From Aldrovandia affinis (Eukaryota > Chordata > Actinopteri > Notacanthiformes > Halosauridae): DNA of 64,000 nt. This document shows, one piece after another, positions 1 to 64,000 of this stretch. Numbering within the stretch: position 1 is the first letter of the stretch; each line of letters starts with the position of its first letter. Both the position numbers and the translations under genes were made by a program. Below the pieces are notes generated by a model. The model made no database searches, was not told the DNA's origin, and was given only the letters and a program-made list of their open reading frames with translations. The DNA lies in the NCBI GenBank assembly GCA_029706075.1, contig JAINUG010000048.1:2660501-2724500 (forward strand), read 5' to 3'.

Positions 1-960
1 CACCAGCACTGAACATTTATACTGACTGTGACTGCAAAACCACATTTGCTGGCTTCAAGATGCCAAGAGCAAACACAAGGAACTTTCCCATATCAAAGAA
101 ATTCTGCCTTTTAAGCTGAGCTAAAAGCCTCTGTGCATATGTCAACAGAAGCATCGTTATCCTCAGAGGTCTCTGAGAGAATATTCAGAATGACATCTTG
201 ATTGTCCACAATACACTTCATCACTTCAAAATGGCTCATCCAGCAAATTTCTAACAGCCTTTTCAGAGAAGGTTCATTGTATCTTTGTGTTACGTAGTGG
301 TGATGAAATAGACCATGCAGTGAATTTGAAAGATCAAAAAACCTTTTTGCACATCGGTCTCCCTGAGTTAAATGTACAGTACAACTGCTAAATGTAACTG
401 GTGGTTCTGCAGCTTGTATGAGACACTGACTACATGCATGCTTTTGGAACCCTCTGTCACACTAAAGTGCCATTTTCCAGTTATTGAAACCTTGTTTGGT
501 AAAGACAGAATCTTTTCATTTGTGATCATGAAAATCCGACCAGGGAAACAAAAGCGCACATCGCGTTTAACGGAGTACTCCAACCATGGTCAGGACTGAT
601 ACTAGCTTTAAAGGTTCTCGCTGCCTGACCGGAAATGATCCATCTCGGATACGAATTTAAAACAGGTTGACGGTGTTTGTTTATTCATATTATCAACAAT
701 GTCACCGACATTGGTTCCACAAGCAACGCCTTTATCTTGGTTGCAACTGGTATGCGATCCAGTGGATGTATGGGGCGGCTCATTAACGGTAACATCAACC
801 TCGCTGACAGTGGTGATGGGTGTTACGGTTTCTTTCAGGGACACAGATCTTTTGACTCAGTTCCCTAAAAGGATTTGTTCATGGATTCGTTCACCAGTTC
901 CTTTGCGGCTATCGTTCAGATTCCTGCGAATGAGAGTTGTGCAGTGACTGGGTTCAACTC
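1..960 (-). pseudogene. Decayed hAT-type transposase with TTF/ZMYM-like zinc finger region (runs off left edge)
   Basis: Read on the minus strand, 583-368 holds a TTF-like stretch (RDVRFCFPGRIF). A second frame from about 360 to 115 reads RFFDLSNSLHGLF, then LLEICWMSHFEVMKC and NILSETSEDNDASVDICTEA. A third frame near 115-1 gives KRQNFFDMGKFLVFALGIL. The order and flavour match the TTF zinc finger followed by the DUF4371/hAT catalytic region of ZMYM1-like domesticated or mobile hAT proteins. Stops and at least two frame changes break it, and a large part of the middle is missing. The minus-strand stretch 844-608 may be the N-terminal region. The family call rests on remembered motif style, without alignment. 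The element continues left of position 1. Confidence 0.5.
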
Positions 961-1952
961 CGTCGATAAATATTCTTTAACTGAGTCAATCATTCAATTT
1001 AAATTTCGATTACATTTAAGGGACTGTGTAACAATAGGATAAATAAAAACAATGAAAACATAATATCAACAACAATGATAATATTTAATTGGTAACATGG
1101 ATCAAACAGCATAAAAATAAAAGCCTTTCATGGTTAATTTCTCAGATCAGAAGGAATCTCTTCAAATTAAAATATGATAAACAAATACTTGAAAGGACAA
1201 CCTTTGTAAGTAGACTACATATTACCAAGTGATCATTCACATGGACTAAAAATGTCCATTAATACATTTAGCCCATCTAGCTATTTATGTTGGCTAATTT
1301 AAGGTGTGACTTGCATTGTGTTTCCTGAATCATAGCCTACGTTGTTTATCAAGCTATCTGCACCAATGTTAAAACAATTTTGACCTCTAGAATTATCAAC
1401 AAAGTGGTGATACATTCATATAGCCTAGCATATCATGTTTGAATAAAGGAATATAATGATGTGGTTTCATTTCTTGAGTTAAGACTAGACCAAGTTTGCG
1501 ACTCTGCCTTAAAAAATATTGCGATGTCTCTGTTGGGAAATAGCCTCTTTCGTTCACTGTTTATTTATTTACTAATTGGGAGTAGGCTATAGGCTAAGCG
1601 TTTCTCAGATTTAACTGCTGGTCTAAGCAGCTAGTGTAAACCAGTTGCTTTTAATTGTATACTCTCAGGCAAGTTCGTCATTGCAATATGAAGACATTAT
1701 GGAGAGGGAGAGACGTAGAGCTGCAGCAAGGCTGGTCTCGGTTCCGGATCCGGAACTGCCTCGTGGAACGTGGAACAAGGAATGACAGCATGTCCAGTTC
1801 CAGTTCCTTCATGGATTCCTCCATTCCTTGATTACTTATCTAGAGATAGAGATGAGGAGACCGTCCAGTCCACATCTTGATGACTTGTGATAAGCAATAG
1901 CTGCGAAGTTTTTCGATTTATTTTATTTAGGGTTTCTTTTATTGTTATTATA

Positions 1953-1985
<33 letters not shown>

Positions 1986-3773
1986 GCGGTTAATTTTGCT
2001 GTCCCATGTACCCTTTATTGTATTTTAATTTTTGTTTCTTTCTCTGACTCCTGTATACCATGTATACTGTCTTGTCTGTCGTAACATTATTGTTTCTTGA
2101 AAAGTAGAAAATAAAAACAAAATATTACAAATTTATATATACAGTATATGTATTCAAAATTAATTAATTAAATTATTGCAATTTTGCAATCAAACTATTG
2201 CAATAAAGGAAGGAATCTTCCTTCAGGGTTTTGTACGCTCTGACTCCATTTAATTAACTTGGCTAACAAGTTGATTAACACAGGTAAGCTCCACGTGGAT
2301 GCTTGTTTAACTAGATTACTGTAGATAATATATGCTCACACTGGCCATAGGCCCCGCTGCTGTGAAGGGGGTGTGTCACTTACTGACATGACGCAATTCA
2401 AATGTAGAGGGTGTATAACATTCAAGTTTGGCAAATGTTGTTGAGCCATTTAGAAGTCAATTGTCTTTGTAACTATTTTGATAGGGTAGGCAATACGAAA
2501 GCTAGGTTTGGCACAGACCACCCTTGCACCTGTCTGTCACTGTCAAAATGCATGTCAAAATGATATTTCATTTAATGAGTCCACATTTCAACAGCTTTTA
2601 AAGTCACTCATTTAAAACCTTCATAATTGCTTCTAGGTGGAAAACCGAAAATGTTATTTTAACTTTAAAACTTTTAATCATTTAAAATAATATATGTCCT
2701 TAATTTCTATAAAACAACAGAAATTAATGTTTGGAGGGTTTTTTGTTGTTGTTGTTTGATCCATTTTAATGCAATATTCTAAGGGTGAGAAGACAAGAAA
2801 ATTCCAGAGGCAGTGGTCAGGTATGCAGCCCTGACCTGCGAACAGGAGAAACAGTTTATCTCTATCTGGTGCTGTGTCTACAGATGCGTGGGTGGTCACA
2901 CAGCAGGCTACCATTTCCAGACACACTGCTTGTCACCTCTCGAAACACGCCATCTGGCTCAACCTGCGCACTGACCCCAATTGTCACTGGGCTGTTGCAG
3001 ATGCACGGCATGTGAGAACAACACTGGTATGCAATATTTTAATCTCAGCATTATGAATTTGGGATTATTATGAATGCTATGTCACTGACTCTGCAATGCA
3101 CATTTGTTAAAAAAAACAAGCCACAGTGTCTGTAAGAAGGGCACATTTTGGCGAATTGCTCTGCTTTTAATATAGTCAGTTGGCAGTAGAGAGAGCAGCT
3201 GTTTTCTAGAAATGTGTGTGTGTGTTGACATTACTGTTTGGTCCTCTCAAAGCCATGCAGGGAAAAGCTCCAGCAGCTATCAGAGGTTACATTGCAGCTG
3301 GTGATTGTCTGGTTGGGCTACAACGGCTGACGAAGACTCTGGGGTTTTGGAGGGTTTAGGAGCCTTTGCATTAGCACCTCACGGTGGGATGGAGGCTAAG
3401 TTACATTTCATTTGTACAGGACTGGCAATCCCACCATACTGAAGAGCTCAGGTTAAGCCTCCTTTTAGCTTTCCATTCAGAGTTTAAGAGTATCACAGAC
3501 AGCACCTCACCACTAAGTCAGTTAAGGGCAGTGGCTTTAAAAACTGACAAGATTTCTGCAGCTGGATGATGAGTCCTAAATGAGATGCAAAGCCCATGCC
3601 TATGTCCTGAAAGGCAATGTTATTTTCAATGTCATCCACAAAGTCTTAGTGAGCCCTCGTGAAATCATTAGCAGACTTGCAATGCTTATGAAGACGGGCT
3701 CCCAGGAAACACAAGGGATGACAAAGAACTGGAAGAAGAATGGCGAGGGGTTCCAACACAGAACCCTGCTCTT
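961..3773. other. Gene-free AT-rich stretch
   Basis: No supported gene. The stretch holds a (TTG)n microsatellite at 1951-1987 and AT-rich sequence. Short open frames at 2785-3056 and 3384-3789 have no recognisable domain. The block 3240-3770 could be an old transposon copy, but I could not name it. Confidence 0.6.
1951..1987. repeat. (TTG)n microsatellite
   Basis: About a dozen uninterrupted TTG units on the plus strand, followed by a TTGCGG variant. It produces a spurious valine-rich reading frame. Confidence 0.95.
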
Positions 3774-3884
3774 TTGTTTTTTCTTTTAAACCATTTTATT
3801 GCCCCAGTTGTGTCCCTGCTGAGTTACTGCTGTGAGACAGTAGCAGTATCCCACAATCCAGTGACTGTTTTCCACCTCACATGC

Positions 3885-4060
3885 TACAAGTGGCTTACAG
3901 GAGAGCTAGCACCGATCAATGGAGGGTCATATCTCTCAATGACAACAACTGATAGCCCAATAGGTTTCACATTGCAAGGAGCTAATGCAGTGGTAACCCA
4001 AAGAACCCTAGCTTTACACAGTAGTCTCCCAGTCCTGGCCATGCTCATGATATAGCTGAG
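3885..4060. repeat. Dispersed repeat family R1, copy 1
   Basis: The segment around CTACAAGTGGCTTACAGGAG, then TCTCAATGACAACAACTG and GCTAATGCAGTGGTAACCC, recurs with divergence at 54350-54560 and 63500-63700 in the same orientation. The shared core is about 170-200 bp. I see no RNA polymerase III boxes or coding capacity, and the family is unidentified. Confidence 0.6.
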
Positions 4061-4279
4061 GCACAAACCTGTGATGCCTTGGCTATAGGTCCCAGCCTGT
4101 ACTCATGATGGAAACCTTTACAAATTGAACCATTTTTAAACCTTCCTGTGCATGCAGCAGTCAGACAAGGGAGCGACCCAGAGATAGCCATAGCAGCTCT
4201 TCTCTGTATGTCAGCAAGTGCATTCATCACAGTGCCTAAATGATCTGACAGCGCATAATCTGGCTAAAACCGGGAGTAA

Positions 4280-5030
4280 TGGTCAGTGAGACCAAAGTTG
4301 AGCTTTTTGGCCATTTGGCTTTAGTGTCAAAGAAGGGCACCTATGTTGGACATAACCTATACCTACAGTGAAATATGATGATGGATCTTGGATGTTTTGG
4401 GGCTGTTTTACATCTACTGGTCCTGGGGATCTTTTTAAGGTCAATGCAATCATGAACTCCAGCAAGTACCATGACATTTTGGCCAAAAATCTCTGTCAGG
4501 AAGCTGAAACGTGGCTGCCAATGGATCTTTTAGCAAGACAATGATCCTAAGCACACCTCAAAATCAAACAAGGAATGGTTAACTTACCACAACATTACTT
4601 TTTTTTGTTGCAATGGCCATCTCAGTCTCCATACTTGACCCTGATCAAAAATGTGTAGTTTGAATTGAAGAGGGCAGTCCATAAACATAGACCAAAGGAT
4701 CTGAAGGATCTTGAAAGATTCTGTATGGAGGAATTGTCAAAGATCCCCCCAACATGTTCACCAATCTCATAAAACACTATAGAAGACAACATGTTAATAG
4801 TTTTATTTTTGTTGGATTTTTATTTAAAATAATTATTAGGGGTGTGATTAATTGGGACACATATATTTTGGGGGGAAGAAATTACTTGTTAAACAAAATC
4901 TTTTTTCTGAGCAATTGTATCAGTTTGTAATTTTTTAGCATACAATATAGATCAGTAGCTGTATTGTGTATTTTATACAGCCTTTTCTGCTCATCTTTTT
5001 CAAGGATGTGAATAATTTTGTAATATATAT
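4280..5030 (+). pseudogene. Degenerate Tc1-like transposase remnant
   Basis: Plus-strand translation across several frames gives Tc1-family fragments: GSWMFWGCF near 4385, a corrupted QQDNDPKHT region near 4530 and a corrupted DLNPIENVW region near 4640. The family uses a DD34E triad to cut and paste at TA. The second acidic position falls beside a stop and the glutamate region is altered, so it cannot be active. Terminal repeats are not clear. The right side ends at a TA-rich tract where further Tc1-type elements begin. Confidence 0.65.
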
Positions 5031-5031
5031 A

Positions 5032-5233
5032 CACTACCGGTCAAAAGTTTTAGAACACCCCCATTTTCCAGTTTTTACTGAAATTTTCCATTTTTGGTAA
5101 CCTAAAATTTTTTTATACCTCTGCCAGTTTACCGCTTACCTTTGTACCATTTTAGGTTATTCACTGGACTTGAACTGCTTAAATTTCAGTAAAAACTGGA
5201 AAATGGGGGTGTTCTAAAAACCTTTGACCGGTA

Positions 5234-5236
<3 letters not shown>
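5032..5236. mobile_element. Tc1-type MITE, 205 bp, almost wholly inverted repeat
   Basis: It starts CACTACCGGTCAAAAG after a TA and ends as the near-perfect inverse, CCGGTAGTG. The arms include TTTTAGAACACCCCCATTTT and its complement and cover most of the element, so it would fold into one long hairpin. There is no coding sequence. The right flank is TG rather than TA, a small decay of the target duplication. Confidence 0.85.
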
Positions 5237-5274
<38 letters not shown>

Positions 5275-5288
5275 CAGTGGAATATATA

Positions 5289-5847
5289 CACTACCGTTCA
5301 AAAGTTTGGGGTCACCTTCCATCTGGACTATGGCTAATCGGGCACTCCTTCATTCTTCAGCAAGATAACGACCCGAAACACACCTTGAAGTTGTGCAAGA
5401 ACTATCTGGTGAAGGAGGAATGTGAACAACAACTCAAACTAAAGACCTGGCCTGCCCAGTGTCCAGACCTCAATCCCATAGAACCTGTATGGGACAAACT
5501 GGAAAGGAAAGGAAGAGTCAAAGCAAAGCAACCCACAAGTTTATCTGGGAATTGCTGCAGGATAGCTGGGAAAACATGTCGGGTGATTTCCTGCTAAAAC
5601 TTATTAACCGAATGGCCATTGTTTGTGAGGCTATTCTCACGCCAAAGGGTGACTATTTTGAGGAATCTAAGATTCAATTTTCAATATAATTTTCTTGAAC
5701 ATTTCTTTGATGTTCATTTTGTTCATTGTTACATGTGTTTTTTGTCATTTTAAAGTATTTACAGAAATGTATACGGTGTAAAGCATTGTCAATTATGAGA
5801 TAAAAAATAGTTTCCAGCAGGTGACCCCAAACTTTTGAACGGTAGTG
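5289..5847 (+). mobile_element. Internally deleted Tc1-like transposon
   Basis: Inverted termini of about 29 bp (CACTACCGTTCAAAAGTTTG and complement) are flanked exactly by TA at 5287-5288 and 5848-5849. The interior keeps only the C-terminal transposase on the plus strand, about 5340-5690. It has the second catalytic aspartate in LQQDNDPKHT and the glutamate in CPDLNPIEPVWDKL, then a frame change near 5530. The N-terminal DNA-binding domain and the first catalytic aspartate are deleted, so it is non-autonomous. Confidence 0.88.
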
Positions 5848-5849
5848 TA

Positions 5850-6389
5850 CACAAGTCTTATAATTCTGAGTCCACTACCAAGATCTGTTTGTTTTCATCA
5901 ATCATCAAAAACTAACACAACATTTTTACTCAGGAGAACAATTTGACCCCTAACTACTTCAATAAGCTCTGCCAACATAATTACAAACAACTGCAAAAAC
6001 CTTTGCAAAGGAAGTGTCCTCTTTAAAGATTAAAGTACCTGCAGAAGCAACAAGAACACATAGAGGACCATATTAATTAAGTCAATATTAATTGTTACAA
6101 GACCAATACAACTCACACTGTGTATTAGGAGTGTCCATGTTTAAAACTTAAATGAAAAATAAGGTGTCACAATATTTTGAGGAAATGAAAGGCAATGGTA
6201 TGCAAACTAAATATTTATAGATATTTCAATTTCATACCATCCTTTCTCAAACATTTTTTTATTTGTATCAGTGTTTTATGACATTCTTGAATAACAAATT
6301 CCACATGATTAAAACTTTTGTGTTAGTTTTTGATGAACGATGAAAACAAACAGATCTTGGTAGTGGACTCAGACTTTTGGACCCCACTG
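5850..6389. mobile_element. Tc1-type MITE with about 70-bp inverted termini
   Basis: The left arm carries GAGTCCACTACCAAGATCTG and continues through CATCAAAAACTAACACAA. The same sequence appears inverted at about 6320-6380, ending GGACCCCACTG before TA. The left end shares its TA with the preceding element at 5848-5849, so the two insertions abut. The interior is AT-rich and non-coding. Confidence 0.75.
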
Positions 6390-9009
6390 TATATATATAT
6401 ATATATATATATATAGCCAGATTATGCGCTATAAATATATATCATGTCCCTCCAAACCACAAAAGGAATGTGTAAATATTAGTAAGAGATTACTCAGCAC
6501 ACTGTGCTAAATCGATGGAATGTTTTGTTTTATCATTCAATAGAGATGATTAAATCCTGCACAAGGTGCTCTGGATCCCTTAATCAATTCTGACGAGAGA
6601 CATTGTCAGTTTTTCTTGAAGAAGAACTTGCGTCATATCACTATTCTACCTCATGCAAGCATGCCTTTTTCCCCCTCCTGAAATAATGGTTACTATTATT
6701 TCACCACCCACCTTACTATTTCAGCCTGTATCAGATTTTGTGATATTAAATATATGTGCACTAATCCATTGCTTAATGTATGCTGATTAACACAATGAGA
6801 TTCTTAATTTTTCTTTGTGCCCTTAGATGCTTAATCACTCACAGCAATGCTTTGTGGGATAGATATGCAGTTTAGGGGAGGCAGCAAGTGGTCTGCAAAA
6901 TGAGCATGTGCCCTCTCTCCATCTCGCTCTCACCCTCATGTCTCTCTCCTCTGGTTCTTTTTTTGTCCCTGCTCATCCTCGACATCTCTCTCCATCGTTC
7001 TGCCTCTATCGCTCTGTCTCCCTCTCTCTCCCTCTCAGACAGAAACATCTGCACAAAGTGATGTGATGGCTTTAATTGCCTGCCCTCAGAGACACACAGA
7101 TCACAGCCGATGCTGGGAGCACACGGGGGGGGGGGATTACTGGGCCGTTCTGATTGGGGCCAATGTGAAAAAATAGCATACAAGGAAAAGGTTACAAAAG
7201 CAACATACTAATTCTGGTCATTCCTACTCCAACACTCCCCCCACCCCAACCCCTGCAAGTAGCTCATCGATCCTGGGCTTTCACAAAGGCAGCCCTCGTC
7301 AGACTCACTGTCCACTCAGCTGTGGATGCATAAAGTAGAAAATTACACAAGACTGTTGCTCAGCAACATACAAAAGCTCTGTAGCAACATGCCACTGTGA
7401 TTTCTAGCTCTGGACGCCCTCGTCCAACCGTGCCCCTCAGCCCCTGACTCCATCATGAGGCAAGTGGCCTGATAAGATTCTCGGACCATTGAGCAGTACA
7501 GTGAGAGTGCAGGCGCAGTGTTCCAGTCACTGGATCCACTCTGTTTTCTATCAGGAAAACTAGACAATGCTCCTTAACACAAATTAGGCAGTGCATGGTT
7601 TATTTATTTATTTATTTATTTTTTTTTGGGGGTGTGTGTGGAGGGGGGATTGGCGCATGTGGCGCATCTCCTTTTGGAAGTCCTTGGATATTTTAATCCT
7701 GAGGTATCGGTCAAATACAGAGAGGGTGGGGCCGTTTTTGTGCCACAACATCACAGCAGTAGAAAACAGTGTGTAGTGAAAAGAGTCCTGAAACAGCACA
7801 CAGCCACAGCTGTAAGCTTTATCCCCAACTGAAGTTGCTGGCTATTTGCAATTAAAGGGAATGTCACATTTTCGGGCAACAAGCGAGCCTTAAACGCATG
7901 CCGATATTAGCAGAGCCCAGATTTCGGGCAGACTGCTGATGATTTGCAGATCAGAGCCAAGAACATGTCTAAGCTTCGCTGTCTCCTATGAAAGGGGAGA
8001 CATGGGCTTTTGATGGATTCACTCACCATGGCCTACACATCACGGTGGTATTAATATCAATATCCAAAAGGTTGCCTAGGCCAATTTTTGTTACAATCTA
8101 TATTAAATGAATCTATACTAACCCTATTGGATTTATCCCTTACCATCCCTCAGTGAGGACCAAGACCCCAGCTGATATTTAATCAGAAATGTGATGCTGC
8201 TTCTAATGAGAAAACCTGGTGTGTAGCAGAGGTTAGTATAAGGGATATTATATGGTTGGTTATGTCAAGGGTCATTTGGCTACTGAGTGATTCAGAGAGT
8301 AAAGGTGGTTGCCTCAAACACAGGCTGGGCTATCTAGCCTGTTTAGAAATGACAGGATCGTGCCCAGACTATGCCGTGACCATAGTGGTGGGACACAATT
8401 GGCTTCATCACACCGGGGTAGGGTGGGTTTTATTTGGCCAGGCTTCCCTGGGTTATGTTGTCATCGGAGAGAGATGCGATGCTATCTCTCTGTAGTACCA
8501 AGTGGAAAATAGTCACTGGCTTGTACACTGGTGCACTGGAGCACTGCGCAGGACTCAGCTGTAGTGAGTGATACTGCAGGGTGCAGGTGGGTGAAGCAGT
8601 AAGTCAAGAGGCACAAGTGGTAATTACAAATTTGGGATGAAAATTCACCAGACAATACATAAATGGAAACAGCCCACCTGATCAACTAAAGTTTCTTCCA
8701 CCATATATATATATTGTTATTTGGTGAAATGAAGAGGCATCACAGAAAGATAGTCATTTAAATATTATCTTAAATAACAACATTTTCACAGATATAATTT
8801 TCCATTTTCAATTTCTAAGAATTGAGTTGTCATGTTTCTCACTGCCAGGGAACACACACTTCACATTTCCTGCTCTTCAGCTTTCTTCACAAAAGGCGTG
8901 CCTTATTGGATGAAAAGTCTTAATGAATCAGGGAGGATGTTATCTTAAAGACTCCATCAGTTGTCCCCATCAGTAGCATTACTTATTTTAGCTTGCACAC
9001 CTTATAGAC
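6390..9009. other. Gene-free region with CT-rich and possibly conserved noncoding blocks
   Basis: It begins with (TA)n at 6391-6414. A CT-rich tract runs 6910-7040 and a G-run lies at 7127-7135. No coding sequence is supportable. The blocks 7040-7120 and 7840-8050 have balanced composition, low repetitiveness and homeodomain-like AATTA/TAAT words, which is how vertebrate conserved noncoding elements often look. That is impression only. Confidence 0.5.
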
Positions 9010-9339
9010 CAGGGGTCTTCAAGTAAAATTCAAAGAGGTCCAGTTAGATAAAATGGCCTCAAGCCAAGGTCCGGTGGTGCGAGGCACGTAACGGCGCCCC
9101 ATTTTCTGTCGACGGGGGGGGTGCTACGCGAAAAAAGCTGAGACCAGATCATTTATTTCGCGGACCGGGGGGTGCTACGCGGAAAAAAAGCTGCACGGGG
9201 GGTGCGCGAGGAAATAATGCGCCCCTCGGAACCGGTCCGTTCACCAAGTTGTTTGAATTTATCGGTTTTTGGACGCGGTCCGGATAGGACGGCTTCTGGG
9301 TCCGGACCCGGACCGCGGTCCGCCTGTTAGTGACCCCTG
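9010..9339. mobile_element. Non-autonomous hAT element, 330 bp, GC-rich interior
   Basis: The termini are CAGGGGTC at 9010 and GACCCCTG at 9339. They are flanked by 8-bp direct repeats TTATAGAC (9002-9009) and TTATATAC (9340-9347), 7 of 8 matching, which fits hAT insertion. The interior is unusually GC- and CpG-rich for the window and contains a repeated word (GGGGGGTGCTACGCG) twice. No transposase is encoded. Confidence 0.8.
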
Positions 9340-10212
9340 TTATATACAATTTTGCTCTGTTGTTCGTCTTTAACTGTGAGGCCCTGTCAGATGTCCTCAT
9401 AAAGAATCAAGGAATGTGAGTCACTCCCTGATCCGAGCCCTCTCAAGCTTCCCTGGAACGGGGGGCAGCGGAGTGGCCTTTAAGGAAAGCAGCCTGTAAT
9501 CCGATAATTGATAATCTGCTAAATAAAAAAAGAAAAGAAAAACAGTCACAAAAATGTCCGCCTCGTGCATGTTGAGTGCATTGACCTTTCCTGGGTCTGT
9601 GATGGGAGGCGAGGCGACTCATTTATAAAGATTTAATTAGTTGTGCTTGGGGGTAGAGGCTGAGAGAGAAAGAGAGAGAGAGACAGAGAAAGAGAGAGAG
9701 ACACACAATCGTGCTGGCTGACATGAGACACTACTGTTTTCCCGTTCAACTGCATCAGAGACAAGAAGATGTTCTTTTGCTCCCCCAGTGTTAAATTTGT
9801 CTTACTTGGCTTTGAGGGAGAAAAGTTGAATGACACTGGGGTGATTACTGTTGTTTTCGAGTACAAAATGTGCTGTCTAGCTTGAAGAAATCCCTTCTGT
9901 TCGGAATGTGTAGCCAATGAGTGCTGTGAGGGCAGCACACAAAAAAAACATGTTTTTGCACAGTTGCCATTTTGTTATTTTGTTATTTACCCCTCAGAAA
10001 GTAAATACTTACATTTCTGTTAAACTGTGTTGCGGTCAGTCAGGTGAAATTCATATCCAATACAAATTGTATCAGTGGTAAGGTTTGACAACAACAATGA
10101 GGGAAGGAGCATCAATACACAGCTGTGGGAGTCTGTGTCACAACTCACAGTCACTTTAAAAGCACTGATCCAGTTTCACAAATCACAGCCATGTTAAAAA
10201 CACTGATCCAGC
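9340..10212. other. Noncoding stretch with (GA)n tract
   Basis: No gene seen. A GA-rich tract lies at 9661-9702. The segment 9400-9640 is non-repetitive with TAAT-type words and could be regulatory. The open frames here are not protein-like. Confidence 0.5.
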
Positions 10213-10593
10213 AGGCCTCCCGCGTGGTCCAGTGGTTACAACGTTCGACGCTGGCCACGGCGAAAGGGGTTCAATCCCACCGGCCGCGGCAGAGTCGGCT
10301 CTTGCCGGGAGTGCCACCGGGGGTGGTGATTGGCTGTCCGCTCCAGGGAGGGCGGAGGGAAGCCGACAGGACGTTCGCTGTGCATAGGAGTGGCGCTCTA
10401 GTACTGGGTTACAGTCGATGGCCGGGCAAGTGCCGTCTCAGAGGCGACGATACTTCACCTTCGTCACTACCGGTCACAGGGCTACGGCAGCAAACTCACA
10501 TTACTAGGGGGGGATTGACTTGAAAATAGCGGGTGTAATTGGCTACCAAAATGGGAGAAAATCAGAAACAAAACCTTAAAAAAAAAAAAGTTA
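10213..10593 (+). mobile_element. tRNA-derived SINE (family A) with intact target duplication
   Basis: The head carries an A-box-like TGGTCCAGTGGTTA and a B-box-like GGTTCAATCCC, marking tRNA ancestry. A roughly 300-bp body follows, ending TGGGAGAAAATCAGAAAC and an A-run. The flanks are direct repeats AACACTGATCCAGC at 10199-10212 and 10594-10607, a classic target-primed duplication. Related copies lie at 41880-42215 (plus) and 62825-63162 (minus). Movement would depend on a LINE partner. Confidence 0.85.
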
Positions 10594-12439
10594 AACACTG
10601 ATCCAGCCACTGATCTAAGGTCAGCATCCCCTGTTTATATTAAAGGATGATCCTCGATCAGTTGTTAGGGACAAAGAGTATCCAAGACAATAGGATAGGA
10701 TTTCAGTGCCATTGTTTGTGTTGCCGTTATACTGAAAAAATTCATACCCAATCAAGAATGAACAAACTCTCAGATCCTGCGCATAGGTAATATAGTTCAG
10801 AGGAAACAGTCTTTGGGGCCCAACAAAGCAATAAGATGATCAACCAAAAAACAGCGCAAAAGACAATCAGTGAAGGCCTTCTTTCCCTCATCCTGCAAAA
10901 CGAGGTGACGACACAACCAAGAACTTAAAACTGTTCTCCCAAAAGAGAGAAATGCACTTTCTTCCTATGGCACTCTTTCACAATCCATTTATAGGTTGCA
11001 GCCTGCACAGGTGTAACAATCCACCAATGAAATGACAGCAAGAGGAATCCACACAGCTGCATTTTCCCAGATGAGTACTTAACACACTGGGGCATTGTGC
11101 AACAAGGGAATAAACTGCCATTATGTTCACAGAATATAAAAATAGAGAATGACTATTTGAGAATATATGCTGTATTTCAATTTAGTAGTAGTTTTTGTAT
11201 TATTATGATACTCTAGAAATAAATATATAAATCACCAGCACAATTAATACATCATTTCATTGCATTACACTGATAATCAGTTCATCATTATATTACATTA
11301 CTTTGCAATAAACAATCATGACTTCCACAAGCGTCACAGTGTATTACTCAAGAATGCTACACAACAATTACATTTTTAATTGACTCATAAAGTTGCGCTG
11401 TCACTAACAATTATCTTTTCTCTTCTCACATGGACCCAGACCTCTTCAGATGTAATCACTGCTCAATGACTTAACGAGTGCATATGTTAACAGATTTATT
11501 CCCTTCACTGATAACTTCCTTTTATTAGTTACGGATTAGAGGCACTGTTGGATGATGACCATGGTAGAAACAGGAGAAAATCACAAAGGTGGGGACACAG
11601 GGGGCAGAATAGTGGTTAAAGCACTCAGCCAGGAGGCTGTTCTGAAGACCATATGGCAGGAAAGGTTTAGAAACAGCCAATTAAAGTCCTACCAGTTTAG
11701 GAGCAGCAGGACACAGCATTTTCCTAGTTTGTTAAACTTGCCTCTCCATCACAGTAATCCAAGGTGGTCCAGAGAAACGTAAGACGCGATGTTTACTTAC
11801 TGGATACATTGGGCAGTTATTATTTTGTAATTAGTGGAATATTGAAATGCGTGATTTATCTCCGCGAATTGTACCGAACGGTCACTTTATGTTTGTTTAT
11901 ACTGGTAATCGTTTCTTAGCATTGTAATCGGAGGCCGGATTATTATGTACGTTCTCAAACCCGGGGATATTGTTTGTTGGTATCTTGTGGTGGCCTGTTA
12001 TTTATATTATTATTATCTGTTATGAGTGAACTGTTATTACACCTTGCTTTGCTTAATTGCAGAACCACACACACACACACACACACCCGCACAAGTTCTA
12101 TTGCATTAAAGGGCAATAAGTGGATGATCTGTCTTGAGTCATTATTTACAGCAAGCCTTCATAAAGAGGGCATTCTGATAGATGTGATTATAAAGTGTAG
12201 CCAGTTAGCAGTTTTGAGCCTGCAACAGAATGGCTCAAACCCTAGGTGGCCTGTTGCAGCCATGGGCAAGGCACTTGCCTGAGTCTCTCCAGTGAAAATG
12301 CATCAGTTGAAATGGATTACAGAATGTGTCAGGTGTAAAATGCCCAGAGCCTATTCATCCGTGGCAATACTCCACAGTATCTGCTCAATGATCTGATATG
12401 TGCTTTCACTGTTCAGTGTTGTGACAGTGGTAAATTACA

Positions 12440-12645
12440 GTAATTATTTGCTTGGCAGACACTCTTAATCAGGGTGACTTACGTAGTGGACATTTCTGTG
12501 TGTTATCCATTTGTGCAGCTGAATATATTTACAGAAGCAGTTCAGGTTAAGCACCTTGCATTATGACAACAGTACCCTGACTGGGATTTAAACCAGCAAC
12601 TCACATGGTGAGTTCCTTAGCTGCTGTGTCACAGTACTGCCCAGA
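12440..12645 (-). mobile_element. Old SINE remnant with L2-type tail
   Basis: The plus-strand order GGCAGACACTCTTAATCAGGG, then GTTAAGCACCTTGC and GGGATTTAAACCAGCAACTC, is a diverged version of the common fish SINE unit read from its LINE-derived tail towards a tRNA-like head. A better copy lies at 37062-37205. There are no clear flanking duplications. Confidence 0.5.
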
Positions 12646-12977
12646 GCATTGTGTCTGTAGCACTGGTGGACTGGTGTGCTTTCAAACAGATTGAGTCTAA
12701 TCAGGAGGGCATTAAATAGATGCAGCCCAAGCCCCCAGTTCATCATCGGAAAAACGCTGGCATATTTATGCAGCGTGCTCTCCCATTCATTTGTTCCCGG
12801 GCAGCCATCTGTGACAAATCAATGGAATCAATTACCTGTACATTTGGTTGGCTCCCTACCTCCACGCCATGAGAGCAAACGTTAGTGGGGACAATTTGTT
12901 CACCCGTTTCACCTGTCTTACCTCACTTACATCTGTGGTGTACCACTTCCTGCGCTGTTCTCCTACCTTAACCTCAC

Positions 12978-13015
12978 CTTCTTCTTCTTCTTCTTCTTCT
13001 TCTTCTTCTTCTTCT
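12978..13015. repeat. (TTC)n microsatellite
   Basis: Twelve or so TTC units on the plus strand. They create serine- or glutamate-rich false frames on both strands. Confidence 0.95.
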
Positions 13016-15064
13016 GCTGGGCTGCATAAATATTGTTGCAAATAATCCCTTGCTTCAGATAATGTAACAGTGCAGTGGAGAAACGTATGCAGCTCAAGTT
13101 GTTAGTCATTTTTATATATTAACAGGTCTGTACAGTGGTGGTCAGCACCCCCTTTTTCTGGCCATTGGCTTAGCCAAAGGTCAGGAGTGAGTTCCCTGTG
13201 ACTATTTGCAGATCTTCACAATCCAAACTATCTTCTGTCTAGCAAATGGACTATTTTATCAATCCCACCCACTCCCACCCGCACCTGCAGCATTTTCTTA
13301 CCACTCCCGCCCGCTCCCACAGGACTGACTGCTCCCGCCTGCACCAATGTTTTTTTTTGTGTCTTGCCTGTTCCCATCCTGCATAGCCAAATTTTTCCTC
13401 TTATAGTTTAACGTTTAATAACATACAGGGATAAGCATTTGAAATTTTAAGCATTTAAAACAAGGGCTACATATTAAGAAAACCCAGATGTATTTAGAAG
13501 TGTTTTAATTAAAAATTAAAACAAATCCAAACTGAATTTTTACAGACAGTTAGGCTGCCCATCGTTTACTAAATTGTAGATGCTTTGACAGAATAAAATA
13601 AGTTTTTTGTCGTTTTGACGGACAAGAAAATTCATTGTGACCAATGACAGTGCTTGTTTGAAAGTTTGTATGTGGTATGTACATGCAGAAGGGAAGTCCA
13701 TTTATGAAAGAGATGGAATGTTGAGAATCTGTTAACAGCAATGCTACCTCTTTAGCTTGAGAAATTGGTGAAAATGAATGGAAGTTGATAGGCACATCTG
13801 TGCCAAATTAATAGAAAAAAATTGCATTTAAAATACGAAAACCATCTGTGACTCTTATTAGGTTACTATAAGCCTGCGACTGTGATTAAAACATTGACGG
13901 AAAAAAGATGATGACAGATAATCTTTAACCCTGTCCGTCAGTTTGACTGGTTAAAATGTATGTTAGTGGAAACTCAGTTTATGATAAATGCTGTTCGTAA
14001 GCTGACAGGTTCCCTCCTTCTCTCCATGAACAAGTCCATTAAAAATGGACAGATCATGTAATGGGCTATATTAATAAACACAATTTCAAATGGAATTAAT
14101 TCACGTTCGTGATCTCTGACCACCCACTCCTGCCTGAAACACAACATCCCATGGTAGTGTTCTAGTTGGTTCTAGTAGGGTTCTAACCCTTTACAGGCAT
14201 GATGGGACTTGCATCACCCACAAAGAAGCACTTCCTTCACTGATTGCATCAGTATGTTTTATTTCTCCCTGTGGAGCAATGTGGCAACAATGGAAACTGC
14301 TACAAATACTCTGGTCTGATTAAGAAATCCTCGTTCTTACAGTCACATCGTGAATTGGGCTCACAACAAAAGTGAGACCTGGGCTGACCCTTCCGTTTTC
14401 TTCCTTATTCGGGTGTTGCTTTTATGGTCCCTAGATTTTTTTACACATAGTCGTTATCACCAATAGTGTTTGGGTACAGTGTCAAAGCAAAACGTTAGCG
14501 ACCCCTAGGCTGGACTGATGTGTGTACCTCTGAGTTGTCTCAAGCCAGAACAAATGAGAACACTGGGACTATCTTAAGGCCTGAGGGCTGAACAGGGCCA
14601 GCATTTGCCACCAGACATGAGTGCCTAATTGAACACTGCTCTCTGACAGCAGGGGGTGGGGGAGTTGGTTCATTCCCTATTTTCCTTCTTGCAAATTAAC
14701 ATTTTAAATATATTCTGATCCACTATATTTATTATAACCTCAATTTATATTCTGAATCAATTATGAGATGCATTGTTGATGTGTAGTCTAACATTAATAC
14801 ATGTAATTGTTTTTAAAAAAGTGTTTTTAAGGCCAGAGTTGACAGCTTGGGAAAATGAATTACAATTTGTCACATGAGGTTACAATATGCGCTGTTGCAA
14901 TGTTGCATAAACTGTATGCCCATATCCACAGTGCATATTTTAATCTATATTGTGTTTAATTGCATCCACATGGTAATATCATGGTAACTCCATGGTAACA
15001 AATGTACAAACATGTAAACAAACATTTAAAAAAATTATTGACATGATCTACAGTATAATGCCAT

Positions 15065-16506
15065 CAGGTTTGGGTTGTAACGGAATACATGTAACGGCGT
15101 TACATAATCAGAATACAAAAATCAAGTAACTGTATTCAGCTCGCGTTACATTTGAAAAACGAGTAATCTGAATACAGTTACTTTAATAAACCTGAAGTGA
15201 ATACATTTTGGATTACTTCTTGGAATTCTTGGTGGAAAGTTTTCCTTACAAACATTAATGAGCTGATATTCATTACTAAAGTTACAGCATGAAATTATCA
15301 CGCCTACATGATTATCATCACACAGCTCACGAAAACTACAGCCGCTGCACAGAACCAAAAAACTGCGTTTAAAAAAATGCGTTTAAAAAAAAGCGTGTGC
15401 CCACACTCAGACAAACATTGATAGGGACAAGATGGAAGAAAAGTCAGCTTTTAGTTTGTGGCGTTATCGACACAATTTCCAGTTTAAAGAAGAACATGGG
15501 AAAAATCTGTCGGTCCAGTGTACCTTGTGTCTTCCAGGAATAAAGATACTGTCGGCATCAAAGGACTCGACTTCGAATCTTAAAAAGCACTTGGAGTAAG
15601 TCGACGTTAGCTAACCTTCAGTTTAATGAACACAGTTCTGCAGTAATTTGCTGTTACCTGACCTTAGCCTACGGTTTGAGGCATCGCATTAACTGCTCTG
15701 CTAATTTTATACTGCTTTCTTTATTGTTGAAACGATGACATTTTATTTTATTCTTTTTATTTTTCCCAGTTTTCTCCCAATTTGGTAGACAATTGTACTC
15801 TACATTCGCCGCTACACAGTCCGCCAACACTGGCACTTTTCTAAGCCTTATCCCTTACAAGTCGCTGTTATTCCAGTGCCAAAAAAGTTTCAAAAGTTAT
15901 TACATTGTTTCAGATGCTGTGTTTGAGTTATGCTCATGATGAGCCATCAAAACAGTAAAAGAACTTGCCTTTCAATATCCCTTTGCTTTTTATTATGATT
16001 AATTTTGAATCTGTCCATTCTAATTCCATAACATGTTAATGACGACGACTACAACAAAAAATGCAGATACAATGTTGCATATATTTAGCTAAATTGACAT
16101 CTCAAATTTATTAGTATTTATTATTAAATGAACAGAAGCTGACCTGACCTCAACACAGTGGAAAGTTGAACATGACATCCTTTTTCAAAGTGTAATGCAT
16201 AATAACTATTTAAATGTATTACTGATCAAATAAAAAAAGTGAACATGGCGTGTGCAAAAGTTTGAGCACCCTTTTAGTACTAAGTAGCACCACCTTTGGC
16301 TATATAACAGCTTCTCAATGTCTCCTGTACCCCAAAACATACCCATCTGTGATGGAAAAGGTAAGTAATCCAAAAGTATTCTAAAAGTAATCTGATTACG
16401 TTACTTTTTTGAGACATTTAACTGTATTTGTATCGGATTACTTTCAGAGCCGTGTAATCAGTATTCAGGCACTAATTACATTTACAAAGTAACCCTCCCA
16501 ACCCTG
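15065..16506 (+). mobile_element. Non-autonomous hAT transposon with perfect 8-bp target duplication
   Basis: The element begins CAGGTTTGGG and ends CAACCCTG. It is flanked by identical AATGCCAT at 15057-15064 and 16507-16514, the 8-bp signature of hAT. Subterminal sequence rich in GTAAC/GTTAC and TGTATTC words is mirrored at both ends. A BED-finger first exon survives at 15432, but the catalytic hAT region is absent. A partial antisense SINE (about 15745-15835) and a Tc1-like scrap (about 16235-16330) look like later insertions. Confidence 0.88.
15432..15595 (+). pseudogene. BED zinc-finger exon of the hAT transposase
   Basis: From ATG 15432 the frame reads MEEKSAFSLWRYRHNF, then CTLC about 30 residues in, and ends STSNLKKHLE. 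The aromatic start, CxxC and terminal H layout fits a BED finger, the DNA-binding head of hAT transposases. A GTAAGT donor follows at 15596, inside an in-frame TAA, so this was probably a spliced first exon. No downstream catalytic exon remains in the element. It is a truncated relic. Confidence 0.7.
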
Positions 16507-18026
16507 AATGCCATTGCCAATATAAGTAGACTGTATTGTATTGTGGAAGTCTACAACTCATACATATTCCATTCAAAAATCTAAACTTGATTTGCTTATG
16601 AACTTGGGTTGAACACAACAGCACCAAAGTAAAAGCAAGAGAATCTTGGTTTCAGCAGCCTGGCAGGAACATGGGAACATCACAATCATTAAAGAAGAAA
16701 AAAAAGGTTTTAAGTTCATTTTTAACAACTCCTTCATATGTGAGCAGAAGCCATAACAAAGTATATAGATAGGTTGATAATGATCTGCAATTCCCTGCCT
16801 AGGACTTTGAATCACAGTAATCTGCAAAGCTGAGAAAATTAAAACCTCTCCAGTTTGGAAAAAAAAATGTAAGTGGAACTTTTGATTGAGCTCAGACGAA
16901 AAAATAGTCCAAATCATGTCTCAGAAGGAGAAAGATTACCTTTTACTTCTCTCTCCCTCTCTGCTGTGTAATGACGCAACATTAGAAACTAAATGGCTCA
17001 GCATTTCAGAGAAGTAATGATGATGTCTTCAGAGTTTGTTGTCAATGTTTCTGGTTTCTACTTCGATGTACCCTGTTTACTGTGTATGGTTGTCCTCATG
17101 TACCCGGGGTGACTTCTTTTTGGGGATGACACCCAAACAAAATCAATTAAACTTACACAAGAATGTATTTTATTGGCGTGTTTGATTTCTTTTTAAGAAA
17201 TCCAGTCCAGAAGGGCTGGGTAGGGCCATTAATTTCATTCATAAATGACCCGAACTCATAGTTTTTTGTTTAAGACGAGGCTAAAAGATTCAAACATATT
17301 GGCATGTTTCCTTGATGTTTTGGTTTTGGAGTGGTAGCTGAGTGGAGTGGAGTGGTTGCTCTGCTCAAATTGTGCCTCTTTAATTTGTTGGTCTGATACT
17401 GTTCACTTTGTCATCAAACTTATTTGTGGTATATAGTTCATGTGGAGTTCCCCCCTTCCCCTTTTTTTTCTTGTCCAGTATCAAGTTATTCCTTCATTGT
17501 CCAGTAGCCAGTAGACAGTCCCACAGTCTCCTGGGGCGGGGGGGTTACAGTAGAGAGAGAAATCAATAAATAGAGTAGTGGACTATGTGTATTAAGTGTC
17601 ATCCGCCTCAAAACAACTGTTGGTCATGTGATCAGTGTCCTTTCAAAAGCATCTCTTTACTCTGCCTCTCCTGAAAGAGGTGAGTGAATCTTGGTGGGAC
17701 AAGCAGGTTGGACAAAGGTTAACTTCTGTACCCTCTAACCTCATGTAAACACACAATTCAGACACAACATCACACAGTAAAGCCCTCAATGAGATGAGAT
17801 TGCAAGATGAAAAAACACAGGGACATGTTGAACAAATGTAGGAAAACATGGGTAGCATTAAGTTGGAATAGTGTTTGTTTAGTTTCTGTGTAACTTGATA
17901 GTTTAGTTGTAACTTGATAGCGGTTAGTTGTAATCATTTTTAAAACAATAATTTGGTACAAGATTTTAGGAATTCTGTTTTTACAGATGTATCAAGAGTA
18001 TATGCTTTGTATATTAGAGTAACAGT

Positions 18027-18059
<33 letters not shown>

Positions 18060-19438
18060 AACCAATTATTTTGTTGCTTTTTTTGTTTAACATTTTTTTG
18101 CACTCCGATTTTGTCCAGATTCATGAAAAAGGCTGGAGCTTTGTACAGTAACAAAAGTGATTGAGTGTGCACCTTTGCAAATGTGTATGAGCCTCCGCTA
18201 TTAATTATTTAGCACAAAATAATTGTAGATCAGTGCAGCTGAACAATTACTTTGAAACCTCTGGTTTTGATCCTGATGAACAGGTTTAATGTTTGTAAGG
18301 ACTGAGAGTCTATGGATATTATGGTAATTTATGTGGGAAACCATGAAAAGTTATCTGTGTTGTATAGTAATGGGGTAAACGTAACTTGGCAGATGGCATA
18401 GCTGCCATCCTAATCCATCCTCTCCCTCCCTGCCTTGTTCCCTCTTTTCTTCATTCACTCCTCTCCTCCTCCTCTCCCATTCTCCTGTCTCCCTCCCTCC
18501 ATTTCTTTTCTCTCCTCCCTCCAAACCTAATTTCCACCTCCATTCCTCCTGTCTCCATCTCTCCACTCATCTTCATCCCTTTGTTCGTCTCTGTAGTGCA
18601 GCAGGGGGCGATGTTGCAGCCTCCATCACCCAGTCTCTTCTATGCATATAGAGCGCACCGCAGGTCCACCACAATGTCTTCTCTGTAGCCTGAGGACAAA
18701 CAGCCTGAGGCAGACCATGGCGCTTTGTGATTACACCCTGTTGCACAGCAAGCTGTCAGCAGCTATGGGTTATGTGTGCAAGAAAACCAATGGGTCGCAT
18801 GTAGGGCACAGCAACTGAGGAGTCTGTTCGCAGAAGCATTAATTGCCACCCGTTCGCATTTTGGTTTGTGATACAGTACGTGCATGGTGGTTACAAATCT
18901 CCAAACTCAACGGGACTTGCGCCTATCAGTGTTCATATCATATTTCCTGCACAGCGTCATACATGTCCCCAGCCAGATCAAATGTGTCTGATGTAATCAC
19001 AGTTTGTCTCAGGGCCCTGTCCATGGCATTAATACTTAATACTCCTGCCCCAATCTCCATTTATATGATACAACTGAATTCCCTAGACCAGTCTCTGGAT
19101 GGTCAACAGTCCTCTGTAATCCCCACCACTAATAACTCAATTCAATATATTTACAAAGTTATTGGCTCAAAATACATATATCCAAAGTGCTCAGTGACCT
19201 GTGATCACATCATTTTGTATAAATAAGACTGTCTGCAGTAAATGGGGGAGTTATTGATGCCTAAAGTGTTTTCATGGCATTGGTCCTGCCAATAGTGATG
19301 TCATGGGTAAAATATGGACCTGTTCCATATGCAGAGTAGTCTTTGGTTTTGTGTGCATCCAAATGTTTGGCTTTTGAACTCACTAATATTGTATGATCAT
19401 TTCACAATGTAACTGTGAACAAACAAATGGCAAACATA
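16507..19438. other. Gene-free stretch
   Basis: It holds (TA)n at 18033-18057 and a long CT-rich tract at 18405-18595. A weak exon-like segment follows at 18597-18670 (discussed in findings). Nothing else is supportable as a gene. Confidence 0.5.
18405..18595. repeat. CT-rich (polypyrimidine) tract
   Basis: Imperfect CTCC/TCCCT/TTCC repeats make the plus strand almost all pyrimidine. The proline/serine-rich frame and its reverse are low-complexity artefacts. The tract ends TCTCTGTAG, resembling a 3' splice site. Confidence 0.8.
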
Positions 19439-19657
19439 CAGGTAATTGCCAAAATAAAGGCAACACTTTAGTAAACCAGGTGGGCCACTGAAATGGTGCT
19501 GGCCTGGTTTGGGCAGGGGCTGGCTCATTGGAAAGGGCGGGTTGGGCCTATTTGCCAGAGTCAGCCATGGCACCCGCCAACGGACACCTATGGTACTGCA
19601 CCTCTTTAAAGGATCCCTCATTTACTCAAGTGTTGCCTTTATTTTGGCAGTTACCTG
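19439..19657. mobile_element. Tc1-type MITE, 219 bp
   Basis: Inverted termini of about 30 bp (CAGGTAATTGCCAAAATAAA and complement) are flanked by TA on both sides (19437-19438, 19658-19659). The interior is non-coding. The same terminal motif opens the element at 25389 and, with decay, the one near 37820. Confidence 0.9.
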
Positions 19658-20033
19658 TAGATATCCATTTTTGTTGAATACATCCCATGTAAAATGATAA
19701 AAATGTGTAATAGCATTAATCAAAATCATATGTATATAATATTTTTAAATAACTTGAATATTACTGAGAATTCTTCGTTTTTCGTCTGATGATGAGATCT
19801 AAAAAAATAAACCTGTATAATGAGATTACATGTATGGATTGTTTTGTATTAGTACATTTTTTTAACTTGTCTGCACTGTCAATTAATAGATCATGTATTT
19901 CCATTCGAGAACCACTTTGGAAATAAATGTTTTCAGCAATCCTCTGGGCTTAAATATGCATGCCATCTTTTTATACGTATATATCTTTTAACCCAAAATG
20001 TAATTAAATCCAATCCTAATTGGGTAAATGTAC

Positions 20034-20480
20034 TCAAATACTAAGGGCTCTAGGTTGGGGAGGACGGTCACGAAAGCGCACCTGGACGGTAGTGTAACTG
20101 CTAGTTTCGGCCATCGCAAATGGAATATTTCTTGCCTCCACCCAGTTTGGTAGTTTCATGGTTGGCAATAAAGGCACCTGCGTCAACATGGGTTGGGCAG
20201 TGCAATGGGGGTGTGTCAATAAAAACATTAGGCGATATGCAAGTTTTATGTCTGATAATTCATTAGCATTTTCATCCATCCAGACCTCATCTGAACTCAA
20301 ATGCAGAGGGCATTATGTGCTGGTTTGCTAACGTTATTAATGGGCACATATGAAATGATAGATATGTGATACATCCCCATCACACAAGACTGCTTTGTGG
20401 ATGTTTTGTATTTCACCTCACTCTGAAATCATTCAATAAAATACTATTTGAAATACAATGTGTATTCATCTAAGCAGTTC
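20034..20480. repeat. Dispersed repeat family R2, copy 1
   Basis: It shares long blocks with 39470-39850 in the same orientation: GCTAGTTTCGGCCATCGCAA, CCCAGTTTGGTAGTTT, GGCAATAAAGGCA and, further on, TATTTGAAATACAATGTG. The minus strand of both copies keeps a similar peptide (LLPTMKLPNWVEAR here). No terminal repeats were identified. Probably an old DNA transposon of unknown family. Confidence 0.6.
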
Positions 20481-20588
20481 AAAGTATTTTAGCTTTACAC
20501 TTGTAAGTAGTGGTTTAATGCACTTAAATGAGAGAGATGTCTATACACCCGTGGAATTGTGTAAGACGTTTTTAAAAATACATATATA

Positions 20589-22142
20589 CAGTGCAGTCCA
20601 TAAGTATTTTTACAGTGACAATTTTGTTGTTGTTGTGGCTCTGTACTCCAGCACATTGGATTTTAAATGAAACGATGATGAGTGCAGACTGTCACCTTTC
20701 ATTTGAGGGTATTTACGTCCATATCGAGTGAACCGTGTAGGAATTGCAGCCCTTTTAGGGGACCAAAAGTAATTGGACAAATTAACATAAATTTAAATAA
20801 AGTCATAATATTTAATATTCAGTTGCAAATCCTTTGCAAGTGAAGTCTGTGACCCATAGACATCACCAGACGCTTGGTATCTTCCCTGGTGATGCTCTGC
20901 CAGGCCTGAACTGCAGCCATCTTCAGTTCTTGCTTGTTTCAGGGGCTTTTCGCCTTCAATCTGGTCTTCAGCAAATGAAACGCATGCTCAATTGGATTCA
21001 GCTCAGGTGATTGACTTGGCCAGTCAAGAACATTCCACTTTTTGGCCTTAAAAATTCCTTTGTTGCTTTGGCTGTATGTTTGGGTTCATTGTCCTGCTGC
21101 ATGGTGAAGCACCGTCCTATGAGATTTGATGCATTTGCTTGGATCTGAGCAGACAAGATATTTCTGGATACTTCCACATTCATCCTACTACTGCTGTCAG
21201 CAGTGACATCATCAATGAACACAAGTGAGCCAGTTCCAGTGGCAACCATACATGCCCAAGCCATAACACCACCTCCACCATGTTTTAAAGATGAGGTGGT
21301 ATGCTTTGGATCATAAGCTGATCATTTCTTTCTCCACACTTTAGTCTTTCCATCACTCTGGTACAGGTTGATCTTTGTTTCATCTGCCCATAACATTTTG
21401 TTCCAGAACTCTACAGGTTTTTTCATGTGCTTTTTTGCAAACTGTAACCTGTCCGTTCTATTCTTAAGGCTTACCAGGGGTTTGCATCTTGTTGTGAACC
21501 CTCTGAGGTTATGCTGGCATAATCTTCTCTTGATGGTAGTCTTTGACACATCTACGCCTACATCCTGGAGAGTGTTGTTGATTTGTTCAACAGTTCAAAA
21601 CAGATTTTTCTTCACCATTCATCCACTACACTGGTCTTTCGTGGTCTACCAGGTCATTTGAAATTGCTTGCTTCTTAACAATGTACCAATGTAACAGTTG
21701 ATTTTGACACACCTAATGTTTTGGCTATGTCTCTGATTAATTTATTCAGATTTTTTCAGCCCCATGATGGCCTGCTTTACTGGCATTGACATTTATTTGG
21801 TCCTGATGTTGAGAGACAATAACAACAGACTCCAAATGCAAATGTCACACCAACAATCAACTCTAGACCTTTTGTTAGCTCTCATGTGCATGAAGTAAAG
21901 ATTAAATGAAACACACCTGCCCAAGAAACAGCTGAGCAGCCAATTGTCCAATTACTTTTTGTGCCTTAAAATGGGGGGGCAATGTATAAAAAGGGCTGCA
22001 ATTCCAACACGGTTCACCTGATATGAATGTACATACCCTCAAATTAAAGGTGACAGTCTGCATTGTTGCATCCAATGTGCAGTTGTACAGAGCCACAACA
22101 GCAAACAATGTGTCACTGTCCAAATACTTATGGACTGCACTG
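20589..22142 (-). mobile_element. Near full-length Tc1-like transposon, 1554 bp
   Basis: The element starts CAGTGCAGTCCATAAGTATT and ends with its complement, flanked by TA at 20587-20588 and 22143-22144. The inverted termini are about 200 bp with scattered mismatches, so the element has long IR/DR-like ends. One decayed transposase lies inside on the minus strand. Length and ends fit a complete but inactivated Tc1 family member. Confidence 0.92.
20850..21810 (-). pseudogene. Tc1-like transposase, broken
   Basis: Minus-strand frames give the HTH part (SKTTIKRRLCQHNLRGFTTR) and the first catalytic aspartate in MLWADETKINLY. The second aspartate is in MQQDNEPKHTAKA and the glutamate in LNPIEHAF. 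At least two frame changes and stops separate these parts, one of them between the second aspartate and the glutamate. All DD34E residues are still recognisable, which suggests moderate age. Confidence 0.85.
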
Positions 22143-23439
22143 TATACTGTGTATATATATGTATGTATGTGCACTGGTTTATGTTATGTTAAATATTTAA
22201 TGTTCAATTCAATAAAATGTAGACTACATAATTGTGTATCATGGGGAAATGCCTTGAGTGATTGCAGAGGTTGGATATGATTGCACGGGAGAGGAGGGAC
22301 CTTACAATGAGGACTAAAAACAAACAAAAAATAATGATTGCTGATGATATTGTTGGGCTCTGGGATTGTGGATCATGTCCTTATTATATATATGAAAAGG
22401 TTTGTACTTTATATAAAATGCAGTAATTGTTGAAATAACAGTCGCTGTTATATAAACTATTATTTCAACAAATGTTATAAATAGCTTGCTAGCTAAGTTG
22501 AATATTGTAATGTTTTATGGGATTGTGTGCATCTGTCTTCCTATTGTACAAGACATGCCAAAATGTAACAAGTAAATAGTGGAGTAAAGTACAAATCCCT
22601 GTAAAAAGGTACTTAAGTACATTACTTTGTTCTTAAGTACCTTTTGTTACTTTTCACCACTGCTGCAGCCGTACTGTATGGTGTTACGTGTGTAACGTGT
22701 GTATGTGTTTAAGAGGAGCATGGTGTTGGTTGGGTTGTCCGGTCAGTCAGAGAGATACTCTTATTCTTGTGATTCATTGCACAAATGTTTTCCATGAATT
22801 CACAAAATACATCTTCCGCCAATCTACCACAATCAATTTCTCTATCATTTAGGGCCCTGATCAATCAGCCCTCCCTCTCACCCTCCCTTTCCAAGCAAAG
22901 TCTTCACAAAGCCTGATAGAGGAGCGAAACAGTCTACATCTATGACAACATTTTTGAAGGAACTCTAGTATACAGAACAAAGAGCTGAAGAAAAGCCACA
23001 TTGATGCTTTTTCATAAGTTTCAATTAAAATAGTAATTACAGTTGCCATTTTGATCAGTCCCAATTATGCCAGAGTGATTATGACTTGAAGGGGTAAAGT
23101 TGGCAGTACAACAGCAACATGAGACCAGATAGCTGAATGATGCATTGCATGTTTTTTTTTTTTTGAAAAATTAAGTCTGATAAAGATTGAATTGGGCTCT
23201 ACTTATGCAATCATATTAATTTCATGGATGATATACAAACAAGCTAAATGCACTAAAAGGGGTGTTGTAGTTAATGACCTCTGCTTATATGCTTTTCATG
23301 ACATGAAAGGTAATAAACTGTTGAAGAATGGGAGAAAGGCCATAGATTGTGTTTGGTGTTTCCAAAACCATGTTTTAATTCATCTAAAAAAACATACAAA
23401 CTAATTGCAAAGATCAGTTTCAAACCTTTATGATTTTGC
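22143..23439. other. Gene-free stretch with small inverted repeats
   Basis: A short palindrome lies at 22426-22474 (TTGTTGAAATAA with its complement). At 22560-22665 a segment with AAGGTACTTAAGTAC, its complement, and CACCACTG looks like the end of a common fish hAT element. No gene is supportable. Confidence 0.45.
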
Positions 23440-24910
23440 AGTACTGTGCATCAGATATATCCCAGACAAAAACTTAGTTTTAATTGACAAAAAGAGTTAA
23501 CAATACTGAAAAAGCAGGGCAATTCAAATAAGAGCAGCAGGCACTTTTATTTTACCAAAATTGGCATCCTTGAAAATGAAAATGAGCAAAAAAGGCTATA
23601 TAAAACAAACAATACAAATAATGAGCTATATTTTATGCTCAAACATATGAGAAAAGAATATATATTACAACACAATTATTCTCTCTTTTTCTATTACTGA
23701 GTAATACTATTGTCACCCCTAAAGAAAAATTTTTTGTCTTAAGGAACTGTGTTGTGGCCTTCCATCACTTCCTGTCTCACTAGGTTATAAAAAATCAGGT
23801 AACACAAAATCGCTTTGTCTTGAAATGTAAAATCCCACAAAATATAAAATCCCTCACCATCATCCATCACCATGGTGAAAGCCAAAGAACTGTCAAATCA
23901 AAAGAGACAGATAGTTGTTGACCTACACAAGTCAGGTCCAAAAATACATAAACAGTTAAAAATACCTCTAACCACTGTTAGGGCAATGATCAAAAAGTTT
24001 CAAACATCTGGACCAGTTGCAAACTTGCCAGGAATAGGACTGGGAATAGGTTCATGTTGTCCCAATGCACATTCAGGAAGATGGTGACCACAGTTCAGGA
24101 AATACAGTTCAGACCTTTAGGATGGCCAGGGACCACAGTTCAGGAAATCTTTTTCCTGATGCTCAGATTTTAGTGCCATTTGGCAAACCCAGGTGGGCTG
24201 TCATATGCCTTTCACTCAGAAGTCTCAAAATCAAGGTCTGATTGAAAATGCCAGATGTTTGTCCTTCAAGGGTCTTTGGAGCTCTCTTAGAGTGGCCATT
24301 GGGTTCTTGGTCACCTCCTGACCAAAGCCCTTACTGAGAACAGAACCTGGTTCCAAACAATTTCAATGATGGAGTATCTTGAGTTTGCCAAATGTAGATC
24401 TATGAAACTATGACTGGAACCTAGGACTTCGTGGCTTGGTGTTATGCCTTTCCAAATCAGATGAGACCAAGATAGGTTCTAGAAACATCTCAAGGATTTT
24501 TTGGTCCACTTATGTACATGTGATATTTTTGTTTTTTATTTTTACACCATTGGCATGTTTGCTGTAACATCAAAATGGAAAAATGGTTGCAGATGCACTG
24601 TATGACTGGAAGGAAAATGAGACCAAAACATTTTTTTCATACACCATTGGCATGTTTGCCATCAAATTATGGTTGCACACAAGGATCATTGCCAAAAATT
24701 GTGAGGAAAAAAAAATGTTGGAAATAAATTATTGATTAATTATTTGCATTTTTATTTTATTTTGGTTGATTCCATTGAATCATTAATGAAGTAACATATT
24801 TTCCACATTATTGGAAAATTATAATATATCTCAGTGATGGTTTTATTTGTTTTCTACAGTATTCTTTGTTAATTTTAATCAAGGGTCCCAATAATTCTGG
24901 ACCTGACTAT
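23440..24910 (+). mobile_element. Tc1-like transposon remnant with a second, antisense Tc1 fragment inside
   Basis: ATG 23872 opens a frame MVKAKELSNQKRQIVVDLHK followed by a helix-turn-helix-like stretch to TTVRAMIKKFQ, the N-terminal DNA-binding part of a Tc1 transposase; it then fails. From about 24130 to 24500 the sequence reads as the minus strand of a different Tc1 family (TTGGTCACCTCCTGACCAAAG is a recognisable block). The right end, CCAATAATTCTGGACCTGAC before TA, matches the usual Tc1 terminus style. The left terminus is not clear. Confidence 0.65.
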
Positions 24911-25388
24911 ATTTCATGACAGTGCTTCCAACACACTACTTTTCAAAATGAAAATGTACTGTACATGTCCTTTCAGAAAAAAATGGCACACCACTCAGCT
25001 AAGTTTATAATAAAAAAAAGCTATTCCAAAAAAAGAGGTCCATTAAGAGTTCCCTCTGAATGCTTTGATCTCTGTATTTACACGGCTGTAGTCTCCTATG
25101 ATCCTTTAACACGTCAATCATCTCACCTTCAAGTCAAGAAAGGCAAGGAATGAGGGATCCTTTTTGATTTAAAATTTTGCGCTGGAAAAGATTAAGGTGA
25201 GCAAATGTGAGTCAAAACATCATGTTGACCTCCAAGATCAGGCCCTGGCCTTAAATGCAAAGCTGAACTAAGAAATGGGAGGGGTGGCCACAGGGTTCAT
25301 TCAGGAAGTGTACACACCAAGCAGGGTTAGGGGCTCCCCTCTGCCAGGATACAATGTATCGCTCCTTAATGTAATGGACACACCCATA

Positions 25389-25700
25389 CAGGTAACTGCC
25401 AAAATAAAGGAAACACCAACATAAAGTGTCTTAATAGAGTCAGTTGGGCCACCATGAGCCCTCAGAACAGCATCAATGTATGGAGGTATGCAACACCATT
25501 CTTCCACAAGAAATTCCTTCATTTGGTATTTTGAAAAAGGAATCTTTTATTAGTGTTTATCTTTTATTACTAATAGATATTTTGAAGTAGTTAAAAAGGA
25601 GTCTGTACCTGTGTTTAATATTAATGTCAATACTAAATACCAATATTGTGTTATATGCTTCTGTTATAAAAGATATTTTAAAATCAACACTTGAGGAGAG
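25389..25700. mobile_element. Tc1-type element fragment
   Basis: The left terminus CAGGTAACTGCCAAAATAAA after TA matches the MITE at 19439. The following block, TTGGGCCACCATGAGCC, and 25530-25700 (AAAAAGGAGTCTGTACCTG, then AAAATCAACACTTGAGG) match the 5' region of the copy at 37820-37990. No right terminus was found. Non-coding. Confidence 0.7.
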
Positions 25701-26354
25701 TAATTTCAGTAATTTCATTGTGTGTTTGCCTGAAACTCAGCATTAACAGTAATGGGCAGTTGCATTGTGTTTGCTTGAAACTTAATGACATAATGCCTCC
25801 ACACCACAAACAGAAGGACAAAGGGAAGTGAACATTGTAGATGAAATTCTATTCATAGTGTGCCGGGCCCATCCTCGAGAGCAATCAAATGGGAATTCTC
25901 AAAATCTCTGGCACGGTCGAGAGGTCAAAGTGAAAAATGAAACCGAGATGTACCATCGAATCAATGCACACACAAAAGGGTTCTTTTTGTGTCAGCAAAT
26001 GAGTTTTCTGCAGGCCTACAATGCAGGGTGCATGTGCACTGTCTGGGCATGTTATCATGATCCCTGTCTTTTCTGTATTGAATTTGTCTCAGATCTGAAC
26101 CGGAGGCCCGTGCTGACTTTTACGGGTGTTGTGTCCCATGTAGAGCAGTATCTGGTCAAAATGTTTTATTGAAGCTGACGCCTTCAGAGGTTAAGAGAAA
26201 CCGCAATTGTAATTCAAAAAAGCTGATATGTCATATCAAAGGCATGTGATGATGTGAATTATAATATCAAACTTTGTAATACAGTTTTTTTGTGGCAATG
26301 GTAAACACAAAAGTGTGGGATGCAGGTTTCAATTCAATTCATCTGTGTTTTTAG
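25701..26354. other. Non-repetitive block with a 114-codon open frame of no known family
   Basis: An open frame runs 25828-26172 on the plus strand, but its composition (cysteine- and aromatic-scattered) resembles no family I know and it has no splice context. The sequence itself is non-repetitive and could be a conserved noncoding element. I do not call a gene. Confidence 0.35.
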
Positions 26355-27742
26355 CTATAGGGTGCCAAATGCACAAGACATTTATTGTGCCATGCTTTTT
26401 CCCCCCACATTCCACCAAATTCTCTTTTTATCCCACATTTCACTTATTCCTGTATTTATGAGGTTTGAAATGTCAGGTCTTAATATTAAATATGCTTCAT
26501 TTAGTTTCAAACATTTACACATTTTATACATTTAGTAAATGTTTCATATATTTAGTCAATGTTTAATGTAAAATGTATTTTAGCTAATGAATGCCATCTG
26601 CCTTTCTGCTCTCTTGTTATTGTGCAGATGAGGATAGCTACCATCTTAAAAGACAGAAGGAAACTTTATTTAAATTGCACATAAATCAACAAGAATAAAA
26701 TTATCTCAAATATTAGATTAGCATCTAAACAGATATATATATATATGCACAATCAACATTAACCCTTTAATGCGTATGCTCCGCCTTGCGGATTGAGTTT
26801 CACTGCACATGCCTGAAATAATCAATTCCAACATTCTACACAGATTCTAAATTCCATCATTTTTTATATATTTGAATTTTTTACTATGCATTTAATAAAT
26901 TATTATTAGGCCTAATAATAATAATCCTCATTATTATTATACACCTTGTCCTTATTGGTTAAAAAAAAGACCATGCACTCTAAAGTTATGGGTCACTTCC
27001 TGTTAACACTATGGGGTGGGAGCCACAACAATGAATGTCCTGTATAATTAGCCTACAGAGCCATGTCCACATAACACCTGTAGAATGTTTTGTCAAAATC
27101 GGATAATACACAAAAAGGTTATGGGTCACTTTCTATTAACACATTTTCTAAAGATAATCAATTTGGTTGTTTGACTAAATCCTTAGCAGCCTGCTCAGTG
27201 GTGAGTATATTCTTTGAAGTAGAACAACATAGTTGCAGTAGCATAGCAGGTATCAAAGCATTGTGTGTTGGAAGACTTGTCAGTACACAGGTCAAGATAA
27301 TGGTCTAGGTGCTCGTGTGAATTTCCTGTCTTTTTCGGCTTTTGCCAACCATTATCTCCCACTTCTCTCACCTGGGTTTAATTGCTTATAAATTTAGGAA
27401 ACATTTCCAACATTTAGAACATGTATGACACATTTGAATGTTTCGTATATAAATATAATATATATTTGTTAAATTTATGAAACGAAATGTTTGAAACATT
27501 TTCTAAATGTTGAAAACCACTAAATATTAAAACATTTAGCTGAAATATTTACTTTTGTCTGAAATAATTCAAATTTTTATTTAGCCATATTTAATATTTA
27601 GACCTGCCATTTCAAACCTCATCAATTTAAGAAAAAGTGTTTTTTTGTTGTTCATTGTGGATATAAAGTGTTATTTTTGTTAAATGTGTGAAGAAATGCT
27701 TGGTAAATAAATGTAGTTTATGACACATTCGGCGCCCTATAG
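26355..27742. mobile_element. Non-autonomous DNA element with long, imperfect inverted termini, 1.39 kb
   Basis: The outer ends are CTATAGGGTGCCAAATG and, inverted, CTATAGGGCGCCGAATG. Further in, both ends carry ATGAGGTTTGAAATG, CAGGTCT and AATATTAAATATG words in inverted order (near 26457 and 27620), so the arms span roughly 200 bp. The interior has a direct duplication (TTATGGGTCACTTCCTG near 26985 and a close copy near 27119). I could not fix a target duplication, and the superfamily is unassigned. Confidence 0.7.
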
Positions 27743-28258
27743 TCAGCATGATGTATGTATTGTGTTACAATTGGCAATTGCACACTGAACAAGAAAAAAA
27801 AGTCAAGGCCACACCTCAATGGATAAAATAGTTTCTTTGGGTTTTTTTTTTTTTACTGTTTGGACCACAACGCCTGCAGCAGGGCTACAAATAGCTAAGT
27901 CAGATGTGTGGTATCTGTGATTCTTGCGCCAGGAGATTTGATCTCCCAACCCTTCACTCAAACTGCACCATGTTTGCTGGCTTCCTTTAGCTTTTTAAGA
28001 AGTATTAAATATGCAGGCAGTCTTACCACAAGTCAAGCCTATTGACAATATGTCAATCCACCAGCGGCAGACAGTCGATTGTGTATCGGTGACGGTTTTC
28101 TTTCACCAGCCTAATCTTCTAAATAAGATTTTAGAGGAAAAGTGAGTGGGTGGGATTTTGCTGTGAGAATTCAGCTGAGCTATGTTCATTAATGTCTGTA
28201 TGTTCTTACAGTTGAGGTCCAGTCATACTTCAAACTATGAAGCACATACTATATATAT
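27743..28258. other. Short gene-free stretch
   Basis: Ordinary noncoding sequence with a T-run at 27842-27854. Nothing recognised. Confidence 0.5.
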
Positions 28259-28388
28259 ATAAACACACACACAGCAGGTATAATAAGTATTCATTGGCAT
28301 TTTTCACATTATATTTTCTTACTTCATGGAATCAAAATAGATTTAATTGGGATTTCTTGCCACTGATAAACACAATATACTCTATAAT
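28259..28388 (-). mobile_element. Left piece of a Tc1-like element split by the LTR array
   Basis: The segment from GCAGGTATAATAAGTATTC to GATAAACACAATATACTC joins in sense to 35263 onwards (GTCAAATAAAAAACAGC) once the LTR array and one ATAAT are removed. The joined order matches the noncoding end of Tc1-like fish elements as I remember them. The outer terminus lies in the AT/AC tract at 28250-28275. Confidence 0.7.
28384..28388. repeat. 5-bp target-site duplication, left copy (ATAAT)
   Basis: ATAAT stands immediately before TGTCACGG at 28389. The identical ATAAT follows the last LTR at 35258-35262. Five-base duplications are usual for Ty3/gypsy-type integration. Confidence 0.85.
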
Positions 28389-28412
28389 TGTCACGGTTGT
28401 TCCCCAGATTCA

Positions 28413-28426
28413 CCACCAGATGGCGG
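28413..28426 (+). promoter_or_regulatory. CTCF-like core motif in LTR1
   Basis: CCACCAGATGGCGG fits the CTCF core as commonly written (CCASYAGRKGGCRS). It lies 24 bp inside the LTR, upstream of the CCAAT and TATA boxes. The same word recurs at the same offset in LTR2 (30742-30755) and LTR3 (33078-33091). Binding is inferred only. Confidence 0.45.
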
Positions 28427-28468
28427 TGTGCGCCTTTTTTCCTTAACGCGCTCAGCTGGTTTGAATGA

Positions 28469-28491
28469 CCAATTATCTCTCCCTATAAATA
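28469..28491 (+). promoter_or_regulatory. CCAAT and TATA boxes of LTR1 promoter
   Basis: CCAAT at 28469-28473 and TATAAATA at 28484-28491 form a compact polymerase II promoter. Equivalents lie at 30795/30810 in LTR2 and 33134/33149 in LTR3, so all three copies keep the promoter. Confidence 0.6.
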
Positions 28492-29120
28492 CCCGCACCT
28501 AACTTCAATCAGGGCGAAATCGTAAGCCATCTTTACGATTTTTAGCCGGTAAGGTAAGAATGTCTTTTTCAAGACGTTCACAAAGACTTCACAAAGACTT
28601 TTCTAAAGAAACGACTATCTCCTTTTCAACCCCTTCTAAAGACGCAAGAACTTAGTTAGTTGTCCCTTTTAAGGAAACCTTATCTCTCTAAATGGGGTTT
28701 TAGGTTGGTTTCCGTTCGTCAGTCTGTTTGACTGTTTTGGGTTGCTAACTTGTTCTTTGGCTCTTCTAGCCGTTTACGTTTTTGGGGAGTACTCTGGTCC
28801 TAACGAAAGAACTCATTTTAGTTTCCTGCTTTAAGAAACCTTGTTCGCTAAAATGCGCTTTTCTTTTGGTTTCGTTTTTAGCCAGCCAGTTCGACTGGTT
28901 CGTGGGTTACTACTGGTTCTTTTGGCTAACTGCCTTTTACGTTTTGGACATAAAGAGTTTTGAGTTAAGGTCGGTTCATTCACCATTTAATTGTACCCAC
29001 TTATGGAACTTCTCTCGTGTGTAAATTGTACCCTCTGGGTCGCTGAGGTTGTTTCCGGGTTTCAATTTTGTTATGGCGGCTTTGCTAGCCTCCTGCGTTT
29101 TTCTTACGCTCTGTGCCATT

Positions 29121-29610
29121 TTATAACCAATAGTTCCTACATGTGAAACTCACTCGTGGTTAGGAGTGTTTCTCTGGTTTCATTTGTTCAGTCGTCTAGG
29201 CTGTTTATGGGTTCTATTTTATAACCAATAGTTCCTACATGTGAAACTCACTCGTGGTTAGGAGTGTTCTCTGGTTTCATTTGTTCAGTCGTCTAGGCTG
29301 TTTATGGGTTCTATTTATAACCAATAGTTCCTACATGTGAAACTCACTCGTGGTTAGGAGTGTTCCTCTGGTTTCATTTGTTCAGTCGTCTAGGCTGTTT
29401 ATGGGTTCTATTTTATAACCTTTAGTGCCTACAATTGAAACTCACTCGTGGTTAGGAGTGTTCCTCTAGTTTCTTTTGTTCAGTCGTCTAGGCTGTTTAT
29501 GGGTTCTATTTCCTAACCTTATTTCTTACATTGAAACTCACTCGTGGTTAGGAGTGTTTCACAGTTTCTTTTGTTCAGTCTGATAGGCTGTTTACTGGTT
29601 ACTTATTGTT
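29121..29610 (+). repeat. Five tandem 97-bp units inside LTR1
   Basis: Units begin near 29121, 29219, 29315, 29413 and 29509. Each carries TTATAACC, GAAACTCACTCGTGG, TTAGGAGTGTT and a CAGTCGTCTAGGCTG palindrome. The first three are almost identical; the last two diverge. The same block is at about 31440-31925 in LTR2 and 33790-34270 in LTR3, so the amplification predates the LTR duplications. Confidence 0.9.
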
Positions 29611-30577
29611 CTGGCGGTTCTCCAGCCCTCCTGCGTTTACATACGCTCAGAACTTTTGTTAACCAAATTCTGTGTCACTTATGTATTAGAAACCTTGTGC
29701 GCTAAAAATGCGCTTTTATTTTGGTTTCATTCTTGTTCAGCAGATCTCCTGGTATAGGGTTTACTCTGTGGTTCTGTCGGTCCCCCTTAACCGTTTCGAG
29801 TTTTGGCGGACGTCAGTTGTGGGTCTTGTTGTTCCCCGCTGTCTGTCATCCCCACCTAACTGTCTCTTAGGCTCTTACGTTTTCACGCTAAGACCTTTTC
29901 GCTCCATTTAATTGTACCCACTATTGTACTTCTCTCGTGTGTAAATTGTACCCTCCTGGTCGCTGAGGTTGTCTTCGGGTTTCAATGTTGTTTTGGTGGC
30001 TTTGCAGTTTTTGCGGATGCCAGATAGCAGGTTAACTTTGGGCCCTGCTGTCTGACAGTCCTTCCTACCGTTCGAGTTTTGGACGTTCAGAACTAATGGG
30101 TCAGGTTTTACCATTTGATCTTGTGGGCTCTCCTAGCTCTTCCGTTTATTGACGCCGCAGTACTTTTGGTTATGTCCAGTCATAATAATTTACTTACTTG
30201 TGTCTTACTAAAAACCCTTTGCTCGCTATTGGCGTTTTCATTTTGTTTCGTGGGTTCAGTCGTTTAGACTGTTTTCAGGTGATACCTGGTTCTGTTGGCT
30301 TCCCTAGCCTTTCACATTTTGGGAGGTTCAGAATATTTGATTCAGGTTGCTTTTGTTCAGTTCGATTGGACTGGTTCAGGTTACTAGCTTGTTCGTTTGG
30401 CTATCATTGCCTTTACGTTTTTAGACACTTGGTTAACACCCGTGGGTGTGGTTTGCGTTCATCCCTTATTATCTTCCCTATTCTCTGTTTTACAGAGCTA
30501 GTGGTTAGACGGGTTCCGCTCTAACTTTTTGATCCCCTAGGTTCTGCGAGTGGCGCCTATCACCACCAACCCTTACA

Positions 30578-30717
30578 GTACGATTTCGCCATATCTTGGC
30601 GGCCAGCGGGTCCCTACGGTTTCGCTTAACTAGCTTATCTGTTTAAACAAAAAAATTCTCTTCCTAAACACCGTGTGGGTTCGTAGGGTCGTCAAGAGTC
30701 GCCTAAGGGGGGGGTCC
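30578..30717 (+). other. Internal segment 1 of LTR element (140 bp)
   Basis: The segment between LTR1 and LTR2 has no coding capacity. It includes GGTCCCTACGGTTTCGC and a closing purine run before LTR2. A primer-binding site should lie just after 30577; a TGGCGGCC word at 30597 is a candidate but is altered in the second spacer, so I leave it open. Confidence 0.6.
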
Positions 30718-32913
30718 TGTCACGGTTGTTCCCCAGATTCACCACCAGATGGCGGTGCGCCTTTTTCCTTAACGCGCTCAGCTGGTTTGAATGACCAATT
30801 ATCTCTCCCTATAAATACCCGCACCTAACTTCAATCAGGCGAAATCGTAAGCCATCTTTACGATTTTTAGCCGGTAAGGTAAGAATGTCTTTTTCAAGAC
30901 GTTCACAAAGACTTCACAAAGACTTTTCTAAAGAAACGACTATCTCCTTTTCAACCCCTTCTAAAGACGCAAGAACTTAGTTAGTTGTCCCTTTTAAGGA
31001 AACCTTATCTCTAAATGGGGGTTTTCGGTTGGTTTCCGTCGTCAGTCTGTTTGACTGTTTTGGGTTGCTAACTTGTTCTTTTGGCTCTTCTAGCCGTTCA
31101 CGTTTTGGGGAGTACTCTGGTCCTAACGAAAGAACTCATTTTAGTTTCCTGCTTTAAGAAACCTTGTTCGCTAAAATGCGCTTTTCTTTTGGTTCGCTTT
31201 TAGCCAGCCAGTTCGACTGGTTCGTGGGTTACTACTGGTTCTTTTGGCTAACTGCCTTTTACGTTTTGGACATAAAGAGTTTTGAGTTAAGGTCGGTTCA
31301 TTCACCATTTAATTGTACCCACTTATGGAACTTCTCTCGTGTGTAAATTGTACCCTCTGGGTCGCTGAGGTTGTTTCCGGGTTTCAATTTTGTTATGGCG
31401 GCTTTGCTAGCCTCCTGCGTTTTCTTACGCTCTGTGCCATTTTATAACCAATAGTTCCTACATGTGAAACTCACTCGTGGTTAGGAGTGTTTCTCTGGTT
31501 TCATTTGTTCAGTCGTCTAGGCTGTTTATGGGTTCTATTTTATAACCAATAGTTCCTACATGTGAAACTCACTCGTGGTTAGGAGTGTTCTCTGGTTTCA
31601 TTTGTTCAGTCGTCTAGGCTGTTTATGGGTTCTATTTTATAACCAATAGTTCCTACATGTGAAACTCACTCGTGGTTAGGAGTGTTCCTCTGGTTTCATT
31701 TGTTCAGTCGTCTAGGCTGTTTATGGGTTCTATTTTATAACCTTTAGTGCCTACAATTGAAACTCACTCGTGGTTAGGAGTGTTCCTCTAGTTTCTTTTG
31801 TTCAGTCGTCTAGGCTGTTTATGGGTTCTATTTCCTAACCTTATTTCTTACATTGAAACTCACTCGTGGTTAGGAGTGTTTCACAGTTTCTTTTGTTCAG
31901 TCTGATAGGCTGTTTACTGGTTACTTATTGTTCTGGCGGTTCTCCTAGCCCTCCTGCGTTTACATACGCTCAGAACTTTTGTTAACCAAATTCTGTGTCA
32001 CTTATGTATTAGAAACCTTGTGCGCTAAAAATGCGCTTTTATTTTGGTTTCATTCTTGTTCAGCAGATCTCCTGGTATAGGGTTTACTCTGTGGTTCTGT
32101 CGGTCCCCCTTAACCGTTTCGAGTTTTGGCGGACGTCAGTTGTGGGTCTTGTTGTTCCCCGCTGTCTGTCATCCCCACCTAACTGTCTCTTAGGCTCTTA
32201 CGTTTTCATACGCTAAGACCTTTTCGCCTCCATTTAATTGTACCCACTATTGTACTTCTCTCGTGTGTAAATTGTACCCTCCTGGTCGCTGAGGTTGTCT
32301 TCGGGTTTCAATGTTGTTTTGGTGGCTTTGCAGTTTTTGCGGATGCCAGATAGCAGGTTAACTTTGGGCCCTGCTGTCTGACGGTCCTTCCTACCGCTTT
32401 CGAGTTTTAGGACGTTCAGAACTAATGGGTCAGGTTTTACCATTTGATCTTGTGGGCTCTCCTAGCTCTTCCGTTTACGGACGCCGCAGTACTTTGGTTA
32501 TGTCCAGTCATAATAATTTACTTACTTGTGTCTTACTAAAAAAACCCTTTGCTCGCTATTAAAGCGTTTTCATTTTGTTTTCGTGGGTTCAGTCGTTTAG
32601 ACTGTTTTCAGGTGATACCTGGTTCTGTTGGCTTCCCTAGCCTTTCACATTTTGGGAGGTTCAGAATATTTGATTCAGGTTGCTTTTGTTCAGTTCGATT
32701 GGACTGGTTCAGGTTACTAGCTTGTTCGTTTGGCTATCATTGCCTTTACGTTTTTAGACACTTGGAGTTAACACCCGGTGGGTGTGGTTTGCGTTCATCC
32801 CTTATTATCTTCCCTATTCTCTGTTTTACAGAGCTAGTGGTTAGACGGGTTCCGTCTAACTTTTTGATCCCCTAGGGTTCTGCGAGTGGCGCCTATCACC
32901 ACCAACCCTTACA
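30718..32913 (+). repeat. LTR copy 2, 2196 bp
   Basis: Same boundaries and modules as LTR1. Differences are mostly one-base gains or losses in homopolymers. The CTCF-like core is at 30742-30755, CCAAT at 30795 and TATAAATA at 30810. This copy is internal, flanked by the two 140-bp spacers and not by target duplications. Confidence 0.85.
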
Positions 32914-33053
32914 GTACGATTTCATATCTTAGCGTCAGCGGTCCCTACGGTTTCGCTAACTAGCTTATCTGTTTAAACAAAAAAAAAATTCTCTTCCTAA
33001 ACACCCGTGTGGGTTCGTAGGGTCGTCAAGAGTCGCCCCTAAGGGGGGGGTCC
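32914..33053 (+). other. Internal segment 2 of LTR element (140 bp)
   Basis: Same organisation as internal segment 1, with small differences around 32926-32944 and in the A-run at 32980. The terminal purine run AAGGGGGGGG precedes TCC and LTR3. Confidence 0.6.
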
Positions 33054-35257
33054 TGTCACGGTTGTTCCCCAGATTCACCACCAGATGGCGGTGTGCGCCT
33101 TTTTTCCTTAACGCGCTCAGCTGGTTTGAATGACCAATTATCTCTCCCTATAAATACCCGCACCTAACTTCAATCAGGGCGAAATCGTAAGCCATCTTTA
33201 CGATTTTTAGCCGGTAAGGTAAGAATGTCTTTTTTTTTTTTCAAGACGTTCACAAAGACTTCACAAAGACTTTTCTAAAGAAACGACTATCTCCTTTTCA
33301 ACCCCTTCTAAAGACGCAAGAACTTAGTTAGTTGTCCCTTTTAAGGAAACCTTATCTCTCTAAATGGGGGTTTTCGGTTGGTTTCCGTTCGTCAGTCTGT
33401 TTGACTGTTTTGGGTTGCTAACTTGTTCTTTTGGCTCTTCTAGCCGTTTACGTTTTTGGGGAGTACTCTGGTCCTAACGAAAGAACTCATTTTAGTTTCC
33501 TGCTTTAAGAAACCTTGTTCGCTAAAATGCGCTTTTCTTTTGGTTTCGTTTTAGCCAGCCGGTTCGACTGGTTCGTGGGTTACTACTGGTTCTTTTGGCT
33601 AACTGCCTTTTACGTTTTGGACATAAAGAGTTTTGAGTTAAGGTCGGTTCATTCACCATTTAATTGTACCCACTTATGGAACTTCTCTCGTGTGTAAATT
33701 GTACCCTCTGGGTCGCTGAGGTTGTTTCCGGGTTTCAATTTTGTTATGGCGGCTTTGCTAGCCTCCTGCGTTCTTACGCTCTGTGCCATTTTATAACCAA
33801 TAGTTCTACATGTGAAACTCACTTCGTGGTTAGGAGTGTTTCTCTGGTTTCATTTGTTCAGTCGTCTAGGCTGTTTATGGGTTCTATTTTATAACCAATA
33901 GTTCCTACATGTGAAACTCACTCGTGGTTAGGAGTGTTCTCTGGTTTCATTTGTTCAGTCGTCTAGGCTGTTTATGGGTTCTATTTTATAACCAATAGTT
34001 CCTACATGTGAAACTCACTCGTGGTTAGGAGTGTTCCTCTGGTTTCATTTGTTCAGTCGTCTAGGCTGTTTATGGGTTCTATTTTATAACCTTTAGTGCC
34101 TACAATTGAAACTCACTCGTGGTTAGGAGTGTTCCTCTAGTTTCTTTTGTTCAGTCGTCTAGGCTGTTTATGGGTTCTATTTCTAACCTTATTTCTTACA
34201 TTGAAACTCACTCGTGGTTAGGAGTGTTTCACAGTTTCTTTTGTTCAGTCTGATAGGCTGTTTACTGGTTACTTATTGTTCTGGCGGTTCTCCTAGCCCT
34301 CCTGCGTTTACATACGCTCAGAACTTTGTTAACCAAATTCTGTGTCACTTATGTATTAGAAACCTTGTGCGCTAAAAATGCGCTTTATTTTGGTTTCATT
34401 CTTGTTCAGCAGATCTCCTGGTATAGGGTTTACTCTGTGGTTCTGTCGGTCCCCTTAACCGTTTCGAGTTTTGGCGGACGTCAGTTGTGGGTCTTGTTGT
34501 TCCCGCTGTCTGTCATCCCCACCTAACTGTCTCTTAGGCTCTTACGTTTTCATACGCTAAGACCTTTTCGCCTCCATTTAATTGTACCCACTATTGTACT
34601 TCTCTCGTGTGTAAATTGTACCCTCCTGGTCGCTGAGGTTGTCTTCGGGTTTCAATGTTGTTTTGGTGGCTTTGCAGTTTTTGCGGATGCCAGATAGCAG
34701 GTTAACTTTTGGGCCCTGCTGTCTGACGGTCCTTCCTACCGTTTCGAGTTTTCGGACGTTCAGAACTAATGGGTCAGGTTTTACCATTTGATCTTGTGGG
34801 CTCTCCTAGCTCTTCGCGTTTACGGACGCGCAGTACTTTTGGTTATGTCCAGTCATAATAATTTACTTACTTGTGTCTTACTAAAAAAACCCTTTGCTCG
34901 CTATTAAGCGTTTTCATTTTGTTTTCGTGGGTTCAGTCGTTTAGACTGTTTTCAGGTGATACCTGGTTCTGTTGGCTTCCCTAGCCTTTCACATTTTGGG
35001 AGGTTCAGAATATTTGATTCAGGTTGCTTTTGTTCAGTTCGATTGGACTGGTTCAGGTTACTAGCTTGTTCGTTTGGCTATCATTGCCTTTACGTTTTTA
35101 GACACTTGGAGTTAACACCCGGTGGGTGTGGTTTGCGTTCATCCCTTATTATCTTCCCTATTCTCTGTTTTACAGAGCTAGTGGTTAGACGGGTTCCGTC
35201 TAACTTTTTGATCCCCTAGGGTTCTGCGAGTGGCGCCTATCACCACCAACCCTTACA
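33054..35257 (+). repeat. LTR copy 3, 2204 bp
   Basis: Same boundaries and modules. A T-run of about 13 bases has replaced a short one near 33229-33241. The CTCF-like core is at 33078-33091, CCAAT at 33134 and TATAAATA at 33149. The copy ends CCTTACA at 35257, directly followed by the right target duplication. Confidence 0.85.
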
Positions 35258-36240
35258 ATAATGTCAAATAAAAAACAGCAACTCTAAAGCTTTTTCTGAA
35301 TTAATTTCACATAAAAAACAAACAATAAATAATTCCATAAGTATTCACCCCCCTTTGACTTAATATTTTGTAGAGGCACCTTTAGCTGCATTTACAGCTG
35401 TGAGTCTATTTAGCTAAGTCTCTATCAGATTTGCACATCTTCACATTGCCCATTCTCCTGTACAAAATTGTTCAAGCTCCACCAAGTTGGATAAGGACTG
35501 GTGGTGAACAGCAATTTTAAAATCTTTCCACAGATTCTCAATGGGATTGAGGTCTGGGCTTTGACTGAGCCACTCCAGGACCTTTGTTTGGTTTGTAAAC
35601 CACTCCAATGTGGCTTTTGCTGTGTGCTTTCAGTCATTGTCCTGTTGGAATATAAATCTTCTCCCAAGTCTCTTGCAGACTGCAGCAGGTTTCCTCCTGT
35701 ATCTTGCTCCATCCATTTTGCCAATTATTTTGCCATCTACAGTATATCTATGTTTTCCAGTCCCTGAAGCAGAGACGCATCCCAATGGCATTAGGCTCCC
35801 CCCATCATGTTTCATGGTAGGAATAGTGTTCTTGGGTTGATGAGCAGTGTTAGGCTTGTGCCAAACATAGCGCCTAACATTGATGCCAAAAAGTTCAGAC
35901 CATAGATTCTTCCTCCACTTGGTTTGAGAGTCTCCCATATGCCTTCTGGCAAACTGAAGCAGGATTTCATGTGACTTTTCTTCTTCAACAATGGTTTTCA
36001 TTTTGCCACCCTCCAATAAAGTGCAAATTTAGTGAACCGCCAGGGCTATTGTTTTCCATGGACAGTTTCTCCCATCCTTGCCATGGAAGACTGTAACTTT
36101 GTCAGAGTTGTCATAAACCTCATGGTGGCTTCCTTAACAAGTGCTCTTCTAGCACGGATGCTCAGTTTTGGAAGACGGCCTGTTCTAAGCAAATTCACAG
36201 TTGTGCCATATTCTCACCATTTCTTTATGGACTTAACGGT
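35258..36240 (-). pseudogene. Right part of the split Tc1-like element, with broken transposase
   Basis: After ATAAT (35258-35262) the Tc1-like element resumes. Minus-strand frames give [18 protein letters not shown], a damaged first catalytic region ([15 protein letters not shown], aspartate missing), FIFQQDND with the second aspartate, and, in another frame, the C-terminal part down to about 35350. Several stops and shifts make it inactive. The terminus on this side fades into AT repeats near 36240. Confidence 0.8.
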
Positions 36241-36430
36241 AAAACATAATATATATATTATGGGGGGCCAAACAGGAAATATATAATGAAACCTGATATA
36301 TATAAGTAATTTCTTGATATATATATACATTGAATCTGATATATACTATATATAAGTTGTTTGTTGATACATTGAAATCTGATATATATGTAATTTCTTG
36401 GTGCATATATATATATATATATATATCATT
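36241..36430. repeat. AT-rich minisatellite
   Basis: About three diverged units of roughly 45-60 bp containing CTGATATATA and GTAATTTCTTG or similar, ending in (AT)n at 36404-36425. Confidence 0.7.
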
Positions 36431-37061
36431 TAGCAGTTGGCATAGGCATATATTTGGGCACCCCTTTGGGTCCTTATTGAGACATACTCAATGCAATCCA
36501 AATTACATTTGAATTGGATTTGATTTAATTAGCAAATTATAATATATTTTATTAAGAACATTGACGTGAATATAACCAGTGACATGTTGTGCTATGAGCT
36601 ATGTTGTGCAGTGAAATTTTCCAGCAAAACGAGTGCTGCACGTTGCCACGTTTTTTAAACTACATATGGGGTGTGGTTAGTGCAAAAACTACTGCATATA
36701 GCTACGTTTGACAATGCAACTGGTTTTGTTACGTACCACCCACGTGTGTTTTACATATTTCTGAGCTTAACCTAACCCTAACCCTTTAACTGGTGTGTTT
36801 TCTGCTCAATCATAGCCCCGTACCGTGGCTCCGTCTGACACTGTACTACACATGGTCACTTCAGTTTGTATTCTTCCTATACCAAAGAGGTTGGTTTGTG
36901 AAGTTGCATTATTGCTCGATGGTAAGACAAAAACAGTTATAAGAACTGGTAAAGGCAATTTATATGTGTACTTCAGTCTTGTTCGTGGTTTTCCTTGGTA
37001 TTATTTCAAAAGAGATGGAGTCGATCATTCAAATTAAACTTCTTAAGTAACTATATATATA
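36431..37061. other. Gene-free stretch
   Basis: Nothing recognised apart from short AT repeats at 37052-37060. Open frames are short and not protein-like. Confidence 0.5.
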
Positions 37062-37205
37062 TATGCCATTTAGCAGACGCTTTTATCCAAAGCGACTAAC
37101 AGTAGTGAATGCATACATTGTTTCTGTATATGTGGTCCCAGTGGGAATCGAACCCACAACCTAAGTGTTGCCAACGCCATGCTCTACCTACTGAGCTACA
37201 TAGAA
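37062..37205 (-). mobile_element. tRNA-derived SINE with L2-type tail
   Basis: On the minus strand the head reads TAGCTCAGTAGGTAGAGC (A box) and GGTTCGATTCC (B box), as in a real tRNA. The other end is GGATAAAAGCGTCTGCTAAA, the 3' tail shared with L2-clade fish LINEs. Only about 145 bp separates them. Flanking AT repeats obscure any duplication. The tRNA-like part lacks a proper acceptor stem, so it is a SINE and not a functional tRNA gene. Confidence 0.8.
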
Positions 37206-37819
37206 CTACCAACTAACTGGTTTTTGGCCGTTTCACAACATTGTTAGGGTAGCTGCAACGTGCCATGGAGGAAACGCCGTGGGAATGGGCATCAGACCAA
37301 CGCACCATTCTGTCCTGCCCTAACAGCCAGGGCTCCGCAGAGGAAACAAACATGGCCTGCAGCCGTAACAGCGCCAGGGAAATACAGTACACTCACCTCT
37401 TGTTAATATTTAATTCCTACTCTCCCCGGGCCTCTAGGTTTAATGATAGCCAGTGGGCACAATTATGGCCCATTGGGGAAAACCCTGTTCTGAGAGGCAT
37501 TCACCCCTCACCCTCCAACATAACTGTCCAAGGACCCCACCTCTGTCACTGCTATGTGGCCTTTTCATTTCATATTAAACCTTATTTGTCTGTAACAGCT
37601 TGAATAATTGCTTTGAATTGTAATTGTAGTGTTAAACAAAAATAACTTCGGGATACATATTTATGTGCAAGTAGTTATAAGAGATAATGTAGCACTAATT
37701 ATATGGATTATGGCAATAATAGTCTTAGCGCAAAAGATTGCTCATAACAAGCATATCAGGTTTATTAGTTTTTTGTTTTCCATGAAAACCACTTTACAAA
37801 CATTTGTAGTGATTTCTGA

Positions 37820-38380
37820 TACATGGATAGGCAAAATAATGGAAACACCAAACGAAAAAGGAATAATATTTGAAGTAACTAAATCAAGCAATTAAAAAAA
37901 GGAGTCCATTCAAGTGTTTCATCTTAATGTTAATACTAAATACCTTTATGTTTCTCTTACAAAATACATTTTAAAAATCAACACATTAATATGTGAGTTT
38001 CTACAGTAACATGAGATATTCAACAGATTTTGAAAGAGGTCAAATAGTTTGTGCTGAATTGCAGGTGTGTCAGGTAAAAAAACGCACAATTATTGAATGT
38101 GTCAAGGGAAACCGTGTTGAACATTATGACAGCATATGCGAAACAAGGAAAAACTGCATCAAGAAAGATGCTCCCAATAAAGACATTGTTTAGTGTATTA
38201 TGTGCAAAATCTCTATATTGTTGGAAAGCAAAACCCCCATCTGTTAAAATATTGGAAGACAAAAATGTTTTAACCTTGGCATACATTATACAATATGCCA
38301 AATTATTTGAATCTATCATCCCATCGATTCTGAAAAGGGTGCTAGGACCAGAGGTATAAATCAACCACAAAACAAAAGAG
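37820..38380 (+). pseudogene. Tc1-like element remnant with N-terminal transposase
   Basis: A decayed terminus (GCAAAATAATGGAAACACC) is followed by the noncoding block shared with 25530-25700. From ATG 38011 the frame reads MRYSTDFERGQIV, and after a frame change near 38095 VSRETVLNIMTAYAKQGKTA, the helix-turn-helix region of Tc1 transposases. Nothing of the catalytic domain is recognisable. Confidence 0.75.
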
Positions 38381-38423
38381 GTCCACCTACATTTTTCACT
38401 GAGGAGATGATGTTATTTTAATT

Positions 38424-38965
38424 AACTCCTCCTTATATTACACATAAACCCCTCCCCTTACAATCTGAATCATTATTACAGTATACATAAGCTCTTCTGA
38501 TTATGATCTGAATCATTATTATACTACACATAAACCCCTCCCTTTACGATCTGAATCATTATTACAGTGCATACAAACCCCTCCCCTTATGATCTGAATC
38601 ATTATTACAGTATACATAAGCCCTTCTCCTTACGATCTGAATCATTATTATAGTATACATAAGCTCTTCTCCTTACGATCTGAATCATTATTGCAGTATA
38701 CATAAGCCTTTCTCCTTACAATCTAAATCATTATTACACTACACATAAACACCTCCCTTTACGATCTGAATCATTATTACACTACACATAAACCCCTCCA
38801 TTTACGATCTGAATCATTATTACAGTACATATAAACCCCTCCCCTTACAATCTGAATCATTATTACAGTATACATAAGCCCTTCTCCTTACGATCTGAAT
38901 CATTATTACAGTATACCTAAGCTCTTCTCCTTACAGTCTGAATCATTATTACACTACACATTTGG
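38424..38965. repeat. 43-bp minisatellite, about 12 units, with higher-order pattern
   Basis: The anchor CTGAATCATTATTA recurs at 38465, 38508, 38551, 38594, 38637, 38680, 38723 (CTAAATC variant), 38766, 38809, 38852, 38895 and 38938, exactly 43 bp apart without one indel. Two unit types are interleaved: TACACATAAACCCCTCC and GTATACATAAGCYCTTCT. Units 2-5 repeat as units 8-11, suggesting a 6-unit (258-bp) duplication. Confidence 0.95.
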
Positions 38966-39469
38966 TTTCCATCAGATTTTGCTGTATAATCCTGTTAAAA
39001 AGCAAATCAAACCTCTCTTCAATCATGGGCAGTCCCTTGTAAATTCCCGAGCAGTGGGGCACACACGATAAATGGGTTATGTCGAAGATGCCAGCTATGA
39101 CTAAAGCATTTCCCTTTCATCTGACGAGTCCTCACATCAGAAAAGAAAAAAGAGGATAGCTCCATAATTTGAAGTTTAAAAAAGTAGGAGCACTAAACTA
39201 GTGTGGATTGTTCTCTCTGCAAGACTACAGTTTTCACTTTTCCAATACAGTACATTTTGTATTGTATTTGACAAAGATTTCCACAGCCAAAGATGAAAAA
39301 CTTGCACAGTGCCAGATATTCTGTTTAGTGGTCTCCAAGCCTGGACCATTGTAGGAGACCTACAGTACCACCTATTTTGTTTTCCATCTCACCCTGAATG
39401 AAACATCTGTTTCTGAAGGGGTGTGGGGTAAATGTTAACCACTGACAATTAACCAGGGTGATTTTGACG
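38966..39469. other. Gene-free stretch
   Basis: No repeats or coding signal recognised. Confidence 0.5.
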
Positions 39470-39850
39470 TCTCAGGGCTCTAGTTTCTTTGTCAAAGCAC
39501 AATGTGCAGCTGCTAGTTGTAATCCAGGATGGTGACAAATTATGGCGTGTCCAATAGCATTCCAGTAGTCCCCTGACAAGGACAGTAGCAAAAACGTATC
39601 TGGATTGCTAGTTTCGGCCATCGCAAATTGATTATTTCTCACCTCTGCCCAGTTTGATAGTTTAGTGGTCGGCAATAAAGGCATTTGTCACCGTGAACGA
39701 ATAAAAACATTTGGCTCTGTCTGATCATTTCTTAGCTTTTTTTGTCCACCCAGACAATCTCTCAACTCAAACACAGACAGTTCCTTAAACGGCTATTTGA
39801 AATGCAATCTGTATTCAACTAAGCAATTCCAACTATTTAAGCTTTGAACA
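39470..39850. repeat. Dispersed repeat family R2, copy 2
   Basis: Same orientation as 20034-20480, with blocks GCTAGTTTCGGCCATCGCAA, CCCAGTTTGATAGTTT, GGCAATAAAGGCA and TATTTGAAATGCAATCTG in order. The minus-strand peptide MPLLPTTKLSNWAEVR resembles that of copy 1, hinting at a former coding region. Confidence 0.6.
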
Positions 39851-40968
39851 TTATTTAAGCTTCGATCAGAATGAAAATAATTACAATTAATTGTGAAACA
39901 AAAGGTAAAGTTTGTGGACTATTTGATTATCCCACCCTCTCCCTATATCATTTAAATCTTGACAGCAGAATACCATTAGATATAGACAGATGTCAGTCAA
40001 TCCAATTCTGTAATACAAGTGACTGACTCATTTGCAGTGGTTACCAGGGAGCTTCACTCCTCCAGACATATGTGGCTTTAAAAGGTAATATGTCAAATAA
40101 TCTGGGTGATTTTGATGAGGTGGTGCCCACTGCTTTGAGATCATAGTACAGAAGTAAAAAGTTAGAACAAAAATTGAGCAATCAAAAGCTGTGTGTGATT
40201 AAACCACTCAATCATCACATTGTAGGCATTTTTCCCAAATAAGAGACAAGTGGGTAACAAGCAATGCCCCTCTTTGCAATTAGAGGCTGTCCGTGCCAAC
40301 TTACCTCAGCATTATTGTCATAAGACGTACAATATAGGCAGGCTGAATAAGGTCTGACACACATTTAGTGCGCAAGGCTAATGCCAGATTTGCAAACCTG
40401 AATCTAGTAATTGAGGGGTTGATCGTTTCAGTCCTGAAGAGGGGGGTGGGGGGGGGGGGGGCAGCAGTGTTTGCTGATTTTAGTTCTGCCTCAGTTCTTA
40501 ATTACTTAATTGAAATTATTTGCTTGGTCAGACGTCACCATACCTGGTGCTCCAGGTGGAAATCAGTTGCTAATTTAAAGGTATCAGTACATTCTGCAGA
40601 ACTCCAGCCCTCCAGGACTAAGGTTGCCAGACCCTACACTAATCACTGTCTTCATTCAACCAATTCCCTCCCTAGTCCTGAGAGCATTAGCCTTTTAAGG
40701 AGAGCTGGTAAACCTGCAGGACTGCAGCAGTGAAGGTCCAGTGTAAAGTAGCCCATGATTTGAAAGCACAATATCGCCATCTACTGGAGTATTATATATT
40801 GCTTGTATCTGTATTATGCGCAGTACAAAATTGATACTGTATACCCATGAAGTATCATAGATCTTCAGGCATTGCAAATAAAGAGGTACACACAAACTCA
40901 AATAACAGTCTGGATGTATTTTATTATGATAAAAAGGTTTGGATATTATAATAATCATAACTTGAGTG
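39851..40968. other. Gene-free stretch
   Basis: It contains a G-run at 40442-40461 and a CTCF-like core on the minus strand at about 40772-40786 (CCAGTAGATGGCGAT). The rest is unremarkable. Confidence 0.5.
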
Positions 40969-41321
40969 GCACGCTGGTGCAGTGGATAGCACTGTCGCCA
41001 CACAGCAAGAAGGTCCCGGGTTGAAATCCCAGCTGGGGCCTTTCTGTGTGGAGTTTGCATGTTCTCCCCGTGTCTGCATGGGTTTCCCCCGGGTATTCCG
41101 GTTTCTTCCCACAGTCCAAAGTCAAGCACATTATGCTAATTGGATAGTCAAAATTGCATGTAGGTATGAGTGTGTGAGCGAATGGTGTATGTGCCCTCTG
41201 ATGGATTGGTTACCTGTCCAGGATGTGTTACTGCCTCTCGCCCAGTGCATGCTGGGATAGGCTCGAGCCCCCTGTGACCCTGACCAGGAATAAGCTGGTT
41301 AGATAATTAATGAATTAATGA
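40969..41321 (+). mobile_element. tRNA-derived SINE (family B) with 12-bp target duplication
   Basis: The head has TGGTGCAGTGGATAGC (A box) and GGGTTGAAATCCC (B box). The body contains the widespread fish block GGAGTTTGCATGTTCTCCCC and CACAGTCCAAAG. The tail ends in TTAATGAAT repeats, as in L2-mobilised elements. Direct repeats ATAACTTGAGTG at 40957-40968 and 41322-41333 flank it. Confidence 0.9.
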
Positions 41322-41333
41322 ATAACTTGAGTG

Positions 41334-41879
41334 AGAGGCATGTCATTTAATCGAATGTCTTCCATGTAGTCCTCTTTACAGAATATGAATTCTCCCATTA
41401 CTTAGTTCCATGAGGTTATTCTAATAATTTAAATGAGGTCAATTGTAATAGTCTAATAACTATTGGCGCTGTATATTTGTGAAAAACCTGTATGAGGTTG
41501 CAGTACAAGTGCTTCCAATAAATACTTTTTCTTTTTCATTTGAGGGTGAGGTGAGTGAAAGGTCTGAGAAAACATCTTGTGAAACAGAAGACACAAACTT
41601 ATATGGCTATGCAAGAGTTATCCAAGAAGATACCAAATCAATCATCTGTTCATTACTTTCTAGGGACCCACACATGAAACTGTGCACAGTATCCTCTCTT
41701 CAGACCCTAAATCAGCCAAGCCACCAACCAGCTGTCATATTTCATTAAGTGTGATTATTCCAGATGACTGCCCATAGCTGATGCCTCAGGGTTTAGCGGT
41801 CAGTTTGACCTGTTTTACCTTGTCAATAATTTTTAGGGGGGCAACAATATTCAATCAGCCTGGTCCTGTGTGTGGGAAA
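41334..41879. other. Gene-free stretch
   Basis: Nothing recognised. An open frame at 41479-41748 has no identifiable domain. Confidence 0.45.
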
Positions 41880-42215
41880 GCATCTACAACATGTGTTTGG
41901 GATTGTGAACATTCACACTGTGGTTCAATTCCCTGGCCGCGCCAGAGTCGGCTCTGGCTGGGAGTGCCACTGGGGGCGGCAATTGGCTGTCCACCCCAGG
42001 GAGGGGGGAAGGAAGCCGACAAGACGTTCGCTGCGCACAGGAGTAGCTCTGGGGTGCCGGAGTTATGGTCGTCGGCTTGGCGAGTGCTGTCTCGGAGGAG
42101 ATGATACTTCACCTTCTTCGCCACCGGTCACAGGGCTATGGCAGTGAACTATGAGGGAGGGATTGAGATGAAAATAGCGGGTGTAATTGGCTACCAAATT
42201 GGGAGAAAATCGGGA
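41880..42215 (+). mobile_element. SINE family A, second copy
   Basis: It follows the copy at 10213 from GGTTCAATTCCC through CAGAGTCGGCTCT, GGAAGCCGACAAGACGTTCG and CACCGGTCACAGGGCTA to TGGGAGAAAATCGGG. The tRNA-like A-box end is eroded and no clean duplication is seen. It lies just beyond the probable 3' end of rasgrp2. Confidence 0.85.
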
Positions 42216-42439
42216 GAAAATCTGTCTGTAACCTATAACAGGTCATTAGTAAGTGCCAGTGTGGGGAGAGATTAAAGATCTTGCAACTAATTAACCCTGG
42301 GGGTTTGAAGCCATTGGAATTTATTCAGAAAACAACATAAATGGAGGAAATGTAAACTCTGTCATTTTCATTATCTAAGTCCCGTGTTAAACACATAAAT
42401 AATGAAATATAATTAAAAAAGAGACAACTCTTTTCTTCA

Positions 42440-44329
42440 ATGTCCTCCCTTTTTTATTCATTTGACATTTTTGAAATGAGTTTCATTCCAAACAGATAAA
42501 GCAAAACATCTCACCGATATATAAAACTTCCATGTCCACAAGCACAATGCATAAAAAGTGAGCTTTCAAAGGATTAGGTGCACACACAGGCAAACTGTAT
42601 GCAAAGAAACAGTATTTTATTAACAACAACTGGCAATCTGGTTAAGAACACTTTTTTTAAAAAACACAAGTTTGTAATACTGGCGAAAATGGTGCTGGGT
42701 GTATTTTTTTTTCTAAACCAGTCAATTAATGACTTATCTATAGCACATCCAGCTGAATACACCAAATATAATTTGAGACTGCACACCATATTATACTAAC
42801 AGAACAGAGTCAAAATTCTCAGCACAAATTACTTGTTAGCACAGTATATTAAGCACTGGGAGTGGGAAATATTGTGAGGCAGTACATTCAAATATTAAGA
42901 TATTGCACCACAACAATTACGAAGATAAATATCAAGGTAAGTTGATAAAAAGTACATAGAGTAGTAGTAGCAGTAGAAGCAGTAAAACTCTTCATTCTCA
43001 GTGGCAAAGTTAATAATATATACAGGTATTGTTGCAATCTTTTGTGGTGTTAATATTTTGTTATGCCTTTTTGCTTCTGGTATAGAAAATTCCCTCCATC
43101 CTCTAGAATGGACTGCTCCTACTCAGAGACAGTTTTCCAACACAAGCAATGCAAATTCCAATGCAAAATAAAAGACCAAGGCAGTCGGATGAACTTACTG
43201 GCCTCAAGAGCACCATTTTGTGACAACTCTGTATTACATTGAATTGTATAGTCTTGTTATGAATCTATACTCTCTTTTTTAAATGCACTGGTGCTCAAAC
43301 ACTATTGTTGGAAAAACAAATATAAATAATTATTATCATAAACACGTACATGCTCCGATCAAACACCAAAGGCAAGAGCAGGGATCGATTAAGCTGAAAC
43401 ACAGAAAACAGTGGGTGCTAGCATGTGTGTAGTTGCAATATTGTCCCACAGGATGGCAGCCTTCAGGTATCTTGTGTTGTTTTCAGTGCAATTTCCCCAC
43501 TTGTTTCAAGTTCCACGGGCAGCTGCCAAACTAAACAGCTTGGGGATTTTGCAGTTGTGTCCCTGCAGATATTTCAGATGCATCTACGTGTGCTGGGTGG
43601 CTTTGCAATGAAACTTCAGTCTAAGAGGTAAATACAAGGAATATATCTTTTTAAAACACCAAAATACTCAACATATTTTTTATACATATTTTTCATAGCA
43701 TACACTTACAGAATAATTACTATAATAGAGGCATGGGACAATGTTACATTTGTAATTTATGTGCCAGTATCACTTTAAATAAGCCCAAAGCAACAATGAA
43801 AAATACTCTTCCCAATCAATTGATGGTTTATGCATTGTGCCAACAATCAAGCTGTCTGAAATTTAAAACATCTCCTAACAGCCCCACAATTTGTAATCAG
43901 CACGTGGGTCAAAGTTTTGATGTAATGCCAACTTACAAGTCCAGCAACAGATCCAATTTGGTGTGTGTTTGTAGATGTCTGTGTGTATGTGTTGTTTCAG
44001 GGGGATATTATTACAGTTGATATTATTACAGCTAATCAATATTCAATTTACATTAATAGCACAGCAATACCAAAATCAAATGTGAGCCACATTTCAACCA
44101 ATGCTGCTGATTCAGCATTTACAGATTTACAGGGTTTCTAAATAGACCATGTTAGCTTGGAGACACAAAATCATCCACTGAAAATCAAGAAATACCCAAG
44201 AAATACTGCGCATACTGCATATAGACTCTGATTTTAGTCTTCGCCTAATCTTATAAGTGTAATCTTATGTACTGTATCTGTATGTATTCCTATTGTTGAC
44301 AGCTCTGAGGGTGTCTCAGTTTTACCTGG
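42440..44329 (-). other. Probable rasgrp2 3' untranslated region
   Basis: From the rasgrp2 stop at 44330 the minus strand runs about 1.9 kb without recognisable repeats, unusual in this window. Minus-strand AATAAA signals occur at 42621-42616 and 42458-42453; the second is followed by a GTTGTCTCTTTTTT-like U-rich stretch. Extent and polyadenylation site are inferred. Confidence 0.35.
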
Positions 44330-44388
44330 TTATAGGTGGACATCAAAGACTCCCTCTTCTACAGACTCAATCTCCTCCTCAGTGATCA
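44330..44388 (-). CDS. rasgrp2: rasgrp2 last coding exon
   Basis: The acceptor TTTTAG precedes 44388. The exon completes a GTG codon and reads [18 protein letters not shown] then TAA at 44332-44330. The acidic end with xFDxHL is the RASGRP2 C-terminus. It is 59 nt long and in phase with the preceding exon, which leaves one base. Confidence 0.9.
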
Positions 44389-47300
44389 CTAAAAATGGCA
44401 AAGACAGCACAAATAAGAGCAATGCAGGGCTGCCAGGCACATTTCAGCATTTTGTACAGTTTGGATGGGCCCCACAACTGGTATTGAAGCTGTGACCAGC
44501 AGTCCCGAAGGCCAGGTGCATAATTGGGCGTAGTGCCACCTAGGAAGGGGTCTCATCACGCACCAGCGACCCCCTCAGCTCAATCAGTGCCCACAGTCTG
44601 CTTGCTCAAGCTACACATGAAGCATCTTCCTCCGGCTCAATGTCTGTGCGAGCTTAACTGGTGGATTGTAGGAGTGAAACCAGCGGCTTGACGTCACATG
44701 CTTCGGAGGAGAGCACATGCTTGTCTGTGCGCTCCCAAATTTGCAGCGATGAGCACTAACACAGAAGTTGGGAGAAAATAGAGGTAAAATAAAAATGTAA
44801 AAAACCCAGGATGCCCTTTTGTAGGAAGGGGTGTGTTGGGTGGCCGGCAGGGCTACCTGTTTCCTGTAGACTGGATGGAGTATTAGCTGGGGGAGGGAAG
44901 CTGAAGGAACGGGCGTGGAGGGAGGGCGGCGGCTCATGACTGATACTTTTGGTCCGTTTGCGGCATTCCACGGCCAGTTGATTCCGACATGCTTTGTGGC
45001 AGTTAACTCCACATGCTAATGTGGGGAAGAGAGAGAGAGATGTAAAGAAAGGGGCACAGAGAGAGGGAGAAAAGAAAAGAGGGAAGGAGAGGGAGGGGGG
45101 GAAGAGAGAGAGACAGGAAGAGTAAGGAGGGAGTGAGAAAGTAGAGGGTGGGAGGAAGAGAGAGGGAAGGTAGAAGTGAAGATGTAATCATGAGACACAT
45201 GAGGACACACAGTAGATGTACACATGAGCACTGAGAGAAAATGTGAACAGTATAAAAATAATGATGACAATAATGATTTTAATATGATACTTATTATTTA
45301 TGAAAATCATGTAGAAAATGGATTGTGTAGAGAATGAGTTGTTTTCAGATGCTTGTAGCTTCTACTGACTTTCTACATATTTCTTTAGAACAAAAATCAG
45401 GCAGACTCACTTACATAGACAAGAATGACACAATTTACACCAGGGCATGGAGTACACGTATAACTGTCCATGAGAGTCATTTGGAAGATTGCTCTGTTAA
45501 CTGAAGTTTCACCTTTTTTAACACAATGGTTGGAGTAGAGTTTAACTCGAGTTTGATAAGCTGTTCTTGGATCACACCAACAGCACTGCATGCACAGCTC
45601 ATGTGTTCAGTCTCATCCCAGAAACAGAGCATGCTGGGTAGTCAGGTCCTAACAGAGCATGTGGTTCTCTGTGGCCTGCACAGCTCATGTGTTGGGTTCT
45701 CATCCCAGAAACAGAAAAATGTATGCATTCACACTGCTGGGTAGATAAAAGGTCTGCTAAATGGCGTATATTATTATTATTATTATTATATTATTATATT
45801 ATTATCATGTAGATTTATCATCAGGGCCAGGTTATCTAAAGATTCTGGAATTTAATCAATTCTAAAAAATATTTCCACATTTAATTTTCCAAATAAACAA
45901 TAATTTTTTAAACAATTTATAATTAAGATAATTGCTTTGAGATGAGAATTGTATGAGTGAGAGTGCACACACTACTGTGCAGGTATTAGAAGTTGTGTGA
46001 TTCTAGAATATGTACAATGTTTGTGAATAATAATAATAATAATAATAATGATAATAATATAATTATATTTGAAGACATTTTCTGTAACATTTCCCTTACC
46101 TTTACATTTGTATCCCTGCTTGAAAAAACCCCATATCTGTGAAAAAACATAAATATGGTTAGAATAGAGGTAGAGACAATTCAGACATTTAAAAAAATTC
46201 CAATGAGAAGAGGATAAGAGAGAATGTGAGATGAGAGAAAATACAAATATAAAAACAACACTGTGAAGAAAAAGTGTGGGCAGAGAGAGTACAAGAGAGA
46301 GGGCAAGGGAGAGGGATAGAAAGAGAATGAGAGAGTGAAAGAACGAGAAAGAGAATGAGAGGCAGAGAGAGAAAACAAGAGAGAAAGAGAAATGGAGCGT
46401 ATGAGGGTATAAAATCAAAGACAAGAGAAAAAAGGGCACGTGCTCTACGAGGAACAATGACATGAAAGCGACCAGATCACACACCGACTGGAGATCTGAG
46501 GCCGCAGAGAACATGCTGACCCAAAAGCACACTGGGACAGATGAGACAGCAAACACATGGACTCCTACTCCCTGGGACAAGACCTTGGACCTCAGAACTG
46601 AATCTGATGGGTGTCCTAACATTGTTAGCTTGTCCTCAATGCTCATTCATATTCTGCTACCTTTTAGCTCTTAGCTAAGCTAAGAACCTGTTTCTGTAAG
46701 CAGGGAGGGATATCCATTTCGTAAAAGCTGCACTGCATCTGACAGTGTCTATTATGTGATAAAGGAGGAAAGGCTATGATACACTAAACACAGCACAACA
46801 ACTTGCTAAAATTAAATAATACATTTGAATCTCCAGTACAGAGGGGGTGGTCCCATGTAAATTGGGTGGGGTGTTTTTCCGTGCAACTGCACAAACACTT
46901 GGTAGAAGGAAGCAGAAATGTTATCTCTGACCCAAAGCCAACAGGAAGCGAATGGAACAGGAAATGGCTGGTTTTCTGCCATATGCTGTTAGGACGCTTA
47001 TCTTTGGCTGTTTTTTCCCCCATATCAGCCCATCAAAATTCCTCATTCATCCTCTTCTCTCTATTTAAGTGGCGCCTTTCCGAATCACCCAACAAATGTA
47101 ACAAAAAAGTGGGTCTGAGTTTGGTGATCTTTCCCTAGGTTTTGCCAGACATTATGGGGACATTCCACCTGAGATAGTGCACTGGTATGTACTCACAAAG
47201 CCTGCACAGTGCTCACAGAAAGTGGGCTTGACGTAGGTGGTCTCTGCAAAGGTGTGGATGAAGCCCATCTTACAGTTGAGCAGAGAGCTGGCCTTCATGA

Positions 47301-50300
47301 AGTAGTCCACCATTTCCTCTCGGCTGATCTTGCCATCCCTGTGACAGAGAGGGAGGGAGGGAGTGTGTGAGAGAGAAAGAGGGGGAAAGAGAGGGAGGGA
47401 GGGAGTGAGGGAGAGATTAGTCTTGTACTTTTCTCCCAAAAATCTAAACTTTAAAGGGGGTGGCACATGAAAATTGACCATTTTAAGTTGTTATGTTCAA
47501 TCAAAATACATGAAAAAAATAAAATAAAAAATAAAAAATAATAACCCCTCTGAGAAAAATAGTTTTAAAAATCCAAATATTTCAGTAATTAGTTACGTCA
47601 TTAAGACCAAAATTTGAATATGCATCCATGATTTGTCCTGTGCTACAGACTCATTACCATAACAGGTCTTGCTGTGCCTGGGAAATGTGCTATAAATAGT
47701 AGAGCAATAACATAAGAGTCTTTGCACTGCTTACAGTGTAAAGTATACATGTTAACATTATTTCACATGTTGGTTGTACTGTAAATGTTTTTCATTTAAG
47801 AAATGAAATATGAATGGGAGGGGAAACCCCCACACTAACGGGACAATGGTGAGCTGTCAAAAAGTTTGCTACACATCAAAGCAGGTTTTTGATAACTTTT
47901 TCAAAATATGTAAGACTCACTGTATTGCTCTAGGCATTCAGATTTTATGTAATTTTATGTGTAAAAAAGTCATGAGCCACCCCCTTTAAAAAACTTGCTC
48001 CGTAATTATTATGCTTATGTTCTTTTAAAAACATACTGTGCCAGCTTTTTCTGATGGTAAAGTGCTTCAGTATTTGAATTGCAAGGAGAGGAAGGTAGAG
48101 AGACATTTGTTAATTAATGTGAAAGCGGAGAGACATTGGACCAATTCAAATCTTGTGAATTAACAAAGGTCTCTGTCCCTTCCTCTCCTTGCAATTCAAA
48201 TGTATATATTTTTCTATTTATATTTTCTTATATATGCTTTTTCAATCGAATCGTATTCTCAAGCCACACCCGCTGCAACACCCCCATCAATTCAGGAGAG
48301 CACAGACATGTACCCTCCTCCATAGCATGTGATATGAGCTGTCACTTCTATTCACACCGCAGTTCACAATTCAAGCTTACACAGACACAAGACACTTCAT
48401 GTGCAGCTTAGTACAGGCGGATTGTGGGTGCCTAATTGACCAGCAGGAGTCACTGTGTAATAATCACACACACTTTTGCCATATCTCAGCATCCTGTGGC
48501 TTTTGCTTAGATCCTGATAGACCTTAATCAAATACTACTCTCAAGCAAAATTGGACACATTCTAATTTTGCTCCTCCCACAAAATACTACCTTCTTAATG
48601 TTTATTTCCCACAGGCATAACTTTACATTTACATTTAGCATTTAGCAATACTGAATGTTATCTGCCATATTTCTGCTCACTTCTGGATCACCTTGGATCA
48701 CCTCAGTAAATTCCAAACTGTTTGCTAAACCCCCAAGTTTTGTATCATCTGTAAATTTAACTGTTTTACTATTAGCAACCCTATTAAGATCATTTATGTA
48801 AATAATCAGACGTCCCAGCACTGATACCTGTGGGACTCCACTGCCCACAGCCCCGAAGTTAGATACAACCCCTCCTACCATTACTCATTGCAATCTACCT
48901 AATAACCAATTATAAACCCATTCTGAAATAACTTCTGTAATTCCTACTGAATTCATTTTGACAATGAGGCTCTCATGTGGTACCTTGTCAAATGCTTTTT
49001 GAAAGTCCAAAACATATAATATCATAAGCCTGGTTCAAGTCAAAACATTTCCTAGCTTCCTCAATGAAGTCCAGGAGGTTAGTAAGGCATGACCTCCCCC
49101 TGGAAAAAAATGTTGGCTAGCCCGTTTTTCAGGAATAATTCCAACGTCTCTATTGTCTCTAATAATACACTCCAGTACTTTGCATGAGATGCAAGTTAAA
49201 CTGACAGGCCTGATATTTCTCCAGTGTTTAAGTATTGCATACAAATATCTGTCAGTGGTTTGTAAATAATCTCCCCAAATTCCTTGAGTAATTTGGGATG
49301 GATGCCACCGGGGCCTGCTGCCTTATTTGTCTTAAGCTTTCTTAGTTCTTATAGAACTTCTATATCCATTATCTCAATGGATGTACTTTTAGACATATTT
49401 ATAACCTCTTGTCTGGCAAAGCTCGCAACAAAGTTGCTGTTTAGGGTATCAGCAATATCCTTATTATAAAGCAAAGCTCCTTCCTTGTTCTTAATCTCTT
49501 CTTCCTTGTTCCTTGCACTTAGCCTCTTTCTTAACTTTCTACAGCAATATTGAAAAAATGCTTAGGATTACTTTTTGCATAATGGGATATTTTAATTTAA
49601 ATGTGGCTTTTAGCTGCCCTTATTCCCAATACATATTGTTTTACTAATATATTGATGGTGATTTAAAGTTTTATGTTAGTTGCATTACAGTTTAATGTCC
49701 CATAGCCATATACTAAAGTATTGTAATGCTTAGTATGCACATTTTCCAAGGGAGATTCATATAGATAGCATTACTAAATATTATCAGCTGGACATACATA
49801 TTTAACTGCCTGAAGCCATTCAAATGAATTACCTTCCTTAAGGGCACTACTCCACGTGGGTATCAAACTAGCAACTTCTGGCTATCAGCCCAATTCTTCA
49901 ACCATTATAACACACCAGTACCTGTTGGGATAGCTCTATGCATTTTATGGTCCTGTAATTATTCTTAAATTACATCAAATAAAATATATTTTACATGGAA
50001 GATAATTGAGGCATTTTAACACGTAATACCACTTGTGTTCAGCATCCAAAACTTGTGTTGAGTGCTGAAACTTAACCAAAGGCATTTGACTGTTAAGGCT
50101 ACTAGATTCAGGAGAAAGTTTTATAAAAATTCTCACTTGCCCAACATGCCAACTGTTTGACATGTTTCCCTGCACTATGTTGGCTTGTGGAAAGTGTGTC
50201 CTTATGCCAGGTAGTGGCAAAGCCTTGATTCATACTCACTGGTTTTTGTCCAGTTCACCAAACTTGCTGAGATACGGGAAGTTGTTCCTTATGATTTCAA

Positions 50301-53300
50301 ACTCCTCCTGGGAGATGTGTCCATCTCCATCTGTGTCAAAGTTCTTAAACACAGACTACACCACACAAAGGAATATGGGTCACACTCCTTAACACAGCTT
50401 AATGAGGCAAAACATTAATCAACATTTTATTCAAAAATTTATTTTGTTAAAAATCATTAAACACAAGTGTTCAAAGAGCATCTTGTGCTGACCTTACAGT
50501 TAGCATTTAGCATTTAACTTGCAGCTTGAAATTAGATGTTTTTCTAAAAAACCAATAGGCAAAACTGAACCCTATGGAAAGTGTTCTGTTGGATGTACCA
50601 AGCTCAAACCAAATCAACGTTGTGAGCTATGACTACTCAGTATGTCCAACAAAACACAGTTCCTCTGGGATTCAATTCTCAACGGAAAACACTTTCATGT
50701 TAACCATTTGGCAATTGTTCCACTTTCCAAGTCAACTTTGAAGGCAAATTTTAAATCAGATCTGTTTCAATGATATCATTTCCATTTGATTAAACTTATA
50801 TCAAGGAGCAACCCGGAGGCTGTCACTGCTGAGGTTATAACATGTCTTACCTCTACCATCTTTTCAATATGTTTTGTGATGATAGCTGGGTCAGCTTTGG
50901 GTTTCACAGACGATGCCCATTCATCAATCATGGTGGGCTTGGGGGTTGGGCTGGGGGTGGGGTTAGAGGCCTGGTAAAGCAATTGGCAAAACATTTTTAA
51001 AAACATTAATAGGTCGTAGTAAACATTAATAGTATCTTTCATCTCATCACACACTTTCACTCAAAGGCCAGGTATCCAGTCCATTTTGTGCACTTCTTAT
51101 GACAGAGGTATCCCGCATGTACAGATTGATATATAGATAGATGCTATTCATGGATCCATACAAACATCTCATTCTAAAACAGGAAAAATGACCTACAAAT
51201 GCCTAAACACACTAGCAAATAAAATATATAATGGGTAAAGGCAAAAGGCTGCATCCCTGATACCCAATGTTTCTGAATAGAGAAGAATCCACATAGTTGA
51301 TCAGTTATTCCCCAAGGAGTTGGGCTGAACTGTAGCAGGTAGAAGGGGGCTTAGCTCAGTCTTAAGCAGTGACAGTTCCCCTATGTGGGTACATTAAAAT
51401 ACTAGGGACCCCTGTTTCTTTATTTCAAACTGCTCCCTCAAATCATTATAGATTCAAATATAAAGGGAAAAAAACAGAATGCTGATCTCCATTAGTGAAA
51501 ACACTAATCAATTGCATAGAGATCCAGAGATTACTGTATGACTAATCAGCACCCCCATAAGCATAAAAATAACAGGTTTAATTTGTAATATTTGTTTCCC
51601 GCCCAAGAAAGTGTGAAGGAATACAGGCCTCGCGCCAGTGAGTCATTATTTATAGAGAGAATGGCAGTTCCACTGAGCATTTTGGAGAGAAAATCAACGG
51701 TGTTGATTATCCACAGTATCCCTCAGCAGTATCAGCAGAGATCTGAAATATCAGATCATTTGAAATAAGTCACAGCCCTCTTTCCTATGGGCCCCTCTGG
51801 TCCTCTGACTCACCGCTGGCTTGGAGCTGCGGGGCTCCCGCTGCAGTGACAGTTGATAGATCTCCTCCTCAGTGTGGTACTGATCCAGAGACACCTGGTG
51901 GGACATCAGCGCACAAGATATGAGGGTCCCAAATGATCTCCTTTCCACTTCTGCAAATATCAATCAGGGTGTGAGCAGGCAGTTTAATCAAAAACAGTCC
52001 GTCGAGAATTTGACAGAGAGGGATACTATGGTCAGGTTGCAATTTATAAACCCCTTATTACATTTAAAAATGCCCCTTTGCGAGTACAGTGGTGCAAAGA
52101 ACACAGGCAGTGGCATAATGAGCAGTGAAAAAAAGTCATACAGTCAGATGAGTCATCCTTCACCCTGTTCACAACAAGCAGACGAGTGCATGTGTGGAAC
52201 ACGCCAAAAGAAAGCTACAGGCCTGAGTGTTTGTCTCCCACAGTGAAGGGTTCTGGCGGCTCTGTTATGGTGTGTGGTGCCTTTTCCCGGCATGGTTTAG
52301 GTCAACTCAACCCCTTAGAGGGCAATAAATACAAAGCCATTCTGAGTGATCACCTTCCTAGTTTTTAATTTTTTTAAATTAATATTCCGAAATTTTGAGA
52401 ATTTATTTTCACTTTGTAGTGTAACATGTGTAAATAAATGTGGAAAAAGTCTGATTTAATATGTTTTAATTTCAGGATGTAAGGCAACAAAAGGTGACAT
52501 TTTTGAGACGGGGTGTAGACTTTAAAGGGGTACTGTATGTAATGATAATGGTGAGGTTGAGAGTCGTAATTGTTCAGAGAACAACTGCAGAACTGGCAGA
52601 GAACCCACCATCTCCCTCCACTTGAGCATTGTATTTAACCTTAGGGTGAGCAAATTTCACATTGCTTCAAATGACACACAGATTAAAAATATTAAAATAC
52701 TTGTAGTCAAAGGACATTGTATAGAACCTGTTAAAATTAAAATCCAGTCAATGATTTCCAGGTTAACCAGTTCTGTCAAATTAGACACCATGGTGTTAAT
52801 TCTTTAAAAAACCTACAGGCTTGCAATTCCAGTCGGCCTTTACAAATAACAGCCTTGGAAGCTCTATTCATTTGCAGAGATCTTGCAGGTCTTTGATGAG
52901 AATTTCTTCAGTATTCAACAAGCATAAAATGGGCCCTACCTATCATGCTAATAACTTCACTGCCCCCCACCACCACCACACACACACACACAAACCAATA
53001 CTATTTTATTCAGGAAACTAAACTAGATAAAAAAGATATTTTGCAAGATATATCATTTAGCATTTTTATTGGAGCTACTCTGATAAGTCAGGACACCTGA
53101 AGCTAAAACATTACATGAAGTCACTCTAATTAATCTCTCACTTTTGCCAAAAATTAAACCTACTCCTGGTGTGCACTGTCTCGCAACTGCAATGATTTTG
53201 AAACCAGAGCTGACTTTCAAACTTGTTTAAAAGACCGGCAGAATTTTGTTTCCCACTAATGATGTAAACAGTGTATCATCTGAATTCAGGTTAGCTCAGA

Positions 53301-56300
53301 AAGAATCGCTCTCCCTCAAGATACACAAAAATCAAATAGATATGATTGCCTTAAGAAAAATAGAAGCAAACTTTAAATCAACCAAATATAGAAACACTTC
53401 CTTAACCCCTACTGTCAATGAGTTGAAAAAGCTGTCTATTCATTATTAAAGATGGAAAGGGGACACAAGGTAGCTGACATCTTGTCTACCCCCGAGAGAC
53501 ATACTCTGTTGGAACTTAGGAAAGTTCCTTCTATCAAAGTCAAAACAGCTGACAAAATCTACAGTGATCTACAGTTCAACTGATAATGGCTTTGCAAATG
53601 TACTTTTCAGTATAACCCTGTGTCTTACTTTGATAGAGGGGAATTAAGAACAAATATGATTTCTAAAGTCATTTTTATTCTCACAAAAATCTATTATGGT
53701 TACGTTGCATCAGCTTACACACACAGCTTGCATCTTCACCACATTGTTTGTGGTACATTACCAAGCATTTATCAACCACCATCGGAAAAAAAACTTTGCA
53801 AAATAGATTGTAGTATTACAGCTGCAGAGAGTTTTATATTAATGGTAATTATGTGGGATAATACATCTGATGCACTGGCTGCCATTGATTTTACTGGCAC
53901 ACTGTGTTGTGGCAAGCAAATAATGAACGAGCTTCAAAGAAAGCTGTAAGTCTCCACTGCAGATTTTAATATGTTAAGAAAGGAGGTGGTTGGAAACTCA
54001 TCCAAATTATTTGGGAAATATATACAATATGTCAAATATACTCTATTTTTAATCTTGTTTTCCATAGCAACGTAGTTGCAAATCACAATCTGAGTGTGCA
54101 AGTCATTATGGCTTGCCAAAATAAAGCCTCTGTGGAGGTGTACCTAAGCAATGTGATTCAAAATTAGAAAGCATGCTGCAGTCTATTACCCAGATTCCAA
54201 TCCATCTGCAAAAAAGTTCACAAAACAGTAATAATATCTCTGCCTTTTTTTTCTCCACACTTGCCAATGGTGCCTCTCAAGTCACAGCTATGCCACTTGC
54301 AACCTGTCTTCCAATGCGTTAATATGCAAGCCAGTGACGTTTTTACTCACCACAGGCCACAGAATACTACAGGAGAGTAGCTTGTCTGGGGGAGAGTCAT
54401 GTCTCTCACTGACAACAACTGGCAGCCTGTCAAGTTGTCATAAGGAACACTGTAAATCCTGGCTGACTTAAACTCACTATACCCCTGGTGGGAAGAGGCC
54501 AATTTTGTCCCACTGTTGTGGACTCCTGGTCATAGTCCTCCTGGTCACCTTAATGACATGTAATCGTAAGAGTGGAGTGGTTCTGACAGTATGCAGATGA
54601 TCACAGAAATGCTCAAATCCAGTCCCTATTGCTGTGGAAACATTGACGGTGACTTTTTTTGTGATCAATGTTTTATTGTATATGTAAAAGGTGACATACA
54701 AAAAGCAGAGATCCCTTAACTATGTACAACACTGCCAGGGCTTGCATGCTATCATGTTAATAACTAACAGAATATATATATATATATCATCATCACAGTA
54801 AAAATAAATCCCATAAAACCTAACCATAGTTTCGTTACTATTTGAGAGTGTTACATTTTAATCCTTCAACTTCTCAGCTAGATATTCTGCAATAACTGCA
54901 ATAATTGTCCATGACTTCGCCCCATTTTTTCTTGCAGTTACCTCTCAAAAAACATTTAATTACTTCCACAATGATTGAGGATTTGCAGAAGATTCAGTAT
55001 TGCGTTGAATAAGCTCCTGCAGCTTTGGACGAAGTTGTGATATATTAAACTCAGAGTTCTGCAAAAGAGAGGTATTCAGACGCCATCTCTTGGCACGGGG
55101 GGGTGGGTGGCCGGTGCAATATTGAAAAGATTGGAAAGTAGAGCGGGCAATATATCAATAGCATTCACGTATGAACCCAATGTGTTGGACATGAAAATAT
55201 AATCAATTCGTTTTGTGATGGGGAGAACAAAATGTATAGTCTTTGCATTGACCATTTGTAACATGCCAGATATCACACAGATTGTTATCAGCTATAAAGG
55301 TATTCAAAGATTTTGTGAGGCGATCTGCCTGTGAATGAAATGATTTATGCAGTGTTGGATTACAGATTTTATCTTTGGATTTATGCAATTGCAATTGCCT
55401 CCAATATGAAATTATAATCAGAGAAATCAAGGAGAGACTCTGTAATGCCCAGTAAATGTTCTTCATATTCATTAGGAGTGTACAATGTAAGAAGTGTGAA
55501 TTTGATGAACCCAGCACATAGGCAAAGCGTCCGTGATCATCTCCTCCTGAGCACTCTATGATAAATGGAAATTTCCTATTTATAACTATTCATACGCCCT
55601 TCGATTTATTAGTGGCAGATGAGAATGCTATTGATACAAAACCTTTATTTTGTACGTACAATGTTGTGCATCAGAAACATTCAATTGGGATTCCTGAAGA
55701 AATGCCACCTGTACTCATTTGCGGTGCAAGTAATCCAGACATTTCGTTTGTTTGACCTGCAAATTTAAGCCGCAGACGTTCCATGTGATTATATTAAAAT
55801 CAGACATAAATTAGGTTTAAAGTGAGAAAATGATGGTCTTCCCCTTCTGATGATACAACTGAAAAGAACATTGAACATTCTAGCATGAACTGAATCACTC
55901 TCATTGACATTGTCGCGTAGAAAATAATTCGCAAGAAAACCTCTGGCAAGCCCTGACAGAAAAATAAAACAATGACAAATTGAGAACAACAATAATAAAG
56001 TCCTTGTAGTGAAGGAAGCCAGCAGAGAGACTAAACATCCTCTCCTATCTGCCTGAAACGCAACATTTTGTAGAGCCATGAATTCTCATAGCAAGACAAC
56101 GTGCAGTTACGCTCCAAACCCAACTAAACATAACGTTACCTCATAGCAATATTTAGCTGCCTTAGCTTGAATGCAAGCATACCGTACATTGTCCGTGTGC
56201 AAACCCCATTGCTCAGCACCAATCAGACTGTTTGTGATGCAGCAAATCCCTCTAATTCCATGGCAGTCTTGAGGAAAAGCTGGCCGCCTCCGTGAAGCAC

Positions 56301-58281
56301 CTTCACTGTCACAGGATACATATATATGTCATTTAGGATGTAATAATGAAATAGGATACATCAGGAATGACTGGATTCCCATTTGGGTGGAACGTCTTCT
56401 CCCTTGACTCATGATCTGCCTTTTGTTTGCTGTTCCATTGCTGGAGTCTTGAAAAAACATCAGCTTGGAGTTGCCATGCAGAATCGGGGAGCTCTCTCTA
56501 GCTGCTTTGAGAATAGCTTGTCTGTCATTATATCGAAGGAGCTTAAATATCAGGGTACATTGCTCGGCTTGGGGGGCTTTGTTCCTATTGTAAATGCAAT
56601 GAGCCCATTTGATCTCTATCACATTACCCTGTAGAGTCGGCATGCATTTGGGAAGATGAGTTTGGAGAAACGTAATTGCATCAACGCCTTCTTCCCCTTC
56701 TTTCCGCCCAACCAAACTCAGGTTGTTTTGCCGTTGCTTGTCCTCGTACCAGTTCAGCTTCTCCTGTAGTTCCTCGATCCGCAGTTTTGAAGCTGTTGAT
56801 TCTTTTTTCACGTCTCTTACCGCGGCTTGAATGTTGTCAAATCTGGATGTGACGGACTTCACGTAATTTTCGAGAGAGCCGAGTCTGACTGTGAAATTTT
56901 GAAGTTCTTCTCTGACAATTTAGTTTTATTGATGATGCCGTTGTTGTCTTTTAACTTCTTTTTGGCTGGAGAAGCTGGAATTTCGCATTTCAGAGACATC
57001 TCAAATGATTGACAAATTATTTAATAATAAAGCTAGGTTGTTATAACCACCGGAGATAGCTTAACGGATCAAATATATCAGTTGGATTGCAGGAGCTGTC
57101 GCCTCAAGTGTCCATTACCGTCAGTAGGCCACGTGGTCTCCATTGATGGTTATTTTTATGAATCATCCCTAGTGTCTATAAATGTCTCTAACCATAGTTT
57201 AAAGTCACCAGCTATTTACAATGCTTGAATTCTAAGAATTTCCTTAAAACACAAATCAGGTTTCACCATCCTTTCACCAAAAATGAAGAAATAATGGACT
57301 TTTCCACACAATAAAGGACCATCATGGCCAGCAGTTTAGCCTTTAACTTTGCATAAATTGGGGGAGAAATGTGTTTGGATTGAATAAGGTACACTTAGGA
57401 TTACGCTAACAGTGTGTGGGCTGATATCCCTTTCCACAGTGATATTAAACTCCAACACCTTTGAAAATGCCTGGATGTGCACATGTTCCTGTTTGCTGCC
57501 ACTCCGACTGACCGTGAGCAAGTTGAGCAGGTCGGTGTTAGCATCAATGCTGGGGGGCGTGGTCTGGATGAGTGCCAGCTCCTGCAGGATGGCATAAAGC
57601 TGCTGGGTCTTCACCAGGTTGACTCGTGTTTTCTCCAGGTCAGCCCAGTCAGGCAGCGCCACATGCACAGCGATCAGGTCCTTGAGGTGAACTCCCAAAA
57701 TGGGAAAGCGGAAGCCCGTACACTCAGAGAAGCGACGTCGGTACTGGCTGTAGTTCCCGCAGGACGTCACCAACTCCGTCAGGTTGTTGAACACCTGAGC
57801 AGCAGCAGAACGGAGGAAGGGTTAGAGCACTGGACTGGAAATGAGTTACAGAATCTGTGAGGTAAAAATGTTTCATGAATCATGTGGGAACGGGTGTCTG
57901 CTGAGTAAATAAACATGGTCACATATTAAAGCCATATATATGTCAGGAGACACTAAAAGAGCATGGAACCATCGAACCATAGATGTAACACAAGTGACAG
58001 GATTATGATAATGATAAAGATGATGGTGGTAAGTTAGTGATGGTGACATTGATTGTGATAATATATGTGAGGAAGATGATGATGGTGATGAGGATCGCAA
58101 AAATGATGATGCCGATGAAGATGATGAGAACTGCAAAAGGAGTCCTGAATCCTGCCACTGATACCTTGTTTGTCTCGCAGCTGATATGTGACTGTGTGTC
58201 TTTGAGTCTGGAGATGGAGCTGTTACTAAGGCCTCCCACCACTGCCATCAGCGTGTTAAAGTTCTGCAGTTGCAGCAGTTT
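44330..58281 (-). CDS. rasgrp2: rasgrp2 (RAS guanyl-releasing protein 2, CalDAG-GEFI), 3' half, nine exons
   Basis: The family loads GTP onto Rap1 (and some Ras proteins) in response to calcium and diacylglycerol; RASGRP2 is the platelet and leukocyte integrin-activation exchange factor. Exons at 58281-58165, 57794-57513, 51894-51814, 50970-50851, 50355-50240, 47338-47197, 46136-46100, 45015-44857 and 44388-44330 join in phase to 1113 nt with a terminal TAA. Domains in order: C-terminal half of RasGEF, linker, two EF hands ([24 protein letters not shown]), complete C1 zinc finger, tail. The linker [20 protein letters not shown] and the end [15 protein letters not shown] are what I remember as specific to RASGRP2 rather than RASGRP1, 3 or 4. 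The N-terminal REM domain and the first part of RasGEF must lie beyond 64000. No internal stops. Confidence 0.93.
44440..44790 (+). mobile_element. SINE-like repeat in last rasgrp2 intron
   Basis: Blocks such as GGTCTCATCACGCACCAGCG, GGCTTGACGTCACATGCTTC and GGAGGAGAGCACATGC lead to a tail TTGGGAGAAAATAGAGG. The tail resembles that of SINE family A, suggesting the same LINE partner. No clear tRNA boxes or duplications are visible. The right end comes within about 70 bp of the splice donor at 44856. Confidence 0.5.
44857..45015 (-). CDS. rasgrp2: rasgrp2 exon: end of C1 domain and tail
   Basis: The exon starts after ACATTAG and finishes an Ala codon. It encodes [17 protein letters not shown], the last zinc ligands (C, C, H, C, C) of the C1 finger, then [13 protein letters not shown] and a Pro/Ser-rich tail with RSFSFPPP. 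The donor G|GTAGCC is weak but gives the only phase that joins to the last exon. Confidence 0.88.
45025..45175. repeat. GA-rich tract (CT-rich in the rasgrp2 sense)
   Basis: Imperfect GAGAGA/GGGAGG repeats begin about 10 bp from the acceptor at 45016. In the transcript this is an unusually long polypyrimidine tract of about 150 nt. Confidence 0.85.
46100..46136 (-). CDS. rasgrp2: rasgrp2 micro-exon (37 nt) inside the C1 domain
   Basis: Between CTCACAG-type acceptor sequence (ACAG at 46140-46137) and donor GTAAGG it encodes [12 protein letters not shown] plus one base. It supplies the central loop and third cysteine of the C1 finger. It is only 12 codons long, so it is easily missed by gene finders. 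Confidence 0.9.
46200..46440. repeat. GA-rich tract upstream of the micro-exon
   Basis: AGAGAGAGAATGAGAG-like imperfect repeats. On the rasgrp2 sense strand it is a CT-rich run ending about 65 nt before the 37-nt exon. The leucine/serine frames here are artefacts. Confidence 0.85.
47197..47338 (-). CDS. rasgrp2: rasgrp2 exon: second EF hand and start of C1
   Basis: Acceptor CACAG precedes 47338 and donor GTGAGT follows 47197. The exon reads [20 protein letters not shown] (second EF-hand loop and exit helix), then GFIHTF, beginning the C1 finger (H-x12-C-x2-C: H, CEHC), ending CAGF. All calcium and zinc ligands are present. Confidence 0.95.
47341..47420. repeat. GA-rich tract adjoining the EF2/C1 exon
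   Basis: GGGAGGGAGG and GAGAGAAAGA repeats touch the acceptor at 47339-47343, giving a long CT-rich tract in the transcript. Confidence 0.85.
47455..47985. mobile_element. TTAA-flanked MITE, 531 bp
   Basis: It starts AGGGGGTGGCACATGA and ends TCATGAGCCACCCCCT, with TTAA at 47451-47454 and 47986-47989. TTAA duplications occur in piggyBac and Kolobok elements. The inverted match is about 20 bp and the interior is AT-rich and non-coding. It sits in the rasgrp2 intron between 50240 and 47338. Confidence 0.8.
48072..48201. repeat. 130-bp intronic hairpin (foldback)
   Basis: The arms ATTTGAATTGCAAGGAGAGG... and their complement pair over about 44 bp with four mismatches around a loop of about 40 bases. 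It is either a small foldback MITE or, if expressed with the rasgrp2 intron, a possible small-RNA precursor. Confidence 0.8.
48620..49560 (-). pseudogene. LINE reverse-transcriptase remnant
   Basis: Minus-strand frames give, in order, [49 protein letters not shown] and YINDLNR...[10 protein letters not shown]. These are reverse transcriptase blocks of a CR1/Rex1-type non-LTR retrotransposon, including a decayed FADD-like catalytic box (FTDD). Many stops and shifts. It lies within the rasgrp2 intron, same strand. Confidence 0.85.
49790..49935 (-). mobile_element. SINE remnant with L2-type organisation
   Basis: The plus-strand blocks CTTAAGGGCACTACTCCACG, GGGTATCAAACTAGCAACTT and CTTCAACCATTATAACACACCA are a diverged antisense tRNA-like SINE. 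No duplications seen. Confidence 0.55.
50240..50355 (-). CDS. rasgrp2: rasgrp2 exon: first EF hand
   Basis: The acceptor GTGTAG precedes 50355. The exon reads [19 protein letters not shown], a canonical EF-hand loop with D1, D3, D5 and E12, then [19 protein letters not shown], entering the second loop. Donor CA|GTGAGT. It ends two bases into a Gln codon that the next exon completes. Confidence 0.95.
50851..50970 (-). CDS. rasgrp2: rasgrp2 exon: linker before EF hands
   Basis: Acceptor TACCAG, donor GTAAGA, 40 whole codons. It reads [20 protein letters not shown], a Pro-rich linker, then [18 protein letters not shown], the helix that leads into the first EF hand. Corresponds to the autoinhibitory linker region of the family. 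Confidence 0.93.
51814..51894 (-). CDS. rasgrp2: rasgrp2 exon: linker after RasGEF
   Basis: Acceptor CACCAG, donor GTGAGT, 27 codons: [20 protein letters not shown] then PRSSKPA. This stretch is strongly diagnostic of RASGRP2. It joins directly to LLNLLT from the 57.5-kb exon across a 5.6-kb intron. Confidence 0.95.
51990..52520 (+). pseudogene. Tc1-like transposase remnant in rasgrp2 intron
   Basis: Plus-strand fragments include [15 protein letters not shown] sequence in mixed frames near 52150 (first catalytic aspartate), then [20 protein letters not shown] and [17 protein letters not shown], a Tc1 core. The rest is lost; the right side reaches GGTGTAGACTTTAAAG, a common Tc1 end motif. Opposite strand to rasgrp2. 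Confidence 0.75.
52521..54349. other. Intronic stretch without recognised elements
   Basis: Part of the 5.6-kb rasgrp2 intron. An (AC)n-type repeat occupies 52970-52993. Open frames at 53246-53449 and 53620-53949 have no recognisable domain and might be old transposon sequence. Confidence 0.45.
54350..54560. repeat. Dispersed repeat family R1, copy 2
   Basis: CTACAGGAGAGTAGCTTG, TCTCTCACTGACAACAACTGG and CCCCTGGTGGGAAGAGGCC occur in the same order as in the copies at 3885 and 63500. Confidence 0.6.
54830..57003 (-). pseudogene. L1-like retrotransposon fragment: ORF1 plus endonuclease, no reverse transcriptase
   Basis: ORF1 starts [17 protein letters not shown] near 57003, changes frame near 56940, then gives a coiled-coil region and an L1 ORF1 RNA-binding region ([36 protein letters not shown]) to 56329. 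ORF2 begins near 55800 with [20 protein letters not shown], then [28 protein letters not shown] and [15 protein letters not shown], the AP endonuclease fold. A little of the following linker persists to 54830, where it ends before the polymerase. Same strand as rasgrp2. Confidence 0.85.
57513..57794 (-). CDS. rasgrp2: rasgrp2 exon: C-terminal RasGEF core
   Basis: Acceptor GCTCAG, donor ACG|GTCAGT, 94 codons. It reads [20 protein letters not shown] and [20 protein letters not shown], then an ALPDW block, ending [19 protein letters not shown] is the hallmark of the CDC25-type RasGEF catalytic domain. Confidence 0.96.
58165..58281 (-). CDS. rasgrp2: rasgrp2 exon: RasGEF helical hairpin region
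   Basis: Acceptor CCGCAG, donor AAG|GTATCA, 39 codons: [20 protein letters not shown] then [25 protein letters not shown] with SSISRL is strongly conserved in RASGRP proteins. This is the most 5' exon in the window; no exon was found from 58282 to 64000. Confidence 0.96.
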
Positions 58282-58290
58282 CTGCGGGAG

Positions 58291-58475
58291 AGAGAGAGGG
58301 TAAGGTGTGAGAGATAGAATGAGAAAGAAGCAGAGAAAGTAGAAGGGAGACAGGGTGAGATAAAGGCAGCAATAGAGGGATAGAGAGAAAGACAGAAAGA
58401 AAACAGTGAGGGAAAAGAAAAGAGACCAAAAGAGAGAGAGAAAAGGAGAAGAGGAATATTTAGAGAGAGAGACAA
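58291..58475. repeat. GA-rich tract adjoining the first rasgrp2 exon in the window
   Basis: GAGAGAGAGGGTAAGG-like imperfect repeats begin about 8 bp from the acceptor at 58282. In the transcript this is a long CT-rich tract. Confidence 0.85.
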
Positions 58476-60232
58476 GTGAGTAATGGTGACAAAGATGCCA
58501 CAAAGTAATATACAGTGACAAGCAGACACCCACAGATGCATAAATAAATAAAACATCCAGAGGCATACACACAAAGAATATAACCGTACCCACAAATGGT
58601 TAGATTAATACAGACAATGCAGTATATATCAATATCATCATGTCAATGTTGCAATAAATCCTTTTGCATGTGAAGCCATAGGGGGACTGTTTGTCCTTCA
58701 GCTCACATAATGTTCAGGCGAAAATCAATTGGGTCGCAGCTGTTTCTGAGGGCTGCCAGGGGGCATCACATTGTTAATCACACAAACCAGCTATAACCAA
58801 TGGGCGGGGGGGGACGACGACACTGGAGTATCTTTGCATAAGCTATAACCGACAACACTTTGCTGTTCATGATTCTATGACAGCTAATGAAAGACATCAA
58901 TAGTTTGAACAGAATGTGTAAAAGAGTGGCATCTCAATTATAATAGTTATTGCTTGCCTTTAAAGGGAAACACCCTCTTGTGAAGGTAATATACAACCTT
59001 AACTATGAGCTATCCAAGGAGTGCTTTCAGGAAAACAGCAGGTAATCATTGTCATATCTGAGCCTAAACTGCCCTTTTGTTTTATTTTATTACTTTTTAA
59101 AGTTTTCTTTTCTTTTTAAAGTTAATTAATATACCTCTTTTACTGGAGCATGTTAGAACTGGGCTATACAGTGACAGAGGTGAGCCGTGACTGAGAGAAC
59201 CATCCATTTGAATGCACTTATGCACTTTGTTTTGTACCACATTCTCGATAAGAGTGTCCTGTAAATGAATGTAATGTAACAATAAATGTAATGTAACATA
59301 AAATGCACTGAGAAAAGGCAAAGGGATTGTGTAAAATACAGTATGCTATGTACATCGAAGTGGTGTAGTTGTTAAGGAAAAGGATTTGTAACCAGGGGGT
59401 TCCAGTTTCACATCAGTGATTAGTGGGGCACTGCTGTAGTTCCCTCAAGGGAGATACATGGGTTGCTTTAGTAAATATCTATCAAATATAATAATTATAA
59501 TAATTGTATAATAATAAGTTGTTGTTTGATTACAGACACTGTAATTCTAATAAATACTCTGTCAAGTATAGTCAGGACTGTGATATCTGAGAGCAGGGAG
59601 AGCCATAAAAGACCAAGACAGTAAAAGACAAGGCAGAAAAGAAGAGAGATAGTGAGAGAGAGATAATCAATGCAAGAAAGGCAAAAAAAAACAAATCACT
59701 GTAGCAGCAAAGAGAAAGGAAAAGAAGGAGAAGGAGGAGGAACGAGGGAATGAGAGGGAGATAAACAAGAGAAAGGGAATGGAAGAAAATTGAGCAAATG
59801 TAATTTCAAAGAGAGAGGATTAAGATCGAGGATAAACAAGGAAGTGACACCTGGGAGGGGAGGGGCGGAGGATGAAGGACAGGAAAGAGGGGAGTGGGGG
59901 GTGGCAGTTCCCTGGGACGTATTCAAGGGGAGCCCACGTCAGCAAGCAGAGGTAACCCACAGAAACGCAGACACTCTCGGTGGGACACAACACCAGAGAG
60001 AGCAGCCCTGCGTTTCCTTCCCCAGCTCTAAGGAGCTTCATAACTAGACATTTGCCAAAGGGATCTTTGCTAACAGATACCCTGGGAAATTCTGGGAGGG
60101 AATAAGACTCATACTGAAAGTGTTCAGTATAATGATGCAAGCATTTCTCAACTGAATCAGCCCTTTATAAGCTTTGTACAATACTGGTGCATTAACAAAA
60201 CACTTTCCCCAGATTTCATTCACTTTCTAATA
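58476..60232. other. rasgrp2 intron, mostly unannotated
   Basis: It contains a G-run at 58806-58812, a SINE-like remnant (listed separately), GA-rich sequence at 59640-59780 and L2-tail-like sequence (ATAAGAGTGTCCTGTAAATG) near 59250. No exon found. Confidence 0.5.
59345..59495 (+). mobile_element. SINE remnant, tRNA-like head
   Basis: GTGGTGTAGTTGTTAAGG (A-box-like) and GGGGGTTCCAGTTTCAC (B-box-like) are followed by TTCCCTCAAGGGAGATACAT and a GCTTTAGTAAATATCT tail. It is a diverged sense copy of the L2-tailed SINE type. Confidence 0.55.
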
Positions 60233-60517
60233 CAGGCAGTCCCCGGGTTACGAACAAGATCCGTTTTTAAGTCTGTCTTTAAGTCAAATTTGTATGTAAG
60301 TCAGAACAGGTACATACAGTTCTTATTAATCGTCACTTAGTCACATGTTTGTCTTAGTATAGTATTTATTTTACCTTTCTGTGCATATAAAACACTTAAG
60401 AAAAACCTCCAAATACAAAAAAAATCTTAAACATAACATTCAGTACATAATACTGTAATAATAACAATACTGTAATATTAGTAATAATAATACAGTAATA
60501 ATAAAAGTAACTATGTA

Positions 60518-62080
60518 CAGCCGTGGCCAAAAGTTTTGAGAATGACACAAGTATTGGTTTTCACAAAGTTTGCTGCTTCAGTGTTTTTAGATATTTTTGT
60601 CAGATGTTACTATGGTAGTATGGAAGTATAATTACAAGCATTTCACAAGTGTCAAAGGCTTTTATTGACAATTACATTAAGTTTATGCAAAGAGTCAATA
60701 TTTGCAGTGTTGACCCTTATTTTTCAAGACCTCTGCAATTCGCCCTGGCATGCTGTCAATTAACTTCTGGGCTACATCCGGACTGATGGCAGCCCATTCT
60801 TGCATAATCAATGCTTGGAGTTTGTCAGAATTTGTGGGTTTTTGTTTGTCCACCCGCCACTTGAGGATTGACCACAAGTTCTCAATGGGATTAAGGTCTG
60901 GGAGTTTCCTGGCCATGGACCCAAAATTTCGATATTTTGTTCCCGAGCCACTTAGTTATCACTTTTGCCTTATGGCAAGGTGCTCCATCATGCTGGAAAA
61001 GGCATTGTTCGTCACCAAACTGTTCTTGGATGGTTGGGAGAAGTTGCTCTCGGAGGACGTTTTGGTACCATTCTTTATTCATGGCTGTGTTCTTAGGCAA
61101 AATTGTGAGTGAGCCCACTCCCTTGGCTGAGAAGCAACCCCACACATGAATGGTCTCAGGATGCTTTACTGTTGGCATGACACAGGACTGATGGTAGCGC
61201 TCACCTTTTCTTCTCCGGACAAGCTTTTTTCCGGATGCCCCAAATAATCGGAAAGGGGATTCATCAGAGAAAATGACTTTACCCCAGTCCTCAGCAGTCC
61301 AATCCCTGTACCTTTTGCAGAATATCAGTCTGTCCCTGATGTTTTTCTTGGAGAGAAGTGGCTTCTTTGCTGCCCTTCTTGACACCAGGCCATCCTCCAA
61401 AAGTCTTCGCCTCACTGTGTGTGCAGATGCACTCACACCTGCCTGCTGCCATTCCTGAGCAAGCTCTGCACTGGTGGTGCCCGATCCCGCAGCTGAATCA
61501 ACTTTAGGAGACGGTCCTGGCACTTGCTGGACTTTCTTGGGCGCCCTGAAGCCTTCTTCACAACAATTGAACCTCTCTCCTTGAAGTTCTTGATGATCCG
61601 ATAAATGGTTGATTTAGGTGCAATCTTACTAGCAGCAATATCCTTGCCTGTGAAGCCCTTTTTGTGCAAAGCAATGATGACTGCATGTGTTTCCTTGCAG
61701 GTAACCATGGTTAACAGAGGAAGAACAATGATTTCAAGCACCACCCTCCTTTTAAAGCTTCCAGTCTGTTATTCTAACTCAATCAGCATGACAGAGTGAT
61801 CTCCAGCCTTGTCCTCATCAACACTCTCACCTGTGTTAACGAGAGAATCACTGACATGATGTCAGCTATTCCTTTGTGGCAGGGCTGAAATGCAGTGTAA
61901 ATGTTTTTTGGAGATTAAGTTCATTTTCATGGCAAAGAGGACTTTGCAATTAATTGCAATTCATCTGATCACTCTTCATAACATTCTGGAGTATATGCAA
62001 ATTACCATCATAAAAACTGAGGCAGCAGACTTTGTGAAAATTAATATTTGTGTCATTCTCAAAACTTTTGGCCATGGGTG
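60518..62080 (-). mobile_element. Nearly intact Tc1-like transposon, 1563 bp
   Basis: Termini CAGCCGTGGCCAAAAGTTTT and inverse (CACCCATGGCC...) are flanked by TA at 60516-60517 and 62081-62082. The inverted match continues through GAGAATGACACAA and CACAAAGT for 60 bp or more. It encodes one transposase on the minus strand and has inserted into the older Tigger-type element. Confidence 0.93.
60695..61744 (-). pseudogene. Tc1-like transposase with two frameshifts
   Basis: Three overlapping frames give almost the full protein. The first, 61744-61433, has the HTH region (ETHAVIIALHKKGFTGKDIA, TIYRIIKNFKERG). The second, 61523-60891, holds the second DNA-binding helix, then VIFSDESPFRLFG and CLFQHDGAPCHKA with two catalytic aspartates. 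The third, 60916-60695, has [15 protein letters not shown] with the catalytic glutamate and ends at a stop after GQHCKY. The frames overlap, so each break could be a single indel, real or from assembly. Confidence 0.88.
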
Positions 62081-62129
62081 TACATACAGCACTGTACTGT
62101 AAAAAACATTAAAGAAAGGCTTCAAGCCT

Positions 62130-62458
62130 TTTCTTGCACTAAATAAAGGCTAATAGGCATATTACGCTTCTATCCAAATTATCAATAGCCTTTCCATCTC
62201 AATAATTAAACCACTGCGTGGCTTGGTAATAATCCTGGCATTCATCGGGGCAAGGTCATTCACATGCTCCATTATTCTCTAAAATTGTTTTTTTAAACCG
62301 ATTGTTGACTGGCTGTAGCCTAATGCTTTCCCACTGGCTGATGGTGTTTCACCTCTCTCCAATCTCTTTATTATTTCAACTTTACTTTCCATGGTGATTG
62401 TTTTCCTTTTCTTTGATGCATCACCAGCACTTGCATCAGATTTATGCTTTGGAGGCAT
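62130..62458 (-). pseudogene. N-terminal part of a Tigger/CENP-B-type transposase
   Basis: From ATG 62458 the frame reads MPPKHKSDASAGDASKKRKT, then ITMESKVEIIKRLERGETPS and YSQSTIGL, the first helix-turn-helix of pogo/Tigger proteins. After a stop near 62280 another frame gives RIMEHVNDLAPMNARIITK and GLIIEMERLLIIWIEA, start of the second DNA-binding part. The catalytic domain is absent. Confidence 0.75.
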
Positions 62459-62824
62459 CGTTGTAAGGGTAAGAGAAAGAGAAAAACGAGACCATGATCT
62501 GACTTAAAATAACGGACGGTGATCTCTGTTCCTTGAGCCGACGAACCGCTGAAACCGCGCAATGTTTTCATGAGCATCACAAAGTAGTGCGCGCGTTCCT
62601 TATTATGAACCATTGTATTTAACTCAATTTTTTAAACATAATAGGCATTATGGCAGTCCGTTCATAAATACGAGTTGTCCGTAAGCCGGACGTTCGTAAC
62701 CTGGGGACTGCCTGTATTTGCCTTTTTTCCAGGAAAGTTTTATTTTAAGTTCCAAATACTGTACATATATGTTCTAAAAGAAAGTTGTAATGTTTTAAAA
62801 TGTTCCATTTCTTTTAATTTTTTT

Positions 62825-63162
62825 ATACATTTGTTTCAGATTTTATCCCATTTCCCCCAATTTAGTAGCCAATTACACCCTCTATTTTTCATGTCAATCC
62901 CCCCCTGTATTTCCAGTTCGCTGCCGTAACCCTGTTACTGGCAGTGACAGAGGCGAAGTATTGTCTCCACTTGCTAAGCCTGTCGACCGTAACTCCAGTG
63001 CCACTCCTATACACAGCAGACTCATGTCAGCTTCCCTCCACCCTCCCTGGGGCAGACAGCCAATTGCCACCCCCTAGTGGCACTCACGGCCGTGCCGAGT
63101 GGAACCCCAGTCGCAGTGGCCAGCGTTGAACGTTATAACTGCTAGACCAACGGAGAGGCCCC
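62825..63162 (-). mobile_element. SINE family A, third copy (antisense)
   Basis: The plus strand reads the family backwards: CCCAATTTAGTAGCCAATTA (tail side), GCTGCCGTAACCCTGTTACTG, then GACAGCCAATTGCCACC and the tRNA-like end CTGCTAGACCAACGGAGAGG. It lies just right of the Tigger-type element. CCCCCTAGTGGCACT inside it resembles a CTCF core on the minus strand. Confidence 0.8.
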
Positions 63163-63499
63163 TAAAATTTTCCATTTTCATTCAATTTTGAAAGCAGAAC
63201 ACACATGTAGGACTTGAATAGTAGCCCATTTCACAGAGAGGGAGCAAAACCTGACTGCGCTCGCTGTGAATAAATTAAAAAGGGCCAGGACACGTTTCTT
63301 TAAGCACACTAATCTCTCCATCAATAATGCAGAGGCTGGACATTGCAATATCAGAAGGCCAGCCCATGTCACGCATAAGGATTACTGTTTCAGCAGATAA
63401 GATAGATTGTGCAACTCTGTGTCAATGATGGAAGGTAGCTAAAGTCCTGAGGGTTGAGACTTCATACCACTGCAGTCATGTTGTGTGTCCATGTACCGC
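63163..63499. other. Gene-free stretch
   Basis: No exon of rasgrp2 or other gene recognised. Confidence 0.45.
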
Positions 63500-63700
63500 A
63501 CAGTGCTACAGGAGGGCTAGAACTGGACAGTGTATCTCTCACTGACAACAGCCAGCGGCCTGCAGGCACCATGCATGTCATTTGAAGGGGCTAATGCAGC
63601 AGTATCCAAATAAGCCCTGGCCAATGTAATTCCATCCTACACCTGGTGGGACAAAGCTAACTGTGACCCTGCCACTGCAGACTCACTGTCATGGCAAACA
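63500..63700. repeat. Dispersed repeat family R1, copy 3
   Basis: CTACAGGAGGGCTAGAACTG, TCTCTCACTGACAACAGCCA, GGGGCTAATGCAGCAGTATCC and ACACCTGGTGGGACAAAGC align with the copies at 3885 and 54350. This copy looks longest on its right side, reaching ACTCACTGTCATGGCAAAC. Confidence 0.6.
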
Positions 63701-63869
63701 CCTTTACATACAGTTATAGGAGCGTTGTTCTCTTAAACAAAAATGGTTCCTGCCCTAACCCTGCCAATTCGCTCTGCTCTAAATCAGATAGGGACATTAC
63801 ACAGCAAAATGACCCTCGGACCCAGCCCTTAGACAGACAGGTTGGCCCAAGTGGACAGACACAGGCATG

Positions 63870-64000
63870 CAAATGCACACACACACACATGCAAACAGAG
63901 TAACAGAAACAGACAGACAGAAAGATAGACAAACAAAAATATAAATACATTGAAGAGCCCATTTGTGCATATTTTGATTGATTGATTGATTGGTTAATTA
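63870..64000. repeat. Simple repeats at right edge
   Basis: (AC)n at 63878-63889, ACAGACAG repeats near 63911-63924 and a short (TTGA)n run at 63975-63993. Nothing else seen. Confidence 0.8.

Follow-up and report, generated by a model that had tools for sequence, protein, structure and literature searches.

Structure of the array

The window, meaning the whole 64-kb stretch of DNA that was analysed, harbours at positions 28389–35257 an array of three near-identical long terminal repeats (LTRs) alternating with two 140-bp spacers, giving a repeat unit of 2.33 kb. The original prediction, three LTRs of ca. 2.2 kb separated by two 140-bp spacers with a single ATAAT duplication around the whole, holds, with the same bounds. 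The features are as follows.

28384–28388, no strand: target-site duplication ATAAT, left
28389–30577, + strand: LTR1, 2189 bp, TGTC...TACA
28484–28491, + strand: TATA box TATAAATA of LTR1, found in 44/44 family LTRs read
28513–28524, + strand: GGCGAAATCGTA in LTR1, putative start of R and complement of the primer site
29118–29594, + strand: 98-bp tandem repeat, 4.9 copies, within LTR1
30578–30717, + strand: internal region 1, 140 bp, with primer site, gag-start remnant, pol-end remnant and polypurine tract
30579–30590, + strand: putative self-priming primer site TACGATTTCGCC of internal region 1
30705–30717, + strand: polypurine tract AAGGGGGGGGTCC, before LTR2
30718–32913, + strand: LTR2, 2196 bp, TGTC...TACA
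30838–30849, + strand: GGCGAAATCGTA in LTR2
31439–31916, + strand: 98-bp tandem repeat within LTR2
32914–33053, + strand: internal region 2, 140 bp, primer site without GCC (9/12 nt left)
33041–33053, + strand: polypurine tract before LTR3
33054–35257, + strand: LTR3, 2204 bp, TGTC...TACA
33178–33189, + strand: GGCGAAATCGTA in LTR3
33788–34264, + strand: 98-bp tandem repeat within LTR3
35258–35262, no strand: target-site duplication ATAAT, right

All three LTRs start with TGTCACGG and end with CCCTTACA. Substitutions counted as clean, those further than 6 columns from any gap, come to 2 between LTR1 and LTR2, 3 between LTR1 and LTR3 and 2 between LTR2 and LTR3, with 25, 29 and 23 indel events in the same pairs. 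These indels are mostly short, lie in homopolymers, CG contexts and blocks, and look like noise of long-read assembly. The element contains no gag-pol, integrase or chromodomain genes; no ATG frame that overlaps the array exceeds 72 aa, which, together with a 98-bp period that is no multiple of three, led to a coding role of the LTR being rejected. ARAGORN and Rfam (gathering threshold) gave no matches inside 28384–35262. No further copies of the unit are present elsewhere in the 64-kb window; the array is not a product of chance, since the same LTR-spacer-LTR plan recurs at all 20 loci examined elsewhere in the genome. A UnaL2-tailed tRNA-Ala SINE, a Tc1-type transposase and a RasGEF exon were also found, in a genome that is rich in sushi-like elements; together these suggest a fish host.

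A young family of gutted elements

Relatives were sought in the same genome assembly, of 1,222,302,279 bases in 2576 contigs, with the window on contig C2000. A probe spanning the spacer gave 419 first-look candidates, of which 40 were scored, consisting of the two window spacers and 38 matches elsewhere (two of the 38 sharing one locus); such a probe ranks copies lacking an intact spacer low, so the sample cannot give the gutted share of all related insertions. An LTR-start probe gave 969 first-look candidates genome-wide, a rough figure that may count solo LTRs and partner LTRs.

Each of the 20 loci examined has an internal region of 140–152 bp between LTRs of 2270–2608 bp, two-LTR copies being ca. 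4.7–5.4 kb in total. Most have internal regions of 143–152 bp and LTRs near 2.48 kb, the window copy being slightly short by comparison. An exact 5-bp target duplication flanks 14 of them and a 6-bp one flanks two (L025 and L026), while L011, L012, L014 and L028 are without one. Single LTR–ca. 140 bp–LTR copies with 5-bp duplications, which the original prediction had proposed to look for genome-wide, therefore exist. Two of the outcomes named as fatal to it are excluded as well: gag-pol is not carried by all copies, given the short internal region throughout the examined set, and TG/CA ends with duplications are not confined to the window, given the 16 loci with duplications of 5–6 bp. Direct LTRs with TG...CA ends, target-site duplications, a primer site 3′ of the 5′ LTR and a polypurine tract 5′ of the 3′ LTR together identify the element as an LTR retrotransposon.

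The family is young and recently mobile. Clean divergence between the LTRs of 19 two-LTR copies has a median of 0.08% (range 0–0.25%; 42 substitutions and 272 indel events), indicating recent movement. When the alignment was repeated with costlier gaps, isolated substitutions in the two-LTR copies rose to 0–0.89%, because indels were forced into false mismatches.

The gag-pol partner

A pattern of the primer site continuing with any base but A has 19 matches in the genome and none in the control, the next base being T in 15 cases and C in three; the remaining one, L033, was rejected as a primer site, being the inner arm of an LTR. Some of these loci, L030, L031 and L034 for example, combine a giant LTR with an internal region of ca. 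250 bp after the primer site. At others, an LTR of 590–605 bp is followed by gag or pol sequence, revealing a chromodomain Ty3/Gypsy element (five LTRs of 590–605 bp read) that has gag and pol and shares its primer site and polypurine tract with the gutted element. An autonomous-type partner, which had been predicted only as something to search for, is thereby supplied by a gag-pol-type element with related LTR ends.

On C1447 a partner copy is flanked on both outer sides by a CATTT duplication. Its 5′ part (L036) combines a 595-bp LTR and the shared primer site with an open stretch of 332 aa that matches DUF4939 and Retrotrans_gag. The 3′ part (L048) matches Integrase_H2C2, SH3_Tf2-1 and Chromo and also carries the polypurine tract AAGGGGGGGGTCC and a 595-bp LTR. 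The integrase core of L048 falls below the Pfam cut-off; Pfam matches elsewhere are RVT_1 at L035 (4e-37) and the integrase core at L046 (1.3e-9), the domain set being pieced together from several loci with frames broken in places. The best solved relatives of the partner reverse transcriptase are 4ol8 (Ty3) and the Ty3-G Gag-Pol 7q5b, while the sole solved relative of its gag is PEG10, a sushi-derived host gene. The clade placing of the partner is that given by these Pfam and PDB matches.

At L059 the primer site is followed by ATG AAC ACG GCG TCA GCG, and the partner junction CAGTACGATTTCGCCATGAA (primer site, then ATGAA) has 355 matches in the genome and none in the control. Against these 355 stand 48 matches to the gutted 5′ pattern and 8 to the pattern of the 250-bp form, all exact-match counts and hence lower bounds. 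The gag-pol region with integrase and chromodomain that characterises the Tf1/sushi group is thus absent from the gutted element and its domains are present in the partner, making the former a derivative of a Tf1/sushi chromovirus rather than a full member. The gutted element probably borrows the proteins of the partner.

The primer site

Each element of the Tf1/sushi type is expected to carry a primer site complementary to the presumed 5′ end of its own transcript, and such complementarity is found here. The spacer starts with G-TACGATTTCGCC, whose 12 nt form the complement of GGCGAAATCGTA, found at LTR position 125; in each of the three window LTRs this sequence lies 28–29 bp beyond the TATA box TATAAATA. 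Complementarity of 12 nt was reached by 0/5000 shuffles of LTR positions 91–190 and by 0/1000 shuffles of the whole LTR, and the longest antisense match to LTR1 by any 20-mer of LTR1 is 10. GGCGAAATCGTA is exact in 43/44 family LTRs and CGAAATCGTAAGCC in 44/44, and the exact primer site GTACGATTTCGCC occurs in 19 of 23 internal regions, the second window spacer being one of the four exceptions. Two of the five partner LTRs show the full 12-nt complementarity, and the other three show 11 nt.

The site is likely to be a self-priming site like that of Tf1/sushi elements, whose mRNA is described as providing the primer with its 5′ end (PMC4600332; PMC6317226). A tRNA primer was rejected on inspection by eye: no TGG comes after the end of the LTR, and what fits is the self-complementary site. 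Cofolding of the two pieces gives a 12-bp duplex. When all 2146 nt of the leader are folded, the minimum-energy structure contains no primer-site duplex, the 5′ end pairing elsewhere, and the second stem of the cofold, between GGUAAGG and CCUUAC, is absent from 4/5 partner LTRs. The putative self-priming nature of the site had been missed in the original prediction.

Descent of the spacer and probable growth of the LTR

The first part of the 147-bp internal region aligns to the gag start of the partner and its last 50–55 nt to the pol end. The 252-bp form retains a longer piece of gag; apart from a single deletion of ca. 105 nt, it can be aligned to the 147-bp form over its whole length. Read from these alignments, the 140-bp spacer is a gag start joined to a pol end, and the 252-bp form is an intermediate between the partner and the 147-bp form. 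Partner, 252-bp intermediate and 147-bp form are present in one genome, so that loss of gag-pol and growth of the LTR can be traced stepwise. The proposal of a non-autonomous lineage that has kept just its LTRs, primer site and polypurine tract is supported, with the refinement that the spacer also holds remnants of gag and pol.

The ends of the giant LTR resemble those of the partner LTR (70% over positions 1–179 and 67% over 2059–2204), and its middle is a field of degenerate repeats, including the 98-bp unit in 4.9 copies. Comparison of this middle with that of the partner LTR scored above all 200 shuffles for three of five partner loci (L035, L040 and L046), and did not exceed all 200 for L036 and L032. 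The giant LTR thus looks like a partner LTR whose middle has been expanded by degenerate repeats. Within 19/21 elements all LTRs have the same number of 98-bp markers, and from one element to another this number ranges from 0 to 5, a pattern which shows that it is inherited through retrotransposition. Short hairpins number 69 in the LTR against a shuffle mean of 52.8 (SD 9.1), an excess that is not clear as the shuffle maximum is 78. Folding of the sense strand has z < −3 in 2/11 windows of 200 nt (positions 1–200 and 801–1000).

Proposed life cycle

Taken together, the array is very probably a trimeric copy of a non-autonomous LTR retrotransposon of Ty3/Gypsy type that descends from a Tf1/sushi-like chromovirus, of which many gag-bearing copies persist in the same genome, and that would propagate as follows. 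RNA would start ca. 29 bp past the TATA box in the 5′ LTR, traverse the 2 kb of R-U5 together with the short internal region, and continue into the following LTR. The 12 nt at the RNA 5′ end would anneal to the primer site immediately inside the LTR, whereupon RNase H of the partner's reverse transcriptase would release the RNA 5′ end as primer. Gag, reverse transcriptase and integrase of the partner would then package, copy and insert the gutted element. Its LTR, ca. fourfold that of the partner, would have arisen by tandem amplification of the middle part, and the tandem form would date from the insertion or soon after, either by LTR–LTR exchange or as multimeric cDNA.

Origin of the tandem form

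An exact 22-mer from the pol end has 63 matches in the genome, forming 59 same-strand clusters, four of which (C1001, C1707, C2078 and C2420) hold two copies 2.47–2.72 kb apart; the window is scored as single in this count, as the 22-mer does not match its first spacer. Another pair, at C2333, is known from a match to the gutted-form 5′ pattern alone. Single duplications surround four arrays: ATAAT in the window, CATGT for L027 at C1707, GGAAAT at C2420 and ACAGG at C1001, the last being read at its ends only. C2078 has a scrambled left end, and at C2389 two LTRs adjoin head to tail with no internal region and ca. 20 nt missing. The partner may also form tandem arrays: among the 100 of 355 partner junctions listed there are three same-strand pairs 5.0–6.0 kb apart (C1, C224 and C336), a spacing near the 5247-bp unit given by the C1447 coordinates.

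Growth in place, where a single LTR-internal-LTR insertion later gained a unit by unequal exchange of 5′ LTR and 3′ LTR between chromatids, has about an even chance of being correct. Consistent with it are the one duplication around each of the four arrays, the sharing of LTRs without truncation, and alignment column 509, which is A in LTR1 and LTR2 of the window and G in LTR3 and in 12 other elements, as would be seen with a hybrid middle LTR. Precedent comes from maize, where 15 of 89 intact Wukong TRIMs are reported to have three or more LTRs (PMC4528315). One shared site is, however, weak evidence; L027 offers only one clean difference between its LTRs, and the clean differences at C2420 are private to single LTRs, its internal regions having none, so that no mosaic middle LTR is seen there.

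The second reading, that a multimer was inserted ready-made following read-through RNA, template switching or cDNA joining, has a probability somewhat short of even and has been proposed in reports on plants (PMC11899658; PMC7215508). It accounts for the single duplication per array, and the near identity of all LTRs makes each array as young as its insertion. Read-through would be favoured by the absence of AATAAA from 44/44 family LTRs, but the five partner LTRs also lack it (by eye), making this absence not special to arrays. Identical outer LTRs with an odd middle LTR are not seen either, the differences being too few; with so few clean sites, LTR differences cannot date crossover against insertion of a multimer. 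Population data on such young tandem LTR arrays in a vertebrate could separate the two.

It is very improbable that the assembler expanded a single LTR-internal-LTR copy. The repeats are admittedly poorly polished, as seen in the blockwise indels and their excess over clean substitutions in the two-LTR copies, L027 lies on a contig of 10,284 bp, and C2078 and C2389 look scrambled or shortened. The window array, on the other hand, is inside a 5.9-Mb contig that is much longer than its contig-end neighbours, its LTRs carry private substitutions, and arrays occur at several loci, each with a different duplication. A satellite or processed tandem repeat formed with no retrotransposition, as the 2.33-kb unit and the repetitive LTR might suggest, is scarcely credible: the LTRs have TG/CA ends, a polypurine tract, a primer site and target duplications accompany them, and a gag-pol relative shares those ends. 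Single copies with duplications refute it.

Relation to known element classes

Non-autonomous LTR elements are usually sorted into TRIM, which are tiny, and LARD, which are large owing to a long non-coding internal region. The gutted family is neither, being nearly all LTR. It resembles LARD in being large and non-coding with an existing coding partner, and differs in its internal region of 140–152 bp (20/20 loci examined). With TRIM, such as Wukong in maize and LTR-11_DR/Helenus in zebrafish, it has in common LTRs, primer site, polypurine tract and the lack of a coding region, while TRIM are described as <1000 bp (PMC10886601), against ca. 4.5 kb for the present element as a two-LTR copy and ca. 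4.7–5.4 kb for its two-LTR relatives. Its description as the reverse of TRIM and without the long internal region of LARD is accordingly borne out on both length and internal region. Tandem arrays are reported for both Wukong (PMC4528315) and LTR-11_DR (PMC10886601); tandem LTR arrays, fish TRIMs (LTR-11_DR, PMC10886601) and self-priming in vertebrate sushi elements are all already known.

Closest are the Tf1/sushi Ty3/Gypsy chromoviruses (Tf1, Tj1 and sushi-ichi), with which the gutted element shares a primer site matching the presumed mRNA 5′ end, 5-bp duplications and sushi-type LTR ends, the window ends TGTCACG ... CCTTACA fitting the motif given as TGTYANR / CNTNACA (PMC3601003). Through the partner the likeness extends to the chromodomain, SH3_Tf2-1 and PEG10-like gag. 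The gutted element departs from this group in having no coding region and in LTRs of 2.2–2.6 kb, compared with 590–605 bp in the partner.

No animal LTR element with such large LTRs and so short an internal region was found in the open literature searched; Repbase and subscription journals lie outside that scope, and it may be catalogued there. A more far-reaching interpretation, offered tentatively and on balance doubtful, would see here a distinct class of vertebrate LTR parasite, the inverse of both TRIM and LARD, in which the internal region is lost and R-U5 has been amplified ca. fourfold into an array under selection, so that a self-primed element lives as LTR alone. If true, selection on the R-U5 array might act, for example, through attraction of partner gag or through enabling the 5′ primer to reach a primer site 2 kb away. 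The gutted family also offers a compact natural experiment on the requirements of a self-primed element.

Among plant elements, Cassandra is described as forming the same LTR-internal-LTR-internal-LTR arrays (PMC7215508). Its LTRs carry 5S-derived sequence, and 5S- or tRNA-derived LTR sequence marks the Cassandra/Helenus group (TRIMp3) as a whole; the window array yields no such match with ARAGORN or Rfam. Tandem LTR retrotransposons of rice and other plants likewise show a single duplication around arrays with shared LTRs, the rice case being a plant element that, as far as its description goes, is apparently not gutted with giant LTRs (PMC11899658).

Conserved motifs of the LTR

Each of the three LTRs of the array (28389-35257) carries one copy of CCACCAGATGGCGG, found nowhere else in the window, along with a short inner arm located directly past the presumed RNA start.

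28413-28427, CCACCAGATGGCGG in LTR1
30742-30756, CCACCAGATGGCGG in LTR2
33078-33092, CCACCAGATGGCGG in LTR3
28532-28541, inner arm TTTACGATTT in LTR1, with the equivalent place in LTR2 and LTR3

CCACCAGATGGCGG, a match to a CTCF core consensus, is present in all family LTRs read (44/44). The inner arm TTTACGATTT is a near copy of the primer site and could form a local hairpin holding the primer. At the same position, 3 of the 5 LTRs read from the partner, a chromodomain Ty3/Gypsy element, harbor TTACGATTTAGCC. Regarding polyadenylation signals, AATAAA was not found in any of the 44 family LTRs, those of the array included, while ATTAAA occurs in three; a clear AATAAA is described for sushi LTRs (PMC3601003).

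Unusual copies elsewhere in the genome

Locus L056 (C2389:2955100-2955700) consists of a head-to-tail LTR pair without an internal region, with approximately 20 nt missing at the joint, which is like a two-LTR junction and may be an assembly fault. At locus L046, integrase sequence directly follows the primer site from position 1503 on, and this copy is a further internal-deletion form of the partner. On contig C302, LTR starts at 2018934 and 2023168 are spaced 4.2 kb apart rather than ca. 2.6 kb, perhaps through an insertion inside a copy.

Other features of the window

37060-37206, minus strand, SINE, tRNA-Ala-like sequence adjoining a UnaL2 LINE tail
38442-38961, tandem repeat, 43-bp unit, ca. 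12 copies
5023-5245, 27404-27516 and 48072-48201, self-palindromic stretches
57336-57818, minus strand, exon with a RasGEF domain

The self-palindromic stretches are perhaps small DNA transposons, and the source gene of the RasGEF exon is probably RASGRP-like.
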